From Ignavibacteria bacterium (GTDB lineage Bacteria; Bacteroidota; Ignavibacteria; Tepidaquicellales; Tepidaquicellaceae): a stretch of 64,000 nt of DNA. The notes beneath the pieces are model-generated. The model was not told the DNA's origin. It searched no databases and saw nothing but the letters and a program-made list of their open reading frames with translations. Below are positions 1 through 64,000 of this stretch, one piece after another (position 1 is the stretch's first letter; every line of letters starts with the position of its first letter). Made by a program: the position numbers and the translations under genes. The stretch spans positions 496,001 through 560,000 of the forward strand of contig DATAJP010000003.1 in NCBI GenBank assembly GCA_036262055.1. The letters run 5' to 3'.

Positions 1-153
1 AGTTTTTCCGTAACCTGCAGGCGCAGTTATAAGAATCAGCTTTTTATCTCTGAATGAATGGATTTTTTCCAGAAGTCTTTCTCTTGAATAATAAAATTCG
101 CTGTTAGAAGGCGAAATTATCTTCTGAGAAAATTTAATGTTAATAAGTGACAT
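1..153 (-). CDS. MalT/LuxR-type ATP-binding transcriptional regulator, N-terminal fragment
   Basis: The reverse strand is open from an ATG at 153 to the window edge (51 codons) and ends in APAGYGKT, a Walker A motif. The preceding residues, about 20 positions after a short N-terminus, contain the Y-x-S-R-E-R-L-L-x-K-I pattern that opens the STAND-type NTPase of MalT/LAL regulators. Full family members carry a C-terminal LuxR helix-turn-helix, which lies outside the window. The start is the first in-frame ATG, and the gap to the next gene is 127 bases. The family call rests on about 50 residues only. Confidence 0.6.
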   Translation of the reverse strand, partial: MSLINIKFSQKIISPSNSEFYYSRERLLEKIHSFRDKKLILITAPAGYGKT

Positions 154-280
154 TCCCCAATTTAAATCCTTACAATAAATAAATAAATTTATTAAAAAGT
201 AAGGTTAATATTTTGGTAATTGTCTAAAAATGCCTCACTTTTATAGGAATCTACCACTATAACTATAAAAATAAGTTAAA

Positions 281-802
281 CTACTTTTTGCCCATAAGTG
301 CATGAAGACCATCTGTTTTTTTGCCGCGTAAATGCTTAAATACTCGTTTAATATTTAACTTAAGAGAATCTTGGGTTTTCAGAGATCCAAGATATCGAGC
401 TATTTCTTTTTGACGTCCCGGTGTAAGTTTGTCAAATGCAGCTTTTGCTTTTCTGTCTTTGAGAAGTGCTTTTTGAAATAAAATAGGTATAGTAAATGTG
501 GGGGGTGAAGGATTAAATGCAATCGTTACTTTTATTTTTTGTCCGGCGATGGTAGTGACACTCTTTGTGAATTTAAGCCCGGCGGCTTTTGCTATAACAT
601 TGTTAATATATAATCGCCAGTCACCTGAATATCGAACTAATGTTTGCTGAAAAGCTGCGCCATTAACTTTGCCTTCGACAGGAATTGGACTCGTTTCTTT
701 ACCTGCCTGTTTAAAGATAAATTTTAATATTGAATCTGGCGGACGCACATAAGGATTAACGCCAATTATTAAAATTTCAGCACTGAACGTCCGCCTCTTC
801 AT
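281..802 (-). CDS. YdeI/OmpD-associated (DUF1905) family protein
   Basis: A 173-residue protein. The N-terminal half (about 6-95) fits the DUF1905 beta-barrel-like fold, with the I-P-V-x-G-K-V-N-G-x-x-F-Q-Q-T-L and W-R-L-Y-I-N-N patterns. The C-terminal 60 residues fit the YdeI/OmpD-associated helical domain (LTPGRQKEIARYLGSLKTQD, then a basic tail). There is no signal peptide, so it is probably cytoplasmic. Some relatives are linked to bacteriocin protection, but the molecular role is unknown. Its ATG overlaps the TGA stop of the upstream activase gene by four bases (ATGA), which suggests translational coupling in one operon. Confidence 0.75.
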   Translation of the reverse strand: MKRRTFSAEILIIGVNPYVRPPDSILKFIFKQAGKETSPIPVEGKVNGAAFQQTLVRYSGDWRLYINNVIAKAAGLKFTKSVTTIAGQKIKVTIAFNPSPPTFTIPILFQKALLKDRKAKAAFDKLTPGRQKEIARYLGSLKTQDSLKLNIKRVFKHLRGKKTDGLHALMGKK

Positions 803-3800
803 GCCATAACTTCTTCTTCCTTTTTAAATCCTATCTCTTCAACTCTCACAATATCATTTTTCTTTTCATCAAGGAATTTAATTCGTTTCAATAATTCTTC
901 TTCATTTCTCAACTTCGCTTCAAGCTCTTTTAATTTTTCTTCAATAGTTCTTTGTTTGTTGTTTTTCGCTATCATGTCTTCGCGATATCGTTTCAAGAAG
1001 TAGCTGATTGTCTCAACACGAATCTTAATTGCACCCGATGGCTTATTCTCGTCAATGTCTTTGAATGAAAAATACGGTGTTCCCGAACTTTCAACAATCT
1101 CCTGAATTACCGTATAAATCGGAGCATCATGTCCGCATTTAAATGATGAAAGCTCAAGCGCAACAAGGTTCGGATGCCTTGCAGTATATTTCGCAGCCCA
1201 GACTTTTCGCGATGTATTTTCAGAATAAGAATTTTTCCATACGTCTTCAATGTCCATAGCAGATTTAATCATGCCTGCTTCGACCTCAGCACCGAATAGT
1301 TCTTCTAAAACATCAGGGTCAGTCGGCAATGTATCTTGATAGAAAACAGGATATCCAAGCTTTTGGAATTCCTCCAGTATTTCGTGATTAATTCCCGGGT
1401 CATTGTGATACGGTCTTGCAAGAACAACAATTCCGATTTTATCTTCTTTCTTCAAATCATCAAGCGTTTTTCTTGAACCGTCTTTAAGGTCATTCATGAA
1501 TTTATTATACGCCTTATATCCTTCATTGACTGCTTTATAATTCTCTTCCTCTGTTAGTCCAAGTCTGTCCTTAAACTCTTCAAACAACTGTCTTGCCGTC
1601 AATTGCGGATTGAACAATTGAACAAATGTTGATATATACTCAAGTCCTGATTCCTTAAACAAGTCACCTTCTTTTGTAAATGCAGCTTTTGCGGCTTCAA
1701 TCGTTGCGGTAATTGTTGGACAAGCATTATGCGCCTGCGCATGCACCAAATCAGACGGCATATTATCGACTATCGGAGAAAAAATGAAATCAAGTTTTTT
1801 CTTTTTATGCTGAACATACATCAGGTTATGAACGTGAGGGATAGCAACTTTCGACGGGAAGCATGGGTCAATGCTTCCGCGCTTTGCGCCTGCTTTGTAA
1901 AGCTCCTCGGAAGTATATTCCGAATAAACAAAATTACCCGGCATAATTCCAAGCGCTTCAAAATACGCAGTGAAAAACGGAGTATGCTGATACATATTAA
2001 GCAACCTCGGAATGCCAATTACAATCTTGCTTCGTTTCTCGACAAGCTCTTTTCTCTTTGCCCATTCATCTTTTTTTGCTTTTGATACAAACATTCCTTT
2101 CGGTTCCTCACCAACCGGCTCTGCAACAACAGTTGGTTTAAATCCAACAAATGCCTTAGTCGCCGCCTGGTCAACAAAATTCGGATTAGCTTTCTTAATG
2201 TCATCGAGACCTTTCTTGATGTCTTTCATATCGTTAATATCTTCAACAGTTCCCTTTTCACAAGTTGCAATAATCAATCTCTGCGTTCCCTCCGCCATCG
2301 GCACCTTTGACTTCGGATTAATAACTTCTTCCGCAGGAATCACGTTCAGCTCTAAAAACTTTTTCTTTTCTGCTTCATAATTTGCGTCTTCTTTAATATC
2401 AGTCTTAACATCAATAAAAGTTCTCAGACATTTATTCTTGCAGAAATAACATCTCGTCGATTCTTCTCTCGTGGTTTTGAAAACAATCTTAGCAACTTTT
2501 TCAAGTCCGATAAACGATGTCCTATGTCCGTTTGCATATAATCTCGCTGCTTCGATACCGCATCCTATTGCCCCCGCTTCACCCGTATGTTTATGAACAA
2601 ATACATTAGGTGTAATTCCCGAGCCTTTAAATCTATCCTCTATAAAATCAACCTGTGTCTTTACAGCCGCTAAGTTATGCTGTGTTCCGCCTTGTAGCAC
2701 GAATGTTTTACCAAGCTTTGCAAGATTCGGAATTTGCGATACATAAAGCCAGATATTTTTCGGAAGCACATTTGCTAGTCCTGCCATGATTTCCTCGGCT
2801 TTCCATCCCTGTCTTTGGAAATCAACAATGTCAGACTGCATAAACACCGCGCATCCATACCCGAACATCGGATATGTCTTTGCAGAAAATGCTACATCGG
2901 CAAACTGCTCAACAGGATATCCAAATCCCTGCGCAGTCGATTGTAAGAAATATCCGTTGCCGGCAGAGCATTGCGTGTTCAATTTAAAATCAACAACTCT
3001 TCCCTGATTTAAAATAATAATTTTAATATCCTGACCGCCGACATCGCAAATTACATCACAATCAGGATAAAAATGCAGTCCCGCCTGCGTGTGCGCAACA
3101 GTCTCAACAAGCGCAACGTCTGCATTTAGCACATCCTTCAAAATATCCTTCGCATATCCCGTTGTTCCGACACCAAGTACTTCAAGAGTCGCGCCCTGCT
3201 CCTCAACCTGCTGCTGGATTTTATAAATAATCTCCATTGTATCTTCAATCGGATTACCTTTCGATAGCTGATATGACTTAATCAAAACTTGCTTATCCAG
3301 GGAAATCAAAGCCGCCTTAGTTGAAGTGGAACCGCCGTCAATACCTATAAATCCGCGCACAACTTCGCCCGGCTTAAACTGTGCCGGTTTAAATTTCTCT
3401 AAAGTATGCTTTGCCTTAAATTCCGCCAGTTCTTCTTCAGTTTTATAAAGCCCGGTATCATTTCCGCCGCTCATTCGCTTCTTTTCTTCCTCACGCCCGA
3501 CCAAAATATAATGCTCAAGTCCGCCCCATCCTTTATAAACCCCGATATGCTCTTCCTCTTCCTTGCCAAACTCAATTGCTCCAATTGCAGCAAAATACTG
3601 AGCATTGTCAGGCACAATAATCAGGTCTTCGGGAGTCTTTCCCGGAGGTAATTCGACCTTACGTTCTTTCCAGATTTTGGGAATATTATGCCTCCAGCAA
3701 TCTTTCATTCCTTTGATGTAAGTATTAGGTCCGCCAAGCAGTAAGACCTCCGGTCTTAAAGTATGTCCTCGCGTTAAAACTGATATATTCTGCTGAATAA

Positions 3801-4419
3801 TCGATTCAAAAAGCGAAGCCATAAGCTCATCTGCAGGTACCCCTGATTTCTGCAAACCGTTGATGTCTGTCTCTGCAAATACACCGCATTTACCGGCAAC
3901 AGGATGAAGCTTCAAGCCCTCATATCCCATTTGGCAAAGCTGGTCAGCAGGAATTTTGAGCTTTGCGTTAATCTTATCAATAACCGCGCCTGTTCCACCC
4001 GCGCATTTGTCATTCATCGAAGGAATTTTCTTCTTCTTCCCCGTCTCGGGGTCTTCTTTGAAGATGATAATCTTCGCATCCTGACCGCCAAGCTCGATTA
4101 CCGAGCCCGTATTGGGATAAAGCTTCTCAACTGCAAGAGAAACAGCGTTCACTTCCTGCACAAACTTTGCTCCGAGATGCTTTCCGATATTTGCTCCACC
4201 CGAACCCGTCACAAAAATTCTGAACTCATCAGGATTTGTCAGATTCAGGTCTTTCTCTATATTCTTAAGAAGCTCAAGAGTTTTTTCGGGCTGTTTAGTG
4301 TCGTGCCTCTGATAATCACTCCACAACATTTCGTCAGTATCCATGTCAACAACAATTGCCTTTACTGTCGTCGAGCCCACATCAAGCCCTATATAGTATT
4401 TCCTTTTAATATCTGCCAT
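799..4419 (-). CDS. acyl-CoA dehydratase activase, double BadF/HgdC-type ATPase with DUF2229 domain
   Basis: A 1206-residue protein with two tandem ASKHA ATPase domains. Domain 1 (about 8-285) has GLDVGSTTVK at 11-20, GGQDAK at 111-116 and cysteines 139 and 178 in the CAGGTG and CGVFAETD contexts, the positions that bridge the [4Fe-4S] cluster in HgdC-type activases. Domain 2 (about 356-640) repeats the plan: GIDGGSTSTK, GGQDIK at 461, Cys484 and Cys523. A C-x-x-C-x-x-x-C motif (657, 660, 664) follows, then a DUF2229-like domain from about 800. HgdC-type activases donate ATP-driven low-potential electrons to radical dehydratases. The likely partner is the gene at 5156-6985. In many relatives this activase and the partner form one long chain; here they are separate and a transposase lies between them. 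The substrate is unknown. Confidence 0.85.
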   Translation of the reverse strand: MADIKRKYYIGLDVGSTTVKAIVVDMDTDEMLWSDYQRHDTKQPEKTLELLKNIEKDLNLTNPDEFRIFVTGSGGANIGKHLGAKFVQEVNAVSLAVEKLYPNTGSVIELGGQDAKIIIFKEDPETGKKKKIPSMNDKCAGGTGAVIDKINAKLKIPADQLCQMGYEGLKLHPVAGKCGVFAETDINGLQKSGVPADELMASLFESIIQQNISVLTRGHTLRPEVLLLGGPNTYIKGMKDCWRHNIPKIWKERKVELPPGKTPEDLIIVPDNAQYFAAIGAIEFGKEEEEHIGVYKGWGGLEHYILVGREEEKKRMSGGNDTGLYKTEEELAEFKAKHTLEKFKPAQFKPGEVVRGFIGIDGGSTSTKAALISLDKQVLIKSYQLSKGNPIEDTMEIIYKIQQQVEEQGATLEVLGVGTTGYAKDILKDVLNADVALVETVAHTQAGLHFYPDCDVICDVGGQDIKIIILNQGRVVDFKLNTQCSAGNGYFLQSTAQGFGYPVEQFADVAFSAKTYPMFGYGCAVFMQSDIVDFQRQGWKAEEIMAGLANVLPKNIWLYVSQIPNLAKLGKTFVLQGGTQHNLAAVKTQVDFIEDRFKGSGITPNVFVHKHTGEAGAIGCGIEAARLYANGHRTSFIGLEKVAKIVFKTTREESTRCYFCKNKCLRTFIDVKTDIKEDANYEAEKKKFLELNVIPAEEVINPKSKVPMAEGTQRLIIATCEKGTVEDINDMKDIKKGLDDIKKANPNFVDQAATKAFVGFKPTVVAEPVGEEPKGMFVSKAKKDEWAKRKELVEKRSKIVIGIPRLLNMYQHTPFFTAYFEALGIMPGNFVYSEYTSEELYKAGAKRGSIDPCFPSKVAIPHVHNLMYVQHKKKKLDFIFSPIVDNMPSDLVHAQAHNACPTITATIEAAKAAFTKEGDLFKESGLEYISTFVQLFNPQLTARQLFEEFKDRLGLTEEENYKAVNEGYKAYNKFMNDLKDGSRKTLDDLKKEDKIGIVVLARPYHNDPGINHEILEEFQKLGYPVFYQDTLPTDPDVLEELFGAEVEAGMIKSAMDIEDVWKNSYSENTSRKVWAAKYTARHPNLVALELSSFKCGHDAPIYTVIQEIVESSGTPYFSFKDIDENKPSGAIKIRVETISYFLKRYREDMIAKNNKQRTIEEKLKELEAKLRNEEELLKRIKFLDEKKNDIVRVEEIGFKKEEEVMA

Positions 4420-4440
4420 AATAGAAAATTTTTAGTTTAA

Positions 4441-5058
4441 TTAAGCAACAACTTCATTTATTACCTTTAGAGTGCCGTCAGGACTTACGTCCTGACGGTT
4501 TAAATCAAAATCCCAATCAGTATAAACCTCAATAATACTATTATCACTTTTTAAATAATTTCCGGCACTTGAATAAATCCAATTTTCGGGATTTGAAACT
4601 AAATTTGCTTTAACAGGATTATTATGAATATAATTAATTTTTATTTTTAGAATTTCTTCTGAATAAATAACAACATCATCAAACCTATCCATCCATAACT
4701 TAAACATTTGATTCTTCTTCCCAATTGCATTACTTCTCAATGATTCAATAATTTCGGCATGATTATCTGACTCAAGTTGTTTTCTTATCTTAGTTGAAGT
4801 ATACTTTTTAAAATCTCTCATAAAATCTGATATACTTTCATTTGTTGGAAGTGCTATTATAAAATGAATATGGCTCGGCATAATAACATATGATAAAAGA
4901 TAAGCGTTATGTTCTTTAATTAAGTATTTTAAAGAAGAAATTAAAATATCACTATAATTATTTCCAAGAGAAAAAATTCTTTCAAAATTCATAACGGTAG
5001 TAGTTATAAATAATACATTTCCGTTTTTATCAAATAATGTTCTATTTCTTAAACCCAT
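4441..5058 (-). mobile_element. REP-associated tyrosine transposase (RAYT, IS200/Y1 family)
   Basis: A 205-residue single-domain Y1 transposase. The HUH motif appears as M-P-S-H-I-H (His63, His65), the candidate catalytic tyrosine is Tyr86 in RDFKKYTSTK, and the family hallmark Y-I-H-N-N-P-V-K-A lies near the C-terminus. The length fits RAYTs, which are domesticated single-copy transposases that handle REP palindromes. Three such palindromes are present: two just upstream of the start (5072-5095, 5119-5140) and one inside the 3' end of the coding region (4475-4498), where it encodes RQDVSPD. The element separates the dehydratase gene from its activase gene. All catalytic residues are present, so it may be active. 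Confidence 0.88.
4475..4498. repeat. REP palindrome inside the RAYT 3' end
   Basis: Perfect 10-base arms, CCGTCAGGAC and GTCCTGACGG, around the tetraloop TTAC. It lies within the transposase reading frame and encodes part of its last 20 residues. It matches the two upstream copies in stem and size. Confidence 0.85.
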
Positions 5059-5071
5059 TCTTAATTTATTT

Positions 5072-5095
5072 CGGTCAGGACATAAGTCCTGACCG
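5072..5095. repeat. REP palindrome upstream of RAYT, copy A
   Basis: Perfect 10-base arms, CGGTCAGGAC and GTCCTGACCG, around ATAA. It begins 14 bases from the RAYT start codon. The outer stem bases differ from copy B in a paired way (the G-C to C-G change keeps pairing), so the structure is retained. Confidence 0.85.
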
Positions 5096-5118
5096 CACTG
5101 TGAAATATTTTATGGTGT

Positions 5119-5140
5119 CGTCAGGACTTACGTCCTGACG
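5119..5140. repeat. REP palindrome upstream of RAYT, copy B
   Basis: Nine-base arms, CGTCAGGAC and GTCCTGACG, around TTAC. With copy A it forms a closely spaced pair resembling a BIME. It lies 15 bases beyond the stop codon of the dehydratase gene. Confidence 0.85.
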
Positions 5141-5155
5141 AAAAACTAACCTAAT

Positions 5156-6985
5156 TTAAACAACTGTTTCTTTTATTTCTTCAATAACTTCTTCATCTTT
5201 CTTCACGCTCTTAATCCCATCTTTCTTCATCAATTCTGCAACGTCGAGAATGAAATTCGCTCCGACTCCGGCTATTCCCTTTCTGTGTGATACATGACGG
5301 AAAGGTCTTTGCAATTCTTCATGAGTTTCGACGTATGCTTTTATCTCATCAAGCGAATACCCGCTCTTCTCAAGACACTCGGCATACTCAAGTTTTGCTT
5401 TTGCTTTTGCTTCGCCAAGAGCCATCTGAACTCTCGAATGTGCATTCACATCACCCTCGCCCGATGTTTCAATCGGAAGGAATATCATATCCTTATAAGT
5501 TGAAGTCACAACTGATTGCACACCATCCGACTGCGTCGACGGCATGCAACCAAACGGCTTCAATGAAAGCACCATGTGGCATAAATGATTTATTGTATAA
5601 TAAATACTCTTTCCAACTTCCAGATGCCCCTCACCGCCCTCAACTCTTGAATGATAGAACGGATGTGCAAGCTCAGTCATAATTTTTTGGTCAACAAGCT
5701 CATGAGGCATATTGTCCAATGCCTTTCTGAATCTATTATACTCCCTGTCAAAAACTTTTTCTGCAATTGTCAAAACCAATTTCGATTGCTTATAATTTTT
5801 TTTAAGCTGTATTTTTTCTTTTGCTGTAAGTTTAGTTCCTAGTTCTTTCGAAACAATCAATCCACGCTCATCTTCATTTACTTTCTTTGCCTGATGAAGC
5901 ATGTACATTATCCACGTTGCAATCGGCTCGACAAGCACCTGTGCTCCTTCCCTTTCGAGGAAAGGAAACATATTGAAATTACCATCGCCCTCAGTTGTCT
6001 GCGCCCAGAACTCACCAGTAATCTTCACAATCGGCTTCATTCTGGTTCTGTCAACTTTCACCTCATTGAAAATTCTTTTTGTCTCATGCATTGTTTCCAT
6101 GTAATAATCACCAAGTATCTGGTCTAAGAATTTCACTACATATTCGGAAGCAGGCATTTTCTGAATAAGCTGTCCGAGACGCGAGTTGAAGTCAAAATAT
6201 TTTTTGCTGCGAAGTCTCTCCGCAAACATATCGATTGTTTTCTCAATCGCTTTATCGGTATCACCCGGCGTTACTTCATAAGGTCTTATCTGATATGCAA
6301 CGTCATTAATTACGTCACCAACCATCATTGCATTCAAGATTCCCAAAAAGAAATCAAGGTTCATTTCCAAGCCTGCTTCTGCTTCTTCCTGAGACAATCC
6401 TCCGGTTTGTTGAAACAACAGCACTCTGAAACCATCGAATCCCGAGTTTCTTAAAGCCAGACGGTATTCAGCTTCATACATGCCGAATCTGCACGGACCG
6501 CATGCACCCGCAGTGAAGAAAACATACTTATCTATAATATCCTGCTTGCTCTGACCTTCTTTCTCAAGTGTCTGCAAAAATTGAACAAGATTACCAACGG
6601 TAAAATATGTCGGGTTGCACTGACCGTTATTGCCGTACTCCTTACCTAATTGAAACGCTTTCTTGTCAGGCACAGGAATGTAATCGGTCTTATAACCGAT
6701 TCCCTCAAGGGCACCTTTAATAAGTTTTTCATGCTTCCATGTTAAACCGCCGAAAAGAATCGTTGTGTCTTTTCTTTGTGACCTTGTAAAAGCATGTTCA
6801 AAAGGACGTTTGAAGTGTTCGATTTTTTTGCTCTCGACACCGTATTCCCTTTCAAGACGCTTTTTTTCTTCAAGAAGTGCTTCCTGAATCATTCGTTCTT
6901 TTTCAAGAACAGCATTATTTTTTTCAACTTCGCCCGGAAGTGAAATCTTTCCGATTACTGTTTGAGTGTTTGTTGCTGTTTCCAT
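5156..6985 (-). CDS. 2-hydroxyacyl-CoA dehydratase (HgdB/BcrC-type) subunit
   Basis: A 609-residue protein of the 2-hydroxyglutaryl-CoA dehydratase D-component superfamily. Cysteine contexts suited to an iron-sulfur cluster are visible: NGQCNPTYFT near residue 120, TAGACGPCRFGMYEAEYR near 160, and KPFGCMPSTQSDGVQS near 500, followed by an I-E-T-S-G-E-G motif. The ATG at 6985 is preferred because AAAGGAGG lies 7 bases upstream (6993-7000). A longer frame beginning at 7036 would overlap hpnE. The likely partner is the activase at 799-4419. With a 31-base gap to hpnE it may be co-transcribed with the squalene genes. The exact reaction cannot be read from sequence. Confidence 0.8.
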   Translation of the reverse strand: METATNTQTVIGKISLPGEVEKNNAVLEKERMIQEALLEEKKRLEREYGVESKKIEHFKRPFEHAFTRSQRKDTTILFGGLTWKHEKLIKGALEGIGYKTDYIPVPDKKAFQLGKEYGNNGQCNPTYFTVGNLVQFLQTLEKEGQSKQDIIDKYVFFTAGACGPCRFGMYEAEYRLALRNSGFDGFRVLLFQQTGGLSQEEAEAGLEMNLDFFLGILNAMMVGDVINDVAYQIRPYEVTPGDTDKAIEKTIDMFAERLRSKKYFDFNSRLGQLIQKMPASEYVVKFLDQILGDYYMETMHETKRIFNEVKVDRTRMKPIVKITGEFWAQTTEGDGNFNMFPFLEREGAQVLVEPIATWIMYMLHQAKKVNEDERGLIVSKELGTKLTAKEKIQLKKNYKQSKLVLTIAEKVFDREYNRFRKALDNMPHELVDQKIMTELAHPFYHSRVEGGEGHLEVGKSIYYTINHLCHMVLSLKPFGCMPSTQSDGVQSVVTSTYKDMIFLPIETSGEGDVNAHSRVQMALGEAKAKAKLEYAECLEKSGYSLDEIKAYVETHEELQRPFRHVSHRKGIAGVGANFILDVAELMKKDGIKSVKKDEEVIEEIKETVV

Positions 6986-6992
6986 TTTGGAA

Positions 6993-7000
6993 CCTCCTTT
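6993..7000 (-). promoter_or_regulatory. strong Shine-Dalgarno that fixes the dehydratase start
   Basis: AAAGGAGG on the minus strand, 7 bases before the ATG at 6985. It is one of the few near-consensus ribosome binding sites in this window and decides against the start 17 codons upstream. Confidence 0.75.
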
Positions 7001-7016
7001 AATAAGAATTTTAATT

Positions 7017-8378
7017 TTAAACTTTGTTAAGCACAAGCTCTGCGGCGTTTCTTCCGCTTCGCACCGCGCTTTCTATTGTTGAAGGCAGACCTGTATTTGT
7101 CCAGTCGCCCGCAAGAAATAAATTTTTAATTTTCGTTTCTGCATTATACCTGAATCTCTCAGAATCCACATCGGGAATAAAGGTCGCTCTTTTTTCTTTC
7201 ACTACTTTATAATCTTTTATTTTCAAACTGCCAAATCCCGGTAAACACCTTGATAACTCCTCTTTACACATTTCAAAAATCTTTTCTGCGGTCATATCAA
7301 TCACTTTCCCTCCGTCATATTCAAGAAAATCTGCTCCGCTGATTACCATCGATAAATGTTTATCATTTCGTTTGAATATCCATTGAGTATTCGTTCCGAG
7401 CAGCCCGCTCATGCCAAACGAATTATTTTTAAGAACATTTTCATTTATCACATCTTCAAAAAACAAATGAACCGACACAATCGAAGAATGCTTTATGTCA
7501 AAATCATAATCAAAATATTTAGCAAAATCATTTTCATCAAACAACTCTCTGAATCTAAAGAACGGAACCGACGAAATCACATAATCAAAGCTTTCTTTCT
7601 CCCCCGTTTCATCCTCAATCACTTCAATACTGTCATCCGTAATCTTTAAGCTACTAATTCTTTTATTATCCTCTATTATCATTCCGTTATCTTTGTAATA
7701 CCTGATCGCATAGTCAATCAACAGCTTCGATAAATCTTTATCAGGAATCAACAAGTTTGCATTTCCTTTCTTCCCGAATCCCTCCGCAAGAACATTTGCA
7801 AACACACTTTCGTTTATCTTCTCCAAGCTTGTATTAAACACCGCAAGCAAAAACGGCTCCCAGAAATATTTAATTGCATTGTCACCCTGTCTTAATTCTT
7901 TCAGAAGGTCTTTTACATTTCGTTTCTTTAAAAGCTCATCCGAATACTTCTCCCTGTTAATCAATTTCAGAACCTTCAGAAACCTCCTCTTGTCATTAAA
8001 ACCTAATGGTTTATATCTGAATAAGCCGAGAATTATATTCAGCGGTGCGGTAACACCCGGACAATCCAGCTTAACGCTTTCTTTTCCCTTTTCATAAAAA
8101 CTTATTTCAAGTTTCTTCTGAAAATTCAGTTTGTTCAGGCTCCCGGTTATTTTCAGATACTCAAGAGTATCTTTATACCATCCTGCGAGAATATGCTGTC
8201 CGTTATCTAGCCAAACCTGATTTTTTTCATCATAAAAACTGTAAGCTCTTCCGCCAAACTTGGGCGAACCTTCATACAATTTTATGTCGAGCTTATTTTC
8301 TTTATCAGCTTCTTTCAAAAACACACCTGCCGATAATCCTGCAAGTCCACCGCCGATAATGACAACTTTTTTTTTCAA
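7017..8378 (-). CDS. hpnE: hydroxysqualene dehydroxylase HpnE
   Basis: A 453-residue FAD-dependent amine-oxidase/phytoene-desaturase-like protein. The dinucleotide-binding GGGLAG is at residues 9-14. The N-terminal pattern F-G-G-R-A-Y-S-F with the following LDNGQHILAG is typical of HpnE. The C-terminus has LFLAGDWTNTGLPSTIESAV, the FAD-contacting segment. HpnE reduces hydroxysqualene to squalene, the third step from farnesyl diphosphate. The two preceding genes supply HpnC and HpnD, so the operon order hpnC-D-E is complete. A carotenoid desaturase is the alternative call, made unlikely by the partners. Confidence 0.88.
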   Translation of the reverse strand: MKKKVVIIGGGLAGLSAGVFLKEADKENKLDIKLYEGSPKFGGRAYSFYDEKNQVWLDNGQHILAGWYKDTLEYLKITGSLNKLNFQKKLEISFYEKGKESVKLDCPGVTAPLNIILGLFRYKPLGFNDKRRFLKVLKLINREKYSDELLKKRNVKDLLKELRQGDNAIKYFWEPFLLAVFNTSLEKINESVFANVLAEGFGKKGNANLLIPDKDLSKLLIDYAIRYYKDNGMIIEDNKRISSLKITDDSIEVIEDETGEKESFDYVISSVPFFRFRELFDENDFAKYFDYDFDIKHSSIVSVHLFFEDVINENVLKNNSFGMSGLLGTNTQWIFKRNDKHLSMVISGADFLEYDGGKVIDMTAEKIFEMCKEELSRCLPGFGSLKIKDYKVVKEKRATFIPDVDSERFRYNAETKIKNLFLAGDWTNTGLPSTIESAVRSGRNAAELVLNKV

Positions 8379-8476
8379 AATTTAGTTTTAGCCACAGAGC
8401 ACACAGAGATGTTTTGCAAATTTTTATTTTTTCTCTGTGAACTCTCTAGCATAATTTAAATTATTTTAAAGAACGA
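8379..8476. repeat. hpnD-hpnE gap with a degenerate CACAGAG dispersed repeat
   Basis: This 98-base spacer contains GCCACAGAGCACACAGAGA and a facing TTCTCTGTGAACTCT, related to the GTGTTCTCTGTGGC stretch near 22,575. It looks like one of the window's dispersed imperfect inverted repeats. It does not appear to encode protein. Confidence 0.4.
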
Positions 8477-9358
8477 TTAATCAAAAGCAGGTCTCGGGTC
8501 TTTAAAGCTGTATAAAAGTCTATACTTTACAAAAACCCCTGCCGTTATAAAAATCTTTTTAAACTTTGATACCTTTGCAACTTTATCAAATACATTATAA
8601 TTCATCTTCTCGATTTTTTCGAGAATACCAAAATAAATCTTCTCCATTATCCTCGCCGCAAACATTAAACCTTTGTCTTCTCTTGTCAGGTTAGCATTAG
8701 CTTTTTTATAATAATCCCTCGCGCGCTCACATTGAAATCTCATAAGTTCTATAAAAGAATTATTATATTCATATCTCAAAAGTTCTTCCTCTGAATAACC
8801 AAACTTTTCTAATTCTTCCTTTGGCAGATATATCCTACCATTCTCTGCATCTTTCTTTAAATCTCTCAATATATTCGTCAGCTGCAATGCTATTCCCAGA
8901 TTAATCGCAAACTCACGTGTCTTTGAATTTCTATAACCGAATATTTCTATGCACATAAGTCCCACCGTCGCCGCCGCGCAATAGCAATAATCATAAAGCT
9001 CTTCGAAGTTTTTATACCGGTGCTTCTGCAAATCCATTTCCATTCCTTTTATTAGCTCAAAAAACGGCTCAACCGGAATATTAAATTTTTTAATAATCTG
9101 ATTCACATGATTCAGCAAAGTATATTTTGAGCTCCCCTGCAAAGCATTTTCAAATTCATTTTTCCATTCACGGATTCTTTTATACTTTACATCAGTCGAT
9201 ACGCTTTCATCATCTACAATGTCATCGGTCTTTCTGCAAAATGCATACACTGTGTTTATTGCATCGTTCTTTGTTTTTCCTAACAAAGAAAACGAATACA
9301 AAAAACTGCTTTTGCTCTGTTTCGAAATGTCTTTTGCTTCTTCCATTACTAAACTCAT
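8477..9358 (-). CDS. hpnD: presqualene diphosphate synthase HpnD
   Basis: A 293-residue trans-prenyltransferase of the squalene/phytoene synthase family. The first Asp-rich motif is DDIVDD (Asp45-Asp50) in the context VYAFCRKTDDIVDD. The second is D166-x-x-x-D170 in NILRDLKKD, followed by GRIYLP. The SFLYSFSLLGK opening favours HpnD over HpnC. It condenses two farnesyl diphosphates to presqualene diphosphate. Its ATG overlaps the stop of hpnC by one base (TGATG), consistent with translational coupling. Confidence 0.85.
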   Translation of the reverse strand: MSLVMEEAKDISKQSKSSFLYSFSLLGKTKNDAINTVYAFCRKTDDIVDDESVSTDVKYKRIREWKNEFENALQGSSKYTLLNHVNQIIKKFNIPVEPFFELIKGMEMDLQKHRYKNFEELYDYCYCAAATVGLMCIEIFGYRNSKTREFAINLGIALQLTNILRDLKKDAENGRIYLPKEELEKFGYSEEELLRYEYNNSFIELMRFQCERARDYYKKANANLTREDKGLMFAARIMEKIYFGILEKIEKMNYNVFDKVAKVSKFKKIFITAGVFVKYRLLYSFKDPRPAFD

Positions 9359-10242
9359 CAGAAAATTGTTTTGAAAAACAATTTTATAAAATCCGTTTTA
9401 CTTAATTTTACTCTTTCAGTTAAAACATTGTAATTTATTCTCTCTATCTTGTTCAAAATCTCATTCCCTCCCGCATATGTCAGCTTCATTTCAAGCTTTA
9501 ATCTTCCCGAAACATTATTAATCAAATCTTTTCCTTCCAAAAACAAATTCCGTGTTCGGCTCACCAAATCCTTCATCATACTATGAAACCTCTTATCTTC
9601 TCTCCCGAGTATCAATGCCTCGTAATCATACTCATATTGTCTCATAACTTCTTCAGGTATATAAACCCTGTCAATCTTCAAATCCACTGAAACATCCTGC
9701 CAGAAATTCGTCAATTGCAGTGCAGTACATATCTTATCCGAATACTCAAATAGTTTTGCATCTTTTTTCATGTCATATCCAAACAAAATTAAAATCAGAT
9801 GACCAATCGGATTAGCTGAAAACTTCGAATACTCAATCAGCTCACCCCATTTTTCATATCGAGATTTTATTGCATCCTGCATAAACGCCGCAAGCAAATC
9901 ATCGAATTCCATAACGGGAATGTTCAATGTTTCAATCGTATGTGAAAGAGCACTTAAAAACTTTTTGTTATCTTCATTTATACTCTCAAACTCATTCTTA
10001 ACCACCTTATGCAAATCCTCTTTTAATCCGCTGAGCTTATGAAACTTATCATAAGAGCTTTCATTAGAATCAGCAATGTCATCAGCTGTTCTTGCAAAAG
10101 CATATATGCTGTAAACATATCTTCGCTTATCCTTTGGTATTAAGAAAGAACCTACGGGAAAATTCTCGTAATGGCTGACTGCTAAATTTTTACAAAACTC
10201 ATAAGACTCTTGAATCTTATGTTCGTTCTGAGCTGAACTCAA
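9358..10242 (-). CDS. hpnC: hydroxysqualene synthase HpnC
   Basis: A 294-residue squalene/phytoene-synthase-family protein. HYENFPVGSFLIP near residues 24-36 and YAFARTADDIAD (Asp54, Asp55, Asp58) are typical of HpnC. The second motif is NFWQDVSVD (Asp185, Asp189). HpnC turns presqualene diphosphate into hydroxysqualene. It is first in the operon by transcription order. No squalene-hopene cyclase is in the window, so whether the squalene goes to hopanoids cannot be decided here. Confidence 0.85.
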   Translation of the reverse strand: MSSAQNEHKIQESYEFCKNLAVSHYENFPVGSFLIPKDKRRYVYSIYAFARTADDIADSNESSYDKFHKLSGLKEDLHKVVKNEFESINEDNKKFLSALSHTIETLNIPVMEFDDLLAAFMQDAIKSRYEKWGELIEYSKFSANPIGHLILILFGYDMKKDAKLFEYSDKICTALQLTNFWQDVSVDLKIDRVYIPEEVMRQYEYDYEALILGREDKRFHSMMKDLVSRTRNLFLEGKDLINNVSGRLKLEMKLTYAGGNEILNKIERINYNVLTERVKLSKTDFIKLFFKTIF

Positions 10243-10288
10243 TATCTAATGTTTTTTGGATTAAGCGATTAAGGCAATACCGGGAATG

Positions 10289-10768
10289 CTAAATTCTCCA
10301 GCGTCTTATGTAAGCAAGATTCTGATGTGCGGGTACAAGAAACAAAATATAACTATGATTCAATATACCATTCAGAATTTTGTTAAATGAATTTACAAAA
10401 TTATCATTAAGATTTGAAATCGTAATTAAAAACTTCTTAATATAATTTGAAACATTCAAAAGACTTGAAGCCGACTTTGAGTTTGTCGGGTCTGATGGGT
10501 CATAAAAAAATGAAATGAATATGGAAGCTAATATCGAGAAACCTATTATGGAAACTTTCTTCCATCTGCTGCCGGATTCGATTGTTGTGATGTCTCTCCA
10601 GTAACATTTATAAAAAAGCTTTCTGTAAAAATCCATCATTAGAATATGATGCAATCTGTAGATGAATAAATATTCCGGAACAAAAAATTCACGGAGAGGG
10701 ACATAATATATGTATTGTAAAAATACTTCCATTTCCGTCAAGTTATAACTAATTATGCATAAAATCAA
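10289..10768 (-). CDS. doubtful ORF, possible small membrane protein
   Basis: A 159-codon frame opening with TTG; the first ATG is 12 codons in, at 10732. It would encode an aromatic- and Ile-rich protein with one hydrophobic stretch (VSIIGFSILASIFISFF, about 71-87). No family is recognised and no ribosome binding site is evident. If it is not a gene, then 10,243-10,871 is a 629-base gap holding only the terminator at 10,818-10,845. Confidence 0.3.
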   Translation of the reverse strand: MILCIISYNLTEMEVFLQYIYYVPLREFFVPEYLFIYRLHHILMMDFYRKLFYKCYWRDITTIESGSRWKKVSIIGFSILASIFISFFYDPSDPTNSKSASSLLNVSNYIKKFLITISNLNDNFVNSFNKILNGILNHSYILFLVPAHQNLAYIRRWRI

Positions 10769-10817
10769 TATTCATATAAGTGTATGAATATTAAATAATT
10801 ATTATCTGACTCCAAAT

Positions 10818-10845
10818 AAAGAAGGGGTTATATAACCCCTTCTTT
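10818..10845 (-). terminator. intrinsic terminator after the BNR/sorting-domain gene
   Basis: Perfect 13-base arms (AAAGAAGGGGTTA and its complement) around a 2-base loop. It lies 27 bases past the stop codon at 10872, with A/T tracts on both sides, so it could work in both directions. Confidence 0.8.
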
Positions 10846-10871
10846 AACAACATCAAGAAAGAATGAGAAAA

Positions 10872-12221
10872 TTATTTAACCAACATGAATTTTTTGGTTT
10901 GCTTATAATCTCCTGAGATAAGCTGATAATAATAAACTCCTGATGTTAGCTCAGTTCCAATAAATTGTTCGGAATAATTTCCCGCCGTTCTGTAGCCATC
11001 TAAAATTGAAGCTACCTCCTTGCCTAAAGCATCATAAACTTTTAAACTCACGTTGCCTGAAATAGGAATTGAGAATTCAATTGTAGTTGAAGGATTAAAT
11101 GGATTTGGATAATTCTGACCAAGTTTATATTGAGAAGGAATAAGATTATTTATAGGTTCAATACCTGTTACATTATCAACTAATTTTAAAACTGTTCCCA
11201 AACTTGTAACAGCATAACCGTAAACAACTGTTCCTATTCTTGTAAACTCCATATGTTGAACACCCGTTATTCCTCCGGTGGTCATTGTTGTCCATGTTGC
11301 ACCGCCATCAGTACTTTTTTTGATTGCACCTCCTGTTGCTCCTGCACCATCGCACGAAATATAGCAAGTATTAGTTCCTTCAATCCATTTAGTAGTACAA
11401 TATCCGGTAAATCCTGTTCCTACATTCACAGTAGCCCATGTTGTTCCGCCGTTTGTCGTTCTGGCAATACTTGGAAGCGATGATTGAGTAGCCGCAATAC
11501 CTAAGGTCTTATTATCGCTCATTGCAAAACCTGAAACGAACGTGCCGGCAATACCCAATGTTCCTATTGTCCAATTCGTTCCGCCATTTGTTGTAAAATA
11601 AACTCTGGATGAGGCATTCAAACCAAAGCCATACCACATGTTATCTAATACCACAATTGAATTTGCTGCTGATGCTTCACCTGTTATGCCCGGTGGATTG
11701 GTAAGTGTCCATGTTGTACCTCCATCAGTAGTTTTTGAAACATAATAAGGTTGTCCTGAACCTGTTGGAGGATCACTTTGTGCAATGCCGAATGATGGCA
11801 TTAATTTTGAAAAAGTTATTCCATTAAAAAATGCTAAGGTTCCTCCTGTTGATGCAACAAGTGTCCATGTAGTTCCGCCATTTGTTGTTTTATAAAAAGA
11901 TGCATTTCCGCCTGTGCCTCCTGCACCACCACCGTTACCTACAAATGCAACGTCCGCATCTCTTGCCCAAATGCAGAATAAATCGAGAGAAATTCCTGTA
12001 CCCGTTACGTTTGTAAAATTCGTTCCGCCGTTAGTTGACCTGTAAACCAACGGAACTCCCGACGTTCCCCGTGCAATCCATACAACATTTTGTCCTGCAA
12101 CAGAAATTGCCGGAAAAGTTTGGCCTGTTACAACTGTAGTTGCAACTGTCCATTGTCCATAACTTAAATCCGCAAAAAATAAAGAACATATTACAACTGA
12201 AATAAGTAATTTAATCTTCAT
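10872..12221 (-). CDS. secreted BNR/Ycf48-like repeat protein with type IX-style sorting domain
   Basis: A 449-residue exported protein. The signal peptide occupies about residues 1-22, ending ...DLSYG before Gln. The body has about seven repeats around T-N-G-G-T-x-W-T or S-T-D-G-G-A-T-W-T, the strand-turn motif of BNR/Ycf48-type beta-propellers. The last about 85 residues are a sorting domain: LGQNYPNPFNPSTTIEFSIP, then VYDALGKEV and a C-terminal KKFMLVK. Such domains direct outer-membrane passage by the type IX system. The ligand or substrate is unknown. It is followed by a strong terminator and is probably monocistronic. Confidence 0.85.
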   Translation of the reverse strand: MKIKLLISVVICSLFFADLSYGQWTVATTVVTGQTFPAISVAGQNVVWIARGTSGVPLVYRSTNGGTNFTNVTGTGISLDLFCIWARDADVAFVGNGGGAGGTGGNASFYKTTNGGTTWTLVASTGGTLAFFNGITFSKLMPSFGIAQSDPPTGSGQPYYVSKTTDGGTTWTLTNPPGITGEASAANSIVVLDNMWYGFGLNASSRVYFTTNGGTNWTIGTLGIAGTFVSGFAMSDNKTLGIAATQSSLPSIARTTNGGTTWATVNVGTGFTGYCTTKWIEGTNTCYISCDGAGATGGAIKKSTDGGATWTTMTTGGITGVQHMEFTRIGTVVYGYAVTSLGTVLKLVDNVTGIEPINNLIPSQYKLGQNYPNPFNPSTTIEFSIPISGNVSLKVYDALGKEVASILDGYRTAGNYSEQFIGTELTSGVYYYQLISGDYKQTKKFMLVK

Positions 12222-12380
12222 TTCTTTTTCTCCTTCTATTAAAATTAATTTATATTGGTATAAACAGAGAACTTTAAATAAATATTCTGGAAGAGCTAAT
12301 GAGGTTAGTAGAATTTATAATTAAAAATGAATAAAATCAACATTTTTATGCACTACAATGAAAATAAAATGCTTATAAAT

Positions 12381-12409
12381 AAAAAGGGCTTCTATTTGAA
12401 GCCCTTTTT
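12381..12409 (-). terminator. intrinsic terminator after the Omp28-like gene
   Basis: Perfect 12-base arms (AAAAAGGGCTTC and its complement) with loop TATTT, ending in a T-rich tract on the minus strand. It lies 26 bases past the stop codon at 12436. Confidence 0.85.
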
Positions 12410-12435
12410 ATTTAAAAACAATAAATTTAAAAATT

Positions 12436-13506
12436 TTACTTCGATAATATCATTTTCTTTGTATCGGTAAATCCGTCGGTTATTAATTTATAGAAATAAA
12501 TTCCGCTTGAAAGTCCTTTACCATCAAACTCAGCTTTATACAATCCTTTTTTAAGGAAACCGTTCATTAATGATGCTACTTCGTTTCCGAGTGCGTCATA
12601 AACTTTTAATGTTACGTTTCCATCTTTTGGAATTGTAAAATTAATGTTTGTCTGTGGATTGAAAGGATTAGGATAATTTTGTGAAAGTGAATACCCGTCA
12701 GCAACTCCATTTGAAATCGGAGTTATGTTTGTTGGTCCGTCGATGTCAATCCATTCTGCAATACCAACTTCACTTTGTGAGGATAATGCACCCTCTTGCT
12801 TATAAACTAAATAATTAACAAAAGCATTTGAGAACTCAATTCCTGCAGGAACTGTATAATTCAAAGTTTTTGTAATTACCTGACCTTGATTCCATACTCC
12901 GCCAGTATTTAAAGCTTCACCTAAATCACCGTTAATCATTGCTTTTACAACGTGGTCATGGTCATAGTTCGGAAAATATGTAGTTCCGGGTGAACATGTG
13001 TTATTTGATGTCTGACCGTAAATTATATTATCTTCTGTTAAAATAAAGTTTATAAAATAATTACCTGTCATGTTTGCGGTTGCAGTAAATGTAAGTTCCA
13101 ACGTAATAGTTCTGTTTGTTGCATTAATTGATTTCTGCTTTTGAACAGTGATTGTAGGAGTAATACCAATTGTTTGCTGAACAACATTGCTTCCCCACGA
13201 TCCTCTGGAAATTATTCCGGTTCTTCTTCCGACTGTTCCGGTCGGATATGCAGACATTCCCATTAATCCTCTTATGCCTGAAGTAAATGACTGCCACGGG
13301 TCACTTCCTGCTCCGTGATATGCCAATACAACAGTATTAGGATAGACTGCCAAAATTTGATCGATAATATCATGACCGCATGGACACCATTGACACCATG
13401 TTCCGGTGCAATATTCAAGAGTGGTATTAAATTGTTGTGCTTGTGAATTATTAGTTGATATGAGTAATGAGAACACTAATAAAGAAGCTAGTATAAATTT
13501 CTTCAT
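12436..13506 (-). CDS. Omp28-like secreted protein with thioredoxin-like N-domain and sorting domain
   Basis: A 356-residue protein with signal peptide about 1-23 (LLISTNNSQAQ). The first mature segment, LEYCTGTWCQWCPCGHDII, is the cysteine-rich thioredoxin-like motif (C-x-W-C-x-x-C) of Omp28-related proteins. It is followed by a strand-rich middle (SINATNRTITLELTFTATA) and a C-terminal sorting domain with LSQNYPNPFNPQTNINFTIP and KKMILSK at the end. Function is unknown; a surface thiol role is possible. A terminator lies beyond the stop, so it is a single-gene unit. Confidence 0.8.
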   Translation of the reverse strand: MKKFILASLLVFSLLISTNNSQAQQFNTTLEYCTGTWCQWCPCGHDIIDQILAVYPNTVVLAYHGAGSDPWQSFTSGIRGLMGMSAYPTGTVGRRTGIISRGSWGSNVVQQTIGITPTITVQKQKSINATNRTITLELTFTATANMTGNYFINFILTEDNIIYGQTSNNTCSPGTTYFPNYDHDHVVKAMINGDLGEALNTGGVWNQGQVITKTLNYTVPAGIEFSNAFVNYLVYKQEGALSSQSEVGIAEWIDIDGPTNITPISNGVADGYSLSQNYPNPFNPQTNINFTIPKDGNVTLKVYDALGNEVASLMNGFLKKGLYKAEFDGKGLSSGIYFYKLITDGFTDTKKMILSK

Positions 13507-13594
13507 TTCTTTCTCCTCCGCTTGGGATTATTTAGATTTATAACGAAATATTAATAAAAAGAATATTTAAATCAACCCTTTTTTAAATATATAA

Positions 13595-13635
13595 TTTACC
13601 AATGTTTAGGGTTTTTACTCCTAAACATTGGTAAA
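13595..13635 (-). terminator. long terminator hairpin after the subtilisin gene
   Basis: Perfect 16-base arms (TTTACCAATGTTTAGG and its complement) around a 9-base loop. It starts 11 bases beyond the stop at 13647 and is followed on the minus strand by an A/T-rich run. Confidence 0.8.
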
Positions 13636-13646
13636 ATCTTTAAAGT

Positions 13647-16028
13647 TTATTTTACTAAAATCATTTTCTTAACATCATTAAAACTTCCCGATTCAATCTT
13701 ATAATAATATATTCCGCTCGACATCTTGTAATTATTTGCATTCAGCTCAACTTTATAACTTCCTGCAGTTCTGAATGAATTTACAAGAGTTGCTACTTGT
13801 TTTCCAAGAACGTCAAACAATGTAATCTTTACCATTCCGTCTTTTGCAATCGAAAAACTGATTTGAGTTTCAGGATTGAATGGATTAGGATAATTTTGTC
13901 CTAAATCATAAGAAATCAATTCAGTGTTGCTTCCTGTTCCTGTTACGCTTCCGAACGGAAAGTTTGTTGCTGAAGCAGTTGTTGTATAATATGCCACTAC
14001 CTGATTTGTATCAGTCAAACCAATATTAACATTTTGCGAACCCGATGCTGAACCTGTAGTTTTTGCAACCAGAATAAGTGTTCTGGCAGTATCGAGAAAT
14101 TTGAATTTCAGATTATCAAATGTTAAAGGACCCATTGACTGGTAAGGCAATGAACCGACTTTAATATCACCTGTGCTTACTAATCCGCTTTTATCTTTAT
14201 CAAAGTATAAATCAAAGCTTGTTATGTGAGATGCCGTTGCATTCGTAGTCATTCCGAACTTTAACAGCTTCAAAGAACCAAGCTGCGGATTTAATGAAGT
14301 AGAAATTTTTATCCCGACAAGCTCTCTTGCTGTATCTGATGCTGCAAGTGATGAGTTCATAAGCATGTTGCTCGGACCGTTAATTCCTGCAACTAAAAAT
14401 TTCGGTGAGCTTGTAGCAGCAAATGCATCAATCTTTCCTGCGCCATATCTGTAATCTTTTCCCGGGTCTCCCATGTCAATTGCAGTCATCTGTATAACTT
14501 TTGCAATGTCTCTCGGAAGCATTTCAGGATTAATTGAAAGCATCAAAGCAACAACACCTGCAGTGTGTGGAGTTGCGGATGATGTTCCTCCGAATGTTGA
14601 GCCATAACCCGTTCCGGAACTTACATAACATGCAATAGTTCCTTCTCCAGGTGATGCAATGTCAGGTTTCAATAACCCCATTGAGTCAGGCATTTCAACA
14701 GGAGCAACTCTGCTGTATGAATAATCCTTATGAGAAGGGTCTATAACATTGTTGTATGTTCCCCATAAATTCCAGTTACCCCATGTTGCAGGTCCCCATG
14801 GTGAAGAACTTTGAATGACATTAGAGCCTACATTAATGTTTGCGGTTCCAAGGACACCGCCGACACCGCCAATTTTTAACTGGTCAGGATGAAGCCATGG
14901 TGCAGGACAGTTACCTGCAGTTGAAATGTTTAAAGGAAAACCGTTTCCATTACCGTCATTGCTTGTTGAGTTTGTATGAATGGAACCCGCAGCAAGTGTC
15001 ATGTCAGTTACTATTCTGAACTGACTGTAATCGGGTCTTGAAGGCCATTTCCAGCTCAATGAGCTTGTTATTACGTCAGCTCCTTTTGAAAGACCATATT
15101 GAAAAGCCGCCCATTGTTGTGTTTGACCGCTCGCATTTCTCATTACAATCGATTTTGCAAGTGGTGCTACACCCGTCGGATTACCCATTGTTCCATCGCC
15201 GATAACCTGACTTAAAGTTGCTGTTCCGTGTGAAGCAGATGTAACGTTATAATTATTTGTTGTGAAATCCCAGCCGATTAAATCGTCAATTTTTCCGTTC
15301 CCGTCATCATCAACACCATTCACATCACCCGCATCGAATGCCGAGCTTGTTCCTCCGGGTACAATATTTATGGTTCTTCCGTTTGAATTTGCATCTTCAC
15401 CTAAATTTTGCCAGATACCGTTAACTACGTCAGGATGTTTCCACCAGAAACCGTCATCCGAATTTGCTACAAGCACGCCTGCGCCTCTGTTGCCTTGTGC
15501 CCAGCACAGGTCAACTTTCAATGAGGTAATTCCCGGATTTATGGTTGAAGTTACAACGGCATTGTTAAAAGGAATTTGTGCAAGAATAACATCTCGTAAT
15601 TCCTCAAGCGGCACAGGTCTGTCATAACAAATCATCATTACGTTATCGAAGTTGTTTGCAATGTCATTAATGACTTCGGAGTTCGCGCTTAATGCGATAC
15701 AATTGTTTATCCATAGAACTTCATAACTGCTTGCATCTCTTTCAGATACTTTCATGTCAAGATATGGTCTTATGTCTCTCTGATAATTGTTTGCGAAATT
15801 CTGTAATCTTTCAATCACGATTCTCCTTCTTTCTTGCCTTGGAGTATCGTAGCTAATATCAGCAAAGTCATTTAATGTTAAATGCTGATTGAAAAGAATA
15901 TATATGGGGATTTGCTCATCAGCACGGACTTGTGTCATTTGATGCTGAAGATCAATTTGAATTTTAGGATTTGCATATGTTGTTACCGCTAATCCCAAAA
16001 CCATCAAAAGTGATAATAAATATTTCAT
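13647..16028 (-). CDS. secreted subtilisin-like serine peptidase (S8) with sorting domain
   Basis: A 793-residue exported peptidase. The signal peptide is about 1-19 (MKYLLSLLMVLGLAVTTYA), followed by a propeptide-like region to about 165. The catalytic triad is visible: Asp191 in VANSDDG with HPDV after it, His267 in ASHGTA, and Ser483 in GGTSSATPHTAG. The Asp motif departs from the usual D-T-G and reads D-D-G. The C-terminus carries LGQNYPNPFNPETQISFSIA and ends KKMILVK, a sorting domain. It is likely a surface or released protease. It has its own terminator. Confidence 0.88.
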   Translation of the reverse strand: MKYLLSLLMVLGLAVTTYANPKIQIDLQHQMTQVRADEQIPIYILFNQHLTLNDFADISYDTPRQERRRIVIERLQNFANNYQRDIRPYLDMKVSERDASSYEVLWINNCIALSANSEVINDIANNFDNVMMICYDRPVPLEELRDVILAQIPFNNAVVTSTINPGITSLKVDLCWAQGNRGAGVLVANSDDGFWWKHPDVVNGIWQNLGEDANSNGRTINIVPGGTSSAFDAGDVNGVDDDGNGKIDDLIGWDFTTNNYNVTSASHGTATLSQVIGDGTMGNPTGVAPLAKSIVMRNASGQTQQWAAFQYGLSKGADVITSSLSWKWPSRPDYSQFRIVTDMTLAAGSIHTNSTSNDGNGNGFPLNISTAGNCPAPWLHPDQLKIGGVGGVLGTANINVGSNVIQSSSPWGPATWGNWNLWGTYNNVIDPSHKDYSYSRVAPVEMPDSMGLLKPDIASPGEGTIACYVSSGTGYGSTFGGTSSATPHTAGVVALMLSINPEMLPRDIAKVIQMTAIDMGDPGKDYRYGAGKIDAFAATSSPKFLVAGINGPSNMLMNSSLAASDTARELVGIKISTSLNPQLGSLKLLKFGMTTNATASHITSFDLYFDKDKSGLVSTGDIKVGSLPYQSMGPLTFDNLKFKFLDTARTLILVAKTTGSASGSQNVNIGLTDTNQVVAYYTTTASATNFPFGSVTGTGSNTELISYDLGQNYPNPFNPETQISFSIAKDGMVKITLFDVLGKQVATLVNSFRTAGSYKVELNANNYKMSSGIYYYKIESGSFNDVKKMILVK

Positions 16029-16149
16029 TTTGGTGAATTTAATTAGTTATAAAAGAGGTCAGGATAATGTAAAATTATGAAGTTTTTTTATTAATTCCTA
16101 ATGGGAAATTAACGTATAAATAGGATTTTAATGTTAATTCTTAACTAAT

Positions 16150-16917
16150 TTATTTTCTACTCACTATGCTTGAACTCGCCTGCGCAACAGGAAGTAAAAT
16201 CATTTCGGCAACAACAACATTTGCAGGTCTTTCAGCAGCATACATAACCGCATTTGCAACATCATCGGGAGTCAGCGGTTTCAATCCGTGATAAACCGTC
16301 TTTGCCCTTTGTTTATCCCCTCTAAATCTCACTATGCTGAACTCAGTCTCAACCAATCCCGGGTCAATCGTCGAAATACGCACCTTCGTTCCGTTTACGT
16401 CCATTCTCAATCCCTTAGTAATCGCATCAACAGCATGTTTGCTTGCGCAATACACATTTCCTCCGGGATAAACTTCATGACCCGCAATCGAACCGATGTT
16501 AATTACATGTCCGGAATTTCTATCAATCATTCCCGGCAAAATTTCTCTCGTCACATAAAGCAAACCCTTCACATTCGTGTCCAACATTTCTTCCCAGTCA
16601 TCCAAAACTCCTGAATGCAATTTATCCAATCCTCTGGAAAGCCCCGCATTATTAATCAACACGTTAATATTTTTCCATTCTCCTGATAAACCCCCAACTG
16701 CTTTTTTAACTTCTTTATATTTGCGGACATCAAAGCTCAAAGTCAGAATATCAACTTTGCATTTTTTCTTCAGCTCTTTCGCAAGCTCCTCTAATCTCTC
16801 TTTCCTTCTTCCGCAGATTATCAGCCGTGCTTTCTTTTTTGCAAATGCAACTGCGCACGACTTCCCTATTCCGCTTGTCGCTCCCGTTATAAAAACTACT
16901 TTATTTTTTAAACTCAT
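16150..16917 (-). CDS. short-chain dehydrogenase/reductase (YdfG-like)
   Basis: About 255 residues from the ATG at 16917. The frame extends 16 codons further upstream, but classical SDRs begin at the MSLKNKVVFITGA position. The cofactor motif is TGATSGIG, then NNAG, a serine in GSIAGHE, and the catalytic YxxxK in VYCASKHAVD. An arginine-containing ICGRRKE after strand 2 suggests NADP(H) preference. Relatives reduce 3-hydroxy acids or small carbonyls; the substrate here is unknown. It diverges from pyk. Confidence 0.85.
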   Translation of the reverse strand: MSLKNKVVFITGATSGIGKSCAVAFAKKKARLIICGRRKERLEELAKELKKKCKVDILTLSFDVRKYKEVKKAVGGLSGEWKNINVLINNAGLSRGLDKLHSGVLDDWEEMLDTNVKGLLYVTREILPGMIDRNSGHVINIGSIAGHEVYPGGNVYCASKHAVDAITKGLRMDVNGTKVRISTIDPGLVETEFSIVRFRGDKQRAKTVYHGLKPLTPDDVANAVMYAAERPANVVVAEMILLPVAQASSSIVSRK

Positions 16918-16950
16918 TTTGAAAAATAATTGTTTTATCTTAATCAGTAA

Positions 16951-16988
16951 GTTTATAAAGTTCATAAAGTTTATAAAGTCTATAAAGC
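16951..16988. repeat. short tandem repeat, TTTATAAAG-like units
   Basis: Four imperfect 9-10-base direct units (GTTTATAAAG, TTCATAAAG, TTTATAAAG, TCTATAAAG) in the SDR-pyk divergent region. The complementary sequence recurs near 52,566-52,607 and 52,846-52,890. It could affect promoters on either side, but nothing in the sequence proves this. Confidence 0.6.
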
Positions 16989-17019
16989 ATCTTATTTCAA
17001 ATACAAAAAGTAATTTGAA

Positions 17020-17070
17020 AATCCCCTCTTGAGAGGGGTGGCTCCGACTTGTCGGAGACGGGGTGTGTTA
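17020..17070 (+). repeat. two-stem dispersed repeat, copy 1
   Basis: Stem 1 is the palindrome CCCCTCTTGAGAGGGG. Stem 2 is CTCCGAC-TT-GTCGGAG. It ends in the tail ACGGGGTGTGTTA. The copy lies directly upstream of pyruvate kinase. Confidence 0.85.
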
Positions 17071-17085
17071 AAATAAATAACAAGA

Positions 17086-18510
17086 ATGCAGTTTAAAAAA
17101 ACAAAGATAATATGCACTATAGGTCCTGCAGTTGCATCCGTTGAAAAAATCCTCGAACTCATCAAAGAAGGCATGGACGGGGCGCGCCTCAACTTCTCTC
17201 ATGGCACGCGCACGGAACATTTACAATACATTAATTACATCCGTGAGGCAGGCAAGACAGCAGGAAAAATGATTGCCATCATTCAGGATTTGTCAGGACC
17301 AAAAATACGTGTTGGTAAGCTCGAAAACGGCTTCATTCTCCTCAATCTCGGCGACACTGTCCGCATTTCCTCCAATGAAAGAGTCGGTGATCAGAAGGGT
17401 TTTTCTACTACATATTCAGGACTTCCTTCTGATGTAAAGCTTGATGAAATTATTTTGCTTGATGACGGAAATTTAAAATTAAAAGTATCTGACATTGACA
17501 TAAGCGGTGAGTATTGCGATTGCGAAGTAGTAGTCGGAGGTATCTTAAAAGAAAATAAAGGAGTTAATCTTCCTCATACCGAAATAAAGCTTCCATCTGT
17601 AACAGAAAAAGATTTGCAAGACCTTGAGTTTGGTTTACAGAATAACATCGACTTCGTTGCTATGAGTTTTGTCCGCACTGCAGATGACATACGTCTTCTT
17701 AAAGAAACATTAAAATCCAAAAATGCCGACGTTCAAGTTATCGCAAAAATCGAAAGACCCGAAGCTATAGCAAACATAGATTCAATTATTGAAGAAACAG
17801 ATTTGATTATGGTTGCTCGCGGTGACCTTGGCGTTGAAATCTCAAATGAAGAAGTCCCTCTTCTTCAAAAAATGATTATTAAAAAATGCAACGATAAGAT
17901 TAAGCCCGTTATCACCGCAACACAAATGCTCGAAAGCATGATTACCGAACCAACACCCACGCGCGCAGAAGCCTCAGATATTGCAAATGCTATTCTCGAC
18001 GGCACCGATTGCGTTATGCTCTCGGCAGAAACTTCAACGGGACAATATCCTGTTCTTGCAGTCAGCATGATGAAAAAAATCATTCTGCGCACCGAGACAA
18101 TTAAACCGTCGTTTTATCACAGCGAGATTTTCGTCGAAGATTCACCTGAAAACACTATTCACACAATCTGCAATTCCGCGAGCGTTATAGCCGCTCGTGT
18201 AAATGCAAAAGCAATCATCACAATGACCCGCACGGGGCGGTCAGCATTGCTGATTTCAAATCACCGTCCGGGTGCGCAAATAATTTCAGCAACCAACAAC
18301 GATAAAATGGTGCGCCGTTTCAAGCTTGTATGGGGAGTTGAGTCAATTATGATTGAACGCACTCCGCGCTATGGCGAAACAATGGACATCATTAAAGAAA
18401 AAATTATCAGCAATAATATACTCAATAAAGGCGACAGGATTGTCGTCGTTGCATCAATACCTTTTGATAACCCTGAAGTTGCAAACATGATTAACGTTTC
18501 CGAAATATAA
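17086..18510 (+). CDS. pyk: pyruvate kinase
   Basis: A 474-residue glycolytic enzyme making pyruvate and ATP from phosphoenolpyruvate and ADP. Family landmarks in order are: KTKIICTIGPA at the start, ARLNFSHGT near 30, IIQDLSGPKIRVG near 65, the B-domain about 70-165, VIAKIERPEAI with the catalytic lysine near 220, DLIMVARGDLGVEI, ITATQMLESMI, TRAEASDIANAILDGTDC, and the C-terminal regulatory domain. Length is normal for the bacterial enzyme. A dispersed repeat abuts it upstream. ypdA follows after 17 bases, so the two are probably co-transcribed. Confidence 0.95.
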   Translation: MQFKKTKIICTIGPAVASVEKILELIKEGMDGARLNFSHGTRTEHLQYINYIREAGKTAGKMIAIIQDLSGPKIRVGKLENGFILLNLGDTVRISSNERVGDQKGFSTTYSGLPSDVKLDEIILLDDGNLKLKVSDIDISGEYCDCEVVVGGILKENKGVNLPHTEIKLPSVTEKDLQDLEFGLQNNIDFVAMSFVRTADDIRLLKETLKSKNADVQVIAKIERPEAIANIDSIIEETDLIMVARGDLGVEISNEEVPLLQKMIIKKCNDKIKPVITATQMLESMITEPTPTRAEASDIANAILDGTDCVMLSAETSTGQYPVLAVSMMKKIILRTETIKPSFYHSEIFVEDSPENTIHTICNSASVIAARVNAKAIITMTRTGRSALLISNHRPGAQIISATNNDKMVRRFKLVWGVESIMIERTPRYGETMDIIKEKIISNNILNKGDRIVVVASIPFDNPEVANMINVSEI

Positions 18511-18527
18511 AATAATCACCTGTAAAT

Positions 18528-19514
18528 ATGCCAAGCAAAAAAATTTATGATGTTGTAATAATCGGTGCAGGACCAATCGGTCTCGCCTGCGCAATAGAAG
18601 CAAAAAAAAATAATCTCAATTATGTTATAATAGAAAAAGGATGCGTAGTGAATTCCATCTTTCACTTCCCCACCAACATGACTTTTTTCTCGACATCTGA
18701 GAAAATCGAAATCGGAGGAGTGCCGTTTGTATCTCACGACGTAAAACCGACCCGACGCGAAGCTCTTGATTACTACTCTCGCGTTGCAGGAGCATATGAA
18801 CTTAATATTCACACAGACGAGCGTGTACTCGAACTCAATGGCAAATACCCAAAGTTCAATGTTATAACCTCGCTTCGTTCTTATACAACAAAAACAATCA
18901 TCATCGCAATCGGCTTTTATGACAATCCAAACTTGCTCAACGTTCCCGGCGAGGAGCTTCCGAAAGTAAAACACTACTTTGATGAAGCCCATCCGTATGC
19001 TTATAAAGACGTAGCTGTTATCGGCGGAGGAAATTCTGCTGTCGATGTTGCGCTCGAAACATTTCGCAAGAATGCAAACGTTACTCTTATCGTTCGCGAA
19101 GCCGACATAAAGCCAAGCGTAAAATATTGGGTTCGTCCCGACATCGAAAACCGCATCAAAGAAGGTTCGATAAAATCTTTTTTTCATACCAAAGTTCTTG
19201 AAATCACTCCGAAGTTTTTAGTCCTCGAACAAAAACTTCCGAAGCAGAAAGCAAAAATTTTCAAAATCAAAAACGATTACACTTTCTCGATGACGGGCTA
19301 TCACCCGAACTTCTCTCTCCTTACCTGTATCGGCATCAACGTGAAAAACGGTAAGCCGAAAATGGATAAATATTTTCAATCCAACGTCAAAGGAGTTTAC
19401 ACCGCGGGTGTTGTCTGCGGCGGAATGGAAACAGATAAATTCTTTATCGAAAACTCCCGCGACCACGCCTCCCGCATCTTCACAAGCCTAATAAAACAAC
19501 TTAAAAAGAAATAA
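18528..19514 (+). CDS. ypdA: YpdA-like FAD/NADPH-dependent thiol-disulfide reductase
   Basis: A 328-residue two-dinucleotide-domain flavoprotein. The FAD site is VVIIGAGPIGLACAIEAKK at 8-26; the NADPH site is VAVIGGGNSAVDVALET near 165. FHFPTNMTFFSTSEKIEIGG and a C-terminal GVYTAGVVCGGMETDKFFIE match the YpdA family. YpdA reduces bacillithiol disulfide in Firmicutes. No CxxC redox pair is present, as expected for YpdA and unlike thioredoxin reductase. Placement after pyk is a possible operon. No bacillithiol synthesis gene is in the window, so the substrate is inferred. Confidence 0.8.
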   Translation: MPSKKIYDVVIIGAGPIGLACAIEAKKNNLNYVIIEKGCVVNSIFHFPTNMTFFSTSEKIEIGGVPFVSHDVKPTRREALDYYSRVAGAYELNIHTDERVLELNGKYPKFNVITSLRSYTTKTIIIAIGFYDNPNLLNVPGEELPKVKHYFDEAHPYAYKDVAVIGGGNSAVDVALETFRKNANVTLIVREADIKPSVKYWVRPDIENRIKEGSIKSFFHTKVLEITPKFLVLEQKLPKQKAKIFKIKNDYTFSMTGYHPNFSLLTCIGINVKNGKPKMDKYFQSNVKGVYTAGVVCGGMETDKFFIENSRDHASRIFTSLIKQLKKK

Positions 19515-19541
19515 ATTAATTTATTCAATAGGGATATTGTA

Positions 19542-19563
19542 GAGACGCAACATTTTGCGTCTC
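19542..19563. repeat. GAGACGCAA hairpin, copy downstream of ypdA
   Basis: Arms GAGACGCAA and TTGCGTCTC with loop CATT, 27 bases after the ypdA stop. The same hairpin lies after mnmH (43220-43241) and inside the DUF2400 gene (24070-24091). The position after a stop codon suggests a possible terminator role. Confidence 0.75.
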
Positions 19564-19802
19564 CTTGTGTCATTCTGAGCGAAGCGAAGAATCCCCTTGA
19601 GAGTGTGATAAAATGTTTCTAGTTGTCATTCCCGCAAAGGCGGGAATCTAAGCTAATATGCCATTTTAAGCAACAATCCCAAGCGTCAAAAACGCTCCAA
19701 AAGCTAATATTCTTTTATTTCAATCAAATTTTACATTAATTTTATACAATTCCTGTCACAAACCTTATTTCTGAATTGCTTTCACCATCCGTTTATATTA
19801 TA

Positions 19803-19829
19803 TTAGCATTCATACATACTGATTGCTAA
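19803..19829 (+). promoter_or_regulatory. CIRCE operator (HrcA binding site) for groESL
   Basis: TTAGCATTC, nine bases, GATTGCTAA. The classical CIRCE is TTAGCACTC-N9-GAGTGCTAA, so each arm has one change, the two changes pair with each other, and the nine-base spacing is exact. HrcA would repress groESL here and release it on heat shock; hrcA itself is not in the window. It lies 128 bases before the groES start, with a dispersed repeat in between. Confidence 0.85.
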
Positions 19830-19854
19830 TCAGCAATCAATTCAACTCTCCAAA

Positions 19855-19904
19855 ATCCCCTCTCGAGAGGGGTGGATTCGACGAAGTCGAAGACGGGGTG
19901 TGTA
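19855..19904 (+). repeat. two-stem dispersed repeat, copy 2
   Basis: Stem 1 reads CCCCTCTCGAGAGGGG, a T-to-C change that keeps the palindrome. Stem 2 is TTCGAC-GAA-GTCGAA, different bases from copy 1 but still paired. It lies in the groES 5' leader, downstream of CIRCE. Confidence 0.85.
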
Positions 19905-19956
19905 AAATAAAATCAAAATTCGTTAATAAAACATAAATCAAAAAGGAAAACAAAAC

Positions 19957-20241
19957 ATGAATCTTAAACCATTACATGACAGAGTTCTCGTGAAGCCAAT
20001 GGAAGCTGAAGAGAAAACTGCAGGTGGATTAATCATTCCTGATACAGCAAAAGAAAAACCTATGAAAGGTGAAGTTGTTGCTGTCGGTTCAGGAAAAGTT
20101 ACAGACGACGGAAAAACAGTTGCCATGGCAGTTAAAAAAGGCGACAAAATTTTATACGGAAAATATTCAGGAACCGAAATCACTGTTGACGGACAAGAAT
20201 ATTTGATTATGCGCGAATCAGACATCTATGCAATCATCTAA
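19957..20241 (+). CDS. groES: co-chaperonin GroES
   Basis: A 94-residue lid protein of the chaperonin. It opens [19 protein letters not shown], has the mobile-loop segment [17 protein letters not shown] (about 18-34), then [10 protein letters not shown] and a C-terminal [13 protein letters not shown]. Length is standard. An AAAAAGGAAAAC purine-rich ribosome binding site precedes the ATG. groEL follows 33 bases later in the same operon. The CIRCE upstream indicates HrcA heat-shock control. Confidence 0.97.
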
Positions 20242-20256
20242 ATTTTAAAAAACTAA

Positions 20257-21915
<1,659 letters not shown>

Positions 21916-21956
21916 TCCTCTCCTCGTAAAAAGTAAAAAGGCAAAAGTAAAAAATA

Positions 21957-21992
21957 AAAACCTGTCAGGTGCAAACTTGACAGGTTTTTTTA
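21957..21992 (+). terminator. groESL terminator
   Basis: Arms AACCTGTCA and TGACAGGTT with a 10-base loop, followed by a run of seven T residues (21984-21990). It lies 42 bases after the groEL stop codon. Confidence 0.85.
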
Positions 21993-22690
21993 TATTTTAA
22001 TATCTATCTTAATGTCATTCTGAGCGAAGCGAAGAATGACATTTCATTTTGGTAAGACAGACATTCTTGTCTGTCTACAAATTATGAAATAATTTGTCAA
22101 TCCTGCGAAGAGATTCTTTGAATTATCCTCTTTCAACAGACGCAAAATATTGTATCTTTATTTTTCTGCACTTTCTCTTAATGTCATTCCCGCGCAGGCG
22201 GGAACCCAAACAAAAATCATTTTAAACGGAAAGCACTCGTTGACCCTGAATCAAGTTCAGGGTGACAAGTTTTTAGCTTTTTAATTCCCCTCTTGCTCCG
22301 AAGGAGTCCCTATGAGAAGAGGCGGAACGTCCCGTCAAGGCGGGAGGTGGATTCGGCGAAGTCAAAGACGGGGTGTGTAAGTCCTCCTTTGGAGTGCCTG
22401 TTCCGACCTGTCGGGAAGGATTTAGGAGGAGGACAGTTTATTAATCCTCCCCCTTTATCCCCCTCCAAAGGGGGAATATTGACTTCATACTTCTCACCTT
22501 TCACCTTTAACCTCTGATATTCTGTGTTAATCCGTGTAAATCTGTGGTTAGTCTTTTCTTTGTGATTCTCCGTGTTCTCTGTGGCAAATCCTTTCGTGCA
22601 ATTCGTGATAATTCGTGGCTTCCCTTCCTAAATTTTTTCGTTTCAATTCGCACAATTCATCGTTAAATTTTCTCCACTCAACAACAAACT
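21993..22690. repeat. repeat-packed intergenic region between groEL and the next gene
   Basis: About 700 bases without a convincing gene. In order: TGTCATTCTGAGCGAAGC (about 22012), a GTCATTCCCGCGCAGGCGGG repeat (about 22182), TTGACCCTGAATCAAGTTC followed by AGGGTGACAAG (22238-22279), two-stem repeat copy 3 with an internal insertion (22285-22379), a TCCTCC...GGAGGA element, CCCCCTTTATCCCCCTCC, and a run of TCTGTG/TTCGTG phrases (22515-22640). Short open frames here (for example 22293-22517) lie inside repeats and are not called. Confidence 0.75.
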
Positions 22691-23641
22691 ATGAAACTAA
22701 CCCTTTCATTTCTCGCATTCATTTTTCTTTTTACAAGCAGTTCCTACTCACAGGAAGTTCCGTTAGTAGAAAACACTTCCCTTGAGCTTTGCGGGAGGAT
22801 ACTTTTCATTGACGGATTTTATGTTGATAACTACGAAACAAAAGTGGACATCTCGAACTATATGACCGAGACTTCCAAGCCGTTCACCGGCGGATATGCT
22901 CTCGGTGATACGGTTCACGTCACGAACGGCTGCAAATACCGTATCTGTACCATTTCAAAATATGCCATCAAAAATCCCGGCGGTATGGAAATGAGATTCG
23001 GCGGCGAGATTATGCTCGCAATAAAATGCTATGTTATATACACCAACTATAAAAATATCTTCACAATGGGTACGGGCGACCGGCAAAATTTCGGCAGTCT
23101 CAACTGGACTGTGAAAGATATTTCAATGAACTCTGCATCAATTGAACTCAAAAACGATACTGCCGCATTGAATTTCAATCTCGAAAAAAATTCTATTGTC
23201 TGGTTCGGCGGCGTAGTTTATTATGTTTCAAATTTCCTCGCACAGGCAACCGATGACCCTGACAAAACATGGCTCATTGAATTCACAAAAGTTAAAGATT
23301 ATTCATATCTGACAGGCGAAGTCATCCCCGGCGAGTTAATCAACGCGCCGCACGACCTCACGCTTCCTTCAAGCGACAGCTGGCTCATCATCCGCAAAAT
23401 GAAATTCGTTCCAAAGAAAAGAGTTACCGAAGAGGAGCTCGCAAAAATTCCCGTTAAATACTGGGTGCTTCAGGTTTATAATTATCACGGCGGCATTGCC
23501 AGACCCGTAATTGAAGTGAACACTGGCGGTGTAAAACGTTATCTTGAATTCGACGCTTACAAATCTTTCGAAACCGAAGCCGAAGCCCTCGAATTCGCAA
23601 AACTCAACAGCATAACGGACATAGTTTTAGAAGAGGAGTAA
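22691..23641 (+). CDS. secreted protein of unknown function
   Basis: A 316-residue protein with a clear signal peptide (about 1-20, LTLSFLAFIFLFTSSSYSQ). The mature part is strand-rich and charged, with VSNFLAQATDDPDKTWLIEF and a C-terminal EFAKLNSITDIVLEEE. There is no sorting domain, lipobox or recognised domain, so it is probably periplasmic. It is preceded by the repeat-packed region and has no obvious operon partner; the next gene converges on it. I do not recognise the family. Confidence 0.7.
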   Translation: MKLTLSFLAFIFLFTSSSYSQEVPLVENTSLELCGRILFIDGFYVDNYETKVDISNYMTETSKPFTGGYALGDTVHVTNGCKYRICTISKYAIKNPGGMEMRFGGEIMLAIKCYVIYTNYKNIFTMGTGDRQNFGSLNWTVKDISMNSASIELKNDTAALNFNLEKNSIVWFGGVVYYVSNFLAQATDDPDKTWLIEFTKVKDYSYLTGEVIPGELINAPHDLTLPSSDSWLIIRKMKFVPKKRVTEEELAKIPVKYWVLQVYNYHGGIARPVIEVNTGGVKRYLEFDAYKSFETEAEALEFAKLNSITDIVLEEE

Positions 23642-23648
23642 AATATCT

Positions 23649-23757
23649 TTCAACGCAGATATTTATGAAATCTATGAATTACGCAGAAATTTTTTAATTT
23701 CTTTATTTTTTTTTCAGCGTGAATCATAAACAAATCATAAAAATTCAGCGTTGATAT
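23649..23757. repeat. CAGCGTTGA-type dispersed repeat, copy a
   Basis: Begins with TTTCAACGCAGAT and ends with AAAATTCAGCGTTGATA, with ATTTATGA and AATCATAAA facing each other inside. It fills the gap between two convergent genes. Four further copies are listed (47108, 48588, 49108, 61042). Confidence 0.7.
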
Positions 23758-23761
23758 AAAT

Positions 23762-24553
23762 TTAAAACTTTTTGTCGAGCCGGACATGACACAGCGCAAA
23801 ATCATACTTCACAGGGTCATCAGCATCAAATTCCTTTAACTCATTCGTCAGCTCAACCGCATATTTCAAATCACAGCTTTTCCTCTTAACCATCTTCAGC
23901 TTCTGGGTCACTTTATAAATATGCGTATCAACAGGCATAACCAATTTACTCTTATCAATTTCTTTCCATATCCCCAAATCAATATCATCTTTCCTTACCA
24001 TCCACCTCATAAACAAATTCAGCCGCTTGCAAGTCGAATTATCCTCCGGCGACGGCAGTAAATATCGTAGAGACGCAATATTTTGCGTCTCCTTTTGATT
24101 CTTGTTTTGCGTCTCCTTTCTTAACTCACCCACTAACCCGGTCAATCCATCCAAAATATTCTCATTCTCATTTTTATGATGCTTCAAAAAGACTTTCTTC
24201 AAGCTTCCATGTTCCTTCAATACCCTGTTCAGATTTTTAAACAAATAAACCAAATCCTTCTCATCATTGAACCTGTAATACAGCCCTCTCAAAAATTTTT
24301 TGTCTTTTTGTTCATTAAAATTCGCAGTAAATTCGTAAATATTCATCGAAGTTCTTGAAAATAATTCGCCGGTGAACTTATTTATCTGATCAACCTGCCC
24401 ATAGGCAAAACAAGAGACAATCAGCCCGGCAATTTCGATATCTCGTTCGTGCACAAACTTATGCAGCACCCAAACCGGGTCTTTCGATGAATGTTTATGC
24501 TTATACTGATTATAAACCTGTTCTAAATATTTTTTTAAGTCGGTTTTGTTCAT
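23762..24553 (-). CDS. DUF2400 (TIGR02757) family protein with repeat-derived insertion
   Basis: A 263-residue protein with the family landmarks DPVWVLHKFVHERDIEIAGL at 25-44, SCFAYGQVDQI, FLRGLYYRFN, the strongly conserved CKRLNLFMRWMVRKDDIDLG (175-194), and MPVDTHIYKVTQKL. The family has a helix-hairpin-helix look reminiscent of DNA glycosylases, but no activity is established that I can name. Residues about 145-162, rich in K, E, T, Q and N with two KETQN units, are encoded by the GAGACGCAA dispersed hairpin. The frame is kept and the conserved blocks on both sides are intact. Confidence 0.85.
   Translation of the reverse strand: MNKTDLKKYLEQVYNQYKHKHSSKDPVWVLHKFVHERDIEIAGLIVSCFAYGQVDQINKFTGELFSRTSMNIYEFTANFNEQKDKKFLRGLYYRFNDEKDLVYLFKNLNRVLKEHGSLKKVFLKHHKNENENILDGLTGLVGELRKETQNKNQKETQNIASLRYLLPSPEDNSTCKRLNLFMRWMVRKDDIDLGIWKEIDKSKLVMPVDTHIYKVTQKLKMVKRKSCDLKYAVELTNELKEFDADDPVKYDFALCHVRLDKKF
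24068..24121 (-). repeat. GAGACGCAA hairpin plus extra half-unit inserted in frame in DUF2400
   Basis: A full palindrome (24070-24091, arms GAGACGCAA/TTGCGTCTC, loop TATT) and a further TTGCGTCTCC half at 24107-24116 lie inside the coding region. The 54 bases are a multiple of three. The same palindrome is intergenic at 19542 and 43220. Confidence 0.85.
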
Positions 24554-24578
24554 ATAAATAAGAAGTCATTTAAATAAG

Positions 24579-24720
24579 AAGTCATTCCTGCGCAAGCAGG
24601 GGGAACCCTTTGGGTCATCCATCAACGAAACGTTGACCCTGAATCAAGTTCAGGGTGACAAGTTTTTAGTTTTTAAATTCCCCTCTTGAGAGGGGTGCCG
24701 CAAAGCGGCGGGGTGTGTAT
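24579..24720 (+). repeat. repeat cluster including two-stem repeat copy 4
   Basis: Holds GTCATTCCTGCGCAAGCAGG, then TTGACCCTGAATCAAGTTC with AGGGTGACAAG (24629-24671, near-identical to 22238-22279), then copy 4 of the two-stem repeat at 24676-24719. Copy 4 has stem 2 GCCGC-AAA-GCGGC, the most divergent but still paired version. Confidence 0.8.
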
Positions 24721-24801
24721 CCGTCTCAGCAGCAGAAGATTTTTCTTTGGTTACTTTCTTTTGATCTTTCAAAAGAAAGTGACAAATTAAATTAATTTCA
24801 A

Positions 24802-25467
24802 ATGAAGAATTTATTCATAATCGGCGATAATGACGCCCTGATTTCCGAACTAAAAAACTTCCTTAGCTCCAAATACCAGTTCTCAGCATCTCCAACCGAT
24901 GCCGATATAACCATTGAAGTTACAAATTACGACAAGGAGTTAAAATTCAATAATCTCAAGTACTTAGAAGATAATATCTCCGACGATACTTTAATAATTT
25001 CTTCATCATTATGCATTCCATTAACCGCTCAGCTCCGCGGAGTCAAAAACTTTAACCGCCTTTTCGGAGCAGGTTTATACCCAACATTCAGTCAGGTCAA
25101 AGGCATCGAATGCACAAAGACAAACCTCTCCTCACAGGATTATATTAACTCCATCAATGATTTATTTGAAAATACTATCTGGGTGGAAGACCGCGCGGGA
25201 ATGATAAATCTTCGAATAGTTTCTCTCATCATAAACGAAGCATATCTCGTCTTACAGGAGCATACTGCTAACGAAAACGACATCGACACTGCTATGAAGC
25301 TCGGCACAAACTATCCTTTTGGACCAATCGAATGGAGTCAACGCATCGGACTCGACGTTGTTTATAACATCCTGCAATCAATGTATAATGAATACGGAGA
25401 TGATCGCTATCGCATCACCCCCCTTTTACGTGAAAGATATTTAGAGTGGACAATAACTAACAAGTAA
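24802..25467 (+). CDS. 3-hydroxyacyl-CoA dehydrogenase C-terminal domain protein
   Basis: A 221-residue protein. The C-terminal half (from about 125) is a 3HCDH C-domain: VEDRAGMINLRIVSLIINEA, then GTNYPFGPIEW, the substrate-binding G-P-x-E-W block, and PLLRERYLE. The N-terminal half should be an NAD-binding Rossmann domain, but it lacks the G-x-G-x-x-G loop (it starts FIIGDNDALI) and looks degenerate or replaced. Catalysis as a normal 3-hydroxybutyryl-CoA dehydrogenase is therefore doubtful. It may bind acyl-CoA or act with another subunit. Confidence 0.7.
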   Translation: MKNLFIIGDNDALISELKNFLSSKYQFSASPTDADITIEVTNYDKELKFNNLKYLEDNISDDTLIISSSLCIPLTAQLRGVKNFNRLFGAGLYPTFSQVKGIECTKTNLSSQDYINSINDLFENTIWVEDRAGMINLRIVSLIINEAYLVLQEHTANENDIDTAMKLGTNYPFGPIEWSQRIGLDVVYNILQSMYNEYGDDRYRITPLLRERYLEWTITNK

Positions 25468-25556
25468 AAAGTCAAAAAGCAAAAGGCAAAAACAACAAAG
25501 TTGAAAGTTATAGCTTAATTACTTTTGCCTTTTTACTTCTGCCTTTTGCTTTTAGT
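25462..25556. terminator. inverted GGCAAAAG-type repeat between convergent genes
   Basis: AAAAGCAAAAGGCAAAA on the left faces TTTTGCCTTTTTACTTCTGCC and TTTTGCTTTTA on the right. The long imperfect stem lies between the 3HCDH gene and the outer-membrane protein gene, overlapping both stop-codon regions. It could terminate both transcripts. The same sequence family recurs around the paa genes. Confidence 0.55.
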
Positions 25557-26940
25557 CAAACTTCAACTTCATCGAAACTGCAAACGAAGTTTTCGTTGAT
25601 TTGTTCACATCAACGATAGAAAGTATGTTATGCGTTCCTATATCAAACACAAAATAATCAGTTACCATACCTGCGCCTAAGCTCATAGCAAAATTCTCCT
25701 TGTCAGCAAGCACAAATCCCATTCGCGGAATAAAATATTGGCTCAGCATATATTCTCCTCCAAGAAAAAACAGCGGTTTCATCAAAGTACCTGATGTGTT
25801 CGATAGCCCCTGAGCATATTCAAATGATATATTCGCTCTTTCAATAGAATTTTTAGAAAATATAGGGTCAAAGATTTTATAGTTAACCCCCACGTGAACC
25901 GTTGTCGGCATTGATTGCTGGTAATTCGGAATCTCCTGCGAAGTCCCTTCAATCAAATTTAAAAGCCGGTCATATTGCTCCGAGTTTCCCAAATCCGTAA
26001 TCAGAAAATCCCCCTCATACAAATACTCTTTTGTGTTTTTATACCAGTTCATCCAGCCGATGTCGGTTACGCTTAGACCCATATCCCATTTTTTATCAAA
26101 TTTAAAATGAAACCCAACATCAAAACCCATCCCGAATCCAGCTAATTCAGTGAACTCAGGAAAAACAATCGCACCCTTTTCTTTACCGATTCTTGATGAA
26201 CGCATAACCATGTTTCCTCGTGCATTTACTTTATTACTGTCATCAGTATGAAGCGTAAGGTCATTGTTATGCATGTGAAAATTATAATATCCTAATGCCG
26301 GCTTCACCGAAATCCCTGCGCTAAACCCATCAATGCCGCTAAACAAATCATTAAACTCTCTGGCATAAGAAAAATTCAACTGTCTAATCCAGCTCATGTC
26401 TATGTCAAAATCCGAAAAATCATAAGTTCTGTTTTTTTCATTACCAAAAAGCGCTATGTGCATTGCGTCTTCAGGTAAATAATTCTTTCCCAAAATTCTG
26501 TCTTCCACGCTAAACCCAAATGCGCCTATATCTTTATCCTTAATCACAAGTCCGAAAAATTTTAAATTCACTCCAAAGTTCGAAGCAGTGTTCGATGACT
26601 GCTTCAAAATATCCTTCTTATCTATATCACTTAAAAATCTTGCTCCTCCGTTTTCATTACCTGTGAAATATTTATTATAAAAATCCAGCGTCAGAAATTC
26701 ACTGTTCATCATATATCCGGCAGAACTGAACACCGAAATGTAATAATTTGATTTATCGAACGTTCCATTATATACAAGGTTAGCCGGATTATTATTCAAT
26801 GCATCTATATTAAACGAATTCGCAACCGATGTTCTGCCCAAAGCCATTGACTTAGGATTATCGGAAGACTGCGCAAACAAGCTTCCGACACTGAAGAACA
26901 ACGCAAAACAAAAAACTATTTTAAAAATTTTAAATAACAT
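25552..26940 (-). CDS. outer-membrane beta-barrel protein (DUF5723-like)
   Basis: A 462-residue protein with signal peptide about 1-23 (FCFALFFSVGSLFAQ). Near the mature start is KSMALGRTSVANSFNIDALNNNPANL, an N-P-A-x-L opening typical of PorV/FadL-like and DUF5723 barrels. Alternating hydrophobic strands follow, and the C-terminus ends SFAVSMKLKFD with the terminal aromatic residue common to outer-membrane barrels. It is last in the operon with the preceding lipoprotein (22-base gap), suggesting the two work together in the outer membrane. Confidence 0.7.
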   Translation of the reverse strand: MLFKIFKIVFCFALFFSVGSLFAQSSDNPKSMALGRTSVANSFNIDALNNNPANLVYNGTFDKSNYYISVFSSAGYMMNSEFLTLDFYNKYFTGNENGGARFLSDIDKKDILKQSSNTASNFGVNLKFFGLVIKDKDIGAFGFSVEDRILGKNYLPEDAMHIALFGNEKNRTYDFSDFDIDMSWIRQLNFSYAREFNDLFSGIDGFSAGISVKPALGYYNFHMHNNDLTLHTDDSNKVNARGNMVMRSSRIGKEKGAIVFPEFTELAGFGMGFDVGFHFKFDKKWDMGLSVTDIGWMNWYKNTKEYLYEGDFLITDLGNSEQYDRLLNLIEGTSQEIPNYQQSMPTTVHVGVNYKIFDPIFSKNSIERANISFEYAQGLSNTSGTLMKPLFFLGGEYMLSQYFIPRMGFVLADKENFAMSLGAGMVTDYFVFDIGTHNILSIVDVNKSTKTSFAVSMKLKFD

Positions 26941-26962
26941 ATAAATTAAATATTAAAATTAT

Positions 26963-28525
26963 TTAGGGTTCCACAACATAGTTTAACACTCCTATACTTC
27001 GTATAATAGAAAAATCATCTCCTCGCACGCGTATCAATCCCGCATTCGGATTTGTAATGTATTCCATTTCAACAAAAACCTTTCCGAAACTTATTATTCT
27101 TGCAATGTCATCTCTGTTTAGTTCTGCAATAATCTCTCTTGTCTTTTGACCTCCGGGCACAACCGTTCCGTCAGTTCCAACATCAGCCGCATCCACAGTT
27201 ACGAAACCGTCCGCTTCAGGATTTGCAACTTTTTCGGTCAACACAAGAAGCGGATTATTCGTAGAGTCCGCAACAGTTATTTTAACCCGCATCTTTAAAG
27301 CGATGCCGTTTATCAATGTTGTCGTGAGGTTTATCTTCGAAATGTTATTTATTTTATCTCTTTGCTTCTGAGTAAATCCGCCTTTGGTGGTATCACGGTA
27401 AGAATTATAATTATTTGTTTGAAAACGCAAAGGAACATCGGCATAAAAATGCGACACAATACTGTCCTGAAAATCAAGCGTCGCATCCTGATAATCTGAA
27501 TTAAACACCTGGTCTCTGTTATAAAAAACTTTTCCCGGAACATTATTTAAAAATGAAATAATGTTGCTGTTAGACGGAGTTATGTTTAATTTCACTTCCC
27601 CATATGATTGCCCTGCCTGTTTTCTCGGAATAACAACGTTGTAAAATGAATCAAGCGTTCCGTTATTGTCAAAATCATAAAGCAGTCTGACCTGTGAATG
27701 TGTTATTTTATTTTCACCGGTGAAATATGCTTTCTGCAATGTAATCTGCGACTCTGCATAATTTCTTATTCTGAACTCTGATTTTTTTATAGTAGAAATA
27801 GTTAACGGGTTTTCAGGTGCATTCTCTCCAAACGGGTCATCGATTGTATCTTTTACATTTTTCGACAATAAAGGTTTAACTTTTCCCGAAACAAAATTTA
27901 TGTCGGTTCTGCTGACGGAATAATCAAACGAAGCAGTTCCCTGCTGGGATGCGGATGAAGAAATTTGAAACTGAAGATAATTCAGCAAAACCGTATTCTG
28001 AATTTTATAATCAATTAGCGGAATGTTATAGCTTCTCGTAGAATTTGGGTCAACTGTTCCCGACAAACTGTATGAAATATTTGTGGAAAGTTTTTTGAGA
28101 TTACTTATGCCTAGCGTAAAGTTATATGGAAACGAATTATTATTTCTGAAAACAAGATTTACGTTTCCGTTAATAAAAAATGCTTCTCTCACATAACTTG
28201 AGTCATCGAAATCAAGATTAATAATCGTGTCTCTGTTAAAAATAAAATTGTTTACCTTTGTGGCTATTCCGTCGAAATTTAGAGAGGTCCCGATTTCATC
28301 AACGTCATCGACCGATGCAACAAGTACAACATCATTGCTTACCGAATCGATGTAAATGTTCTGCTGCTTATCCAGCATTTTCGAAACAGTATAATTCCTG
28401 TTTACAAAAGATAAATTTGCTTCGACTTCCCAGTTTGGGGCAACAAATTTTTCAATGTTACAGCTTTGGAAAAGTATAATTGTGAGTGCAATTATTGGGG
28501 AAAGAACCTGCAGTTTTTTGAGCAT
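26963..28525 (-). CDS. large lipoprotein of unknown function
   Basis: A 520-residue protein with a lipoprotein signal, LQVLSPIIALTIILFQSC, the lipidated Cys being residue 22. The mature part is strand-rich with many Asn, Asp and Ser and no recognised enzyme motif. It lies between miaA (24-base gap) and the barrel gene (22-base gap). Outer-membrane anchoring next to a barrel suggests a surface or assembly role, but this is only context. Confidence 0.7.
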   Translation of the reverse strand: MLKKLQVLSPIIALTIILFQSCNIEKFVAPNWEVEANLSFVNRNYTVSKMLDKQQNIYIDSVSNDVVLVASVDDVDEIGTSLNFDGIATKVNNFIFNRDTIINLDFDDSSYVREAFFINGNVNLVFRNNNSFPYNFTLGISNLKKLSTNISYSLSGTVDPNSTRSYNIPLIDYKIQNTVLLNYLQFQISSSASQQGTASFDYSVSRTDINFVSGKVKPLLSKNVKDTIDDPFGENAPENPLTISTIKKSEFRIRNYAESQITLQKAYFTGENKITHSQVRLLYDFDNNGTLDSFYNVVIPRKQAGQSYGEVKLNITPSNSNIISFLNNVPGKVFYNRDQVFNSDYQDATLDFQDSIVSHFYADVPLRFQTNNYNSYRDTTKGGFTQKQRDKINNISKINLTTTLINGIALKMRVKITVADSTNNPLLVLTEKVANPEADGFVTVDAADVGTDGTVVPGGQKTREIIAELNRDDIARIISFGKVFVEMEYITNPNAGLIRVRGDDFSIIRSIGVLNYVVEP

Positions 28526-28549
28526 TAACTAAAATAAAGGATTTAAGGA

Positions 28550-29488
28550 TTAATTAAGTTTTTCACTATTTTTATAAAAATCGTTTATAATATAATCAGA
28601 TAATACGGCAAAATCTGTCGTATGTTCTACTACAACCCATTTTATTTTTTTATCCTTGTTAAACCAGGTCATTTGCCTTTTTGCATATCTTCGCGTGTTT
28701 TGTTTAATCATTTCCACCATTTCCTCATAATTATATTCGTTTTCAAAGTATTTCATCACTTCTTTAATTCCCACGGTATTGAGGGAATTGAAATTTTTAT
28801 AACTATAACCTCTATCCCATAAAGCCCTCACTTCTTCAACCAGTCCGGCTTTTATCATTTCATCGACTCTGTCATTAATTCTCTCATATAAATATTTTCT
28901 TTCAAGCATTAACCCGTATTGATGAGTTCTGAACTTTATCTCGACTTTATTTTTATGCAGTTCAGAAATCTTTTTTCCTGTCGCATAATAAATTTCAAGC
29001 GCTCTGATAATTCTTCGTATATTGCTTGGGAGCATTGCCGCTGCGGCAATCTTGTCAATTTCTTTAAGCTCATTATATAAAAATTCCCTCCCCTTCTGTT
29101 TTAACTTTTCGTTCAGTTCGGCTCTTATTTTTTTATCCTTTATTTCTTCATCAAAAAATCCTTCAATCAATGAACGCACATAAAGTCCGCTTCCCCCAAC
29201 TATTACTGGAGTTTTTCCGCGGCTCAAAATATCTTCAATAATCACCCGTCCTTTTTTACCATACTCTCCTGCGTTAAATTCCTCATCAAGATTGAGCTCT
29301 TCAATGAAATAATGTTTAATTAAATTCCGGTCATTTAAAGAAGGTGCAGAAGTTGCGACCGGTATGTGCAGATAAACCTGACGTGAATCCGCTGATACAA
29401 TCTCACCGTTAATTTTCTTCGCTATCTCAATTGAAAGCTTTGTTTTTCCGGATGCTGTAGGACCGACAATCGCAATAACGTCCTTCAT
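28550..29488 (-). CDS. miaA: tRNA dimethylallyltransferase MiaA
   Basis: A 312-residue enzyme that adds the isopentenyl group to A37 of tRNAs reading UNN codons. The P-loop GPTASGKT is at 9-16, followed by IVSADSRQVY and FNAGEYGK. VGGSGLYVRSLIEGF, NIRRIIRALEIY, and a C-terminal QNTRRYAKRQMTWF complete the family plan. Length is normal. Its ATG overlaps the flippase stop by four bases, so the two are translated from one message. Confidence 0.95.
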   Translation of the reverse strand: MKDVIAIVGPTASGKTKLSIEIAKKINGEIVSADSRQVYLHIPVATSAPSLNDRNLIKHYFIEELNLDEEFNAGEYGKKGRVIIEDILSRGKTPVIVGGSGLYVRSLIEGFFDEEIKDKKIRAELNEKLKQKGREFLYNELKEIDKIAAAAMLPSNIRRIIRALEIYYATGKKISELHKNKVEIKFRTHQYGLMLERKYLYERINDRVDEMIKAGLVEEVRALWDRGYSYKNFNSLNTVGIKEVMKYFENEYNYEEMVEMIKQNTRRYAKRQMTWFNKDKKIKWVVVEHTTDFAVLSDYIINDFYKNSEKLN

Positions 29489-30909
29489 ACACCCTTAGTT
29501 TTAACCAATTTAGCAACGGTGCTAAAATTCACAATTTTAAATGCAAATACTATGCCGATGTATCCTGCAATTATCAGCAATTTTGTGATAAGATTTATTT
29601 GGGGGGAATAAAACCAAAATAAAATAACGGAAATTAAGCTTAAAAAAATCATGCAGATTTTAAAATATTCATAATCAATTCTGTAAAACTTCTGCGCTGT
29701 TATATAAATTCCGATTACCATTAGTAAATAACTCAGCAAAGTTGAATATGCCGCTCCCATCATTCCTAACGATGGGATTAGAAGCAAGTTTGAGACTACA
29801 TTTGCAGCCGCAGCTATTCCCGTTATCAAAGGCAGGTATTTTGTCTTTTTCTTGAAGTAAATTCCCGGCATCAGATTCACATACACCCCGTTCAATAAAT
29901 ATGCTGTCAAAATAATAGGTACAATCTCCAGTCCCGACCTGTAGCTTTGACCAAAAATCAGAATGATGTCATTCAAAAATAAAGTTGTTACAAGACAAAT
30001 GAACGCTCCTACCATAATAAATAAAGTCATCACTTTTGAGAACAATAACTTTGCATTTTCATCCTTCGCATTGTTCAAAAAGAAAGGTCGCCACGCAAAA
30101 TCAAACATTGTAACGAATATCATCATTATTATCCCGAGCTTGTAATTCGCAGTATATATCCCTGCTGTCTGATCATTCGTCAGATATACGAGCATTGGTC
30201 TGTCGATTACCTGTATGATATTCGCGCTTATTCCTGCGGGAATATAAGGAAGCGAAAACTTCAAAAGTTCAATAAATAACTCTTTGTTAAATTTAATTTC
30301 CAGGTTTGCAAAAATTTCCGGCAGGAGAATAATAAACGTTACAACCGAAGCCGCAAGGTTGCTGATTAAAATTGCCTCAATACCCATGTTAAATCCGATT
30401 ATCAATATGAAATTCAAAGCAACATTAACAACAATATTGATTATTTTAATAATCGAAAACTTAACCGGTTTGTGATGAAGACGCAGATTTGCAAACGGCA
30501 CAAGAACTATTGCATCAAAAAATAAAATGAGAGCCGTATATTTTATGAGGTCATAGTTAGCTTGTGTGACAGAAAAAATTCCCGAAAAAACGGATGGAAA
30601 GAAAAATAAAACTGCAGATAAAATAAGTGAGTTTAAAAAAATAGTAACGAACGGTAGTGAAAAATTTTCTTTCTTGCTTCCTATTTCCTGAAAAGCCGAA
30701 AATCTGAAAAATCCTGATTCAAGCCCGAGAGAAAAAAAGACATTGAGAATTGCAATGTACGCAAAAATATTTGCGATGATACCATATTCTGCCGGTGGAA
30801 TGAAGTTCGTATAAAAGGGAACGAGTATGAAATTCAAAAATCTTCCGACCATCGTGCTGGTTCCGTAAATCAGCGTTTCCTTCGAAAGATTTTTTATTTT
30901 TTGTATCAT
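29485..30909 (-). CDS. Wzx-like oligosaccharide flippase / polysaccharide biosynthesis membrane protein
   Basis: A 474-residue MATE-superfamily protein with about 12-14 membrane segments. It opens IYGTSTMVGRFLNFILVPFY, the usual start of O-antigen/teichoic-acid flippases, with SAAYGIIANIF-type motif (PPAEYGIIANIFAYI) next. The frame extends to a TTG at 30930, but the ATG at 30909 is preferred because the longer version runs up to the terminator hairpin. It moves lipid-linked sugars across the inner membrane. No glycosyltransferases are adjacent, which is unusual. It is first in the operon flippase-miaA-lipoprotein-barrel. Confidence 0.85.
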   Translation of the reverse strand: MIQKIKNLSKETLIYGTSTMVGRFLNFILVPFYTNFIPPAEYGIIANIFAYIAILNVFFSLGLESGFFRFSAFQEIGSKKENFSLPFVTIFLNSLILSAVLFFFPSVFSGIFSVTQANYDLIKYTALILFFDAIVLVPFANLRLHHKPVKFSIIKIINIVVNVALNFILIIGFNMGIEAILISNLAASVVTFIILLPEIFANLEIKFNKELFIELLKFSLPYIPAGISANIIQVIDRPMLVYLTNDQTAGIYTANYKLGIIMMIFVTMFDFAWRPFFLNNAKDENAKLLFSKVMTLFIMVGAFICLVTTLFLNDIILIFGQSYRSGLEIVPIILTAYLLNGVYVNLMPGIYFKKKTKYLPLITGIAAAANVVSNLLLIPSLGMMGAAYSTLLSYLLMVIGIYITAQKFYRIDYEYFKICMIFLSLISVILFWFYSPQINLITKLLIIAGYIGIVFAFKIVNFSTVAKLVKTKGV

Positions 30910-30930
30910 TGCATTAAATGCATTAAACAA

Positions 30931-30965
30931 AAAAAGTTACCCGCCATAACAACGGATAACTTTTT
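30931..30965 (-). terminator. terminator after the first YFCE-family gene
   Basis: Arms AAAAAGTTACCC and GGATAACTTTTT (one mismatch) around an 11-base loop. It lies between the stop at 30992 and the flippase start at 30909, so it separates the paralogue cluster from the flippase operon. Confidence 0.7.
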
Positions 30966-30991
30966 CTATGAATAATATTTTTTTACTGATG

Positions 30992-31408
30992 TTATTTATA
31001 TTGGATGCTAACTTGACCTGAAGTTAAGAAATTCCTTTCACTGTCATATACATAAACATTATATAAGCCGGCTTTATAAAAAGTTACCTGCTTGTAGAAC
31101 CATATCCAGTCTCTTTCTGTATCCTGATAAATCGTATTGTCATATGCCTCCCCGCCGTAACTGTCGACTTTATAAATTTCATATGAAACGCTTTTTGTGC
31201 CCAGCTCATACGGTAAACGCACGAGAAAATAAAGATATCCCCCGTTGCCTCCTATGGTAAATACACTGCTCGGCGACTGCGCATAACCGCTTCCGTCAAC
31301 CCCTTCACAGAAATATAACGTCTGTGAATTTGCGCTCGAAACCCCAAAAGAAATAATTGAAAATAAAATTAAAGCGTAAAGCTTGTAATTTTGTATTAGT
31401 TTTTTCAT
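30992..31408 (-). CDS. YFCE-family secreted protein, paralogue 1
   Basis: A 138-residue protein with signal peptide about 1-29 (ILFSIISFGVSSANSQ). The mature protein starts TLYFCEG and is strand-rich, with GGYLYFLVRLPYELG, WIWFYKQVTF and a final GLYNVYVYDSERNFL. The layout (Y-F-C-E at the start, a Y-L-x-x-x-V strand, and a G-x-Y-x-V-x-x-x-x-x strand near the end) matches the next two genes, so the three are tandem paralogues. I do not recognise the family. It is probably periplasmic, with a single conserved cysteine. A terminator follows. Confidence 0.65.
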   Translation of the reverse strand: MKKLIQNYKLYALILFSIISFGVSSANSQTLYFCEGVDGSGYAQSPSSVFTIGGNGGYLYFLVRLPYELGTKSVSYEIYKVDSYGGEAYDNTIYQDTERDWIWFYKQVTFYKAGLYNVYVYDSERNFLTSGQVSIQYK

Positions 31409-31429
31409 TTACTTGTATTTTTATACAAA

Positions 31430-31458
31430 AAAAGACAGGCACATTGCGCCTGTCTTTT
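31430..31458 (-). terminator. terminator after YFCE paralogue 2
   Basis: Perfect 11-base arms (AAAAGACAGGC and its complement) with a 7-base loop, 20 bases past the stop at 31479. Genes 1 and 2 of the cluster therefore appear to be separate transcription units. Confidence 0.8.
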
Positions 31459-31478
31459 AAAAAGTTTTATTTTTTTTA

Positions 31479-31904
31479 TTACCTTGGAATAATTTCAACA
31501 AGCGCGCTTGCAACAGTTCTGTTGCTGCTGTTGAGCAAGAATACCCTGTAAATTCCCGGGTCATCAAAGCTCATGTCGCTTTCAGCATTTCTTGAAAAAT
31601 AAATGTATTTCATATCGGGTGAAACTGAATAATTGAATTTTTTGTAAAATGAAAAAGTACCGGTTCTGCAATCATACTTATCAAACTGAATTGATACATC
31701 TGATAATCCCAATGCGTTTGCAGATTTAACCATAACAGTTAAATATCCCGGATAAAATCTGTCACTGACATCAATTTCACCTGTTACGTCATCATATTTT
31801 TCACAGAAATACATCACAGGTTCGCTTTGTGCGTTTGATTTTGAACTAAAACCAAACAACAAAGCAACAACAAATAATCCAAAAAGTAATTTTAATTTAG
31901 ACAT
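31479..31904 (-). CDS. YFCE-family secreted protein, paralogue 2
   Basis: A 141-residue protein with signal peptide about 1-25 (FVVALLFGFSSKSNAQ). The mature region begins VMYFCEKYD and contains DVSDRFYPGYLTVMVK, YIYFSRN and GIYRVFLLNSSNRTV. It aligns by eye with paralogue 3 across its whole length (V-S-D-R-F-x-P-G-x-L-T-V-M-V-K is shared). An all-beta, Ig-like fold is plausible. No catalytic motif is evident. It lacks the lipobox and linker of paralogue 3, so it should be soluble in the periplasm. Confidence 0.7.
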   Translation of the reverse strand: MSKLKLLFGLFVVALLFGFSSKSNAQSEPVMYFCEKYDDVTGEIDVSDRFYPGYLTVMVKSANALGLSDVSIQFDKYDCRTGTFSFYKKFNYSVSPDMKYIYFSRNAESDMSFDDPGIYRVFLLNSSNRTVASALVEIIPR

Positions 31905-32015
31905 TCTGTCTCCTTTTATTTATTTAATTAATGAATAAACTATAATTTAACCTTTATAGCTTATTACTTCTACTTCCTTCTAATCTATTTTATAGCACGG
32001 AAGTTCCATCATTTT

Positions 32016-32594
32016 TTATCTTTTTACGACTTCTACGTCATTTGAAAGCAGCGGTGTTCCGTCTGTTTTTTGCAAAATTACTCTGTATGTTCCCGGTGAA
32101 CTGAATTTTAATTTATCCTTGTCCTGAAAATAAGTATAAGTCCAGTTCGGCTGAATGTCGAAAGGAATGGTTGTTATTATCTGCTCACTGATTTTATCAC
32201 CGTTCGCGTCAGCAACTTTTGATAATCTCAATTCGGCTTTGCTGACTCCTAAAGGTTCATCGGTTTTTACCATAACTGTAAGCCAGCCGGGTGTGAATCT
32301 ATCTGAGACACCAATTTCTTCTCCGTTTTTGTAATCTTCACAGAAATAAAGTTTTCCGCTTACAGTTCCTGCAGAAGTATTATTCTTTGTTGTGTTGTCG
32401 GATGATTTGTTATTTGAGCCGCTGTTATTGTTACCTGAATTATTTTCTTCGGTTTTTGTAGTTTGCTGCTTATTATTGTCACTTCCTGATGATGTATTAT
32501 TATCATCACCTTTGAATTTATTACAGGCAAGCAAAACACCGACTGTAACAACTAATGCAAAAAGAAATGAAAATTTGTGGGATAATTGTTTCAT
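32016..32594 (-). CDS. YFCE-family lipoprotein, paralogue 3
   Basis: A 192-residue protein. A lipobox, VTVGVLLAC, puts the lipidated cysteine at residue 24. A low-complexity linker of Asn, Ser, Thr, Lys and Gly runs to about residue 78. The YFCE domain follows: KLYFCEDY, GVSDRFTPGWLTVMVK, WTYTYF, GTYRVILQKTDG and a final VEVVKR. The linker would hold the domain away from the membrane. The function is unknown; nadC lies 54 bases upstream and may be co-transcribed. Confidence 0.7.
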   Translation of the reverse strand: MKQLSHKFSFLFALVVTVGVLLACNKFKGDDNNTSSGSDNNKQQTTKTEENNSGNNNSGSNNKSSDNTTKNNTSAGTVSGKLYFCEDYKNGEEIGVSDRFTPGWLTVMVKTDEPLGVSKAELRLSKVADANGDKISEQIITTIPFDIQPNWTYTYFQDKDKLKFSSPGTYRVILQKTDGTPLLSNDVEVVKR

Positions 32595-32648
32595 ATGTGG
32601 TTTTTTTGAAGTTGATATAGCGAAAAATAATTTAAAAGCACTATTTTT

Positions 32649-33521
32649 TCAAGATATAAAATCTAATGCTATATCTAGCGACTTATTTGAGTGAGTCAGC
32701 GCTCCCGAGGATATATAATTGATTCCGCGCAGTTTTGAATATTTTCTGATATTTGAAATATTCACACCACCCGAAATCTCAGTTTCAAATCTTCCCTTCA
32801 CCAACTCACCGGCTTTTTTAAGCTGACTTAAATTAAAATTATCAAACATAATCCTGTCAACTAATCCCCTTCCTTTCTCGACAACAAGTTTCAGCTCATT
32901 TAAATCTTTTACTTCAATCTCAACCTTTACTTTTTTCCTGAACCTTTTGAGTTTCTTCAAAACATTTTCAATTCCGTCATTTGCTTCGATATGATTATCT
33001 TTTATAAGCATCATATCATATAAGCCAAACCTGTGATTTTCACCGCCGCCGATTTTCACTGCAAGTTTTTCAAACAATCTGAAATTCGGGGTGGTCTTTC
33101 TTGTATCTAAAATCTTTATGTTCTTATTATTCAATCTTCTCGTTGCTTCGTTCAACATCGTTGCAATCCCGCTCATCCTCTGAATAATATTTAAGCTCAG
33201 TCTTTCACCCATAAGTAAACTTCTCGTCTTTCCCGAAATCTCTCCCGCAACTTTTCCTTTTTTAACCTTATCACCATCCTTAACAAAAAATTTTACCTTA
33301 ACATTTTTATCTATCAGTTCAAAAACTCTCTCAAAAATTTTTAATCCCGCAATGATTCCTGTTTCCTTAACCAAAACAATTGCCTTCGAATGTTCATTCC
33401 TTGGAATCAAAAACTCTGACGTAACATCACCCCTACCGACATCTTCCTGCAAAGCTAATCTAATCAGCTTATCACACTCTCTCCAGTTAAAATTTTTATA
33501 GTGATTCAATTTTATTTTCAA
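32649..33521 (-). CDS. nadC: nicotinate-nucleotide pyrophosphorylase (quinolinate phosphoribosyltransferase)
   Basis: A 290-residue enzyme of de novo NAD synthesis, converting quinolinate and PRPP to nicotinate mononucleotide. Family marks are: LALQEDVGRGDVTSEFL, RSLLMGERLSLNIIQRMSGIAT, ILDTRKTTPNFR, GGGENHRFGLYDMMLIKDNH, then VEIEVKDLNEL, and the C-terminal EISGGVNISNIRKYSKLRG. Length is standard. No nadA or nadB is near. Confidence 0.94.
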   Translation of the reverse strand: MKIKLNHYKNFNWRECDKLIRLALQEDVGRGDVTSEFLIPRNEHSKAIVLVKETGIIAGLKIFERVFELIDKNVKVKFFVKDGDKVKKGKVAGEISGKTRSLLMGERLSLNIIQRMSGIATMLNEATRRLNNKNIKILDTRKTTPNFRLFEKLAVKIGGGENHRFGLYDMMLIKDNHIEANDGIENVLKKLKRFRKKVKVEIEVKDLNELKLVVEKGRGLVDRIMFDNFNLSQLKKAGELVKGRFETEISGGVNISNIRKYSKLRGINYISSGALTHSNKSLDIALDFIS

Positions 33522-33529
33522 CTAATGAT

Positions 33530-33650
33530 TGTCATTCCTGCGAAGGCAGGAATCCCAGTACACGACAGTCAAGACTGTTTATCGTACTTAACACAAAATT
33601 CCCCTCTTGAGAGGGGTGGCTCCGACTTTGTCGGAGACGGGGTGTGTTAA
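33530..33650 (+). repeat. GTCATTCC repeat and two-stem repeat copy 5
   Basis: GTCATTCCTGCGAAGGCAGG is at about 33531-33550. Copy 5 of the two-stem repeat spans 33598-33650, with stem 2 CTCCGAC-TTT-GTCGGAG. Its GTGTTAA tail supplies the stop codon of the thioesterase gene on the opposite strand. Confidence 0.8.
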
Positions 33651-34048
33651 ATCCTCCCCTTAACTATCTCCAACAATCTCTCCGGTGGTCTTGTCGGCTT
33701 CATCGTATCCGCCTTCACAAAAGAATGCACCGTATGCCCCGTTACAACCAATCTATCACCAAGATACAGCTCATACTCAATTCTTATTTTCACAGTCGGC
33801 ACTTCTTTCAAAATCGTTTTTATGGTAATCACATCATCATAAGTCGCCGATGAAAAATATTTTGCCGAACTCTCAATCACCGGAAGTGCAATCCCGATTG
33901 CTTCCATCTCTGTATATGGATAACCAATCTGCCTCAGCATATCATTTCTTCCGGCTTCAAAATATTCATAATACCTGCCATAATACACCACACCCATCTT
34001 ATCCGTATGCGCATACAAAACTCTCTGCTGTATTTCTGTTACTATCAT
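33647..34048 (-). CDS. acyl-CoA thioesterase, YbgC/4-hydroxybenzoyl-CoA thioesterase type
   Basis: A 133-residue hot-dog-fold protein. The active-site region is HTDKMGVVYYGRYYEYFEAGR (about 16-36), with the catalytic Asp in T-D-K-M-G. The order matches YbgC-like thioesterases. It hydrolyses acyl-CoA or acyl-ACP thioesters; chain specificity cannot be read. The stop codon lies within a dispersed repeat, so the repeat lands exactly at the 3' end of the gene. No tol-pal genes are nearby, so a Tol-Pal role is not supported by context. Confidence 0.87.
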   Translation of the reverse strand: MIVTEIQQRVLYAHTDKMGVVYYGRYYEYFEAGRNDMLRQIGYPYTEMEAIGIALPVIESSAKYFSSATYDDVITIKTILKEVPTVKIRIEYELYLGDRLVVTGHTVHSFVKADTMKPTRPPERLLEIVKGRI

Positions 34049-34049
34049 A

Positions 34050-34335
34050 TTTTTATTTCCCCCTTTGTAAGCGGAACGTCCCGTCTCGGCAGGAGGGTTA
34101 GGGGGAGGACAACTCCTCCTGTCATTCCCGCGCAGGCGGGGGGAACCCTCTGGGTCATCTAAGCGAATATATTTATTGAACTAATATTGCTCACGCTCTA
34201 AACACGCTCTAACACAAAATTCCCCTCTTGAGAGGGGTGGCTCCGACAAAGTCGGAGACGGGGTGTGTAAATTCCCTCTTAACCTTTTAAACTTACTTTC
34301 TCCCGCAGGAGTCTCCTGAAAGGGACTCCTGCGAA
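34050..34335 (+). repeat. repeat cluster including two-stem repeat copy 6
   Basis: Contains CCCCCTTTGTAAGCGGAACG with TCCCGTCTCGGCAGGAGGG, GTCATTCCCGCGCAGGCGGG (about 34118-34140), and two-stem copy 6 at 34219-34269 with stem 2 CTCCGAC-AAA-GTCGGAG. The end has GGAGTCTCCTGAAAGGGACTCC, a hairpin right after the GlcD-like gene that might terminate it. No gene is visible. Confidence 0.75.
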
Positions 34336-34339
34336 AAAC

Positions 34340-35737
34340 CTAATCCCCAAATATCTTCCCCGGATTCAAAATCCCCTTCGGGTCCATCGTATCCTTAATC
34401 TTCTTCATCAAATCAATCTCATCTTTCTTCAAGGCAATCGATAAATAATTTTTCTGTGAATACCCAATTCCGTGCTCGCCCGAAATCGTTCCGCCAAGAC
34501 CGACGGTCAACTGAAAAATTTCCTTAACCGCCGGCTCAATGTTTTCATCCCAAGCTTTACTATCTAATTTATCCTTCAAAATATTCACATGCACATTACC
34601 ATCACCCGCATGTCCATAGCAAATCGAAGTAATGCCATACCTCTCGCAGATTTCTTTCACTCCGCTTACAAGCTCAGGAATTTTCGCTCTCGGAACAACG
34701 GTATCTTCTTCCTTATAAGCCGATATTGATTTCACCGCTTCGCCAATGCACCTGCGCAAAGCCCAAAGCTCATTCATTTTCTGCGCATCTTCGGCAAGAA
34801 CAATATCAATCACATTAAACCTCTCAAGCACTCCTGCAATGGTTTCGATATCGCTGTTCAACTGGTCTTCATAATTCCCATCGACTTCAATCAACAACTG
34901 CGCCGCCGCTTCATTGTTCGGAAAAACTTTATGCAATTGCCTTTCCGCCGCCTGAATAGCAGACTTCTCCATAAACTCTAATGCTGACGGTGTAATACCC
35001 GCTCTGAAAATCTCCGCAACTGCTGCCGTGCAGTTACGCATATCATCAAAAGCAGCAAGCAAAACTTTTTTATGTTTAGGTTTCGGTATAAGCTTGAAAA
35101 TAATTTTTGTAATTACCCCAAGCGTTCCCTCACTGCCGACAATGAGCTGTGTCAGATTATATCCCGTAACATTTTTTATCACCCTCGCACCCGTATTCAA
35201 AATTTCTCCCGTTGGAGAAACAAACTCAATTCCTAAAATATAATCCTTCGTCACTCCGTACTTCACCGCTCTCGGACCGCCCGCGCACTCCGCAAGATTG
35301 CCTCCAAGCGTACAGCTTCCCCGTGATGCTGGGTCAGGCGGATAATACATATCCTTCTTTTCACACTCATCCTGAAAAATCTGCGTGATAACTCCCGGCT
35401 CTACAACCGCCTGAAAATTCACGTCATCGATTTCAATTATCTTCTTAAAATTTTCCATCGATAAACATATCCCGCCGAAAATTGCCAAAGCTCCACCTGA
35501 CAGCCCCGTTCCTCCGCCTCGCGGATAAACAGGAATGGAAAACTCATTCGCTAATTTTATGATTTGGCTTACTTCTTGTGTGGTGTGCGGCTTCACGATG
35601 ACTTCCGGCTTGAACCGGAAGTCTTCCGTGTAATCTTTGGAGTATATATCTAAGTTATAGTCGTCAAGAAAAATATTTTCTTTCCCTGCGATTTCTGTAA
35701 GCTTATTTAGAACTTCATCGTTAATCTTATTATACAT
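34340..35737 (-). CDS. FAD-binding 2-hydroxyacid oxidase, GlcD-like
   Basis: A 465-residue VAO-type flavoprotein. The FAD-binding domain (about 35-215) has YPRGGGTGLSGGALA, PDPASRGSCTLGGNLAECAGG and GSEGTLGVITKI. The C-terminal substrate domain ends with CYGHAGDGNVHVNIL, GTISGEHGIGYSQK and DPKGILNPGK. It oxidises glycolate or a D-2-hydroxy acid such as D-lactate. No GlcE/GlcF partner is adjacent. It is 12 bases after the htrA-like gene, so probably co-transcribed. Confidence 0.88.
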   Translation of the reverse strand: MYNKINDEVLNKLTEIAGKENIFLDDYNLDIYSKDYTEDFRFKPEVIVKPHTTQEVSQIIKLANEFSIPVYPRGGGTGLSGGALAIFGGICLSMENFKKIIEIDDVNFQAVVEPGVITQIFQDECEKKDMYYPPDPASRGSCTLGGNLAECAGGPRAVKYGVTKDYILGIEFVSPTGEILNTGARVIKNVTGYNLTQLIVGSEGTLGVITKIIFKLIPKPKHKKVLLAAFDDMRNCTAAVAEIFRAGITPSALEFMEKSAIQAAERQLHKVFPNNEAAAQLLIEVDGNYEDQLNSDIETIAGVLERFNVIDIVLAEDAQKMNELWALRRCIGEAVKSISAYKEEDTVVPRAKIPELVSGVKEICERYGITSICYGHAGDGNVHVNILKDKLDSKAWDENIEPAVKEIFQLTVGLGGTISGEHGIGYSQKNYLSIALKKDEIDLMKKIKDTMDPKGILNPGKIFGD

Positions 35738-35749
35738 TAATAAATGCGA

Positions 35750-36946
35750 TTAATTCGATGATGTTAATTTCATTTCAATCTCTTCTTCATCACCGCTTCG
35801 GATAATTTTCATCTTAACCGTATCCCCTACCTGTAAATCATTGATTGAAAAAATCAAATCCTGTTCGTTCATAATTTTTTCACCATTCACTTCAACAATA
35901 ATGTCTTCGGTTTTCAAACCCGCATTATCCGAAAGACTTCCGCGCAAAACCTGTGTTACAATGACTCCGTTTTTGCTTTTCAGACCGTAGTAATTCGCAA
36001 CTCTTTCATCAATACCCTGAATTCTGAATCCGACATTAAAGTTTCTGTCTATTTTTCCATTTGCTTTTAATTGTTCAAGAATACCGCGAACTCTATTAAT
36101 TGAAATTGCAAATCCAACTCCGATACTTCCCTGCGAAAACTGGCTGCCTGTATAGATAATCGTGTTCATACCGATTACATTTCCGTCCGTATCAATCAAC
36201 GGACCGCCTGAGTTACCTGAATTAATCGAAGCATCAGTCTGAATCATGTCCCTGTAAATTCTTTGTCCGTCACCCGCGCTTACTTTCATGTTCTTTGCGC
36301 TCACAACCCCGACTGTTACAGTCGGCTGGTCATTTATTTCAAACAATCCGAAAGGATTGCCAAGCGCAATAACCCACTCACCAATGATGATGTTGTCTGA
36401 ATTTCCGAGATTTATAAACGTAAGATTGCTCTTATCAATTTTCAGAAGCGCAACATCAGATATCGGGTCGCTTCCGATAAGTCTCGCCTGAACTGTCTCG
36501 CCTGATGTTAACGTAACCGAAATTTTTGTCGCATGTCCTGCAACGTGGTCATTGGTCAGAATATATCCATCGGCAGAAATTATATAACCTGAACCCAATC
36601 CTTTCACAACTTGCTTTTGCGAACCCTGGTCTCCGAAAAACTGTCTGAAGAACGGATCATTAAAAAATGGATTCTGAACTTCACGCTCTTCTTCCACGTT
36701 AATGCCGACTATTGCATTCGATACTTTTGCAATCGCTCTCGTGATTGCCGTTTGCCTGTCATCTGATATTTGCTGAGTCTGTTCTGTTTTATTAACTGCA
36801 GGAGTTAACTTATTTGAATTATTATTACCGTCACCTGACAATAAATATTTTCCTACCAATACACCGGTTGCAAGAGACAACGCAACGAATATTCCGATGG
36901 CTACTTTTACTTTATTCATTTTTTTCTTACTAATTAAATATTCCAT
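35750..36946 (-). CDS. HtrA/DegP-like serine protease (S1C) with one PDZ domain
   Basis: A 398-residue envelope protease. An N-terminal membrane anchor or signal is at about 14-36. The triad is visible: His134 in LTNDHVAG, Asp164 in PISDVALLKID and Ser246 in INSGNSGGPLID. A single PDZ domain fills about 300-395. An alternative ATG is nine codons in (36919); neither has a strong ribosome binding site. It degrades or guards misfolded proteins in the periplasm. Only one PDZ domain is visible, as in DegS rather than DegP. Confidence 0.9.
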   Translation of the reverse strand: MEYLISKKKMNKVKVAIGIFVALSLATGVLVGKYLLSGDGNNNSNKLTPAVNKTEQTQQISDDRQTAITRAIAKVSNAIVGINVEEEREVQNPFFNDPFFRQFFGDQGSQKQVVKGLGSGYIISADGYILTNDHVAGHATKISVTLTSGETVQARLIGSDPISDVALLKIDKSNLTFINLGNSDNIIIGEWVIALGNPFGLFEINDQPTVTVGVVSAKNMKVSAGDGQRIYRDMIQTDASINSGNSGGPLIDTDGNVIGMNTIIYTGSQFSQGSIGVGFAISINRVRGILEQLKANGKIDRNFNVGFRIQGIDERVANYYGLKSKNGVIVTQVLRGSLSDNAGLKTEDIIVEVNGEKIMNEQDLIFSINDLQVGDTVKMKIIRSGDEEEIEMKLTSSN

Positions 36947-37070
36947 TTATTTCTTTTACTTCTTTTTATTTTGTTACTAAATTAATATTAGAAAATACTA
37001 AATTAAAATTATTTTGAATGAGTTAATACTTTTTCATTTTACGAAAACAAAATCCATTTTGTTATATATT

Positions 37071-37150
37071 CCCCCTTAACAAAGGGGGATAAAGGGGGTT
37101 GTAATTCCCAAATTTTCTGTCATTCCCGCGAAGGCGGGAATCTAAGTAAT
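37071..37150 (+). repeat. CCCCCTTAACAAAGGGGG and GTCATTCCCGC repeats
   Basis: CCCCCTTAACAAAGGGGGAT followed by AAAGGGGGTTGT is shared with 40866-40900. GTCATTCCCGCGAAGGCGGG follows at about 37119-37138. They lie between the htrA-like gene and the transketolase gene. Confidence 0.75.
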
Positions 37151-37230
37151 TATGTTACAAGACCAGATTATTTTATACACTAATCTTCGAACAGAAGAAT
37201 CATTGCACATTGTAAATTGCTAATTGCAAA

Positions 37231-38184
37231 TTATTTCTTCAGTCTCTTCTTCACCTTCTTCACAATTGCATCACGGTCAATCAGATACTTATTCATCAGC
37301 TCATATATCTTACCGCTCTCACCGAAGGTATCTTCGACAGCGATATAATCCATCTGAGTCGGCATTCGTTCCGCAAGCACTTCTGCAACCGCTCCAAAAA
37401 GCCCGCATTGTTTCTGATGGTCTTCACACGTAACAATATATCCCGTTTCTTTCGCGCATTTCAAAATCATATCCACATCAATCGGCTTAATCGTATGCAT
37501 GTTCACAACTCTCGCGCTGATGCCGTCTTTCTTAAGCATCTCCGAAGCAACTATCGCCTCCCATACTAACAATCCGTTTGCAATTAATGTTACATCACTT
37601 CCGTCAACAAGCAAATCCGCTTTCCCGATTTCAAATTTATCATCCATGCTCGTGAAGTTCGGAGTCTTGTCGCGATAAAATCTCACATAAAACGGACCAA
37701 CCGCATCGATGCACGCAACCATTGTTTTATAAGTCTGGTTATAATCACAGGGTGTGCAAACAGTCATGTGAGGAAGTATTCTCATAATCCCGACGTCTTC
37801 AAGCGACTGGTGCGTTGCCCCGTCAGGACCAACTGAAATCCCGCAGTGCGAAGCGCAGATTTTCACATTCATCTCGCTGTATGCAATCGACTGACGAATC
37901 TGGTCGAAAGGTCTTCCAGTTGCAAACTCTCCGTATGTAGATGCAATCGGAATCTTTCCAATCAGCGCCATGCCCGCTGCAGTACCCATCATATCCTGTT
38001 CCGCAATTCCAACCGAAAAAAACCTGTCGGGATATGCATCTCTGAAAAAATTTGTCTTCACCGAACCCGTCACGTCTCCGCCAAGCACTACAATTTTTTC
38101 ATTTGTTTTGCCTAACTCAACAATGGCATCCGCAAATCCTTGCCTCGTCTCCTTCATTTCAGGATTTTCAATATTATACTTCAT
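37231..38184 (-). CDS. transketolase, C-terminal (pyrimidine plus C-domain) subunit
   Basis: A 317-residue half-transketolase. It has GGDVTGSVKT, RFFSVGIAEQDMMGTAAGMA with the catalytic Glu in G-I-A-E-Q, YGEFATGRPFDQIRQSIAY, and HCGISVGPDGATHQSLEDV, then a C-domain with VVNMHTIKPID. In split transketolases the N-terminal, diphosphate-binding half is normally the next gene; here neither neighbour encodes it. The partner must be elsewhere for activity. Confidence 0.9.
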   Translation of the reverse strand: MKYNIENPEMKETRQGFADAIVELGKTNEKIVVLGGDVTGSVKTNFFRDAYPDRFFSVGIAEQDMMGTAAGMALIGKIPIASTYGEFATGRPFDQIRQSIAYSEMNVKICASHCGISVGPDGATHQSLEDVGIMRILPHMTVCTPCDYNQTYKTMVACIDAVGPFYVRFYRDKTPNFTSMDDKFEIGKADLLVDGSDVTLIANGLLVWEAIVASEMLKKDGISARVVNMHTIKPIDVDMILKCAKETGYIVTCEDHQKQCGLFGAVAEVLAERMPTQMDYIAVEDTFGESGKIYELMNKYLIDRDAIVKKVKKRLKK

Positions 38185-38564
38185 TCTGATAAATTTGGTT
38201 TAATCGTTTTTGTAAATAAATTAATCTTATAATTTAAGTCGGTTAAATATTAGGTTAAACATAAAATGATAAACCACTTGTTTTACAATTTACGTTTACG
38301 TTTGTATAATTCTTAAAAATACCGTTATTATTTGAAGGTTTCAATGAAACAATATGGAATATTAAGTCCTCCTTTGGAGGAGGATTTAGGAGGAGGAAAT
38401 TGGCAATGTCATTCTGAGCGAAGCGAAGAATCCCCAGCAAAGTGATCATCAGTTTAGAAAGCTAATTTAAAATTCCCCTCTTGAGAAGCGGGACGTCCCG
38501 TCATGGCGGAAGGTGGCTCCGACTTGTCGGAGACGGGGTGTGTTAAAAATTAAAAAAATAAATA
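38185..38564 (+). repeat. intergenic repeats including two-stem repeat copy 7
   Basis: About 380 bases without a gene. It holds TCCTCCTTTGGAGGAGGA (about 38368), TGTCATTCTGAGCGAAGCG (about 38406), and two-stem copy 7 (38471-38545). Copy 7 carries an insertion in stem 1 (GCGGGACGTCCCGTCATGGC) and has an intact stem 2, CTCCGAC-TT-GTCGGAG. The first 130 bases are plain A/T-rich DNA. Confidence 0.7.
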
Positions 38565-40736
38565 TTACTTCAACAATACCATTTTATTAGTCTGAACAAA
38601 ATCACCTGCAATCATTTTATAAAAATAAATCCCGCTTGCAAAATTACTTGCATCAAAATCAATTTCATATCTTCCCTGTTGTTTTATATCATTATTCAAC
38701 AATCTTGCAACCTCTTTCCCTAAAACATCATATATAATAATGCTCACATTAGATTGTTTAGGAATTTCAAACTGAATTTTCGTAACCGGATTAAACGGAT
38801 TAGGATAATTCTGTAATAAATATGATGAAATAATTATACCTGGATTTATTTTTTTAATATTAACAGGATTACCACCAGAGGATGTTTTTAGAACTGTGAA
38901 ACCATCTCCAACAAATACATATGTACTATCATTAACTATTGATATACCATTTATTGTATGATGAGTTCCGGTATTATATTTATTCCAACTAAATCCATAA
39001 TCAGTGCTTTTGTAGTATGTACCGCTTGTTCCTGTTAATAAACCAATATTATTATAAAATTTAATTTGTGCATCAAACTCAGTATATATGAAATCTATTT
39101 GAAACCAAATATTCCCATTATCCACTGTTTTATATAATCCTCCATCTCCTGTAATAAAACCAATATTTTCGTTAATAAAATAAATACTTGCCGCATTAAA
39201 TTGATTAGTTCCTCCTACAATTGTGTGCGAAGTCCAATTTATGCCACCGTTTGTAGTTTTTAAAAATGCTCCTCCTCTATCTTTACCGCAAATAAAACCT
39301 GTAAGATTATTTAAAAAAAATACATCAGTATAATAACTATCATCAATAATTTGAGTTTCCCAAGTGCTACCAGAATTTGCAGTTCTATAAATTCTTCCTA
39401 CTTCACCTGTTGCAATACCAGTGTTTATATCTTGAAACCAAATCGAACTTAAATGGATATTAAAGGATGAAAGAACGGAATTCCAATTATATCCTGAATT
39501 CACTGTTTTCAATACACCAAATTCGCCAGCAGTAAAACCGGTGTTTTGATTAATCATATAAATTTTCCCAACACCTGCAGTATTTGGTGAAGTTTCCCAA
39601 CTAACCCCACTGTTTGTAGTTTTAATTATACCAATATTTTGTTCATTAGGATATCTATAACCCGTACCAGTAACAAATCCTGTCGATTCATTTATAAAAG
39701 TTGCATTATAAAATGTTCCGGTAATATTATAACCATAAGTTAGTCTATTCCAAGATACTCCAATATCCGTAGTTTTTAATATTAATCCTTTAGGGCCTGT
39801 AATATATCCTATCGTTTCATTTACTTTTTTTATTGTATGGTTTGTTACTGATGTTGACATTGGAAGTGAAGGACCGGCTCCCCAATTATCTCCACCATTA
39901 ATTGTCTTCAAAAAATATACATTACCGCTATTATAACCTATTAAGTATCCGTTTGAAGAGTCAAAGAATTCAACATCATACATATAAACTCCATCAGCAT
40001 TTAACTTATTTATCCAAGAAAGACCATTATCAGTTGATTTATAAACTTTACCTATTCCAAGACAAATAATATTATTATTTGAAATGAATTTTATGCTAAA
40101 CAATACTGTACCGGCATTTGATTCCAACCATGATTCACCTCTGTTTGATGATTTGAGTATGACTCCCGTATTTGCACCTATCCCACTTGGGCTTTTAGTT
40201 CCACAAATATAGATTGTGCTGTCATTAGAAAATGCTATTTTATTTAATGTATAGTTGTGTGGGTATGTTGTTAATAAATTCCAATTTAATCCTCCATTTA
40301 TAGTTTTATAAATTTCCTTCTCTCCGATTAAAATGCCTAAATTTGAGTCAAAAAATTTAATGTCTTTATATATCATGCTTTCACCTATATTCATAGATAT
40401 CCAATTATAACCACCATTAATAGTTCTATATATTTTTGAAATGTTTGATGTAATAAATCCGGTTTGACTATTCAAGAATTCAACTGAAGTTAAATCTGAA
40501 TTCACATCCAAATAATTTGTTATCCAATCAACACCACTATTTGTTGAAAATGTATAAACACCTTTTTTTCCCACACAATAAACTTTTGAATCAATACATT
40601 CGACATCATTTATATCATTTCCTTGCGGTTTTGGATTTAACCAGGTCCAACCTGATTGAGCTGAAGATTCATTAATAAATATTAACGAAATTAAGATAAC
40701 AAATAAGATTTTTCTGATGGCGTGGTATGGATTCAT
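38565..40736 (-). CDS. large secreted BNR/Ycf48-like propeller protein with sorting domain
   Basis: About 723 residues from the ATG at 40736; GGAGG 8 bases upstream supports this start over a TTG five codons earlier. The signal peptide is ILFVILISLIFINESSAQ. The body contains more than a dozen T-x-N-G-G-x-N-W or S-x-x-G-x-S-W repeats, each followed by a hydrophobic strand, as in Ycf48/BNR propellers and probably forming two. The last about 80 residues are a sorting domain with LLQNYPNPFNPVTKIQFEIP and a final NKMVLLK. It shares this architecture with the gene at 10872-12221. Confidence 0.85.
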   Translation of the reverse strand: MNPYHAIRKILFVILISLIFINESSAQSGWTWLNPKPQGNDINDVECIDSKVYCVGKKGVYTFSTNSGVDWITNYLDVNSDLTSVEFLNSQTGFITSNISKIYRTINGGYNWISMNIGESMIYKDIKFFDSNLGILIGEKEIYKTINGGLNWNLLTTYPHNYTLNKIAFSNDSTIYICGTKSPSGIGANTGVILKSSNRGESWLESNAGTVLFSIKFISNNNIICLGIGKVYKSTDNGLSWINKLNADGVYMYDVEFFDSSNGYLIGYNSGNVYFLKTINGGDNWGAGPSLPMSTSVTNHTIKKVNETIGYITGPKGLILKTTDIGVSWNRLTYGYNITGTFYNATFINESTGFVTGTGYRYPNEQNIGIIKTTNSGVSWETSPNTAGVGKIYMINQNTGFTAGEFGVLKTVNSGYNWNSVLSSFNIHLSSIWFQDINTGIATGEVGRIYRTANSGSTWETQIIDDSYYTDVFFLNNLTGFICGKDRGGAFLKTTNGGINWTSHTIVGGTNQFNAASIYFINENIGFITGDGGLYKTVDNGNIWFQIDFIYTEFDAQIKFYNNIGLLTGTSGTYYKSTDYGFSWNKYNTGTHHTINGISIVNDSTYVFVGDGFTVLKTSSGGNPVNIKKINPGIIISSYLLQNYPNPFNPVTKIQFEIPKQSNVSIIIYDVLGKEVARLLNNDIKQQGRYEIDFDASNFASGIYFYKMIAGDFVQTNKMVLLK

Positions 40737-40790
40737 TTTTCTATCCTCCAAGTAAACGTAAATATCCCAATTTTAAAAAACAATATGCAA

Positions 40791-40905
40791 AATCCCCTCT
40801 TGAGAGGGGTGGATTTGACGAAGTCAAAGACGGGGTGTGTTACAAAAATATGATTCACAAATAAATTCCCCCTTAACAAAGGGGGATAAAGGGGGTTGTT
40901 TCAGA
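40791..40905 (+). repeat. two-stem repeat copy 8 and CCCCCTTAACAAAGGGGG repeat
   Basis: Copy 8 spans 40791-40841 with stem 2 TTTGAC-GAA-GTCAAA, another compensated variant. CCCCCTTAACAAAGGGGGAT follows at about 40867. Both lie in the selD leader. Confidence 0.8.
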
Positions 40906-40940
40906 ATTAACACTAATTTTTATTATCACTAATTTACTCA

Positions 40941-42023
40941 ATGAACCAAACAAACACTGACACAAAAAACGCCAAAGTACGTCTCACCCAGCTCGTTAAA
41001 TCCGCTGGTTGTGCGGCAAAGATTTTTCCCGATATTCTTTCAGAAGCCCTCAAAGGAATCAATTGGACAACCAATGAAAACGTTCTTGTCGGATTCGACG
41101 GCAAAGACGACGCAGGCGTTTATAGAATTAACGACGACATCGCGCTTATTCACACAACGGATTTTTTCACGCCCGTTGTAGATGACCCGTATATCTTCGG
41201 ACAAATCGCCGCCACCAACGCGCTCAGCGATGTTTATGCAATGGGCGGCACGCCGATCAACGCTCTCAATATAGTCGCATTTCCGCAAACCGAAGACCTC
41301 AGCATCCTTAAAGAAATTCTCACAGGCGGGCTCGACAAGCTCAACGAAACCGGCGCAGTCGTAATCGGCGGACACTCCGTTGATATCCCCGTTATCTTAT
41401 ACGGCATGGCAGTTACAGGCACAATCAATCCCGCTAACGTAAAAGCAAACAACAACGCTCAGCCCGGTGACCTGCTTATTCTCACAAAACCTCTCGGTAC
41501 GGGATTTCTAAATAACATGATTAAGTTCGATAAGCTTTCCGACGACCAATATAAAAATCTCATCGCATCGATGACACGTCTCAATAAAAATGCTTCCGAG
41601 GCAATGGTTCAATACAACGCAAACGCATGCACAGATATCACCGGCTTTGGTCTCGCGGGACACTCAATGCAAATGGCAAAAGCAAGCGGAGTTGTTCTTA
41701 AATTTAAAGTCAGCGACCTACCCATTCTTGACGGAGTTCAAACCGCAATCGAGAAAAAACTCTGGACGCGCGGCGATAAATCAAACCGCGATTACACCTG
41801 CAACAATATTAAATATCTTGGCGAACTAAACACCGACACCGAACACATTTTCTTCGACCCGCAGACATCAGGCGGTCTCCTCATTTCTGTTCCCGAAGAA
41901 AATTCCGAACAGCTTTTGCTTCATATTCAGAATAACGGTGACCCTAACGCAAAAATAATCGGCGAAGTTTTATCACCTGATAACGACAACACCACCGGAA
42001 CAATAATTTTTGATTTTACATAA
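40941..42023 (+). CDS. selD: selenide, water dikinase (selenophosphate synthase)
   Basis: A 360-residue enzyme making selenophosphate from selenide and ATP. The N-terminal active site is SAGCAAKI (Cys24, Lys27), a cysteine form rather than the selenocysteine form. Then come HTTDFFTPVVDDPYIFGQIAA, ALSDVYAMGGTP, GGHSVDIP and FGLAGHSMQMA; a late FDPQTSGGLL is also conserved. Its partner mnmH follows 5 bases downstream. This indicates selenium use at least for tRNA 2-selenouridine; no selA or selB is in the window. Confidence 0.94.
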   Translation: MNQTNTDTKNAKVRLTQLVKSAGCAAKIFPDILSEALKGINWTTNENVLVGFDGKDDAGVYRINDDIALIHTTDFFTPVVDDPYIFGQIAATNALSDVYAMGGTPINALNIVAFPQTEDLSILKEILTGGLDKLNETGAVVIGGHSVDIPVILYGMAVTGTINPANVKANNNAQPGDLLILTKPLGTGFLNNMIKFDKLSDDQYKNLIASMTRLNKNASEAMVQYNANACTDITGFGLAGHSMQMAKASGVVLKFKVSDLPILDGVQTAIEKKLWTRGDKSNRDYTCNNIKYLGELNTDTEHIFFDPQTSGGLLISVPEENSEQLLLHIQNNGDPNAKIIGEVLSPDNDNTTGTIIFDFT

Positions 42024-42028
42024 AAACA

Positions 42029-43216
42029 GTGCAGGATATTCAAAACTTAAATACCGAAAAAGAACTTTTTGATTTCATCCGTAAATCAGATTGCTCAAAT
42101 GTCCCTCCACTAAAATCAATTTTCAGTAATTACAAATTCACAAAAATCAGCATCACAGACGCTCTCGACCACATAAAACTCAATGAAGCTATTGTTATCG
42201 ATGCCCGCTCAGAAAAAGAGTTCAACGAATCTGCCCTTCCTTCTGCTGTGAATTTCCCCGTTCTCAGAAATCAGGAGCGCCATAACGTCGGACTTATTTA
42301 TAAAAATTACTCTCAATCAGCCGCCGTCTGGCTTGCAATGAAATACGCTAATCCAAAGTCTGAATCTTTATCCGATTTTTTAAACGAGTGCAAATCAACC
42401 GTAAAAAATATAATAGTATATTGCTGGCGCGGAGGAGGCAGGAGCAGTTATCTTGCTAAAATGCTGGAGGATATTTTGACACAAAATCCCGAAGCAAATT
42501 TATACACAATTGCGGGAGGATTTAAGGCATACCGCAGGCACGTTATTGATTTTTTTAAGACAGAAATAAATGATTATAATTTTATTGAAATAACGGGGCT
42601 AACTGGTAATAATAAAAGCAGGTTAATTGAATCCATCTCAACTAAAATCGATGCTCTTGACCTTGAATTTTGCGCCCGGCATCAGTCATCTCTTTTCGGG
42701 CAAATCCCTTACCATATCCGCGGCTTTGAACCGGTCAAAAATCAGTCAGCATTCGAAAATAATATCTTTAATCAGTTGCTTTTCCTGAAAGAGAAAAACA
42801 ACATTCTGGTTGAAAGCGAGAGCAAAAAAATCGGTGATTTCTTCATTCCCGATACTCTTTATGCTAAGCTTGAAAACGCTCCCTCCATTCAGCTTATTGC
42901 TTCATTAGAAACCCGTGTTAATACCATAACCGAAGATTATTTCGGAAAAGATTTAAAAGGATTACCTCTGGTAAAAGAAATCTTCGTAAAAAAATCCGGC
43001 TTCTTCAAACAGCAGTTAAGCAAACAAGTCTATGAGGAACTTTTAGAGTATCTGGAAAACGGTGAGGTAAAAAAGTTCTCTGAAATAATGCTCGTTAAAT
43101 ACTATGACAAACGCTACAAAGAAAAAGGAAAAAAACCTGTTTTAAGAGTCAACTCGGATAATTTGGGAATTGCCGAACAAGAAATATTGAATTATATAAA
43201 AATATTAACCGAATAG
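42029..43216 (+). CDS. mnmH: tRNA 2-selenouridine synthase (SelU/MnmH)
   Basis: A 395-residue protein starting with GTG, 5 bases after selD. The rhodanese domain (about 40-175) has the active cysteine Cys132 in YCWRGGGRSS. The C-terminal P-loop region reads GLTGNNKSR (190-198), where the usual final glycine of the Walker A is Asn195. It replaces sulfur with selenium in 2-thiouridine at the wobble position of tRNAs, using selenophosphate from SelD. About 38 residues precede the rhodanese domain, more than in the short classical form. Confidence 0.9.
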   Translation: MQDIQNLNTEKELFDFIRKSDCSNVPPLKSIFSNYKFTKISITDALDHIKLNEAIVIDARSEKEFNESALPSAVNFPVLRNQERHNVGLIYKNYSQSAAVWLAMKYANPKSESLSDFLNECKSTVKNIIVYCWRGGGRSSYLAKMLEDILTQNPEANLYTIAGGFKAYRRHVIDFFKTEINDYNFIEITGLTGNNKSRLIESISTKIDALDLEFCARHQSSLFGQIPYHIRGFEPVKNQSAFENNIFNQLLFLKEKNNILVESESKKIGDFFIPDTLYAKLENAPSIQLIASLETRVNTITEDYFGKDLKGLPLVKEIFVKKSGFFKQQLSKQVYEELLEYLENGEVKKFSEIMLVKYYDKRYKEKGKKPVLRVNSDNLGIAEQEILNYIKILTE

Positions 43217-43219
43217 GTA

Positions 43220-43241
43220 GAGACGCAACATCTTGCGTCTC
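43220..43241. repeat. GAGACGCAA hairpin after mnmH
   Basis: Arms GAGACGCAA and TTGCGTCTC with loop CATC, beginning 4 bases past the mnmH stop and followed by CAAAAAAT. It may act as a terminator between the convergent mnmH and kgd genes. Confidence 0.75.
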
Positions 43242-43353
43242 TCAAAAAATTACATTCTAATCTATTTAAATAAAATTCTCCCTGGGAAAATGAGGCGAAA
43301 GGGTTTGCCAATTAAAATTCTTTGTGTCTTCGTGTCTTTGCGGCGAAACAAAA

Positions 43354-46300
43354 TCACGCAAAAACATCTTGCATAATCTTCAGCTGGGTTTCATCGAATC
43401 TTTTCTTTGAGCCCGGCGCAGGACTTGAGCTTTCTTTTCGTGCAATCAGCTCAAGCTTCTGGTCTTTGCGTATGTCTTTCATCAATCTCAAGGCAAGGAA
43501 TCTTAACGCCCCGAAATTCTCCGGCTCTTCCTGAACCCATGCAACAACTTTTGCTTTCCTGTAAACATTGAACACTTCTTCCTGCAATATTTCGGAAGGA
43601 TAAGGATAATATTGCTCTAATCTAACTATAGCAACGTCAGTTATTTTTTGTTCGGTTCTGTATTTAAGCAAATCATAATAAACCTTACCGCTTGTTAAAA
43701 TAATTTTTCTCACATCTTTACCTTTTCCGTCTGCTGCAAGTTCTGTATCAAATAATACTCTGTGGAATTTCTCATTTACAAATTCATTCTTCATCGAAGA
43801 TGCCATTTTCTCTCTCAGCAAGCTCTTTGGCGTCATTATAATCAACGGTTTTCTTACTTTATCCTTCGCCTGTCTTCTCAATAAATGAAAATACTGCGCC
43901 GATGTCGTCGGATTGCAGACAAACATATTATCATTTGCGCATAATTCCAAAAATCTTTCCAATCGCGCACTTGAGTGTTCAGGTCCCTGACCTTCCTGTC
44001 CATGCGGCAATAACAACACAATGTCACTCGGCAAGTGCCATTTAGAATATGAGCTCGCAATGAAGTTATCGATTATAACCTGCGCGCCATTTGCAAAATC
44101 ACCGAACTGAGCTTCCCACATTACAAGCGTCGTCGGGTCGGCTGTGCTGTAACCGTATTCAAAACCAAGCACCGCCTGCTCCGAAAGTAAACTGTCAAGC
44201 GCTTCAACCTTCACTCCGGGTTTTAAATTTTCATGCAGAACAATTTCATCTCCTGTATTAACATCCGTCAGAACCATGTGCCTCTGCGAGAACGTTCCTC
44301 TTGCGCTGTCCTGACCGCTGAGACGAATCGAAACACCTTCATTTATAAGCGTCCCGAAAGCAAGCGCTTCGGCAAACGCCCAGTCAACTAAAACTTTGTC
44401 ATTCGTGAGGAAATCTTTTCTTGTATCGATAAACTTTTTCAATTTCGGATGAAGCGTGAACTTATCAGGCATCTCAGTAATCGTTTCAACAACTGCGTTC
44501 AATTCCTCTGCGCTTACCTTTGTACTTATTTTATTTTTTATTGCTTCAATTTCATCGTCTGACATCACAAGCGGTGCATCGACTGTCAATTCATCTTCTT
44601 TCTTATGCGCCTTTTCATAATGGGTATCTAAATGCGAAACTACATCCTTCTCCATTTTTTTATAATCGTCCTCTGTAATAACTTTTTCTTCAAGCAATCT
44701 CTTCTTATAAATCTCAAGTACTGACGGATGAGCTTTAATTGCCTTATACATTAACGGCTGAGTATAAGCCGGCTCGTCGGTTTCATTATGCCCGAGTCTT
44801 CTGTAACCGAACACGTCAATCACAACATCTTTTTTGTATTTCTGCCTGTATTTGAACGCAATATCCGTAACCCACACTGTTGCTTCAGGGTCATCACCGT
44901 TCACGTGGAATATCGGTGCCTGAACCATCTTCGCTACGTCAGTTGCATACACAGTCGACCTCGCATCGACAGGAGCTGTCGTAAAACCAATCTGGTTATT
45001 TATGATAATATGAATTGTTCCGCCTGTGCTGTATCCACGAAGCTGCGACAAATTCAAAGTCTCCGCAACAATTCCCTGCCCTGCAAATGCGCCATCTCCA
45101 TGCAGTAATACCGGAATAACTTTCTTTCTCGCATTGTCATCGAGCTTTGTTTGTTTTGCTCTCACAATTCCTTCGACAACAGGATTCACAAATTCCAGGT
45201 GGCTCGGATTTGATGCAATGCCAACTTTAATGCTTTCACCATGAAATGTTTGATATTCACCCGTCGCACCGAGATGATATTTAACGTCACCGCTTCCCTG
45301 CGGATTAGGGTTTGCATATTTTCCCTCAAACTCTGAGAAAATTGCTTCCATGGATTTCCCTATTATGTTTGCAAGCACATTCAATCTTCCGCGGTGCGCC
45401 ATGCCAAACATAACTTCATCAACATCATCATCAGCCGCAATAGTCAGTAAATAATCAAGGAGCGCAATGATGGTTTCGCTTCCTTCAAGCGAAAATCTTT
45501 TATGTCCCAAATATCTCTTATCTATATACTTTTCAAAATACTCCGACTGCATCAGCTTAAACAAAATATGTTTCTTGAGCTCATTCGAAAACTTTGGAGT
45601 ATTTCTCACCGGCTCCATAATGTCCTGAAGCCATTGTTTTTCTTCAGGGTCCTGTATATGCCTGAACTCAACTCCTATCCTGTCGCAGTAAGTTTTATAA
45701 AGTATGTCTAAAATCTCTCTGAGTGTTGCAGTTCTTAATCCCGCAAGCCCGTCTGTAATAAATTTCCTGTCATAATCCCAAATTGTAAATCCATAGAATG
45801 AAGAATCAAGCTCAGGATGTGAATGCACAACATCAGTCAAAGGGTCAAGCTGCGCAAGCAAATGTCCCCGAACACGGAACATGTTAATCATCTGTATTGC
45901 ATGCGCCTGTTTTTCGATTTCATTTAAATTCTCGATTCCGTCTGATGCAGGTTTATCTTTCTGCCAATGCACAGGTAATACAGGTATCTGTAAGTCTCTG
46001 AAAATCTCTTCATAAAAATTTTCGTTGCCTAAAAGCAGTTCGTGAATTCTTTTCAGAAACATTCCCGATTCCGCACCCTGAATAATCCTGTGGTCATAAG
46101 TCGATGTCATATTCATAACTTTGCTTATGCCGAGTGATGAAATCACATCTTCCGTCGCCGCCTGAAACTCCGCAGGATACTCAATCGCACCTGTCGCAAT
46201 TATTGCGCCTTGTCCGAGCATCAATCTCGGGTTAGAAGCCATCGTGCCGATTGTTCCCGGGTTAGTCAGACTGATTGTTGTTCCCTGAAAATCTGCCACT

Positions 46301-47076
46301 TCAATTTTATTTGCTCTCGCACGGTTTATAATATCATTATATGCATCGAAGAACTCGCTGAAATTCATTGTATCGGCTTTTTTAATATTCGGCACAATCA
46401 GTGAACGCGTTCCATCTTTCTTTTCTAAATCAATCGCCAACCCAAGATTCACATGCTCTTTCTTAATCAGCATCGGCTCACCGTCAATAATCGTAAAGGC
46501 ATTATTCATCACAGGAACACTCTTAATCGCTTTAATAATCGCCCACCCGATTATGTGCGTAAAAGAAATTTTCCCTCTCTGAACTCTTTTAAGATGCTGG
46601 TTGATTATAATTCTGTTTTCTTCAAGAAGCTTAACAGGAATTGCTCTGAACGTAGTCGCAGTCGGAATCGTCAAGCTCGTAGTCATATTCTCGATAACTC
46701 TCGCGCCTGCTCCTCTTATAACAACCGCCTCCTCATCTTCCATCGGCTTCGGCATCACAACATTTGGAGCTTGAATATTTTTTCCTGTATCCCTATTCGA
46801 TGAAGTAACCTTCGATGCTTCTCTTTTTATAGAAGTTTTTGCGGATGTTTCACCATGACCATTTGTTCCATTAGAACCATTTGCTCCACTGCCATTATTA
46901 TATCCAAGCTCATTCAAATCACTTACTTCAAACGCTTTGAAATAATCCTGCCATTTCTTATTCACAGACGACGGGTCTTTCTTATATTCCGAAAACAAAT
47001 CCAGAACATACCACGTATTCACTCCGAATTCAGAAATCTTTTCTCTTTGCTCTTCCGTTAAATCCTCAAGTCTCAT
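43354..47076 (-). CDS. kgd: fused 2-oxoglutarate dehydrogenase E1 / succinyltransferase E2 (Kgd type)
   Basis: A 1240-residue protein with the plan of mycobacterial Kgd. An N-terminal E1-interaction segment (about 10-50, with FSEYKKDPSSVNKKWQDYF) is joined by a Gly/Asn/Thr-rich linker (about 60-77) to an E2 catalytic domain (about 120-345) with TSTYDHRIIQGAESG. No lipoyl domain is present. The E1 part follows: DEVMFGMAHRGRLNVL, HGDGAFAGQGIVAETLNLS, and FGYRRLGHNETDEP with TPP-binding residues, then the pyrimidine and C-domains. It oxidises 2-oxoglutarate to succinyl-CoA with an E3 encoded elsewhere. Adjacent paa genes yield succinyl-CoA too, which makes the neighbourhood metabolically coherent. 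Confidence 0.93.
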   Translation of the reverse strand: MRLEDLTEEQREKISEFGVNTWYVLDLFSEYKKDPSSVNKKWQDYFKAFEVSDLNELGYNNGSGANGSNGTNGHGETSAKTSIKREASKVTSSNRDTGKNIQAPNVVMPKPMEDEEAVVIRGAGARVIENMTTSLTIPTATTFRAIPVKLLEENRIIINQHLKRVQRGKISFTHIIGWAIIKAIKSVPVMNNAFTIIDGEPMLIKKEHVNLGLAIDLEKKDGTRSLIVPNIKKADTMNFSEFFDAYNDIINRARANKIEVADFQGTTISLTNPGTIGTMASNPRLMLGQGAIIATGAIEYPAEFQAATEDVISSLGISKVMNMTSTYDHRIIQGAESGMFLKRIHELLLGNENFYEEIFRDLQIPVLPVHWQKDKPASDGIENLNEIEKQAHAIQMINMFRVRGHLLAQLDPLTDVVHSHPELDSSFYGFTIWDYDRKFITDGLAGLRTATLREILDILYKTYCDRIGVEFRHIQDPEEKQWLQDIMEPVRNTPKFSNELKKHILFKLMQSEYFEKYIDKRYLGHKRFSLEGSETIIALLDYLLTIAADDDVDEVMFGMAHRGRLNVLANIIGKSMEAIFSEFEGKYANPNPQGSGDVKYHLGATGEYQTFHGESIKVGIASNPSHLEFVNPVVEGIVRAKQTKLDDNARKKVIPVLLHGDGAFAGQGIVAETLNLSQLRGYSTGGTIHIIINNQIGFTTAPVDARSTVYATDVAKMVQAPIFHVNGDDPEATVWVTDIAFKYRQKYKKDVVIDVFGYRRLGHNETDEPAYTQPLMYKAIKAHPSVLEIYKKRLLEEKVITEDDYKKMEKDVVSHLDTHYEKAHKKEDELTVDAPLVMSDDEIEAIKNKISTKVSAEELNAVVETITEMPDKFTLHPKLKKFIDTRKDFLTNDKVLVDWAFAEALAFGTLINEGVSIRLSGQDSARGTFSQRHMVLTDVNTGDEIVLHENLKPGVKVEALDSLLSEQAVLGFEYGYSTADPTTLVMWEAQFGDFANGAQVIIDNFIASSYSKWHLPSDIVLLLPHGQEGQGPEHSSARLERFLELCANDNMFVCNPTTSAQYFHLLRRQAKDKVRKPLIIMTPKSLLREKMASSMKNEFVNEKFHRVLFDTELAADGKGKDVRKIILTSGKVYYDLLKYRTEQKITDVAIVRLEQYYPYPSEILQEEVFNVYRKAKVVAWVQEEPENFGALRFLALRLMKDIRKDQKLELIARKESSSPAPGSKKRFDETQLKIMQDVFA

Positions 47077-47107
47077 ATATTTTTATAAACTTAAATTTTC
47101 TTTTTAC

Positions 47108-47237
47108 TCAACGCTGATTACCGCTGAAATTTATGATTTACAGCTTTAAAAGTGTCATTCTGAGCGCAGCGAAGGGGCACCCTTTGGGTCATCTCATTCT
47201 TTAGAATCATAATCAATCATAAAAATCAGCGTTGAAA
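47108..47237. repeat. CAGCGTTGA-type dispersed repeat, copy b
   Basis: Ends are TCAACGCTGATTACCGCTGA and AAAATCAGCGTTGAAAA. The middle holds a TGTCATTCTGAGCGCAGCG repeat (about 47152). It fills the kgd-paaD gap. Confidence 0.7.
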
Positions 47238-47240
47238 ATC

Positions 47241-47783
47241 TTACACCGGCTTAAACTGCTCAAACGCCTGATGACAATTATTACAATAATGTATCGCTCT
47301 GCAAAGTGTCGGACCGAACGGAGTCTGCAATTTTGTATTCTCCGATTCGCAAAAAGGACACTTCACCTTATTAAAAATATCAATCTGAAAAACTCCGTTA
47401 TGATTTGGAGGCGGAGCAAAACCCGACTCCTTCAAAATCTGCTTTCCCCGTTCCGTAATCATATTCGAATTCCAGCTCTTATCAAAACTCACATTCACCT
47501 CAACATTATCAACCGGCAATTCCGACACCGCATTCTTAATATCCTTCTGCATCACATCAAGCGCTGGACATCCCGCAAACGTCGGCGTCATCGTAATTTT
47601 TACATCATTCTCTTTTATATCGATATCCGTAATCACCCCAAGCTCAACAACCGACAGCTTCGGTATCTCCGGATCTTTCACCTCTTCCAACTTCTCTAAT
47701 ATTTCCTCTTTCGTAATCAAATTTTTTACTTCTAACTTCCTTTTTTGCCTTTTTACTTTTGCCTTTTCAATGGACACTACCAC
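47241..47783 (-). CDS. paaD: PaaD, iron-sulfur/zinc assembly factor of phenylacetyl-CoA epoxidase
   Basis: 180 residues if started at the GTG at 47783, which overlaps paaC by seven bases. The MIP18/DUF59 domain is ILEKLEEVKDPEIPKLSVVELGVI, then TPTFAGCPALDVMQ. A C-terminal four-cysteine zinc ribbon is C-P-F-C and C-N-N-C (CPFCESE, YCNNCH). Residues 1-22 (KAKVKRQKRKLE in the middle) are encoded by a dispersed GGCAAAAGTAAAAAGG repeat. A TTG at about codon 21 is an alternative start that would drop the repeat-coded part. PaaD helps mature the PaaABC oxygenase. Confidence 0.88.
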   Translation of the reverse strand: MVVSIEKAKVKRQKRKLEVKNLITKEEILEKLEEVKDPEIPKLSVVELGVITDIDIKENDVKITMTPTFAGCPALDVMQKDIKNAVSELPVDNVEVNVSFDKSWNSNMITERGKQILKESGFAPPPNHNGVFQIDIFNKVKCPFCESENTKLQTPFGPTLCRAIHYCNNCHQAFEQFKPV

Positions 47784-48541
47784 TCCGCACTCGGGTCAAT
47801 TCCATATACTTCCGTCATTTCATCTACAAGCGGCTTCAAATATTCAGTATGAAACCCTCTTCTTCCTCCATAAGCAGGAGTTAAACTCGCAAAAGAAGGT
47901 ATCTTCAAATTCGCCTGTTTCAAAATCGGCTCAATCGCTTCAAGCCAAAGCTTCTGCAATTTTTTCTCTCCTTCAAAATCTCCACTCTCTATAATAACAC
48001 TTTCATATTCCGACTCTTCAAAAATTCCCAACGCAAGCGGCATGCATTCATTCAATGCCGACTGCAATCTCAAGTTGCTTTCTTCATTCGCATTGCCAAG
48101 CTGAACAATCCACGTATCAGCATGCATCAAATGATATCTCAATTCGCCTCTGAACTTCCTCGCCGCATTCGCAAGCGGTTCGTACTTTGAGTTCGCAAGC
48201 ATGTTATATCTGATAGCTTCTGCATGGTCAAACAAAAACTGCCGCATCAAACTAAAATCATATTCGCCAATAGGATACTCAACCAGATGACAGCATTTAT
48301 ATTCATTTTCTTTTCTCGTGAATGCAAGCGTATCCGCATCTGCTTCGCCAAGCTCATTCAAAATATTATAAAGCGTCTGCGCATGACCAAGCTTATCCTG
48401 CGCCATCGAAGAAAACGCAATATCTTCCTCCAATATCGGACCAAGCCCCGTCCATTCCGAATTACGATGCCCCAATATCAGCTCATCATCAGCCATCTTA
48501 AACAACAAATCTTTCAAACCCAATTTTTCCGTCTCGTTCAT
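47777..48541 (-). CDS. paaC: PaaC, structural subunit of phenylacetyl-CoA epoxidase
   Basis: A 254-residue ferritin-like protein. LGHRNSEWTGLGPILEEDIAFSSMAQDKLGHA, with the degenerate iron-ligand pattern of PaaC, and YHLMHADTWIVQLG fit the subunit. It pairs with PaaA to form the epoxidase core and does not bind the di-iron site itself. Operon order paaA-B-C-D is conserved; paaD overlaps its end. Confidence 0.92.
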   Translation of the reverse strand: MNETEKLGLKDLLFKMADDELILGHRNSEWTGLGPILEEDIAFSSMAQDKLGHAQTLYNILNELGEADADTLAFTRKENEYKCCHLVEYPIGEYDFSLMRQFLFDHAEAIRYNMLANSKYEPLANAARKFRGELRYHLMHADTWIVQLGNANEESNLRLQSALNECMPLALGIFEESEYESVIIESGDFEGEKKLQKLWLEAIEPILKQANLKIPSFASLTPAYGGRRGFHTEYLKPLVDEMTEVYGIDPSAEW

Positions 48542-48587
48542 ATTTTTTTACCCACTAATTTCACAAATTTTCACAAACTTTTTCAAC

Positions 48588-48718
48588 ACAGATTACGCTG
48601 AAATTTATGATTTATGAAAGACAATTTTTAATTTCAATTAAATCAGCGTTCATCATAATTCTATCATATAAATCAGTGTTGAATTTCATTTTTGCCTTTT
48701 GCCTTTTTACTTTTGCCC
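48588..48718. repeat. CAGCGTTGA repeat copy c and GGCAAAAG repeat at paaB-paaC
   Basis: CAACACAGATTACGCTGAAA opens it and AAATCAGTGTTGAATTTC closes it (48588-48684). A TTTTTGCCTTTTGCCTTTTT stretch follows (48689-48718) and overlaps the paaB 3' end, supplying its last residues and stop. Confidence 0.65.
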
Positions 48719-49081
48719 CTTCTTGTACTTATTTATCCTCTCCATAACCTTATATCCGCCCGCCTCACGATAAATCTTCTCCTGATTTCTCTCAAACATC
48801 TCTTCCTCATCATCAATCCCTGTAAAAATATCCGTCGTCTTCACAACCCAGAGTCCCGTGCATTTATTTCTTCTGCCGAACTGCTCCTTTGCCAACACCC
48901 ACGCCATATCATTATTAGGCGCATGAAGCGAGCCAACGTGAACATACTTATCGCCGCGCTTTTCCTGCGTAAACACTTCATACGTCTGCCAGTGGTCATG
49001 CGCATCAAGCGTATTCACCGCATTCTTTTCTGCTTCTATGTTCGCTCTTGTTATTCTCGGGTCGAGAGATTTTATCGCCAT
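48707..49081 (-). CDS. paaB: PaaB, subunit of phenylacetyl-CoA epoxidase
   Basis: A 124-residue protein with the PaaB hallmarks WQTYEVFTQEKRGDKYVHVG and SLHAPNNDMAWVLAKEQFGRR, then LWVVKTTDI. PaaB bridges PaaAC dimers in the multicomponent oxygenase. It lies between paaA and paaC, with repeats in both gaps. The last three codons and stop come from a dispersed repeat. Confidence 0.93.
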   Translation of the reverse strand: MAIKSLDPRITRANIEAEKNAVNTLDAHDHWQTYEVFTQEKRGDKYVHVGSLHAPNNDMAWVLAKEQFGRRNKCTGLWVVKTTDIFTGIDDEEEMFERNQEKIYREAGGYKVMERINKYKKGQK

Positions 49082-49396
49082 TTACTTTTCTTTTTACCCA
49101 CTTATTCTTCAACGCAGATAACCGCTGAATTTATGTTTTTTAAAAAATTTAATAAAAAATCTTTTTCAGCGTTTATCGTAAATAAATCATAAATTATCAG
49201 CGTTAAAAACTTGAACGTTGAAATACTTTTCTCAAAACAAAAAGCCCGCAACTTCAAGCAGGCTTATATCTGTCAAAAATGTTTTTACAATATTCTGTTT
49301 TTGCTTTTTTACTTTTGCCTTTTCACTCATTCACAATTCACACTTCACACTTCACACTTCACACTTCACCACTTCACCACTTCACCACTTCACCAC
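49082..49396. repeat. paaA-paaB gap: CAGCGTTGA repeat copy d, GGCAAAAG repeat, tandem repeat
   Basis: Copy d spans 49108-49206 (CAACGCAGATAACCGCTGAA to TTATCAGCGTTAAAAAC). A TTTTTTACTTTTGCCTTTTC element follows at about 49303-49322. A tandem repeat occupies 49331-49396, as listed separately. No coding region was recognised. Confidence 0.7.
49331..49396 (-). repeat. tandem GTGTGAA / GTGGTGAA microsatellite after paaA
   Basis: On the minus strand, directly after the paaA stop, come about four GTGGTGAA units (8 bases) and then about four GTGTGAA units (7 bases), ending in the degenerate GTGAATTGTGAATGAGTGAA. A low-complexity array of this kind can slip and change length. Confidence 0.75.
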
Positions 49397-50425
49397 TTAG
49401 CTAAGCGGCACCGCATACACTTCCCTCTTGTTCATCAACGCCTCTCTCACCCATTTACCCTTATCCTCCGCCATCTTTCTCACCGCAAGCCGCTCTGCAT
49501 TACATGGACCATCACCATTGATGACGCGCTTAAACTCATCCCAGTCCGGCTCCGTATATTCCCACTTACCCGTCTCTTCATTTTTTTTCAGCGCCTCATC
49601 GGGAATCGTCAATCCCAGATCCCAGATTTTCGGCACGTACATATCCAGAAACTTCTGCCTCATGTCATCATTGCTCGCCATTTTCAATTTCCACTTCATC
49701 ATTGTTTCCGTATGAACAGAAATTTTATCCGACGGACCAAAGAAATGCATTATCGGAGTCCACCATCTGTTCAGCGCTTCCTGAACCATCTCTCTCTGCT
49801 TAGGCGTACCCGTCGCAAGAAACACAACATTGTCATGCCCGTATTTCAGATGAAAAGACTCTTCCTGGCAAATTCTCTCAAGCGCTCTGCAATAAGGACC
49901 ATATGAACCCTTCGAGTTCGCAACCTGATTTATTATCGCGCCCGCATCAATCAGCCACGCAATCACCGCAGTATCAGCCCACGTCACCGCAGGATAATTA
50001 AACACATTCGAGTACTTCGACTTCCCGCTGATCAAATCATTTATCATCTGCTCTCTCGGCTTGCCCAAAGTCTCCACCGCGCTGTAAAGCAGCTGCGCAT
50101 GACCAACTTCATCCTGAACCTTAGCCATCAAAGCAAGCTTCCTTCTGAAACCCGGCGCTCTCGTAATCCACGTGCCCTCAGGCAAAGCCCCGATGATTTC
50201 ACTATGAGCATGCTGCTCAATCATTCTCGTAAGCTGCCTTCTGTATTCCGCCGGCATCCAATCCGTCGGCTCGATTTTCTCACCCGCCAAAATTCTCGCC
50301 TCAAACTCCGCAAGCTTCACCGGATCCTCATCCGCCCCCAAACCATTCGCACCAACACCACTCCCCTTACCATTTTTACCGGAATTCTTAACATCCTTTT
50401 CATCTATATAAGCATTACCATACAT
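49397..50425 (-). CDS. paaA: PaaA, catalytic subunit of phenylacetyl-CoA epoxidase
   Basis: A 342-residue di-iron oxygenase subunit. The conserved core includes [37 protein letters not shown] with the D-E-x-G-H iron ligands, [17 protein letters not shown] with the second E-x-x-H set, and [13 protein letters not shown]. It inserts oxygen into phenylacetyl-CoA. The N-terminus has a Gly/Asn/Lys-rich tail (about 12-32). It is first in the paaABCD operon. PaaE, the reductase, is not in this window. Confidence 0.95.
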
Positions 50426-50608
50426 AAGATTTATCTTAGTTTATATAAATTTAAACGCTATTTTGCGTTATATGTTCGAATTATCGGTTTTTCAATCCGA
50501 AATCCTCAATCCGAAGTCCGAAATTGAAGAAATCCGAAATCAAAAATCCCACTTCCGAAATTTAGTTAATAAAGTTTTGAATAAAAATGAAGAAATTGAG
50601 GAGGAATT

Positions 50609-52315
50609 TTAGACTTTCCAAATATGCATATAAGCATACTTTGCTAAAGTTATTGAACGGTCATTAATTGTATTTTGATTCCATTCCTTTAATTTTTTTA
50701 ATTTTCGTGTCATTTTGTATTCGGAATCCTTATAATATTTAATCTTATCCTTTATACATTTATTATCCGCATTAACATTAAGTTCATTTTCAAGTAATGT
50801 AAGATTTCCAATTAAATGAACATACTCTCTAATTTGTTCTGCTGTCAAATTCCAACAACTGTCTGGGTTATCAGATAGAATATGTTCAAGAGTAAAATTA
50901 AAAAGATTAAGATTATTTTGATTATTTTCTTTTCTGTTAATTCTATCTAAAATTACAAAACACAAGCCTCTATCATCTAAAAAATTCAATTTTAAAAATG
51001 GGGCTTCGAACTCGTCATAAGTTGGCTTTTTTTCTTTGAATGTTTTTTTCAATTCTTTAAGGACTTTTGTATCAAACTCATTACCATCTTTACAATTTTG
51101 AGTTAGAATTGCAAATTTTGAATAAGTTCTTTCTATACCAGATGGATTTTTACCTGCCATTCGAAAAAGAAATGAAAAATTTTCAATTAACTTTATAGTA
51201 TTTTTTAATTGACTCTTAGATATTCTTTTTGATTTATAAGCTCTAAACATTGACAACATAAGTGGATCACATTGCTGAATACCAATTAATTTGAGTAATT
51301 TAAGAGATTCAAATATTTCATTTGAATGAATGTCTTTAGAAAAATTTTCTTTGTTAGGAGTATTTATAATTGCATAAACTTCACTTTCGGTTAATAATTC
51401 ACTAAGTAATGATTTATAATTAGTTATTTCACGCTTTATTGATTTATACAAATATTTACCAGATATAAATTTATATTTAGATAACCAATAATATCTAACG
51501 AATCTTTCAGGTTGTAATTTTAATTTCTCTAAATTTGAGATAATGGTATCCCAAGTCATTTTAGCACGATCCAATTCTCTTTCAGGTCTATATTTTTTTA
51601 ATATTAAGTTTTTCAACAAATCAGTTTGGGATAATGTTAAACCTTTAGAATTGAGAGTTTCAAAAACTTGATATGCAACTTCTTCAGAATCTACTTCAAT
51701 TGCGACTGCTAATATATTTGTGATTGTATCTCTAAGTTTTTCCAAAAAGGTATATTTTTCATCATTTTTTTTGTAAATCTTACTTTTCAAATGATTTTTT
51801 ATCCTGTCGTAAAAATATTTATATGCATTATAAATATTTTTCGCTTCTACAGATTCTAAAATATTCCTTTTTAAGTTATCATGATCTATTTTTAAAAAAT
51901 ATTTATCATAAAAATCATTTTGCGAATCAGTATGAAATACTATTCTATAATATAAATTATTCCTATCATCTTTTGCTTCAATATAATTAGTTTGTATACC
52001 TGCCTTTAAGTCATCAAATTCCAATTCATTACAAATATCTCGAATTGCTACAAATAATAATGTTATACTTATTAAACGTTGTTGACCATCAATTATTTCT
52101 AATTTTCCTGTAGTTCTCATATTTTCATTATTAAATACAAATGCACCAACATATAACGGTTCAGTTTCTTGAGATTCTATCAAATTAAAAATATCATCTA
52201 AAAAATCTATAAGTTGTTCATTTTGCCATGAAAAAGGTCTTTGAAATCTAGGAATTCTATAAGGTCCTGAATTTAATATTTGTCTAATATTATATGTATT
52301 TGGGATAATATTCAT
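50609..52315 (-). CDS. DUF262/DUF1524 protein, GmrSD-type (putative modification-dependent nuclease)
   Basis: A 568-residue protein. The N-terminal DUF262 domain has IPRFQRPFSW (21-30) and IIDGQQRLISI (75-85), the ParB-like NTPase motif with D-G-Q-Q-R. The C-terminal DUF1524 domain has LEHILSDNP (about 476-484) and LIGNLTLLENELN, with the HNH-like His. In GmrSD this pairing cleaves DNA with modified cytosines, a type IV restriction. Many uncharacterised relatives exist, so the target is unknown. It is A/T-rich even for this window, a possible sign of transfer. Confidence 0.8.
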   Translation of the reverse strand: MNIIPNTYNIRQILNSGPYRIPRFQRPFSWQNEQLIDFLDDIFNLIESQETEPLYVGAFVFNNENMRTTGKLEIIDGQQRLISITLLFVAIRDICNELEFDDLKAGIQTNYIEAKDDRNNLYYRIVFHTDSQNDFYDKYFLKIDHDNLKRNILESVEAKNIYNAYKYFYDRIKNHLKSKIYKKNDEKYTFLEKLRDTITNILAVAIEVDSEEVAYQVFETLNSKGLTLSQTDLLKNLILKKYRPERELDRAKMTWDTIISNLEKLKLQPERFVRYYWLSKYKFISGKYLYKSIKREITNYKSLLSELLTESEVYAIINTPNKENFSKDIHSNEIFESLKLLKLIGIQQCDPLMLSMFRAYKSKRISKSQLKNTIKLIENFSFLFRMAGKNPSGIERTYSKFAILTQNCKDGNEFDTKVLKELKKTFKEKKPTYDEFEAPFLKLNFLDDRGLCFVILDRINRKENNQNNLNLFNFTLEHILSDNPDSCWNLTAEQIREYVHLIGNLTLLENELNVNADNKCIKDKIKYYKDSEYKMTRKLKKLKEWNQNTINDRSITLAKYAYMHIWKV

Positions 52316-52610
52316 ATGGATTAGTTTATTTCGGTCTTAATTCATTAATTTACCAATTTTCTTTCAAACCCTCAATCCCCCGTCACTTTCCTCATCCTAA
52401 CCCCATTTCCCCTGAAATTCAATCCAACAATCCCGAAATTATAATGTTTTATTTCATGCCCTCCATTCTACTTTAGAATGAATAGAATAAATTTTTTCAA
52501 AAAACTTTAATTACAAATCACAACTCAAACATTTCACAAAAAATAGAATAAAAATAGAATGAAACAGCTTTACAAACTTTATAAACTTTCAAACTTGACA
52601 AACTAAGCTC
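52316..52610. other. about 295 bases without a gene
   Basis: A/T-rich DNA with AGAATGAATAGAATAAA phrases near 52,473-52,495, and short units TTTACAAAC, TTTATAAAC and TTTCAAAC at 52,566-52,590, complementary to the tandem repeat at 16,951. No coding signal. Confidence 0.55.
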
Positions 52611-52817
52611 ATGCCATTTGAAAAAGGAAAACCAAAAACAGGAGGACGTAAAAAAGGAACTCCCAACAAACTCACACAAGAAACTCAAAAGTCAATCGAA
52701 ATAATATTTTCCTCATTTAATAATTACTTCGAAAATCATTTAGACTTGTTCACTTGGCGTGAAAAACGCGATACTTGGAAGTTCCTCCTCCCCTACATTC
52801 TCAAAAAACCAAAATAA
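52611..52817 (+). CDS. small basic protein with G-R-K-K-G-T-P-N-K motif
   Basis: A 68-residue protein. Residues 4-22 (EKGKPKTGGRKKGTPNKLT) are an AT-hook-like, lysine-rich segment seen at the start of phage terminase small subunits and many short Bacteroidota proteins. The C-terminal part (FTWREKRDTWKFLLPYILKKPK) is aromatic and basic. It probably binds nucleic acid. No other phage gene is near, so it may be a remnant or a stand-alone protein. Confidence 0.55.
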   Translation: MPFEKGKPKTGGRKKGTPNKLTQETQKSIEIIFSSFNNYFENHLDLFTWREKRDTWKFLLPYILKKPK

Positions 52818-52960
52818 CAACACGAGAAATTACTTACAGTCACTTTATGAACTTTACAAACTTTTGCCATAGGCATCCCTTTGGGAATGAACTTTCAAAC
52901 TCTTTATGCACAATTCCGTCGCTCGTATTACTACCTAAAATTCATCAGTTATTCCGCTGA

Positions 52961-52991
52961 TTGTTTAAATGCCTTATATATATTATATTTG
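52961..52991 (+). promoter_or_regulatory. candidate promoter of the NarL-type regulator
   Basis: TTGTTT at 52961 and TATATT at 52984 are separated by 17 bases. TATATTTG also fits the TAnnTTTG -7 element used by Bacteroidota sigma factors. It lies 20 bases before the TTG start. This is a by-eye match only. Confidence 0.35.
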
Positions 52992-53011
52992 CATAGCTCA
53001 TTTACTTAAAC

Positions 53012-53677
53012 TTGGAGAAAAAGAAACGTAGTAAAATAAAGGTCTTCATTGCCGATGACCAGCCCATTGTCCGTGCCGGTTTAAAAACCGAACTCGAAAA
53101 AACTCAAAAAATCGAGTGCATTGGTGAAGCATCTAACGGAAAAGAAGCCGTTGAGAAACTCTCGGAAATGAAATGCGACATAATCTTTATGGATGTCGAC
53201 ATGCCTGAAATGAACGGCTTAAAAGCGGCACAGCTGCTCCTTCAAAAAAATCCGGATGCCAAAATCATTGCTTTGCATGAAAATGAAAAATACGTTCTCG
53301 ACTTCCTCTGCATGGGAGCTATGGGTTATCTTCTCAAAGATGTTGCTCCGGGTGAGCTTATAAAAGCAGTTAAATGCGTTGCAGATAATAGTCCCTATTT
53401 AAGCATCAAGCTTGATAAAACCCTTCTGAAACACCACAGAGATGATTTGCGAAAATCAAGAGCTACCCAGTCGGTTAATAATTTAACCAAACGTGAAACC
53501 CAGATTCTTACAATGCTTGCAAACGGCTTCAGCAATAAAGAAGTAGCTTTTAATTTTAAGCTCAGCGTCCGAACCGTTGAGAGCCACCGCAACAATATTA
53601 TGAAAAAGCTCAATATTAAAACAGTTTCAGGGCTTACCAAATACGCCATCTCCAAAGGCATCATAAACGCCGATTAA
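53012..53677 (+). CDS. NarL/FixJ-family response regulator
   Basis: A 221-residue regulator, apparently starting at TTG, since no ATG lies before the receiver domain. The receiver domain (about 10-125) has Asp15/Asp16, the phosphorylation site Asp61 in FMDVDMPEMNG and Lys109 in YLLKDV. A LuxR-type helix-turn-helix follows (about 155-215): TKRETQILTMLANGFSNKEV and LSVRTVESHRNNIMKKL. It is a DNA-binding transcription factor. No histidine kinase is adjacent, so it is unpaired here. Confidence 0.9.
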   Translation: MEKKKRSKIKVFIADDQPIVRAGLKTELEKTQKIECIGEASNGKEAVEKLSEMKCDIIFMDVDMPEMNGLKAAQLLLQKNPDAKIIALHENEKYVLDFLCMGAMGYLLKDVAPGELIKAVKCVADNSPYLSIKLDKTLLKHHRDDLRKSRATQSVNNLTKRETQILTMLANGFSNKEVAFNFKLSVRTVESHRNNIMKKLNIKTVSGLTKYAISKGIINAD

Positions 53678-53793
53678 TGTGCACATTAGCATGGTATAGC
53701 AGGCACGGTATTTATACCTAAGAATCTAAGTAATTGACCTTATTTTTATTAGCATTAATAATCATTATATTTATCAACAATTAAAATGCTAAG

Positions 53794-54030
53794 ATGAAAT
53801 ATTACGGACCATTTTACAAGGGGGTAAACATAGGAACAGACGGCGGTGAGATATGGCACTGGCATAAGGATTGCCCTGATTTTCCGAATGTAAAAAATCC
53901 GGAAACGATGATAAGCAGTTCGATTCCGAATAAGGAAACGCTTTGTAAAAAATGTCTTCAGCTTGACGTGAACAATTCCTCGCCGTTTTCTTATCGCGAT
54001 TCATCAAAAGATAACAGCACTCCTGCTTAA
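53794..54030 (+). CDS. small protein with possible zinc-binding site
   Basis: A 78-residue protein. WHWHKDCPDFP (about 21-31) and LCKKC (about 50-54) together offer two His and three Cys, which looks like a small zinc ribbon. The tail is Ser/Asp/Asn-rich. TTGACC at 53734 and TAATAA at 53756 form a plausible promoter with 16-base spacing. No family is recognised. Confidence 0.55.
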   Translation: MKYYGPFYKGVNIGTDGGEIWHWHKDCPDFPNVKNPETMISSSIPNKETLCKKCLQLDVNNSSPFSYRDSSKDNSTPA

Positions 54031-54147
54031 TCTTTTGTTCCTACTCCATTACTGAAGCCAAATAATCGCCGCACTCACTATTGTTTTATATGTTTTAAAA
54101 TAATTATAATATGTTAATATTTGAGTATTGAAACATAAACCGTTCAA

Positions 54148-56547
54148 ATGCGAAAAGCTTTCCATTCTTTTACCTCTGCAATATTAATATTAATTTTTAT
54201 TTTTTTCACACAAGCTTCCGCTCAGGAAACCCAAGAATCAAATAAGCTTACCCCTGACAAACTTACCATTGATGACATTCTTTCAGGCAAATACCGTCAG
54301 GAAGCCGCTCCGCGGATTGAATGGATTAACGGTGGTGAATATTATTTAACTCTTGAGCCTTCTCAAACAATCGAAGGCGCTTATGATAATGTTAAGTATA
54401 AAACTGACATAAACTCAAAAGAAATTTTTGTTACTGCCGAACAGTTAATCCCCAAAGATTGGAAAGAACCGCTTGGCATTGCTTCATATTCTCTTTCACC
54501 GGACCGCACAAAGCTTTTGATTTTCACAAACACAAAACGCGTATGGCGCACAAACACACGAGGTGATTACTGGGTTCTCGATTTGAAAACAAAACAGCTT
54601 ACACAGCTTGGACCCGGTAAAAGCATTTCAGAAAAAAGATTTAATGATGAACGTATGCAGTTTTATGGCGGAAGAGAAAAACTTATCCCTGAATCAAACC
54701 TAATGTTTGCAAAATTCTCTCCTAATGGTCAAAAAGTTGCCTATGTTTTCAAATCAAATATTTATGTTGAGGATTTGAACTCAAAAAAAGTTACTCAACT
54801 CACTACCGACGGTGATTCAAACATAATCAACGGAACATTCGATTGGGCTTATGAAGAAGAGTTCGGATGCAAAGACGGCTTTATGTGGAGTCCTGACGGG
54901 ATGTCAATTGCCTTCTGGCAGATTAATGCCACATACATTAAAGATTTTTTGCTTATAAATAATACTGATGATCAGTACTCAAAAACAATTCCCATTCAAT
55001 ATCCCAAAGCAGGCGAAGACCCTTCATCTGCTAAAATCGGGGTTGTTTCCCCTAAAGGCGGAAAAATAACGTGGATGAAAATTCCCGGCGACCCCGTTCA
55101 GAACTATATTCCCAAAATGCAGTGGGTAAGCAATAAAAATAAAATTTATGTTGATGGTGTTACAACTAAAAATCCTCTTGATGAAGACAAATTAATAGTT
55201 CAGCAGCTTAACCGCAAACAAAATGAAATCAATTTTTGGTTATGCAATCCTTTAAATGGAAAATCAGAATTAATTTATTCCGAAAAAGATGAAGCTTTTA
55301 TTGAACCCGAAAGCATTGAATTATTTCAAGACATACACGGTGAAAATGTTTTCTTCACAAGCGAGAAGGGCGGATGGCGGCATATTTATATGCTATCTTT
55401 GAAAGACCAAAGTGAAATGAATCTAACAACCGTTGATTACGATGTAATTGATATCAAAGGTATAAATACCGAAAGCGGCGATATATTTTTTACTGCCTCC
55501 CCTGAAAATGCAACTCAAAGATATTTATACAAAGTAAATTATAAAACTCCGGGCGAACCTGAAAAAGTTACACCTTACGGATATGAAGGCACAAATGTTT
55601 ATAATATTTCACCCGATGGAAAGTATGCAGTTCACACTTTTTCAAATGCAAACACTCCGCGTTCCATTGATTTAATCACGCTTGCATATCATAACATTAT
55701 TGCTCCGCTATCGGAAAATAAAAAATACAAGGAACAGATTGCAAACCTTGATTTGCCTCAATATCATTTCTTTAAACTAACAACTGAAAACGGAATTGAA
55801 ATGGATGCTCAGATTTTATTTCCGCCTGATTTCGACTCGACAAAAAAATATCCCGTCTTTCTGAGTGTTTATGGAGAGCCCGGCGGACAAACTGCCCTCG
55901 ATAGATGGGATTTCGATTGGAATTATGTTCTTGCAGAAATGGGCTACATCATTCTCACAATGGATAATCGAGGCACGCCTGCTCCCAAAGGACGTGAATG
56001 GCGTAAGAGCATTTATAAAAATAACGGAAGTATCAATTCCCATGATATTGCTATGGGAATGAAAGAAATTTCAAAATGGAATTTCATCGACCCCGAGCGG
56101 ATTGCAGTTTATGGATGGAGCGGAGGCGGAACAACAACGCTTAATCTTCTTTTCCGTTATCCTGAAATATTCAAAACCGGAATATCAGTCGCTCCCGTAA
56201 CCGATTTACATTTATATGATAATATTTACACCGAAAGATATATGGGACTTCCGCAGGAAAACGAGGAAGCTTACAAAGAAAATTCTGCCGTTACTAATGC
56301 AAAAAACTTGCAGGGGAATCTGCTCTTAATTCATGGAACGGGAGACGACAACGTTCATTATCAAAATACGGAAGCTTTAATTAATGAGCTTGTAAGGAAT
56401 AACAAACAGTTTCAGGTTATGCCATATCCCAATCGTTCGCATGGAATCTTCGAGGGTCAAAACACAAGAAAACATTTATATAATTTAATGTTGAATTTTT
56501 TGACCAAGAATACACCGCCGGGAGGAAAAATCACGTCCATAAATTAA
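54148..56547 (+). CDS. dipeptidyl peptidase IV (S9B family)
   Basis: A 799-residue exported peptidase. The signal peptide is about 1-26 (ILILIFIFFTQASAQ). The N-terminal propeller region (about 50-530) contains TFDWAYEEEFGCKDGFMWSP, the E-E motif that binds the substrate amino terminus. The C-terminal alpha/beta-hydrolase domain has Ser about 658 in GWSGGG, Asp about 733 in GTGDDNVHYQ and His765 in NRSHGI. It removes X-Pro dipeptides from peptides in the periplasm, as Bacteroidota scavengers do. A structured hairpin follows. Confidence 0.93.
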   Translation: MRKAFHSFTSAILILIFIFFTQASAQETQESNKLTPDKLTIDDILSGKYRQEAAPRIEWINGGEYYLTLEPSQTIEGAYDNVKYKTDINSKEIFVTAEQLIPKDWKEPLGIASYSLSPDRTKLLIFTNTKRVWRTNTRGDYWVLDLKTKQLTQLGPGKSISEKRFNDERMQFYGGREKLIPESNLMFAKFSPNGQKVAYVFKSNIYVEDLNSKKVTQLTTDGDSNIINGTFDWAYEEEFGCKDGFMWSPDGMSIAFWQINATYIKDFLLINNTDDQYSKTIPIQYPKAGEDPSSAKIGVVSPKGGKITWMKIPGDPVQNYIPKMQWVSNKNKIYVDGVTTKNPLDEDKLIVQQLNRKQNEINFWLCNPLNGKSELIYSEKDEAFIEPESIELFQDIHGENVFFTSEKGGWRHIYMLSLKDQSEMNLTTVDYDVIDIKGINTESGDIFFTASPENATQRYLYKVNYKTPGEPEKVTPYGYEGTNVYNISPDGKYAVHTFSNANTPRSIDLITLAYHNIIAPLSENKKYKEQIANLDLPQYHFFKLTTENGIEMDAQILFPPDFDSTKKYPVFLSVYGEPGGQTALDRWDFDWNYVLAEMGYIILTMDNRGTPAPKGREWRKSIYKNNGSINSHDIAMGMKEISKWNFIDPERIAVYGWSGGGTTTLNLLFRYPEIFKTGISVAPVTDLHLYDNIYTERYMGLPQENEEAYKENSAVTNAKNLQGNLLLIHGTGDDNVHYQNTEALINELVRNNKQFQVMPYPNRSHGIFEGQNTRKHLYNLMLNFLTKNTPPGGKITSIN

Positions 56548-56557
56548 AAAACCCCTG

Positions 56558-56616
56558 CTGCATGGGCAGTATTTCACGAACCCTGAAGCTTTGTGATTTA
56601 CTAAAAGCCCATGCAG
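56558..56616. other. extended hairpin after the dipeptidyl peptidase gene
   Basis: Outer arms CTGCATGGGC and GCCCATGCAG (10 perfect pairs) enclose an inner imperfect stem, AGTATTTCAC against GTGATTTACT. No long T tract follows, so it is not a textbook terminator. It could stabilise the mRNA end or block transcription from the other side. Confidence 0.55.
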
Positions 56617-56693
56617 AGAGATAAAATAAGATTCGAATATTTTAACACGGAATATTATTAATAAGTTCAATCACTACAAAAGTTTCTATGATT

Positions 56694-57596
56694 TTATGAG
56701 TTAAGATTTTTCAGGCATTTTTCGACATTAACGCCTTTCCCTAGAACGCCTTTAAATAAATCACCTTTTTTCTTTAATCTTTTTTGGATGGTTTTGATTG
56801 TGAAATCCTGTGGAGTGAATTTAGTCTTGAGCTCTTTCCACTCAAGAGGAGTTGATACGGTTGCTTTCGGTTTGGGGCGCAGACTGTAAGGCGCTGCAAG
56901 TGTTTGTCCCCTGCTGTTTTGAAGATAATCTAAATAAACTTTTTTCTGACGTTTCTTCGGACTTCGTTCCATGCTCGTGAAACCGGGTAGAAGGTCGTGA
57001 ACATGCGATGCAATAACTTTTGCGAACTCCCGTGCAATCTCGTATTCATATTTATGATTCAATGGAACATAAATATGTAATCCTGTTGCTCCCGATGTCT
57101 TACAATACCCATCACACTTAGCTTTATCAAGAACTTCTTTTACTGCTCTTGCGGTCTCAATGACTTTATCAAATGAAATATCCTCAGGGTCTAAGTCGAT
57201 TACAAGATAATCCGGCTTATCAAGATATTTTATTGTCGAACACCACGGATTAATTTCAATGCACCCAAGATTTGCCATATAAACAAGCGTTGCCTTGTCA
57301 TTACAGACAAGATAATTTATGTATTCATCATTAGATTCAGAATATATCTTTTCTTTTTTGAGCCATTTCGGAAGAGTATCACCGACATTTTTTTGGTAAA
57401 AGCTCGGTCCTTTTATTCCGTTCGGGAATCTGTTAAGCGATTCAGGTCTGTTTTTTAGATACGGCAGCATATAATTCGCAATCTCATAATAATATTTTAT
57501 CATATCACCCTTTGTGTACCCCTCGTCAGGCCAATAAATTTTATCAAGGTTAGTTACCTTAAACTCCGTCTTCCCTATTTTTATTTGCTCATCCAT
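56694..57596 (-). CDS. LigD polymerase domain as a separate protein (primase-polymerase, NHEJ)
   Basis: A 300-residue archaeo-eukaryotic-primase-type polymerase. Catalytic residues: Asp pair in VIDLDPEDISFD, His in SGATGLHIYVPL, and Asp in VYLDYLQN. LDKIYWPDEGYTKGDMIKYY at the start is the normal LigD-Pol opening. It fills gaps at joined ends, often with ribonucleotides. In Pseudomonas and Mycobacterium this is part of one LigD chain; here it is a separate gene, last in the ku-PE-ligase-Pol order. A short inverted repeat separates it from the ligase gene. Confidence 0.92.
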   Translation of the reverse strand: MDEQIKIGKTEFKVTNLDKIYWPDEGYTKGDMIKYYYEIANYMLPYLKNRPESLNRFPNGIKGPSFYQKNVGDTLPKWLKKEKIYSESNDEYINYLVCNDKATLVYMANLGCIEINPWCSTIKYLDKPDYLVIDLDPEDISFDKVIETARAVKEVLDKAKCDGYCKTSGATGLHIYVPLNHKYEYEIAREFAKVIASHVHDLLPGFTSMERSPKKRQKKVYLDYLQNSRGQTLAAPYSLRPKPKATVSTPLEWKELKTKFTPQDFTIKTIQKRLKKKGDLFKGVLGKGVNVEKCLKNLNS

Positions 57597-57621
57597 AAAT
57601 TATTTCTTCTATTATTTAAAA

Positions 57622-57774
57622 TGTCATCCCAGCGGAAGCTGGGATCCAGGCAAGCATTAACTAAGAATTATTCTGCCGATTTATTTAATATATATATTAA
57701 AGTAAGTTTTTATGATCCGAGCATTATTCCGCTTGAATGCTTTTGGACTAGATTCCAGCTTCCGCTGGAATGAC
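57622..57774. repeat. 153-base element with about 28-base terminal inverted repeats
   Basis: The left end begins TGTCATCCCAGCGGAAGCTG and the right end, read on the other strand, begins TGTCATTCCAGCGGAAGCTG. The outer 28 bases match except for three positions. Each end is itself a small hairpin (CCAGC-GGAA-GCTGG). It has the size and ends of a MITE-like or BIME-like insertion, located between the ligase and polymerase genes. Confidence 0.7.
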
Positions 57775-57788
57775 AATTCTTCCGGTTT

Positions 57789-58772
57789 TTACCTCTTCTC
57801 TTCCCTTGTAACTTCTTTCGCTTTTTTATCTTCTCTTATTCCCATAAATACCGGATGCCGCATAACTCCGTCGGTTGTCCAGTTAGAAAATTTTATTTCG
57901 CATACAAGTTCCGGCTTCACCCATGTAACAGGCATGTTGGTTTTTGGAACGTCTTCAAACGGACTTTCCTTCTGCCTGAACTTTGTAAGCAAATTATAAG
58001 TATCTTTCAATGTCGCATAGTCAAATCCTGTTCCTGTATGACCTACATAAGTTAACTTTCCTTTTTCATAAACAGCCAGAATCAACGCGCCAAAAAACTT
58101 TCTGCTTGCGCGCGGCTCGGTATATCCGCAGATTACAACTTCCTGTCTCTTCTCGGTTTTTATTTTCAGCCAGTCATTCGACCTCGCACCTTCATAATAA
58201 AAACTCGTTTTCTTTTTTGCAATCAGACCTTCAAGCCCCTGTTTAACAGCGAGCTTAAATAATTTTTTGCCTTCGCACTCAACGTGGTCGCTGTATTTAA
58301 CAAAATTCGATGACTTCGGAAGTATTTTCCTTAACAATTCTTTTCTGTCAATTAACGGCATTTGTTCCAGGCTGTATCCGTCAAGCCAGAGAATATCAAA
58401 GACATAATAAACAACCTGTCCTTCCCGAGTCCGGGTATAATTTTGCAGAAGCTGGAAATTTGAAACACCGGTTTCATCATCAATCACAACTTCTCCGTCC
58501 AGCACAACATCTTTTTTTATTTTTTTTTCAAGCTCTTTTGTAACGTGAATGTATCTGTCGGAATAATCCTGCTGTTTCCTGGATGTGAGCTTTACCTTTT
58601 TATTTTTTATTAAAGAAATTATGCGGTAGCCGTCATATTTAATTTCGAATATCCAGTTGTCTCCGTCAAATGCTTTATCAGTAAGGGTTGCAAGCATTGG
58701 ACTTACTTCACGTGGGAACGGTGTTTTAAGAGATCTTACGCTGAGTACGTTTTTTCTTTTCTCTGTCGGCAT
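57789..58772 (-). CDS. ligD: ATP-dependent DNA ligase (LigD ligase domain)
   Basis: A 327-residue ligase. The nucleotidyltransferase lysine is in IFEIKYDGYRII (motif I). VVLDGEVVIDDETGVSNFQLLQ, YVFDILWLDG and EGLIAKKKTSFYYEGARSNDWLKIK are motifs III-V. The OB-fold part contains FFGALILAVYEKGKLTYVGHTGTG and TWVKPELVCEIKFSNWT. The frame begins at 58772 and overlaps the phosphoesterase gene by 47 bases; an internal ATG at 58697 would avoid this. It seals breaks together with Ku. Confidence 0.93.
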   Translation of the reverse strand: MPTEKRKNVLSVRSLKTPFPREVSPMLATLTDKAFDGDNWIFEIKYDGYRIISLIKNKKVKLTSRKQQDYSDRYIHVTKELEKKIKKDVVLDGEVVIDDETGVSNFQLLQNYTRTREGQVVYYVFDILWLDGYSLEQMPLIDRKELLRKILPKSSNFVKYSDHVECEGKKLFKLAVKQGLEGLIAKKKTSFYYEGARSNDWLKIKTEKRQEVVICGYTEPRASRKFFGALILAVYEKGKLTYVGHTGTGFDYATLKDTYNLLTKFRQKESPFEDVPKTNMPVTWVKPELVCEIKFSNWTTDGVMRHPVFMGIREDKKAKEVTREEKR

Positions 58773-59349
58773 TTTTATTTTTCAACTTTTCTATCGTAAG
58801 ATTCGATTTCACTGATTTGTCTTTTTTTAAAATATCTGCATCAGTTGCATATTCATCATTTTTTTTAATCAGAAGCCATGAGTTATTTTCTTTTGCGCCT
58901 TTCATCTTTACAACAGCAAACTCCCCTTTTAATTTTTTCCCAAGCAAAACAATCTTTACATCGCCCTTGCTCAGCATACCATACATAATTTTCTCGTTTT
59001 CTTTTTTCGATGTCGTTCCTCCTTCAGGAATGTAAATTCCTGTATCCCATACTATAACTTCGCCTGCTCCGTAATTTCCTTTTGGAATTATTCCTTCAAA
59101 ATCCCTATAGTCAAACGGATGGTCTTCAACCATCATTGCAAGCCGCTTGTCTTCAGGGTTCATCGAAGGACCTTTCGGAACAGCCCAGCTTACCAAAACT
59201 CCTTTCAACTCAAGACGAAAATCATAATGCAGATGTGAAGCTGAATGTTTCTGGACAACAAAGATTAAATTCTTATCAATAGACTTTCCGCCTTTAGGTT
59301 CTGTAGTTTCTTTAAAGTCCCGTTTCTTCTTATATTTTTCTAAAGCCAT
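58726..59349 (-). CDS. LigD 3'-phosphoesterase domain as a separate protein
   Basis: A 207-residue protein with the PE-domain signature FVVQKHSASHLHYDFRLEL (metal-binding His and Asp), SWAVPKGPSMNPEDKRLAMM, VEDHPFDYRDFEGIIP and GNYGAGEVIVWDTG. It resects 3' ends before joining. It is between ku (13-base gap) and the ligase gene (47-base overlap). The long overlap suggests that PE and ligase were once one reading frame or are becoming one. Confidence 0.92.
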   Translation of the reverse strand: MALEKYKKKRDFKETTEPKGGKSIDKNLIFVVQKHSASHLHYDFRLELKGVLVSWAVPKGPSMNPEDKRLAMMVEDHPFDYRDFEGIIPKGNYGAGEVIVWDTGIYIPEGGTTSKKENEKIMYGMLSKGDVKIVLLGKKLKGEFAVVKMKGAKENNSWLLIKKNDEYATDADILKKDKSVKSNLTIEKLKNKNADREKKKRTQRKIS

Positions 59350-59362
59350 AATGAATTATAAA

Positions 59363-60133
59363 TTATGCTGCTTTTTTCTTTATGCTTGATTTCAGCAATG
59401 TCATCAGGTTCTTTGAGCTTGTTGCCTTAGGAGCTTTTCCTTTTGGTTTAACTTTTCGTCCTTTAGCTTTTTGTTCAATTATTTTTTTCAATTCTTCTAC
59501 ATAAGTATCTTTATAATCTTTCGGTGTAAACTTATGCTCTAATTGTTTAATTAAAGCAATCGCCATATCAACTTCTTTAGCGCTGGTATGTCCTCCCTTG
59601 GGAATACCTAAATCTTTCGGTGAACGGATTTCATCCTGATAGCGCAATTGATTCCATATTATCATATCATCATAAAGCTTCAGAACGCCTATATGTTCAC
59701 GATTTTTAAGGACAAACCTTCCGATGCCAACCTTTTTAGATTTTTTTATTGCTTCTCTTAATAGAGAATATGATTTCGTTCCGCCTTTTTCCGGTTCGAG
59801 ATAATATGGCTTCTCATAATAAATTGAGTTTATTTCTTTTTCATCTATAAAATGCTCAATGTCTATCGAGTGCGTCTTCTCAACGCTGGCAGCCTCAAAA
59901 TCTTTATTTGTCAGAACAACATAATCACCGTCTTTGTATTTGTATCCCTTCACAATATCTTTATACGGCACTTCCCTGCCGTCTTCCCGGCACACGCGTA
60001 AAAATTTTATCGGACATAAATCATCTTTATGAAGCATGTCCAAATCAAGCGTATGGCTTTGCGTAGCTGTATACATTTTAACAGGAATGTTAACAAGCCC
60101 GAAACTGATCGAACCTTTCCAGATTGTTTTCAT
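59363..60133 (-). CDS. ku: Ku protein, non-homologous end joining
   Basis: A 256-residue homodimeric Ku. It opens WKGSISFGLVNIPVKMYTAT, has LHKDDLCPIKFLRVCREDGREV, IDIEHFIDEKEINSIYYEKPYYLEP and a Lys-rich tail after about 225 (KGRKVKPKGKAPKA) that typically binds DNA. It holds broken ends and recruits LigD functions. It is first in the ku-PE-ligase-Pol operon. Confidence 0.95.
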   Translation of the reverse strand: MKTIWKGSISFGLVNIPVKMYTATQSHTLDLDMLHKDDLCPIKFLRVCREDGREVPYKDIVKGYKYKDGDYVVLTNKDFEAASVEKTHSIDIEHFIDEKEINSIYYEKPYYLEPEKGGTKSYSLLREAIKKSKKVGIGRFVLKNREHIGVLKLYDDMIIWNQLRYQDEIRSPKDLGIPKGGHTSAKEVDMAIALIKQLEHKFTPKDYKDTYVEELKKIIEQKAKGRKVKPKGKAPKATSSKNLMTLLKSSIKKKAA

Positions 60134-60227
60134 TTTTTATATGATTTTTGTAAAGTTAACTTATTCTTACAAAATATTTAAACACAAAAAATTCACCAAA
60201 AGTTACCAAAATACACCTTTAAATAAA

Positions 60228-60260
60228 AAAAGCATTATGACATATTGCCATAATGCTTTT
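60228..60260 (-). terminator. terminator between terC and ku
   Basis: Perfect 12-base arms (AAAAGCATTATG and its complement) with a 9-base loop, flanked by A and T tracts. It lies 23 bases past the terC stop and closes the terC transcript before ku. Confidence 0.8.
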
Positions 60261-60283
60261 ATATGAAATGATTTTTATAAAAT

Positions 60284-61027
60284 TTAATCTTTGTAACGTT
60301 CTTTTAACTCCACAGGTTCGGATTTTTTTCGCAATTTTAAATTCAAAAGTTCAACAACGAATGCAAACGCCATTGCAAAATATACATATCCTTTAGGAAC
60401 TTCGACGTGGAACCCTTCCACAAATAATAAAAGACCTATCATCAACAAGAATGAAAGCGCAAGCATTTTCATTGTCGGATGTTTGTGAATAAAGTCACTG
60501 ACCTTGTTTGCAAAAATAAGCATTACACCAAGAGACAATAAAACAGCAATTATCATTATTGAAATATGACTTACCAATCCGACTGCTGTAATAACGGAGT
60601 CAAATGAGAAAACTAAATCAAGCAAAATAATTTGTATTATAACACCTGAAAAAGTAATCTTTTTCTTTGAAGCATCTTTTGCAGTTTCTTCCGCACCCTG
60701 AAGCTTTTCATGTATTTCAGTTGTGCTTTTTGCCATAAGAAATAAACCTCCGGCAATTAAAATCAAATCCCTTCCCGAAATCGGCCATCCGAAAATTGTA
60801 AATAACGGCTCAACTAAACCTACAATCCAGAAAATGAACAATAATAAAATAATTCTGAATACTATCGCAAGAGATAAACCGATAATTCTTCCTTTCTCCT
60901 GCTGCTCTTTTGGAAGCCGTCCTGTAATTATAGATATAAAAATAATGTTATCTATACCAAGAACAATTTCAAGAAATGTAAGTGTAATTAAACTGACATA
61001 AGTACTCGATTCTAAAAATATTTCCAT
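60284..61027 (-). CDS. TerC-family integral membrane protein
   Basis: A 247-residue protein with about seven membrane segments. The conserved LTFLEIVLGIDNIIFISIIT is at about 17-36, and LLDLVFSFDSVITAVGLV about 132-149, each with the Asp residues characteristic of TerC/Alx. Relatives move manganese or guard metal balance and tellurite resistance; here no ter genes are near. A terminator follows. Confidence 0.9.
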   Translation of the reverse strand: MEIFLESSTYVSLITLTFLEIVLGIDNIIFISIITGRLPKEQQEKGRIIGLSLAIVFRIILLLFIFWIVGLVEPLFTIFGWPISGRDLILIAGGLFLMAKSTTEIHEKLQGAEETAKDASKKKITFSGVIIQIILLDLVFSFDSVITAVGLVSHISIMIIAVLLSLGVMLIFANKVSDFIHKHPTMKMLALSFLLMIGLLLFVEGFHVEVPKGYVYFAMAFAFVVELLNLKLRKKSEPVELKERYKD

Positions 61028-61041
61028 ATTGTTTTTTATTT

Positions 61042-61120
61042 AAACGCAGATTAACACAGATTTTTTTATGATTTTTCAAAAACTGTGTTATTCATATTTT
61101 TCATATTAATCAGTGTTGAA
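61042..61120. repeat. CAGCGTTGA-type dispersed repeat, copy e
   Basis: AAACGCAGATTAACACAGATT at one end and TATTAATCAGTGTTGAAAA at the other, with TTATGATTTTTC and TTTTTCATA between them. It is the most degenerate of the five copies. Confidence 0.55.
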
Positions 61121-61124
61121 AAAA

Positions 61125-63230
61125 TTATTCTGATGCTTTTTGCTTTTCGTATTCTGCAATGATTTTTGTTTCAACATCTTTCGGAACGTCTTCATAATGT
61201 GAAAACTTTCTCTTATATGTTCCGCGTCCCTGCGTCAATGAGCGAAGCTTTGATGAATAACCATTCATCTCCGAAAGCGGCATCTGGCATGTAATTTTTT
61301 GCAGATGACCTTCAGCTTCCATACCGGCAATTTTTCCTCTTCGTGAAGAAATATCACCCGAAACTGCTCCCATGAACTCCTCCGGGAAAACAATTTCAAC
61401 ATCATAAATCGGTTCGAGTATAACCGGCTTTGCTTCTTTAAATCCTTTTTTGAATGCCATTGAAGCGGCAATCTTAAATGACATTTCATCAGAGTCAACC
61501 GTATGATATGAACCGAAATGAAGCGTAGCTTTCACGTCAATCACGGGACAACCCACTAATACGCCGTGAGTCATAACCTCCTGAATTCCTTTTTCAACAG
61601 CTGGCACAAATCTTCCGGGAACAACACCGCCGACAATTGCATCGACAAATTCAAATCCCCTTCCTCTTGGAAGCGGCTCAAGCTTCAGATGAACATGCCC
61701 AAATTGTCCGCGTCCGCCTGATTGTTTCTTATGTTTATACTCAATATCACTTACAGTCGCTCTTATTGTTTCCCTATAAGGAATTTTCGGGTCTATTAAA
61801 TCAACATCGAGATTATATTTATTTTTCATTCTCTGAACAACTGTCTGCAGATGAATTTCACCCTGACCGCTGATTAATGTTTGACCTGTCTCTTTATTGT
61901 ATTGAACTACAAAAGTCGGGTCTTCTTCATGGAACGAATGAAGTGCAGATGCAATCTTATCTTCCTCGCCTTTTTTCTTGGGAATCAATGCAAGTGTAAT
62001 ATTCGGGTCAGGAAAAGTAATCTCTTTTAAAATCACAGGGTGATTTTTCGTGCTGAGCGTGTTATTAGTATGGGTATCTTTCAATTTAACAACCGCTGCA
62101 ATATCTCCTGCAATAACTTCATTAGATTCTTTTCTGTCTTTACCGTTCATTATATAAAGCTGAGCAAGACGTTCTGATTTTCCCGTAGCTTCGTTAATCA
62201 AATCAAGTCCTGGAGTTGCCTTCCCTGAATAAACCCTGAAGAATGAAAGCTCACCGATATTTTTTTCAGAAACAGTTTTAAATACAAACAATGTCGGCTC
62301 GGTATCTTTCGCAGGATTTACTTCAACTTCCTGTTTTGTTCCCGGTTTGTAAGCAATTTCAGGTTTTCTATCGACAAGAGATTCCGTGTAATCGGAAATA
62401 AATTCCAAAATCGGCTTCACGCCGATTCCTTTTTGCGCGGCAGAGCAGAACAATGGAAATATCTGGTGCGTTCTTAAGCCGTCTGTTAACCCCTTTTTGA
62501 TTTCTTCATCTGTCAAGCTTCCGTTTTCGAAAAACTTCTCGAGCAATGATTCATCTTCTTCGGCAATGTTTTCAACAAACATCTGATGATACTCATCAGC
62601 TTTTGCTTTCAAATGCGAAGGAATTTCTTCTTCTGTATATTCTCCCTTTCCATCAGTTTTGAATTTAAGCAGTTTCATTTTGGCAACATCAACAATTGAA
62701 TCAAAGTTAGGTCCCGGGTTTGCCGGAAATTGCATCACAGTAACTTTTGAACCAAAGCTGTCTTTTAACTGATTTACAATTTTATCATAATCAACATTCT
62801 CCTGGTCGCATTTATTAATCACAAACATAATGTCATTATGGTAATGATTCGTGTTATGAAAACAAAGCTCCGTTCCGACCTCGCGTCCTTTGATAGCATC
62901 CACAAATACAAGCGATGTTTCGGTAACTCTAAGAGCTGATACAACCTCACCGATAAAATCCATAAAACCGGGCGTGTCGATTATGTTTAATTTAATATTT
63001 TTGCCTTCGGAATTTTTGAATACTGTATTCATTAAGGAAGAATTAATCGAAATTTGTTTTTCGACTTCATCTTTATGGTAATCACTTACCGTGTTGCCCT
63101 CTTCAATCTTTCCCATACGATTTATAACACCCGTCTGGAAAAGAACTGACTCAGCGAAAATTGTTTTTCCCGTTCCGCCATGTCCTATGATAGAAATGTT
63201 TCGTATTGTTGATGGAGAATATTCAGCCAT
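61125..63230 (-). CDS. EF-G-like translational GTPase (EF-G2 type)
   Basis: A 701-residue protein with the five-domain layout of elongation factor G. The P-loop is GHGGTGKT (16-23), where standard EF-G has H-I-D-A-G-K-T. The G3 motif is DTPGFMDF (85-92): the switch-II histidine is replaced by Phe89. The G4 motif NKCD is at 139-142. Domain IV contains SGGRGQFGHVHLKLEP. Paralogues of this type lack normal GTPase activation or act in ribosome recycling or stress. The canonical fusA is not in this window. Confidence 0.9.
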   Translation of the reverse strand: MAEYSPSTIRNISIIGHGGTGKTIFAESVLFQTGVINRMGKIEEGNTVSDYHKDEVEKQISINSSLMNTVFKNSEGKNIKLNIIDTPGFMDFIGEVVSALRVTETSLVFVDAIKGREVGTELCFHNTNHYHNDIMFVINKCDQENVDYDKIVNQLKDSFGSKVTVMQFPANPGPNFDSIVDVAKMKLLKFKTDGKGEYTEEEIPSHLKAKADEYHQMFVENIAEEDESLLEKFFENGSLTDEEIKKGLTDGLRTHQIFPLFCSAAQKGIGVKPILEFISDYTESLVDRKPEIAYKPGTKQEVEVNPAKDTEPTLFVFKTVSEKNIGELSFFRVYSGKATPGLDLINEATGKSERLAQLYIMNGKDRKESNEVIAGDIAAVVKLKDTHTNNTLSTKNHPVILKEITFPDPNITLALIPKKKGEEDKIASALHSFHEEDPTFVVQYNKETGQTLISGQGEIHLQTVVQRMKNKYNLDVDLIDPKIPYRETIRATVSDIEYKHKKQSGGRGQFGHVHLKLEPLPRGRGFEFVDAIVGGVVPGRFVPAVEKGIQEVMTHGVLVGCPVIDVKATLHFGSYHTVDSDEMSFKIAASMAFKKGFKEAKPVILEPIYDVEIVFPEEFMGAVSGDISSRRGKIAGMEAEGHLQKITCQMPLSEMNGYSSKLRSLTQGRGTYKRKFSHYEDVPKDVETKIIAEYEKQKASE

Positions 63231-63287
63231 AATTATTTGCTCCGTTATTTATTTAAACTATTTATTTAAAATTAAATTTTGAAAATA

Positions 63288-64000
63288 TTATTTTATTACT
63301 TCTACACTTATTGGTTCTTTGCCCCCGCGCACAAACATCGAGCTAATCGGCATATTAATTCCATTCTTCTTTAGTTCGGAACTTATATTCTGCATCAAAT
63401 CGCTCTTCACAAGAAACTGCGAACGGTCAAGCAAATTATTATCAACCCAGTATAAAACTTTCAGAACCACATAACTCGGATTAAACGAATCCATTATTAT
63501 CATCGGCGCCGGTTCCTTAATAATTTCTTTTGTATCATCAACAACTTTTATAATTATATGTGTGGCTTTGCCGATATCAGAACCATAATCTATGTTCACA
63601 AGAAAATCAAACCTGCGTTTGCCGTCTCTTGTGTAATTTATGAGAGGTTTAGTGATTATGTTCGAGTTAGGAATATAAACATCAAATCCCTCAAACGTTT
63701 TCAGATGCGTGTATCTGATATTAAGGTCAACAATGTTTCCTGTAATGTCACCTGAAACAACCGTATCACCTGTTTTGAACGGACGATTGAATGCAAGAAT
63801 AATTCCCGCCAGAAAATTTTCAATTATGTCTTTAAACGCAAAGCCAATAACCAGAGCTGATACTGCCGCACCTCCGACAAATCCGCCAAAGAACGTAGCC
63901 AGACCTACCGTTTTCATAAAGAACATTATACCGATAATTATAACAATCGTCTTAACTATGTTGCTTATAAAAGCAATAAGTAATTTATCTTCAAGCCGTT
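63288..64000 (-). CDS. MscS-family mechanosensitive channel, C-terminal part
   Basis: The frame is open from 63288 to the window edge (237 codons), so the N-terminus is missing; the ATG at 63926 is internal. The pore helix is GGAAVSALVIGFAFKDIIEN, rich in Gly and Ala as in MscS TM3. The beta-domain VDLNIRYTHLKTFEGFDVYIPNSNI follows, then an alpha/beta C-domain. It releases solutes during hypo-osmotic shock. No partner gene is visible. Confidence 0.9.
   Translation of the reverse strand, partial: RLEDKLLIAFISNIVKTIVIIIGIMFFMKTVGLATFFGGFVGGAAVSALVIGFAFKDIIENFLAGIILAFNRPFKTGDTVVSGDITGNIVDLNIRYTHLKTFEGFDVYIPNSNIITKPLINYTRDGKRRFDFLVNIDYGSDIGKATHIIIKVVDDTKEIIKEPAPMIIMDSFNPSYVVLKVLYWVDNNLLDRSQFLVKSDLMQNISSELKKNGINMPISSMFVRGGKEPISVEVIK

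Follow-up and report, generated by a model that had tools for sequence, protein, structure and literature searches.

How does a hairpin that otherwise lies between genes come to be translated within an enzyme? This question is raised by a DUF2400 gene in a 64,000-nucleotide stretch of DNA from an Ignavibacteria bacterium (contig DATAJP010000003.1, positions 496,001 to 560,000), the whole of which is called the window here. To answer it, we examined the gene and its predicted protein, the distribution of the hairpin in the genome, the transposase genes that may be linked to it, and the orthologues of the host protein.

The DUF2400 gene and its REP-derived loop

The host gene and the repeat features within it are as follows, in window coordinates.

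23762-24553, minus strand: DUF2400 / TIGR02757 gene, intact, 263 aa, identified by its ORF, Pfam PF09674 and TIGR02757
24068-24121, minus strand: REP-derived loop RKETQNKNQKETQNIASL, residues 145-162, placed by codon map and orthologue alignment
24067-24091, no strand assigned: complete REP in the DUF2400 gene, GTAGAGACGCAATATTTTGCGTCTC, with a perfect 9-bp stem and the 4-nt loop TATT
24105-24119, minus strand: second direct copy of the half-unit AAAGGAGACGCAAAA (a 15-mer, given on the coding strand), encoding KETQN

The ORF matched Pfam PF09674 with 253 bits (E 4e-75) and NCBIfam TIGR02757 with 223 bits. Its AlphaFold model (mean pLDDT 91) was aligned by VIA-align to endonuclease III (1orn) at Z 12.9 over 187 residues (rmsd 3.3), a Z that helical models can reach, and OGG1, MutY and NTHL1 followed close behind. 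Helical folds can give good structural scores without kinship, through a common arrangement, and the Foldseek E-values were weak (0.03-0.2). The model supports, and does not prove, an HhH-GPD DNA glycosylase-like (endonuclease III-like) fold, and the gene is probably of DNA-repair type. The best Foldseek match, a DUF2419 queuosine enzyme, was rejected as weak (E 0.03); endonuclease III aligns equally well or better. We also noted that residues 207-211 form a conserved P[VL]DTH block. A literature search on DUF2400 function found only a passing mention.

The REP within the gene starts with a GTAG foot (24067-24070), and its stem arms (24070-24078 and 24083-24091) form GTAGAGACGCAA-TATT-TTGCGTCTC. 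The hairpin is predicted to fold at -10.4 kcal/mol as single-stranded DNA (z -5.3) and at -15.2 kcal/mol as RNA (z -4.8). On the coding strand, 24067-24091 is read as ETQNIASL. The half-unit is found at 24081-24095 and again at 24105-24119, the latter copy lying upstream in the reading direction, with a period of 24 bases, or 8 codons. The complete palindrome and the direct half-unit together span 24067-24119.

A sequence-only reading of this DNA had described a hairpin with a duplicated half-unit inside DUF2400, encoding two KETQN units between conserved blocks. We confirmed both points: the 15-mer is directly repeated 24 bases apart, and residues 145-162 map to 24068-24121. The element limits given there, 24068-24121, hold for these residues but not for the GTAG foot, which begins one base earlier at 24067.

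In the predicted translation around the loop, GELRKETQNKNQKETQNIASLRYLL, residues 145-162 follow a helix (134-144) and precede the conserved block STCKRLNLFMRWMVR. The pLDDT was 78 for residues 141-150 and 57 for residues 151-160, the weakest internal block. The model, confident elsewhere, thus places the REP segment in a loop of low confidence.

Copies of the palindrome in the window and the genome

We found the core sequence GAGACGCAA at 7 sites in the window (19542/19555, 24070/24083/24107 and 43220/43233), where 0.34 occurrences are expected and none of 100 shuffles reached 7. Two further complete copies in the window accompany the DUF2400 copy.

19542-19563, no strand assigned: intergenic REP copy, GTAGAGACGCAACATTTTGCGTCTC from 19539, matching the DUF2400 REP
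43220-43241, no strand assigned: intergenic REP copy directly after a stop codon, with convergent genes on either side

These are the intergenic hairpins at 19542 and 43220 that had been read from the sequence, and each contains a pair of GAGACGCAA sites.

Genome-wide, GAGACGCAA is present at 60 sites and its reversed control at 14. For the full palindrome, GAGACGCA-N-TGCGTCTC, the corresponding counts are 25 copies and none. Of these intact copies, 24 are intergenic, between convergent (12), same-direction (11) or divergent (1) gene pairs, and only the DUF2400 copy lies within a real gene. If the fraction of coding DNA is 0.88, as estimated in the window, the probability of finding at most 1 of 25 copies in genes is about 1e-21. 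The DUF2400 copy is therefore a rare exception within a strongly extragenic palindrome family. Other genes of this genome that seemed to carry a REP were rejected, the overlaps being ORF ends, spurious short ORFs or a likely upstream start.

A GTA/TAC foot is present on at least one side of the stem in 23/25 copies and on both sides in 8/25. The copies are mainly single palindromes, and the transposase element described below forms the one clear inverted pair. An Rfam search of the window gave no match, and a literature text search for GTAGAGACG found no relevant paper.

A transposase gene associated with the palindrome

Elsewhere in the genome we identified a RAYT gene with a palindrome copy on each side, the two being inverted relative to each other. 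This 177-aa gene of the Y1_Tnp family (L154:2086-2619; element L154, G000:C2:689862-690451) is flanked so that the GTAG feet point outward and the hairpins abut the start and the stop of the gene. It matched Pfam Y1_Tnp with 26.7 bits (cut-off 23), and carries the HUH motif as NHIH, a WQ motif, and YISENI where subclass 2.4 has YIxNNP. Its score against NCBIfam REP_Tyr_transpos (NF047646) was 45.8 bits, below the curated cut-off of 80, and it is a divergent relative that falls outside the NF047646 equivalog.

The right end of this element recurs in the DUF2400 gene.

24067-24096, plus strand: 30-base stretch in DUF2400 shared with the RAYT element (right end, G000:C2:690422-690451), 30/30 identical, E 4.3e-9

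Among all genomic GAGACGCAA sites, the 15-mer AAAGGAGACGCAAAA occurs twice in DUF2400 and otherwise only at this right end. We also examined RAYT homologues from other genera, where the flanking palindrome varies and its GAGAC start is kept (GAGACTCGAT, GAGACGTTGCA, GAGACGCAATGCATT and others). GAGAC palindromes were found at 13/30 RAYT-homologue loci, compared with 0/30 other Y1_Tnp loci from relatives. On this evidence, palindrome and transposase are well supported as a pair, and the 177-aa RAYT is probably the cognate transposase of the palindrome.

The window itself contains a second RAYT gene (4441-5058, minus strand; 105.9 bits to NCBIfam REP_Tyr_transpos). It was rejected as the source of the palindrome, being flanked by a different one, GTCAGGAC...GTCCTGAC. 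Palindromes of the form GTCAGGAC-NNNN-GTCCTGAC lie around it at 4477-4496, 5074-5093 and 5120-5139; the exact form has no further occurrence in the genome, making this locus a REPtron without dispersed REPs. Two more Y1_Tnp genes are located at G000:C3:180900-183400 (L173) and G000:C3:984000-986500 (L174), and the L173 gene has a 29-base inverted repeat, CGCCGTTGTTGGTGTTTTCACCAACAACC, on its flanks, like published TIR-flanked transposases.

In-frame copies in other genomes

In 5 of the 30 RAYT homologues, the palindrome lies in frame inside the RAYT gene, and three of these five genes read it in the frame used by DUF2400 (e.g. AVETRHASSLQ). The RAYT gene of genome G151 (L254 1267-1944, minus strand) is a sixth in-frame case and reads ETQSSETQSSETQSLETQSIASLR; here the full palindrome is preceded by decayed 15-base half-units. 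Tandem half-units are thus present in two unrelated proteins, G151 RAYT and DUF2400, with periods of 15 and 24 bases, both multiples of three. The second frame of the palindrome opens with TAG, leaving two of three frames open, and one frame gives an open polar peptide, [V/K]ETxxIASL. DUF2400 reads the palindrome in an open frame, as is expected of a survivor.

Two other genomes are rich in such palindromes. Genome G216 (C1, L223-L252) has 62 copies. Most are paired in REPIN-like fashion, inverted at a spacing of about 70-80 bases and with loop bases that complement each other; a second 20-bp palindrome form, GAGACGCAAGGTTGCGTCTC, is also present. The apparent in-ORF copies of this genome were not counted, as most are either within about 50-80 codons of the start of an ORF or in short ORFs of doubtful status. 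In a genome of the same family (G018, L175-L181), there are about 80 GAGACGCA...TGCGTCTC palindromes. Many of them form tandem arrays, whose period ranges from about 48 to 190 bases, and most lie outside long genes.

Comparison with DUF2400 orthologues

None of the 49 DUF2400 orthologues, which include 31 from the same order, has the segment 145-162. The sequence-only reading had named orthologues outside this lineage carrying the same segment as the finding that would speak against an insertion, and had proposed to check whether residues 145-162 are missing from relatives. This comparison did not refute the reading: the peptide itself is missing from all 49. The same-order relatives do, however, have a shorter loop of variable length at this position. 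All orthologues have a variable, charged linker, and outside it the nearest ones are about 62% identical.

Between the conserved anchors, the linker has 38 residues here and 25-32 in the 31 same-order orthologues. This corresponds to a net gain of 6-13 residues, compared with 18 REP-like residues. Since the excess is smaller than the REP-like segment, the original loop has lost residues, or else some residues of the segment (e.g. NKNQ) are native. A clean insertion of 54 bases was rejected, as its removal would leave a linker of 20 residues, below the minimum of 25 among the 49 orthologues. Of the earlier suggestion that 54 bases preserve the frame, the in-frame reading stands, but the clean insertion does not.

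We also sought an orthologue with an empty site; the relatives searched were all outside the genus, and a contig scan gave none closer. In genome G003 (C30; L104, L105), the DUF2400 orthologue is found as two adjoining pieces, with the break near residue 131-136, just before the position of the REP loop.

Relation to known repeat families

The RPEs of Rickettsia are palindromes that insert into genes without shifting the frame and appear in the proteins as additional loops. The DUF2400 segment had been likened to these elements, and we agree as to behaviour, both being in-frame insertions within protein-coding genes, but not as to family. Compared by description, RPEs belong to a different lineage, and the intragenic repeats RPE-4 and RPE-6 of R. 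conorii have been counted among the repeats with a CGTC-type terminal tag, which have no associated transposase (PMC3733652). The segment has GTAG/CTAC ends and a probable cognate RAYT. By its GTAG feet and its putative RAYT partner, the segment belongs with the GTAG-footed REPs.

Known GTAG-ended REPs are mostly intergenic, at gene 3' ends or between convergent genes, with occasional in-frame genic copies (Di Nocera 2013, PMC3733652). In other bacteria, many of the genes with REPs have roles in DNA synthesis and repair, and a RAYT flanked by palindromes has been termed a REPtron (PMC3733652). The palindromes described here share with these REPs their short GTAG-ended, hairpin-forming structure in the 20-40 bp range of this class, their mostly extragenic location, the in-frame genic exceptions and the REPtron; they differ in that the foot is often at both ends, not at one only. 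The main text of PMC3733652 makes no mention of Ignavibacteria or of the GAGACG stem.

In-frame REPs and double-foot REPs are features of TnpAY1 subclass 2.4, reported from Bacteroidetes (Quentin 2018, PMC6006769). The GTAG...CTAC double foot, the NH[IFV]H and WQ motifs, and in-frame REPs in a variable loop are common to both systems. However, the host gene in subclass 2.4 is the transposase, whereas here it is an unrelated enzyme, DUF2400. REPINs are likewise inverted REP pairs linked to RAYTs (PMC3116915), whereas single palindromes prevail in this genome.

Origin of the loop

From the copies observed, the RAYT gene between two of them, the reading in frame and the position in a loop, we assign a probability of about 0.82 to the following origin: a GTAG-REP copy mobilised by RAYT entered the DUF2400 loop in frame, its 5' arm was then duplicated, and the resulting peptide is probably neutral. 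RAYT, a single-strand HUH/tyrosine transposase, would recognise the GTAG-hairpin and move or copy the REP; the action of RAYTs on REP single strands has been followed in a cleavage and strand-transfer assay (PMC8266576). The copy that entered DUF2400, at a surface loop of variable length, would have been one with the sequence of the RAYT element's right end. Because the frame was open (ETQNIASL) and the length a multiple of three, the enzyme would have survived. The 5' arm would then have been duplicated by 24 bases, most likely through replication slippage at the hairpin, giving the second KETQN. Selection would have purged gene-breaking copies, which would explain why only 1 of the 25 copies lies in a gene.

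That RAYT moved this copy is suggested by the shared end and the paired palindromes, and slippage by the repeated half-unit. The inserted peptide is probably a tolerated, neutral loop.

The REP may instead have reached DUF2400 without RAYT, by template switching, recombination or gene conversion between copies, in which case the link to RAYT would be historical. The REPs are mostly dispersed singletons, the insertion was not clean, and the half-unit suggests copying errors, all of which agree with such a route. We nevertheless consider it unlikely, as the copy shares 30/30 bases with RAYT's own end, and RAYT homologues are associated with varying GAGAC palindromes across the phylum.

It is very improbable that the hairpin was retained as useful in the DUF2400 mRNA or protein, whether by pausing, by affecting mRNA stability or by providing an extra binding loop. 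Its RNA fold is stable, at the energy and z given above, and REPs are able to act as RNA elements (PMC3733652), but every REP copy is equally strong, so that nothing is specific to a function in DUF2400. Moreover, the segment is confined to this lineage, the orthologues of DUF2400 manage without it, and the loop is predicted at low confidence. Although the linker is variable and charged across orthologues, an ancestral protein sequence resembling the repeat by chance is refuted for practical purposes by the identity of 30/30 bases with the end of a mobile element (E 4e-9), the perfect 9-bp hairpin and the lack of the segment in all 49 orthologues.

Implications

In-frame REP insertions are already known: REPs have been published within genes (Di Nocera 2013) and in frame in RAYT genes (Quentin 2018), and the Rickettsia RPEs are another precedent. 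The DUF2400 case is a clear and well-documented further example. It extends the occurrence of REPs within genes to an Ignavibacteria-like lineage, and a single genome shows both the hairpin in a protein and a separate transposase locus with near-identical flanking hairpins.

As tandem half-units are seen independently in two copies within genes, they suggest a simple route by which a mobile hairpin can lengthen protein loops. It is conceivable, if rather doubtful, that the double-foot REPs belonging to this RAYT family lend themselves to insertion into proteins and that their 5' arm is then repeatedly duplicated in multiples of three. If this is true, a mobile hairpin would be the seed of growing translated loops.
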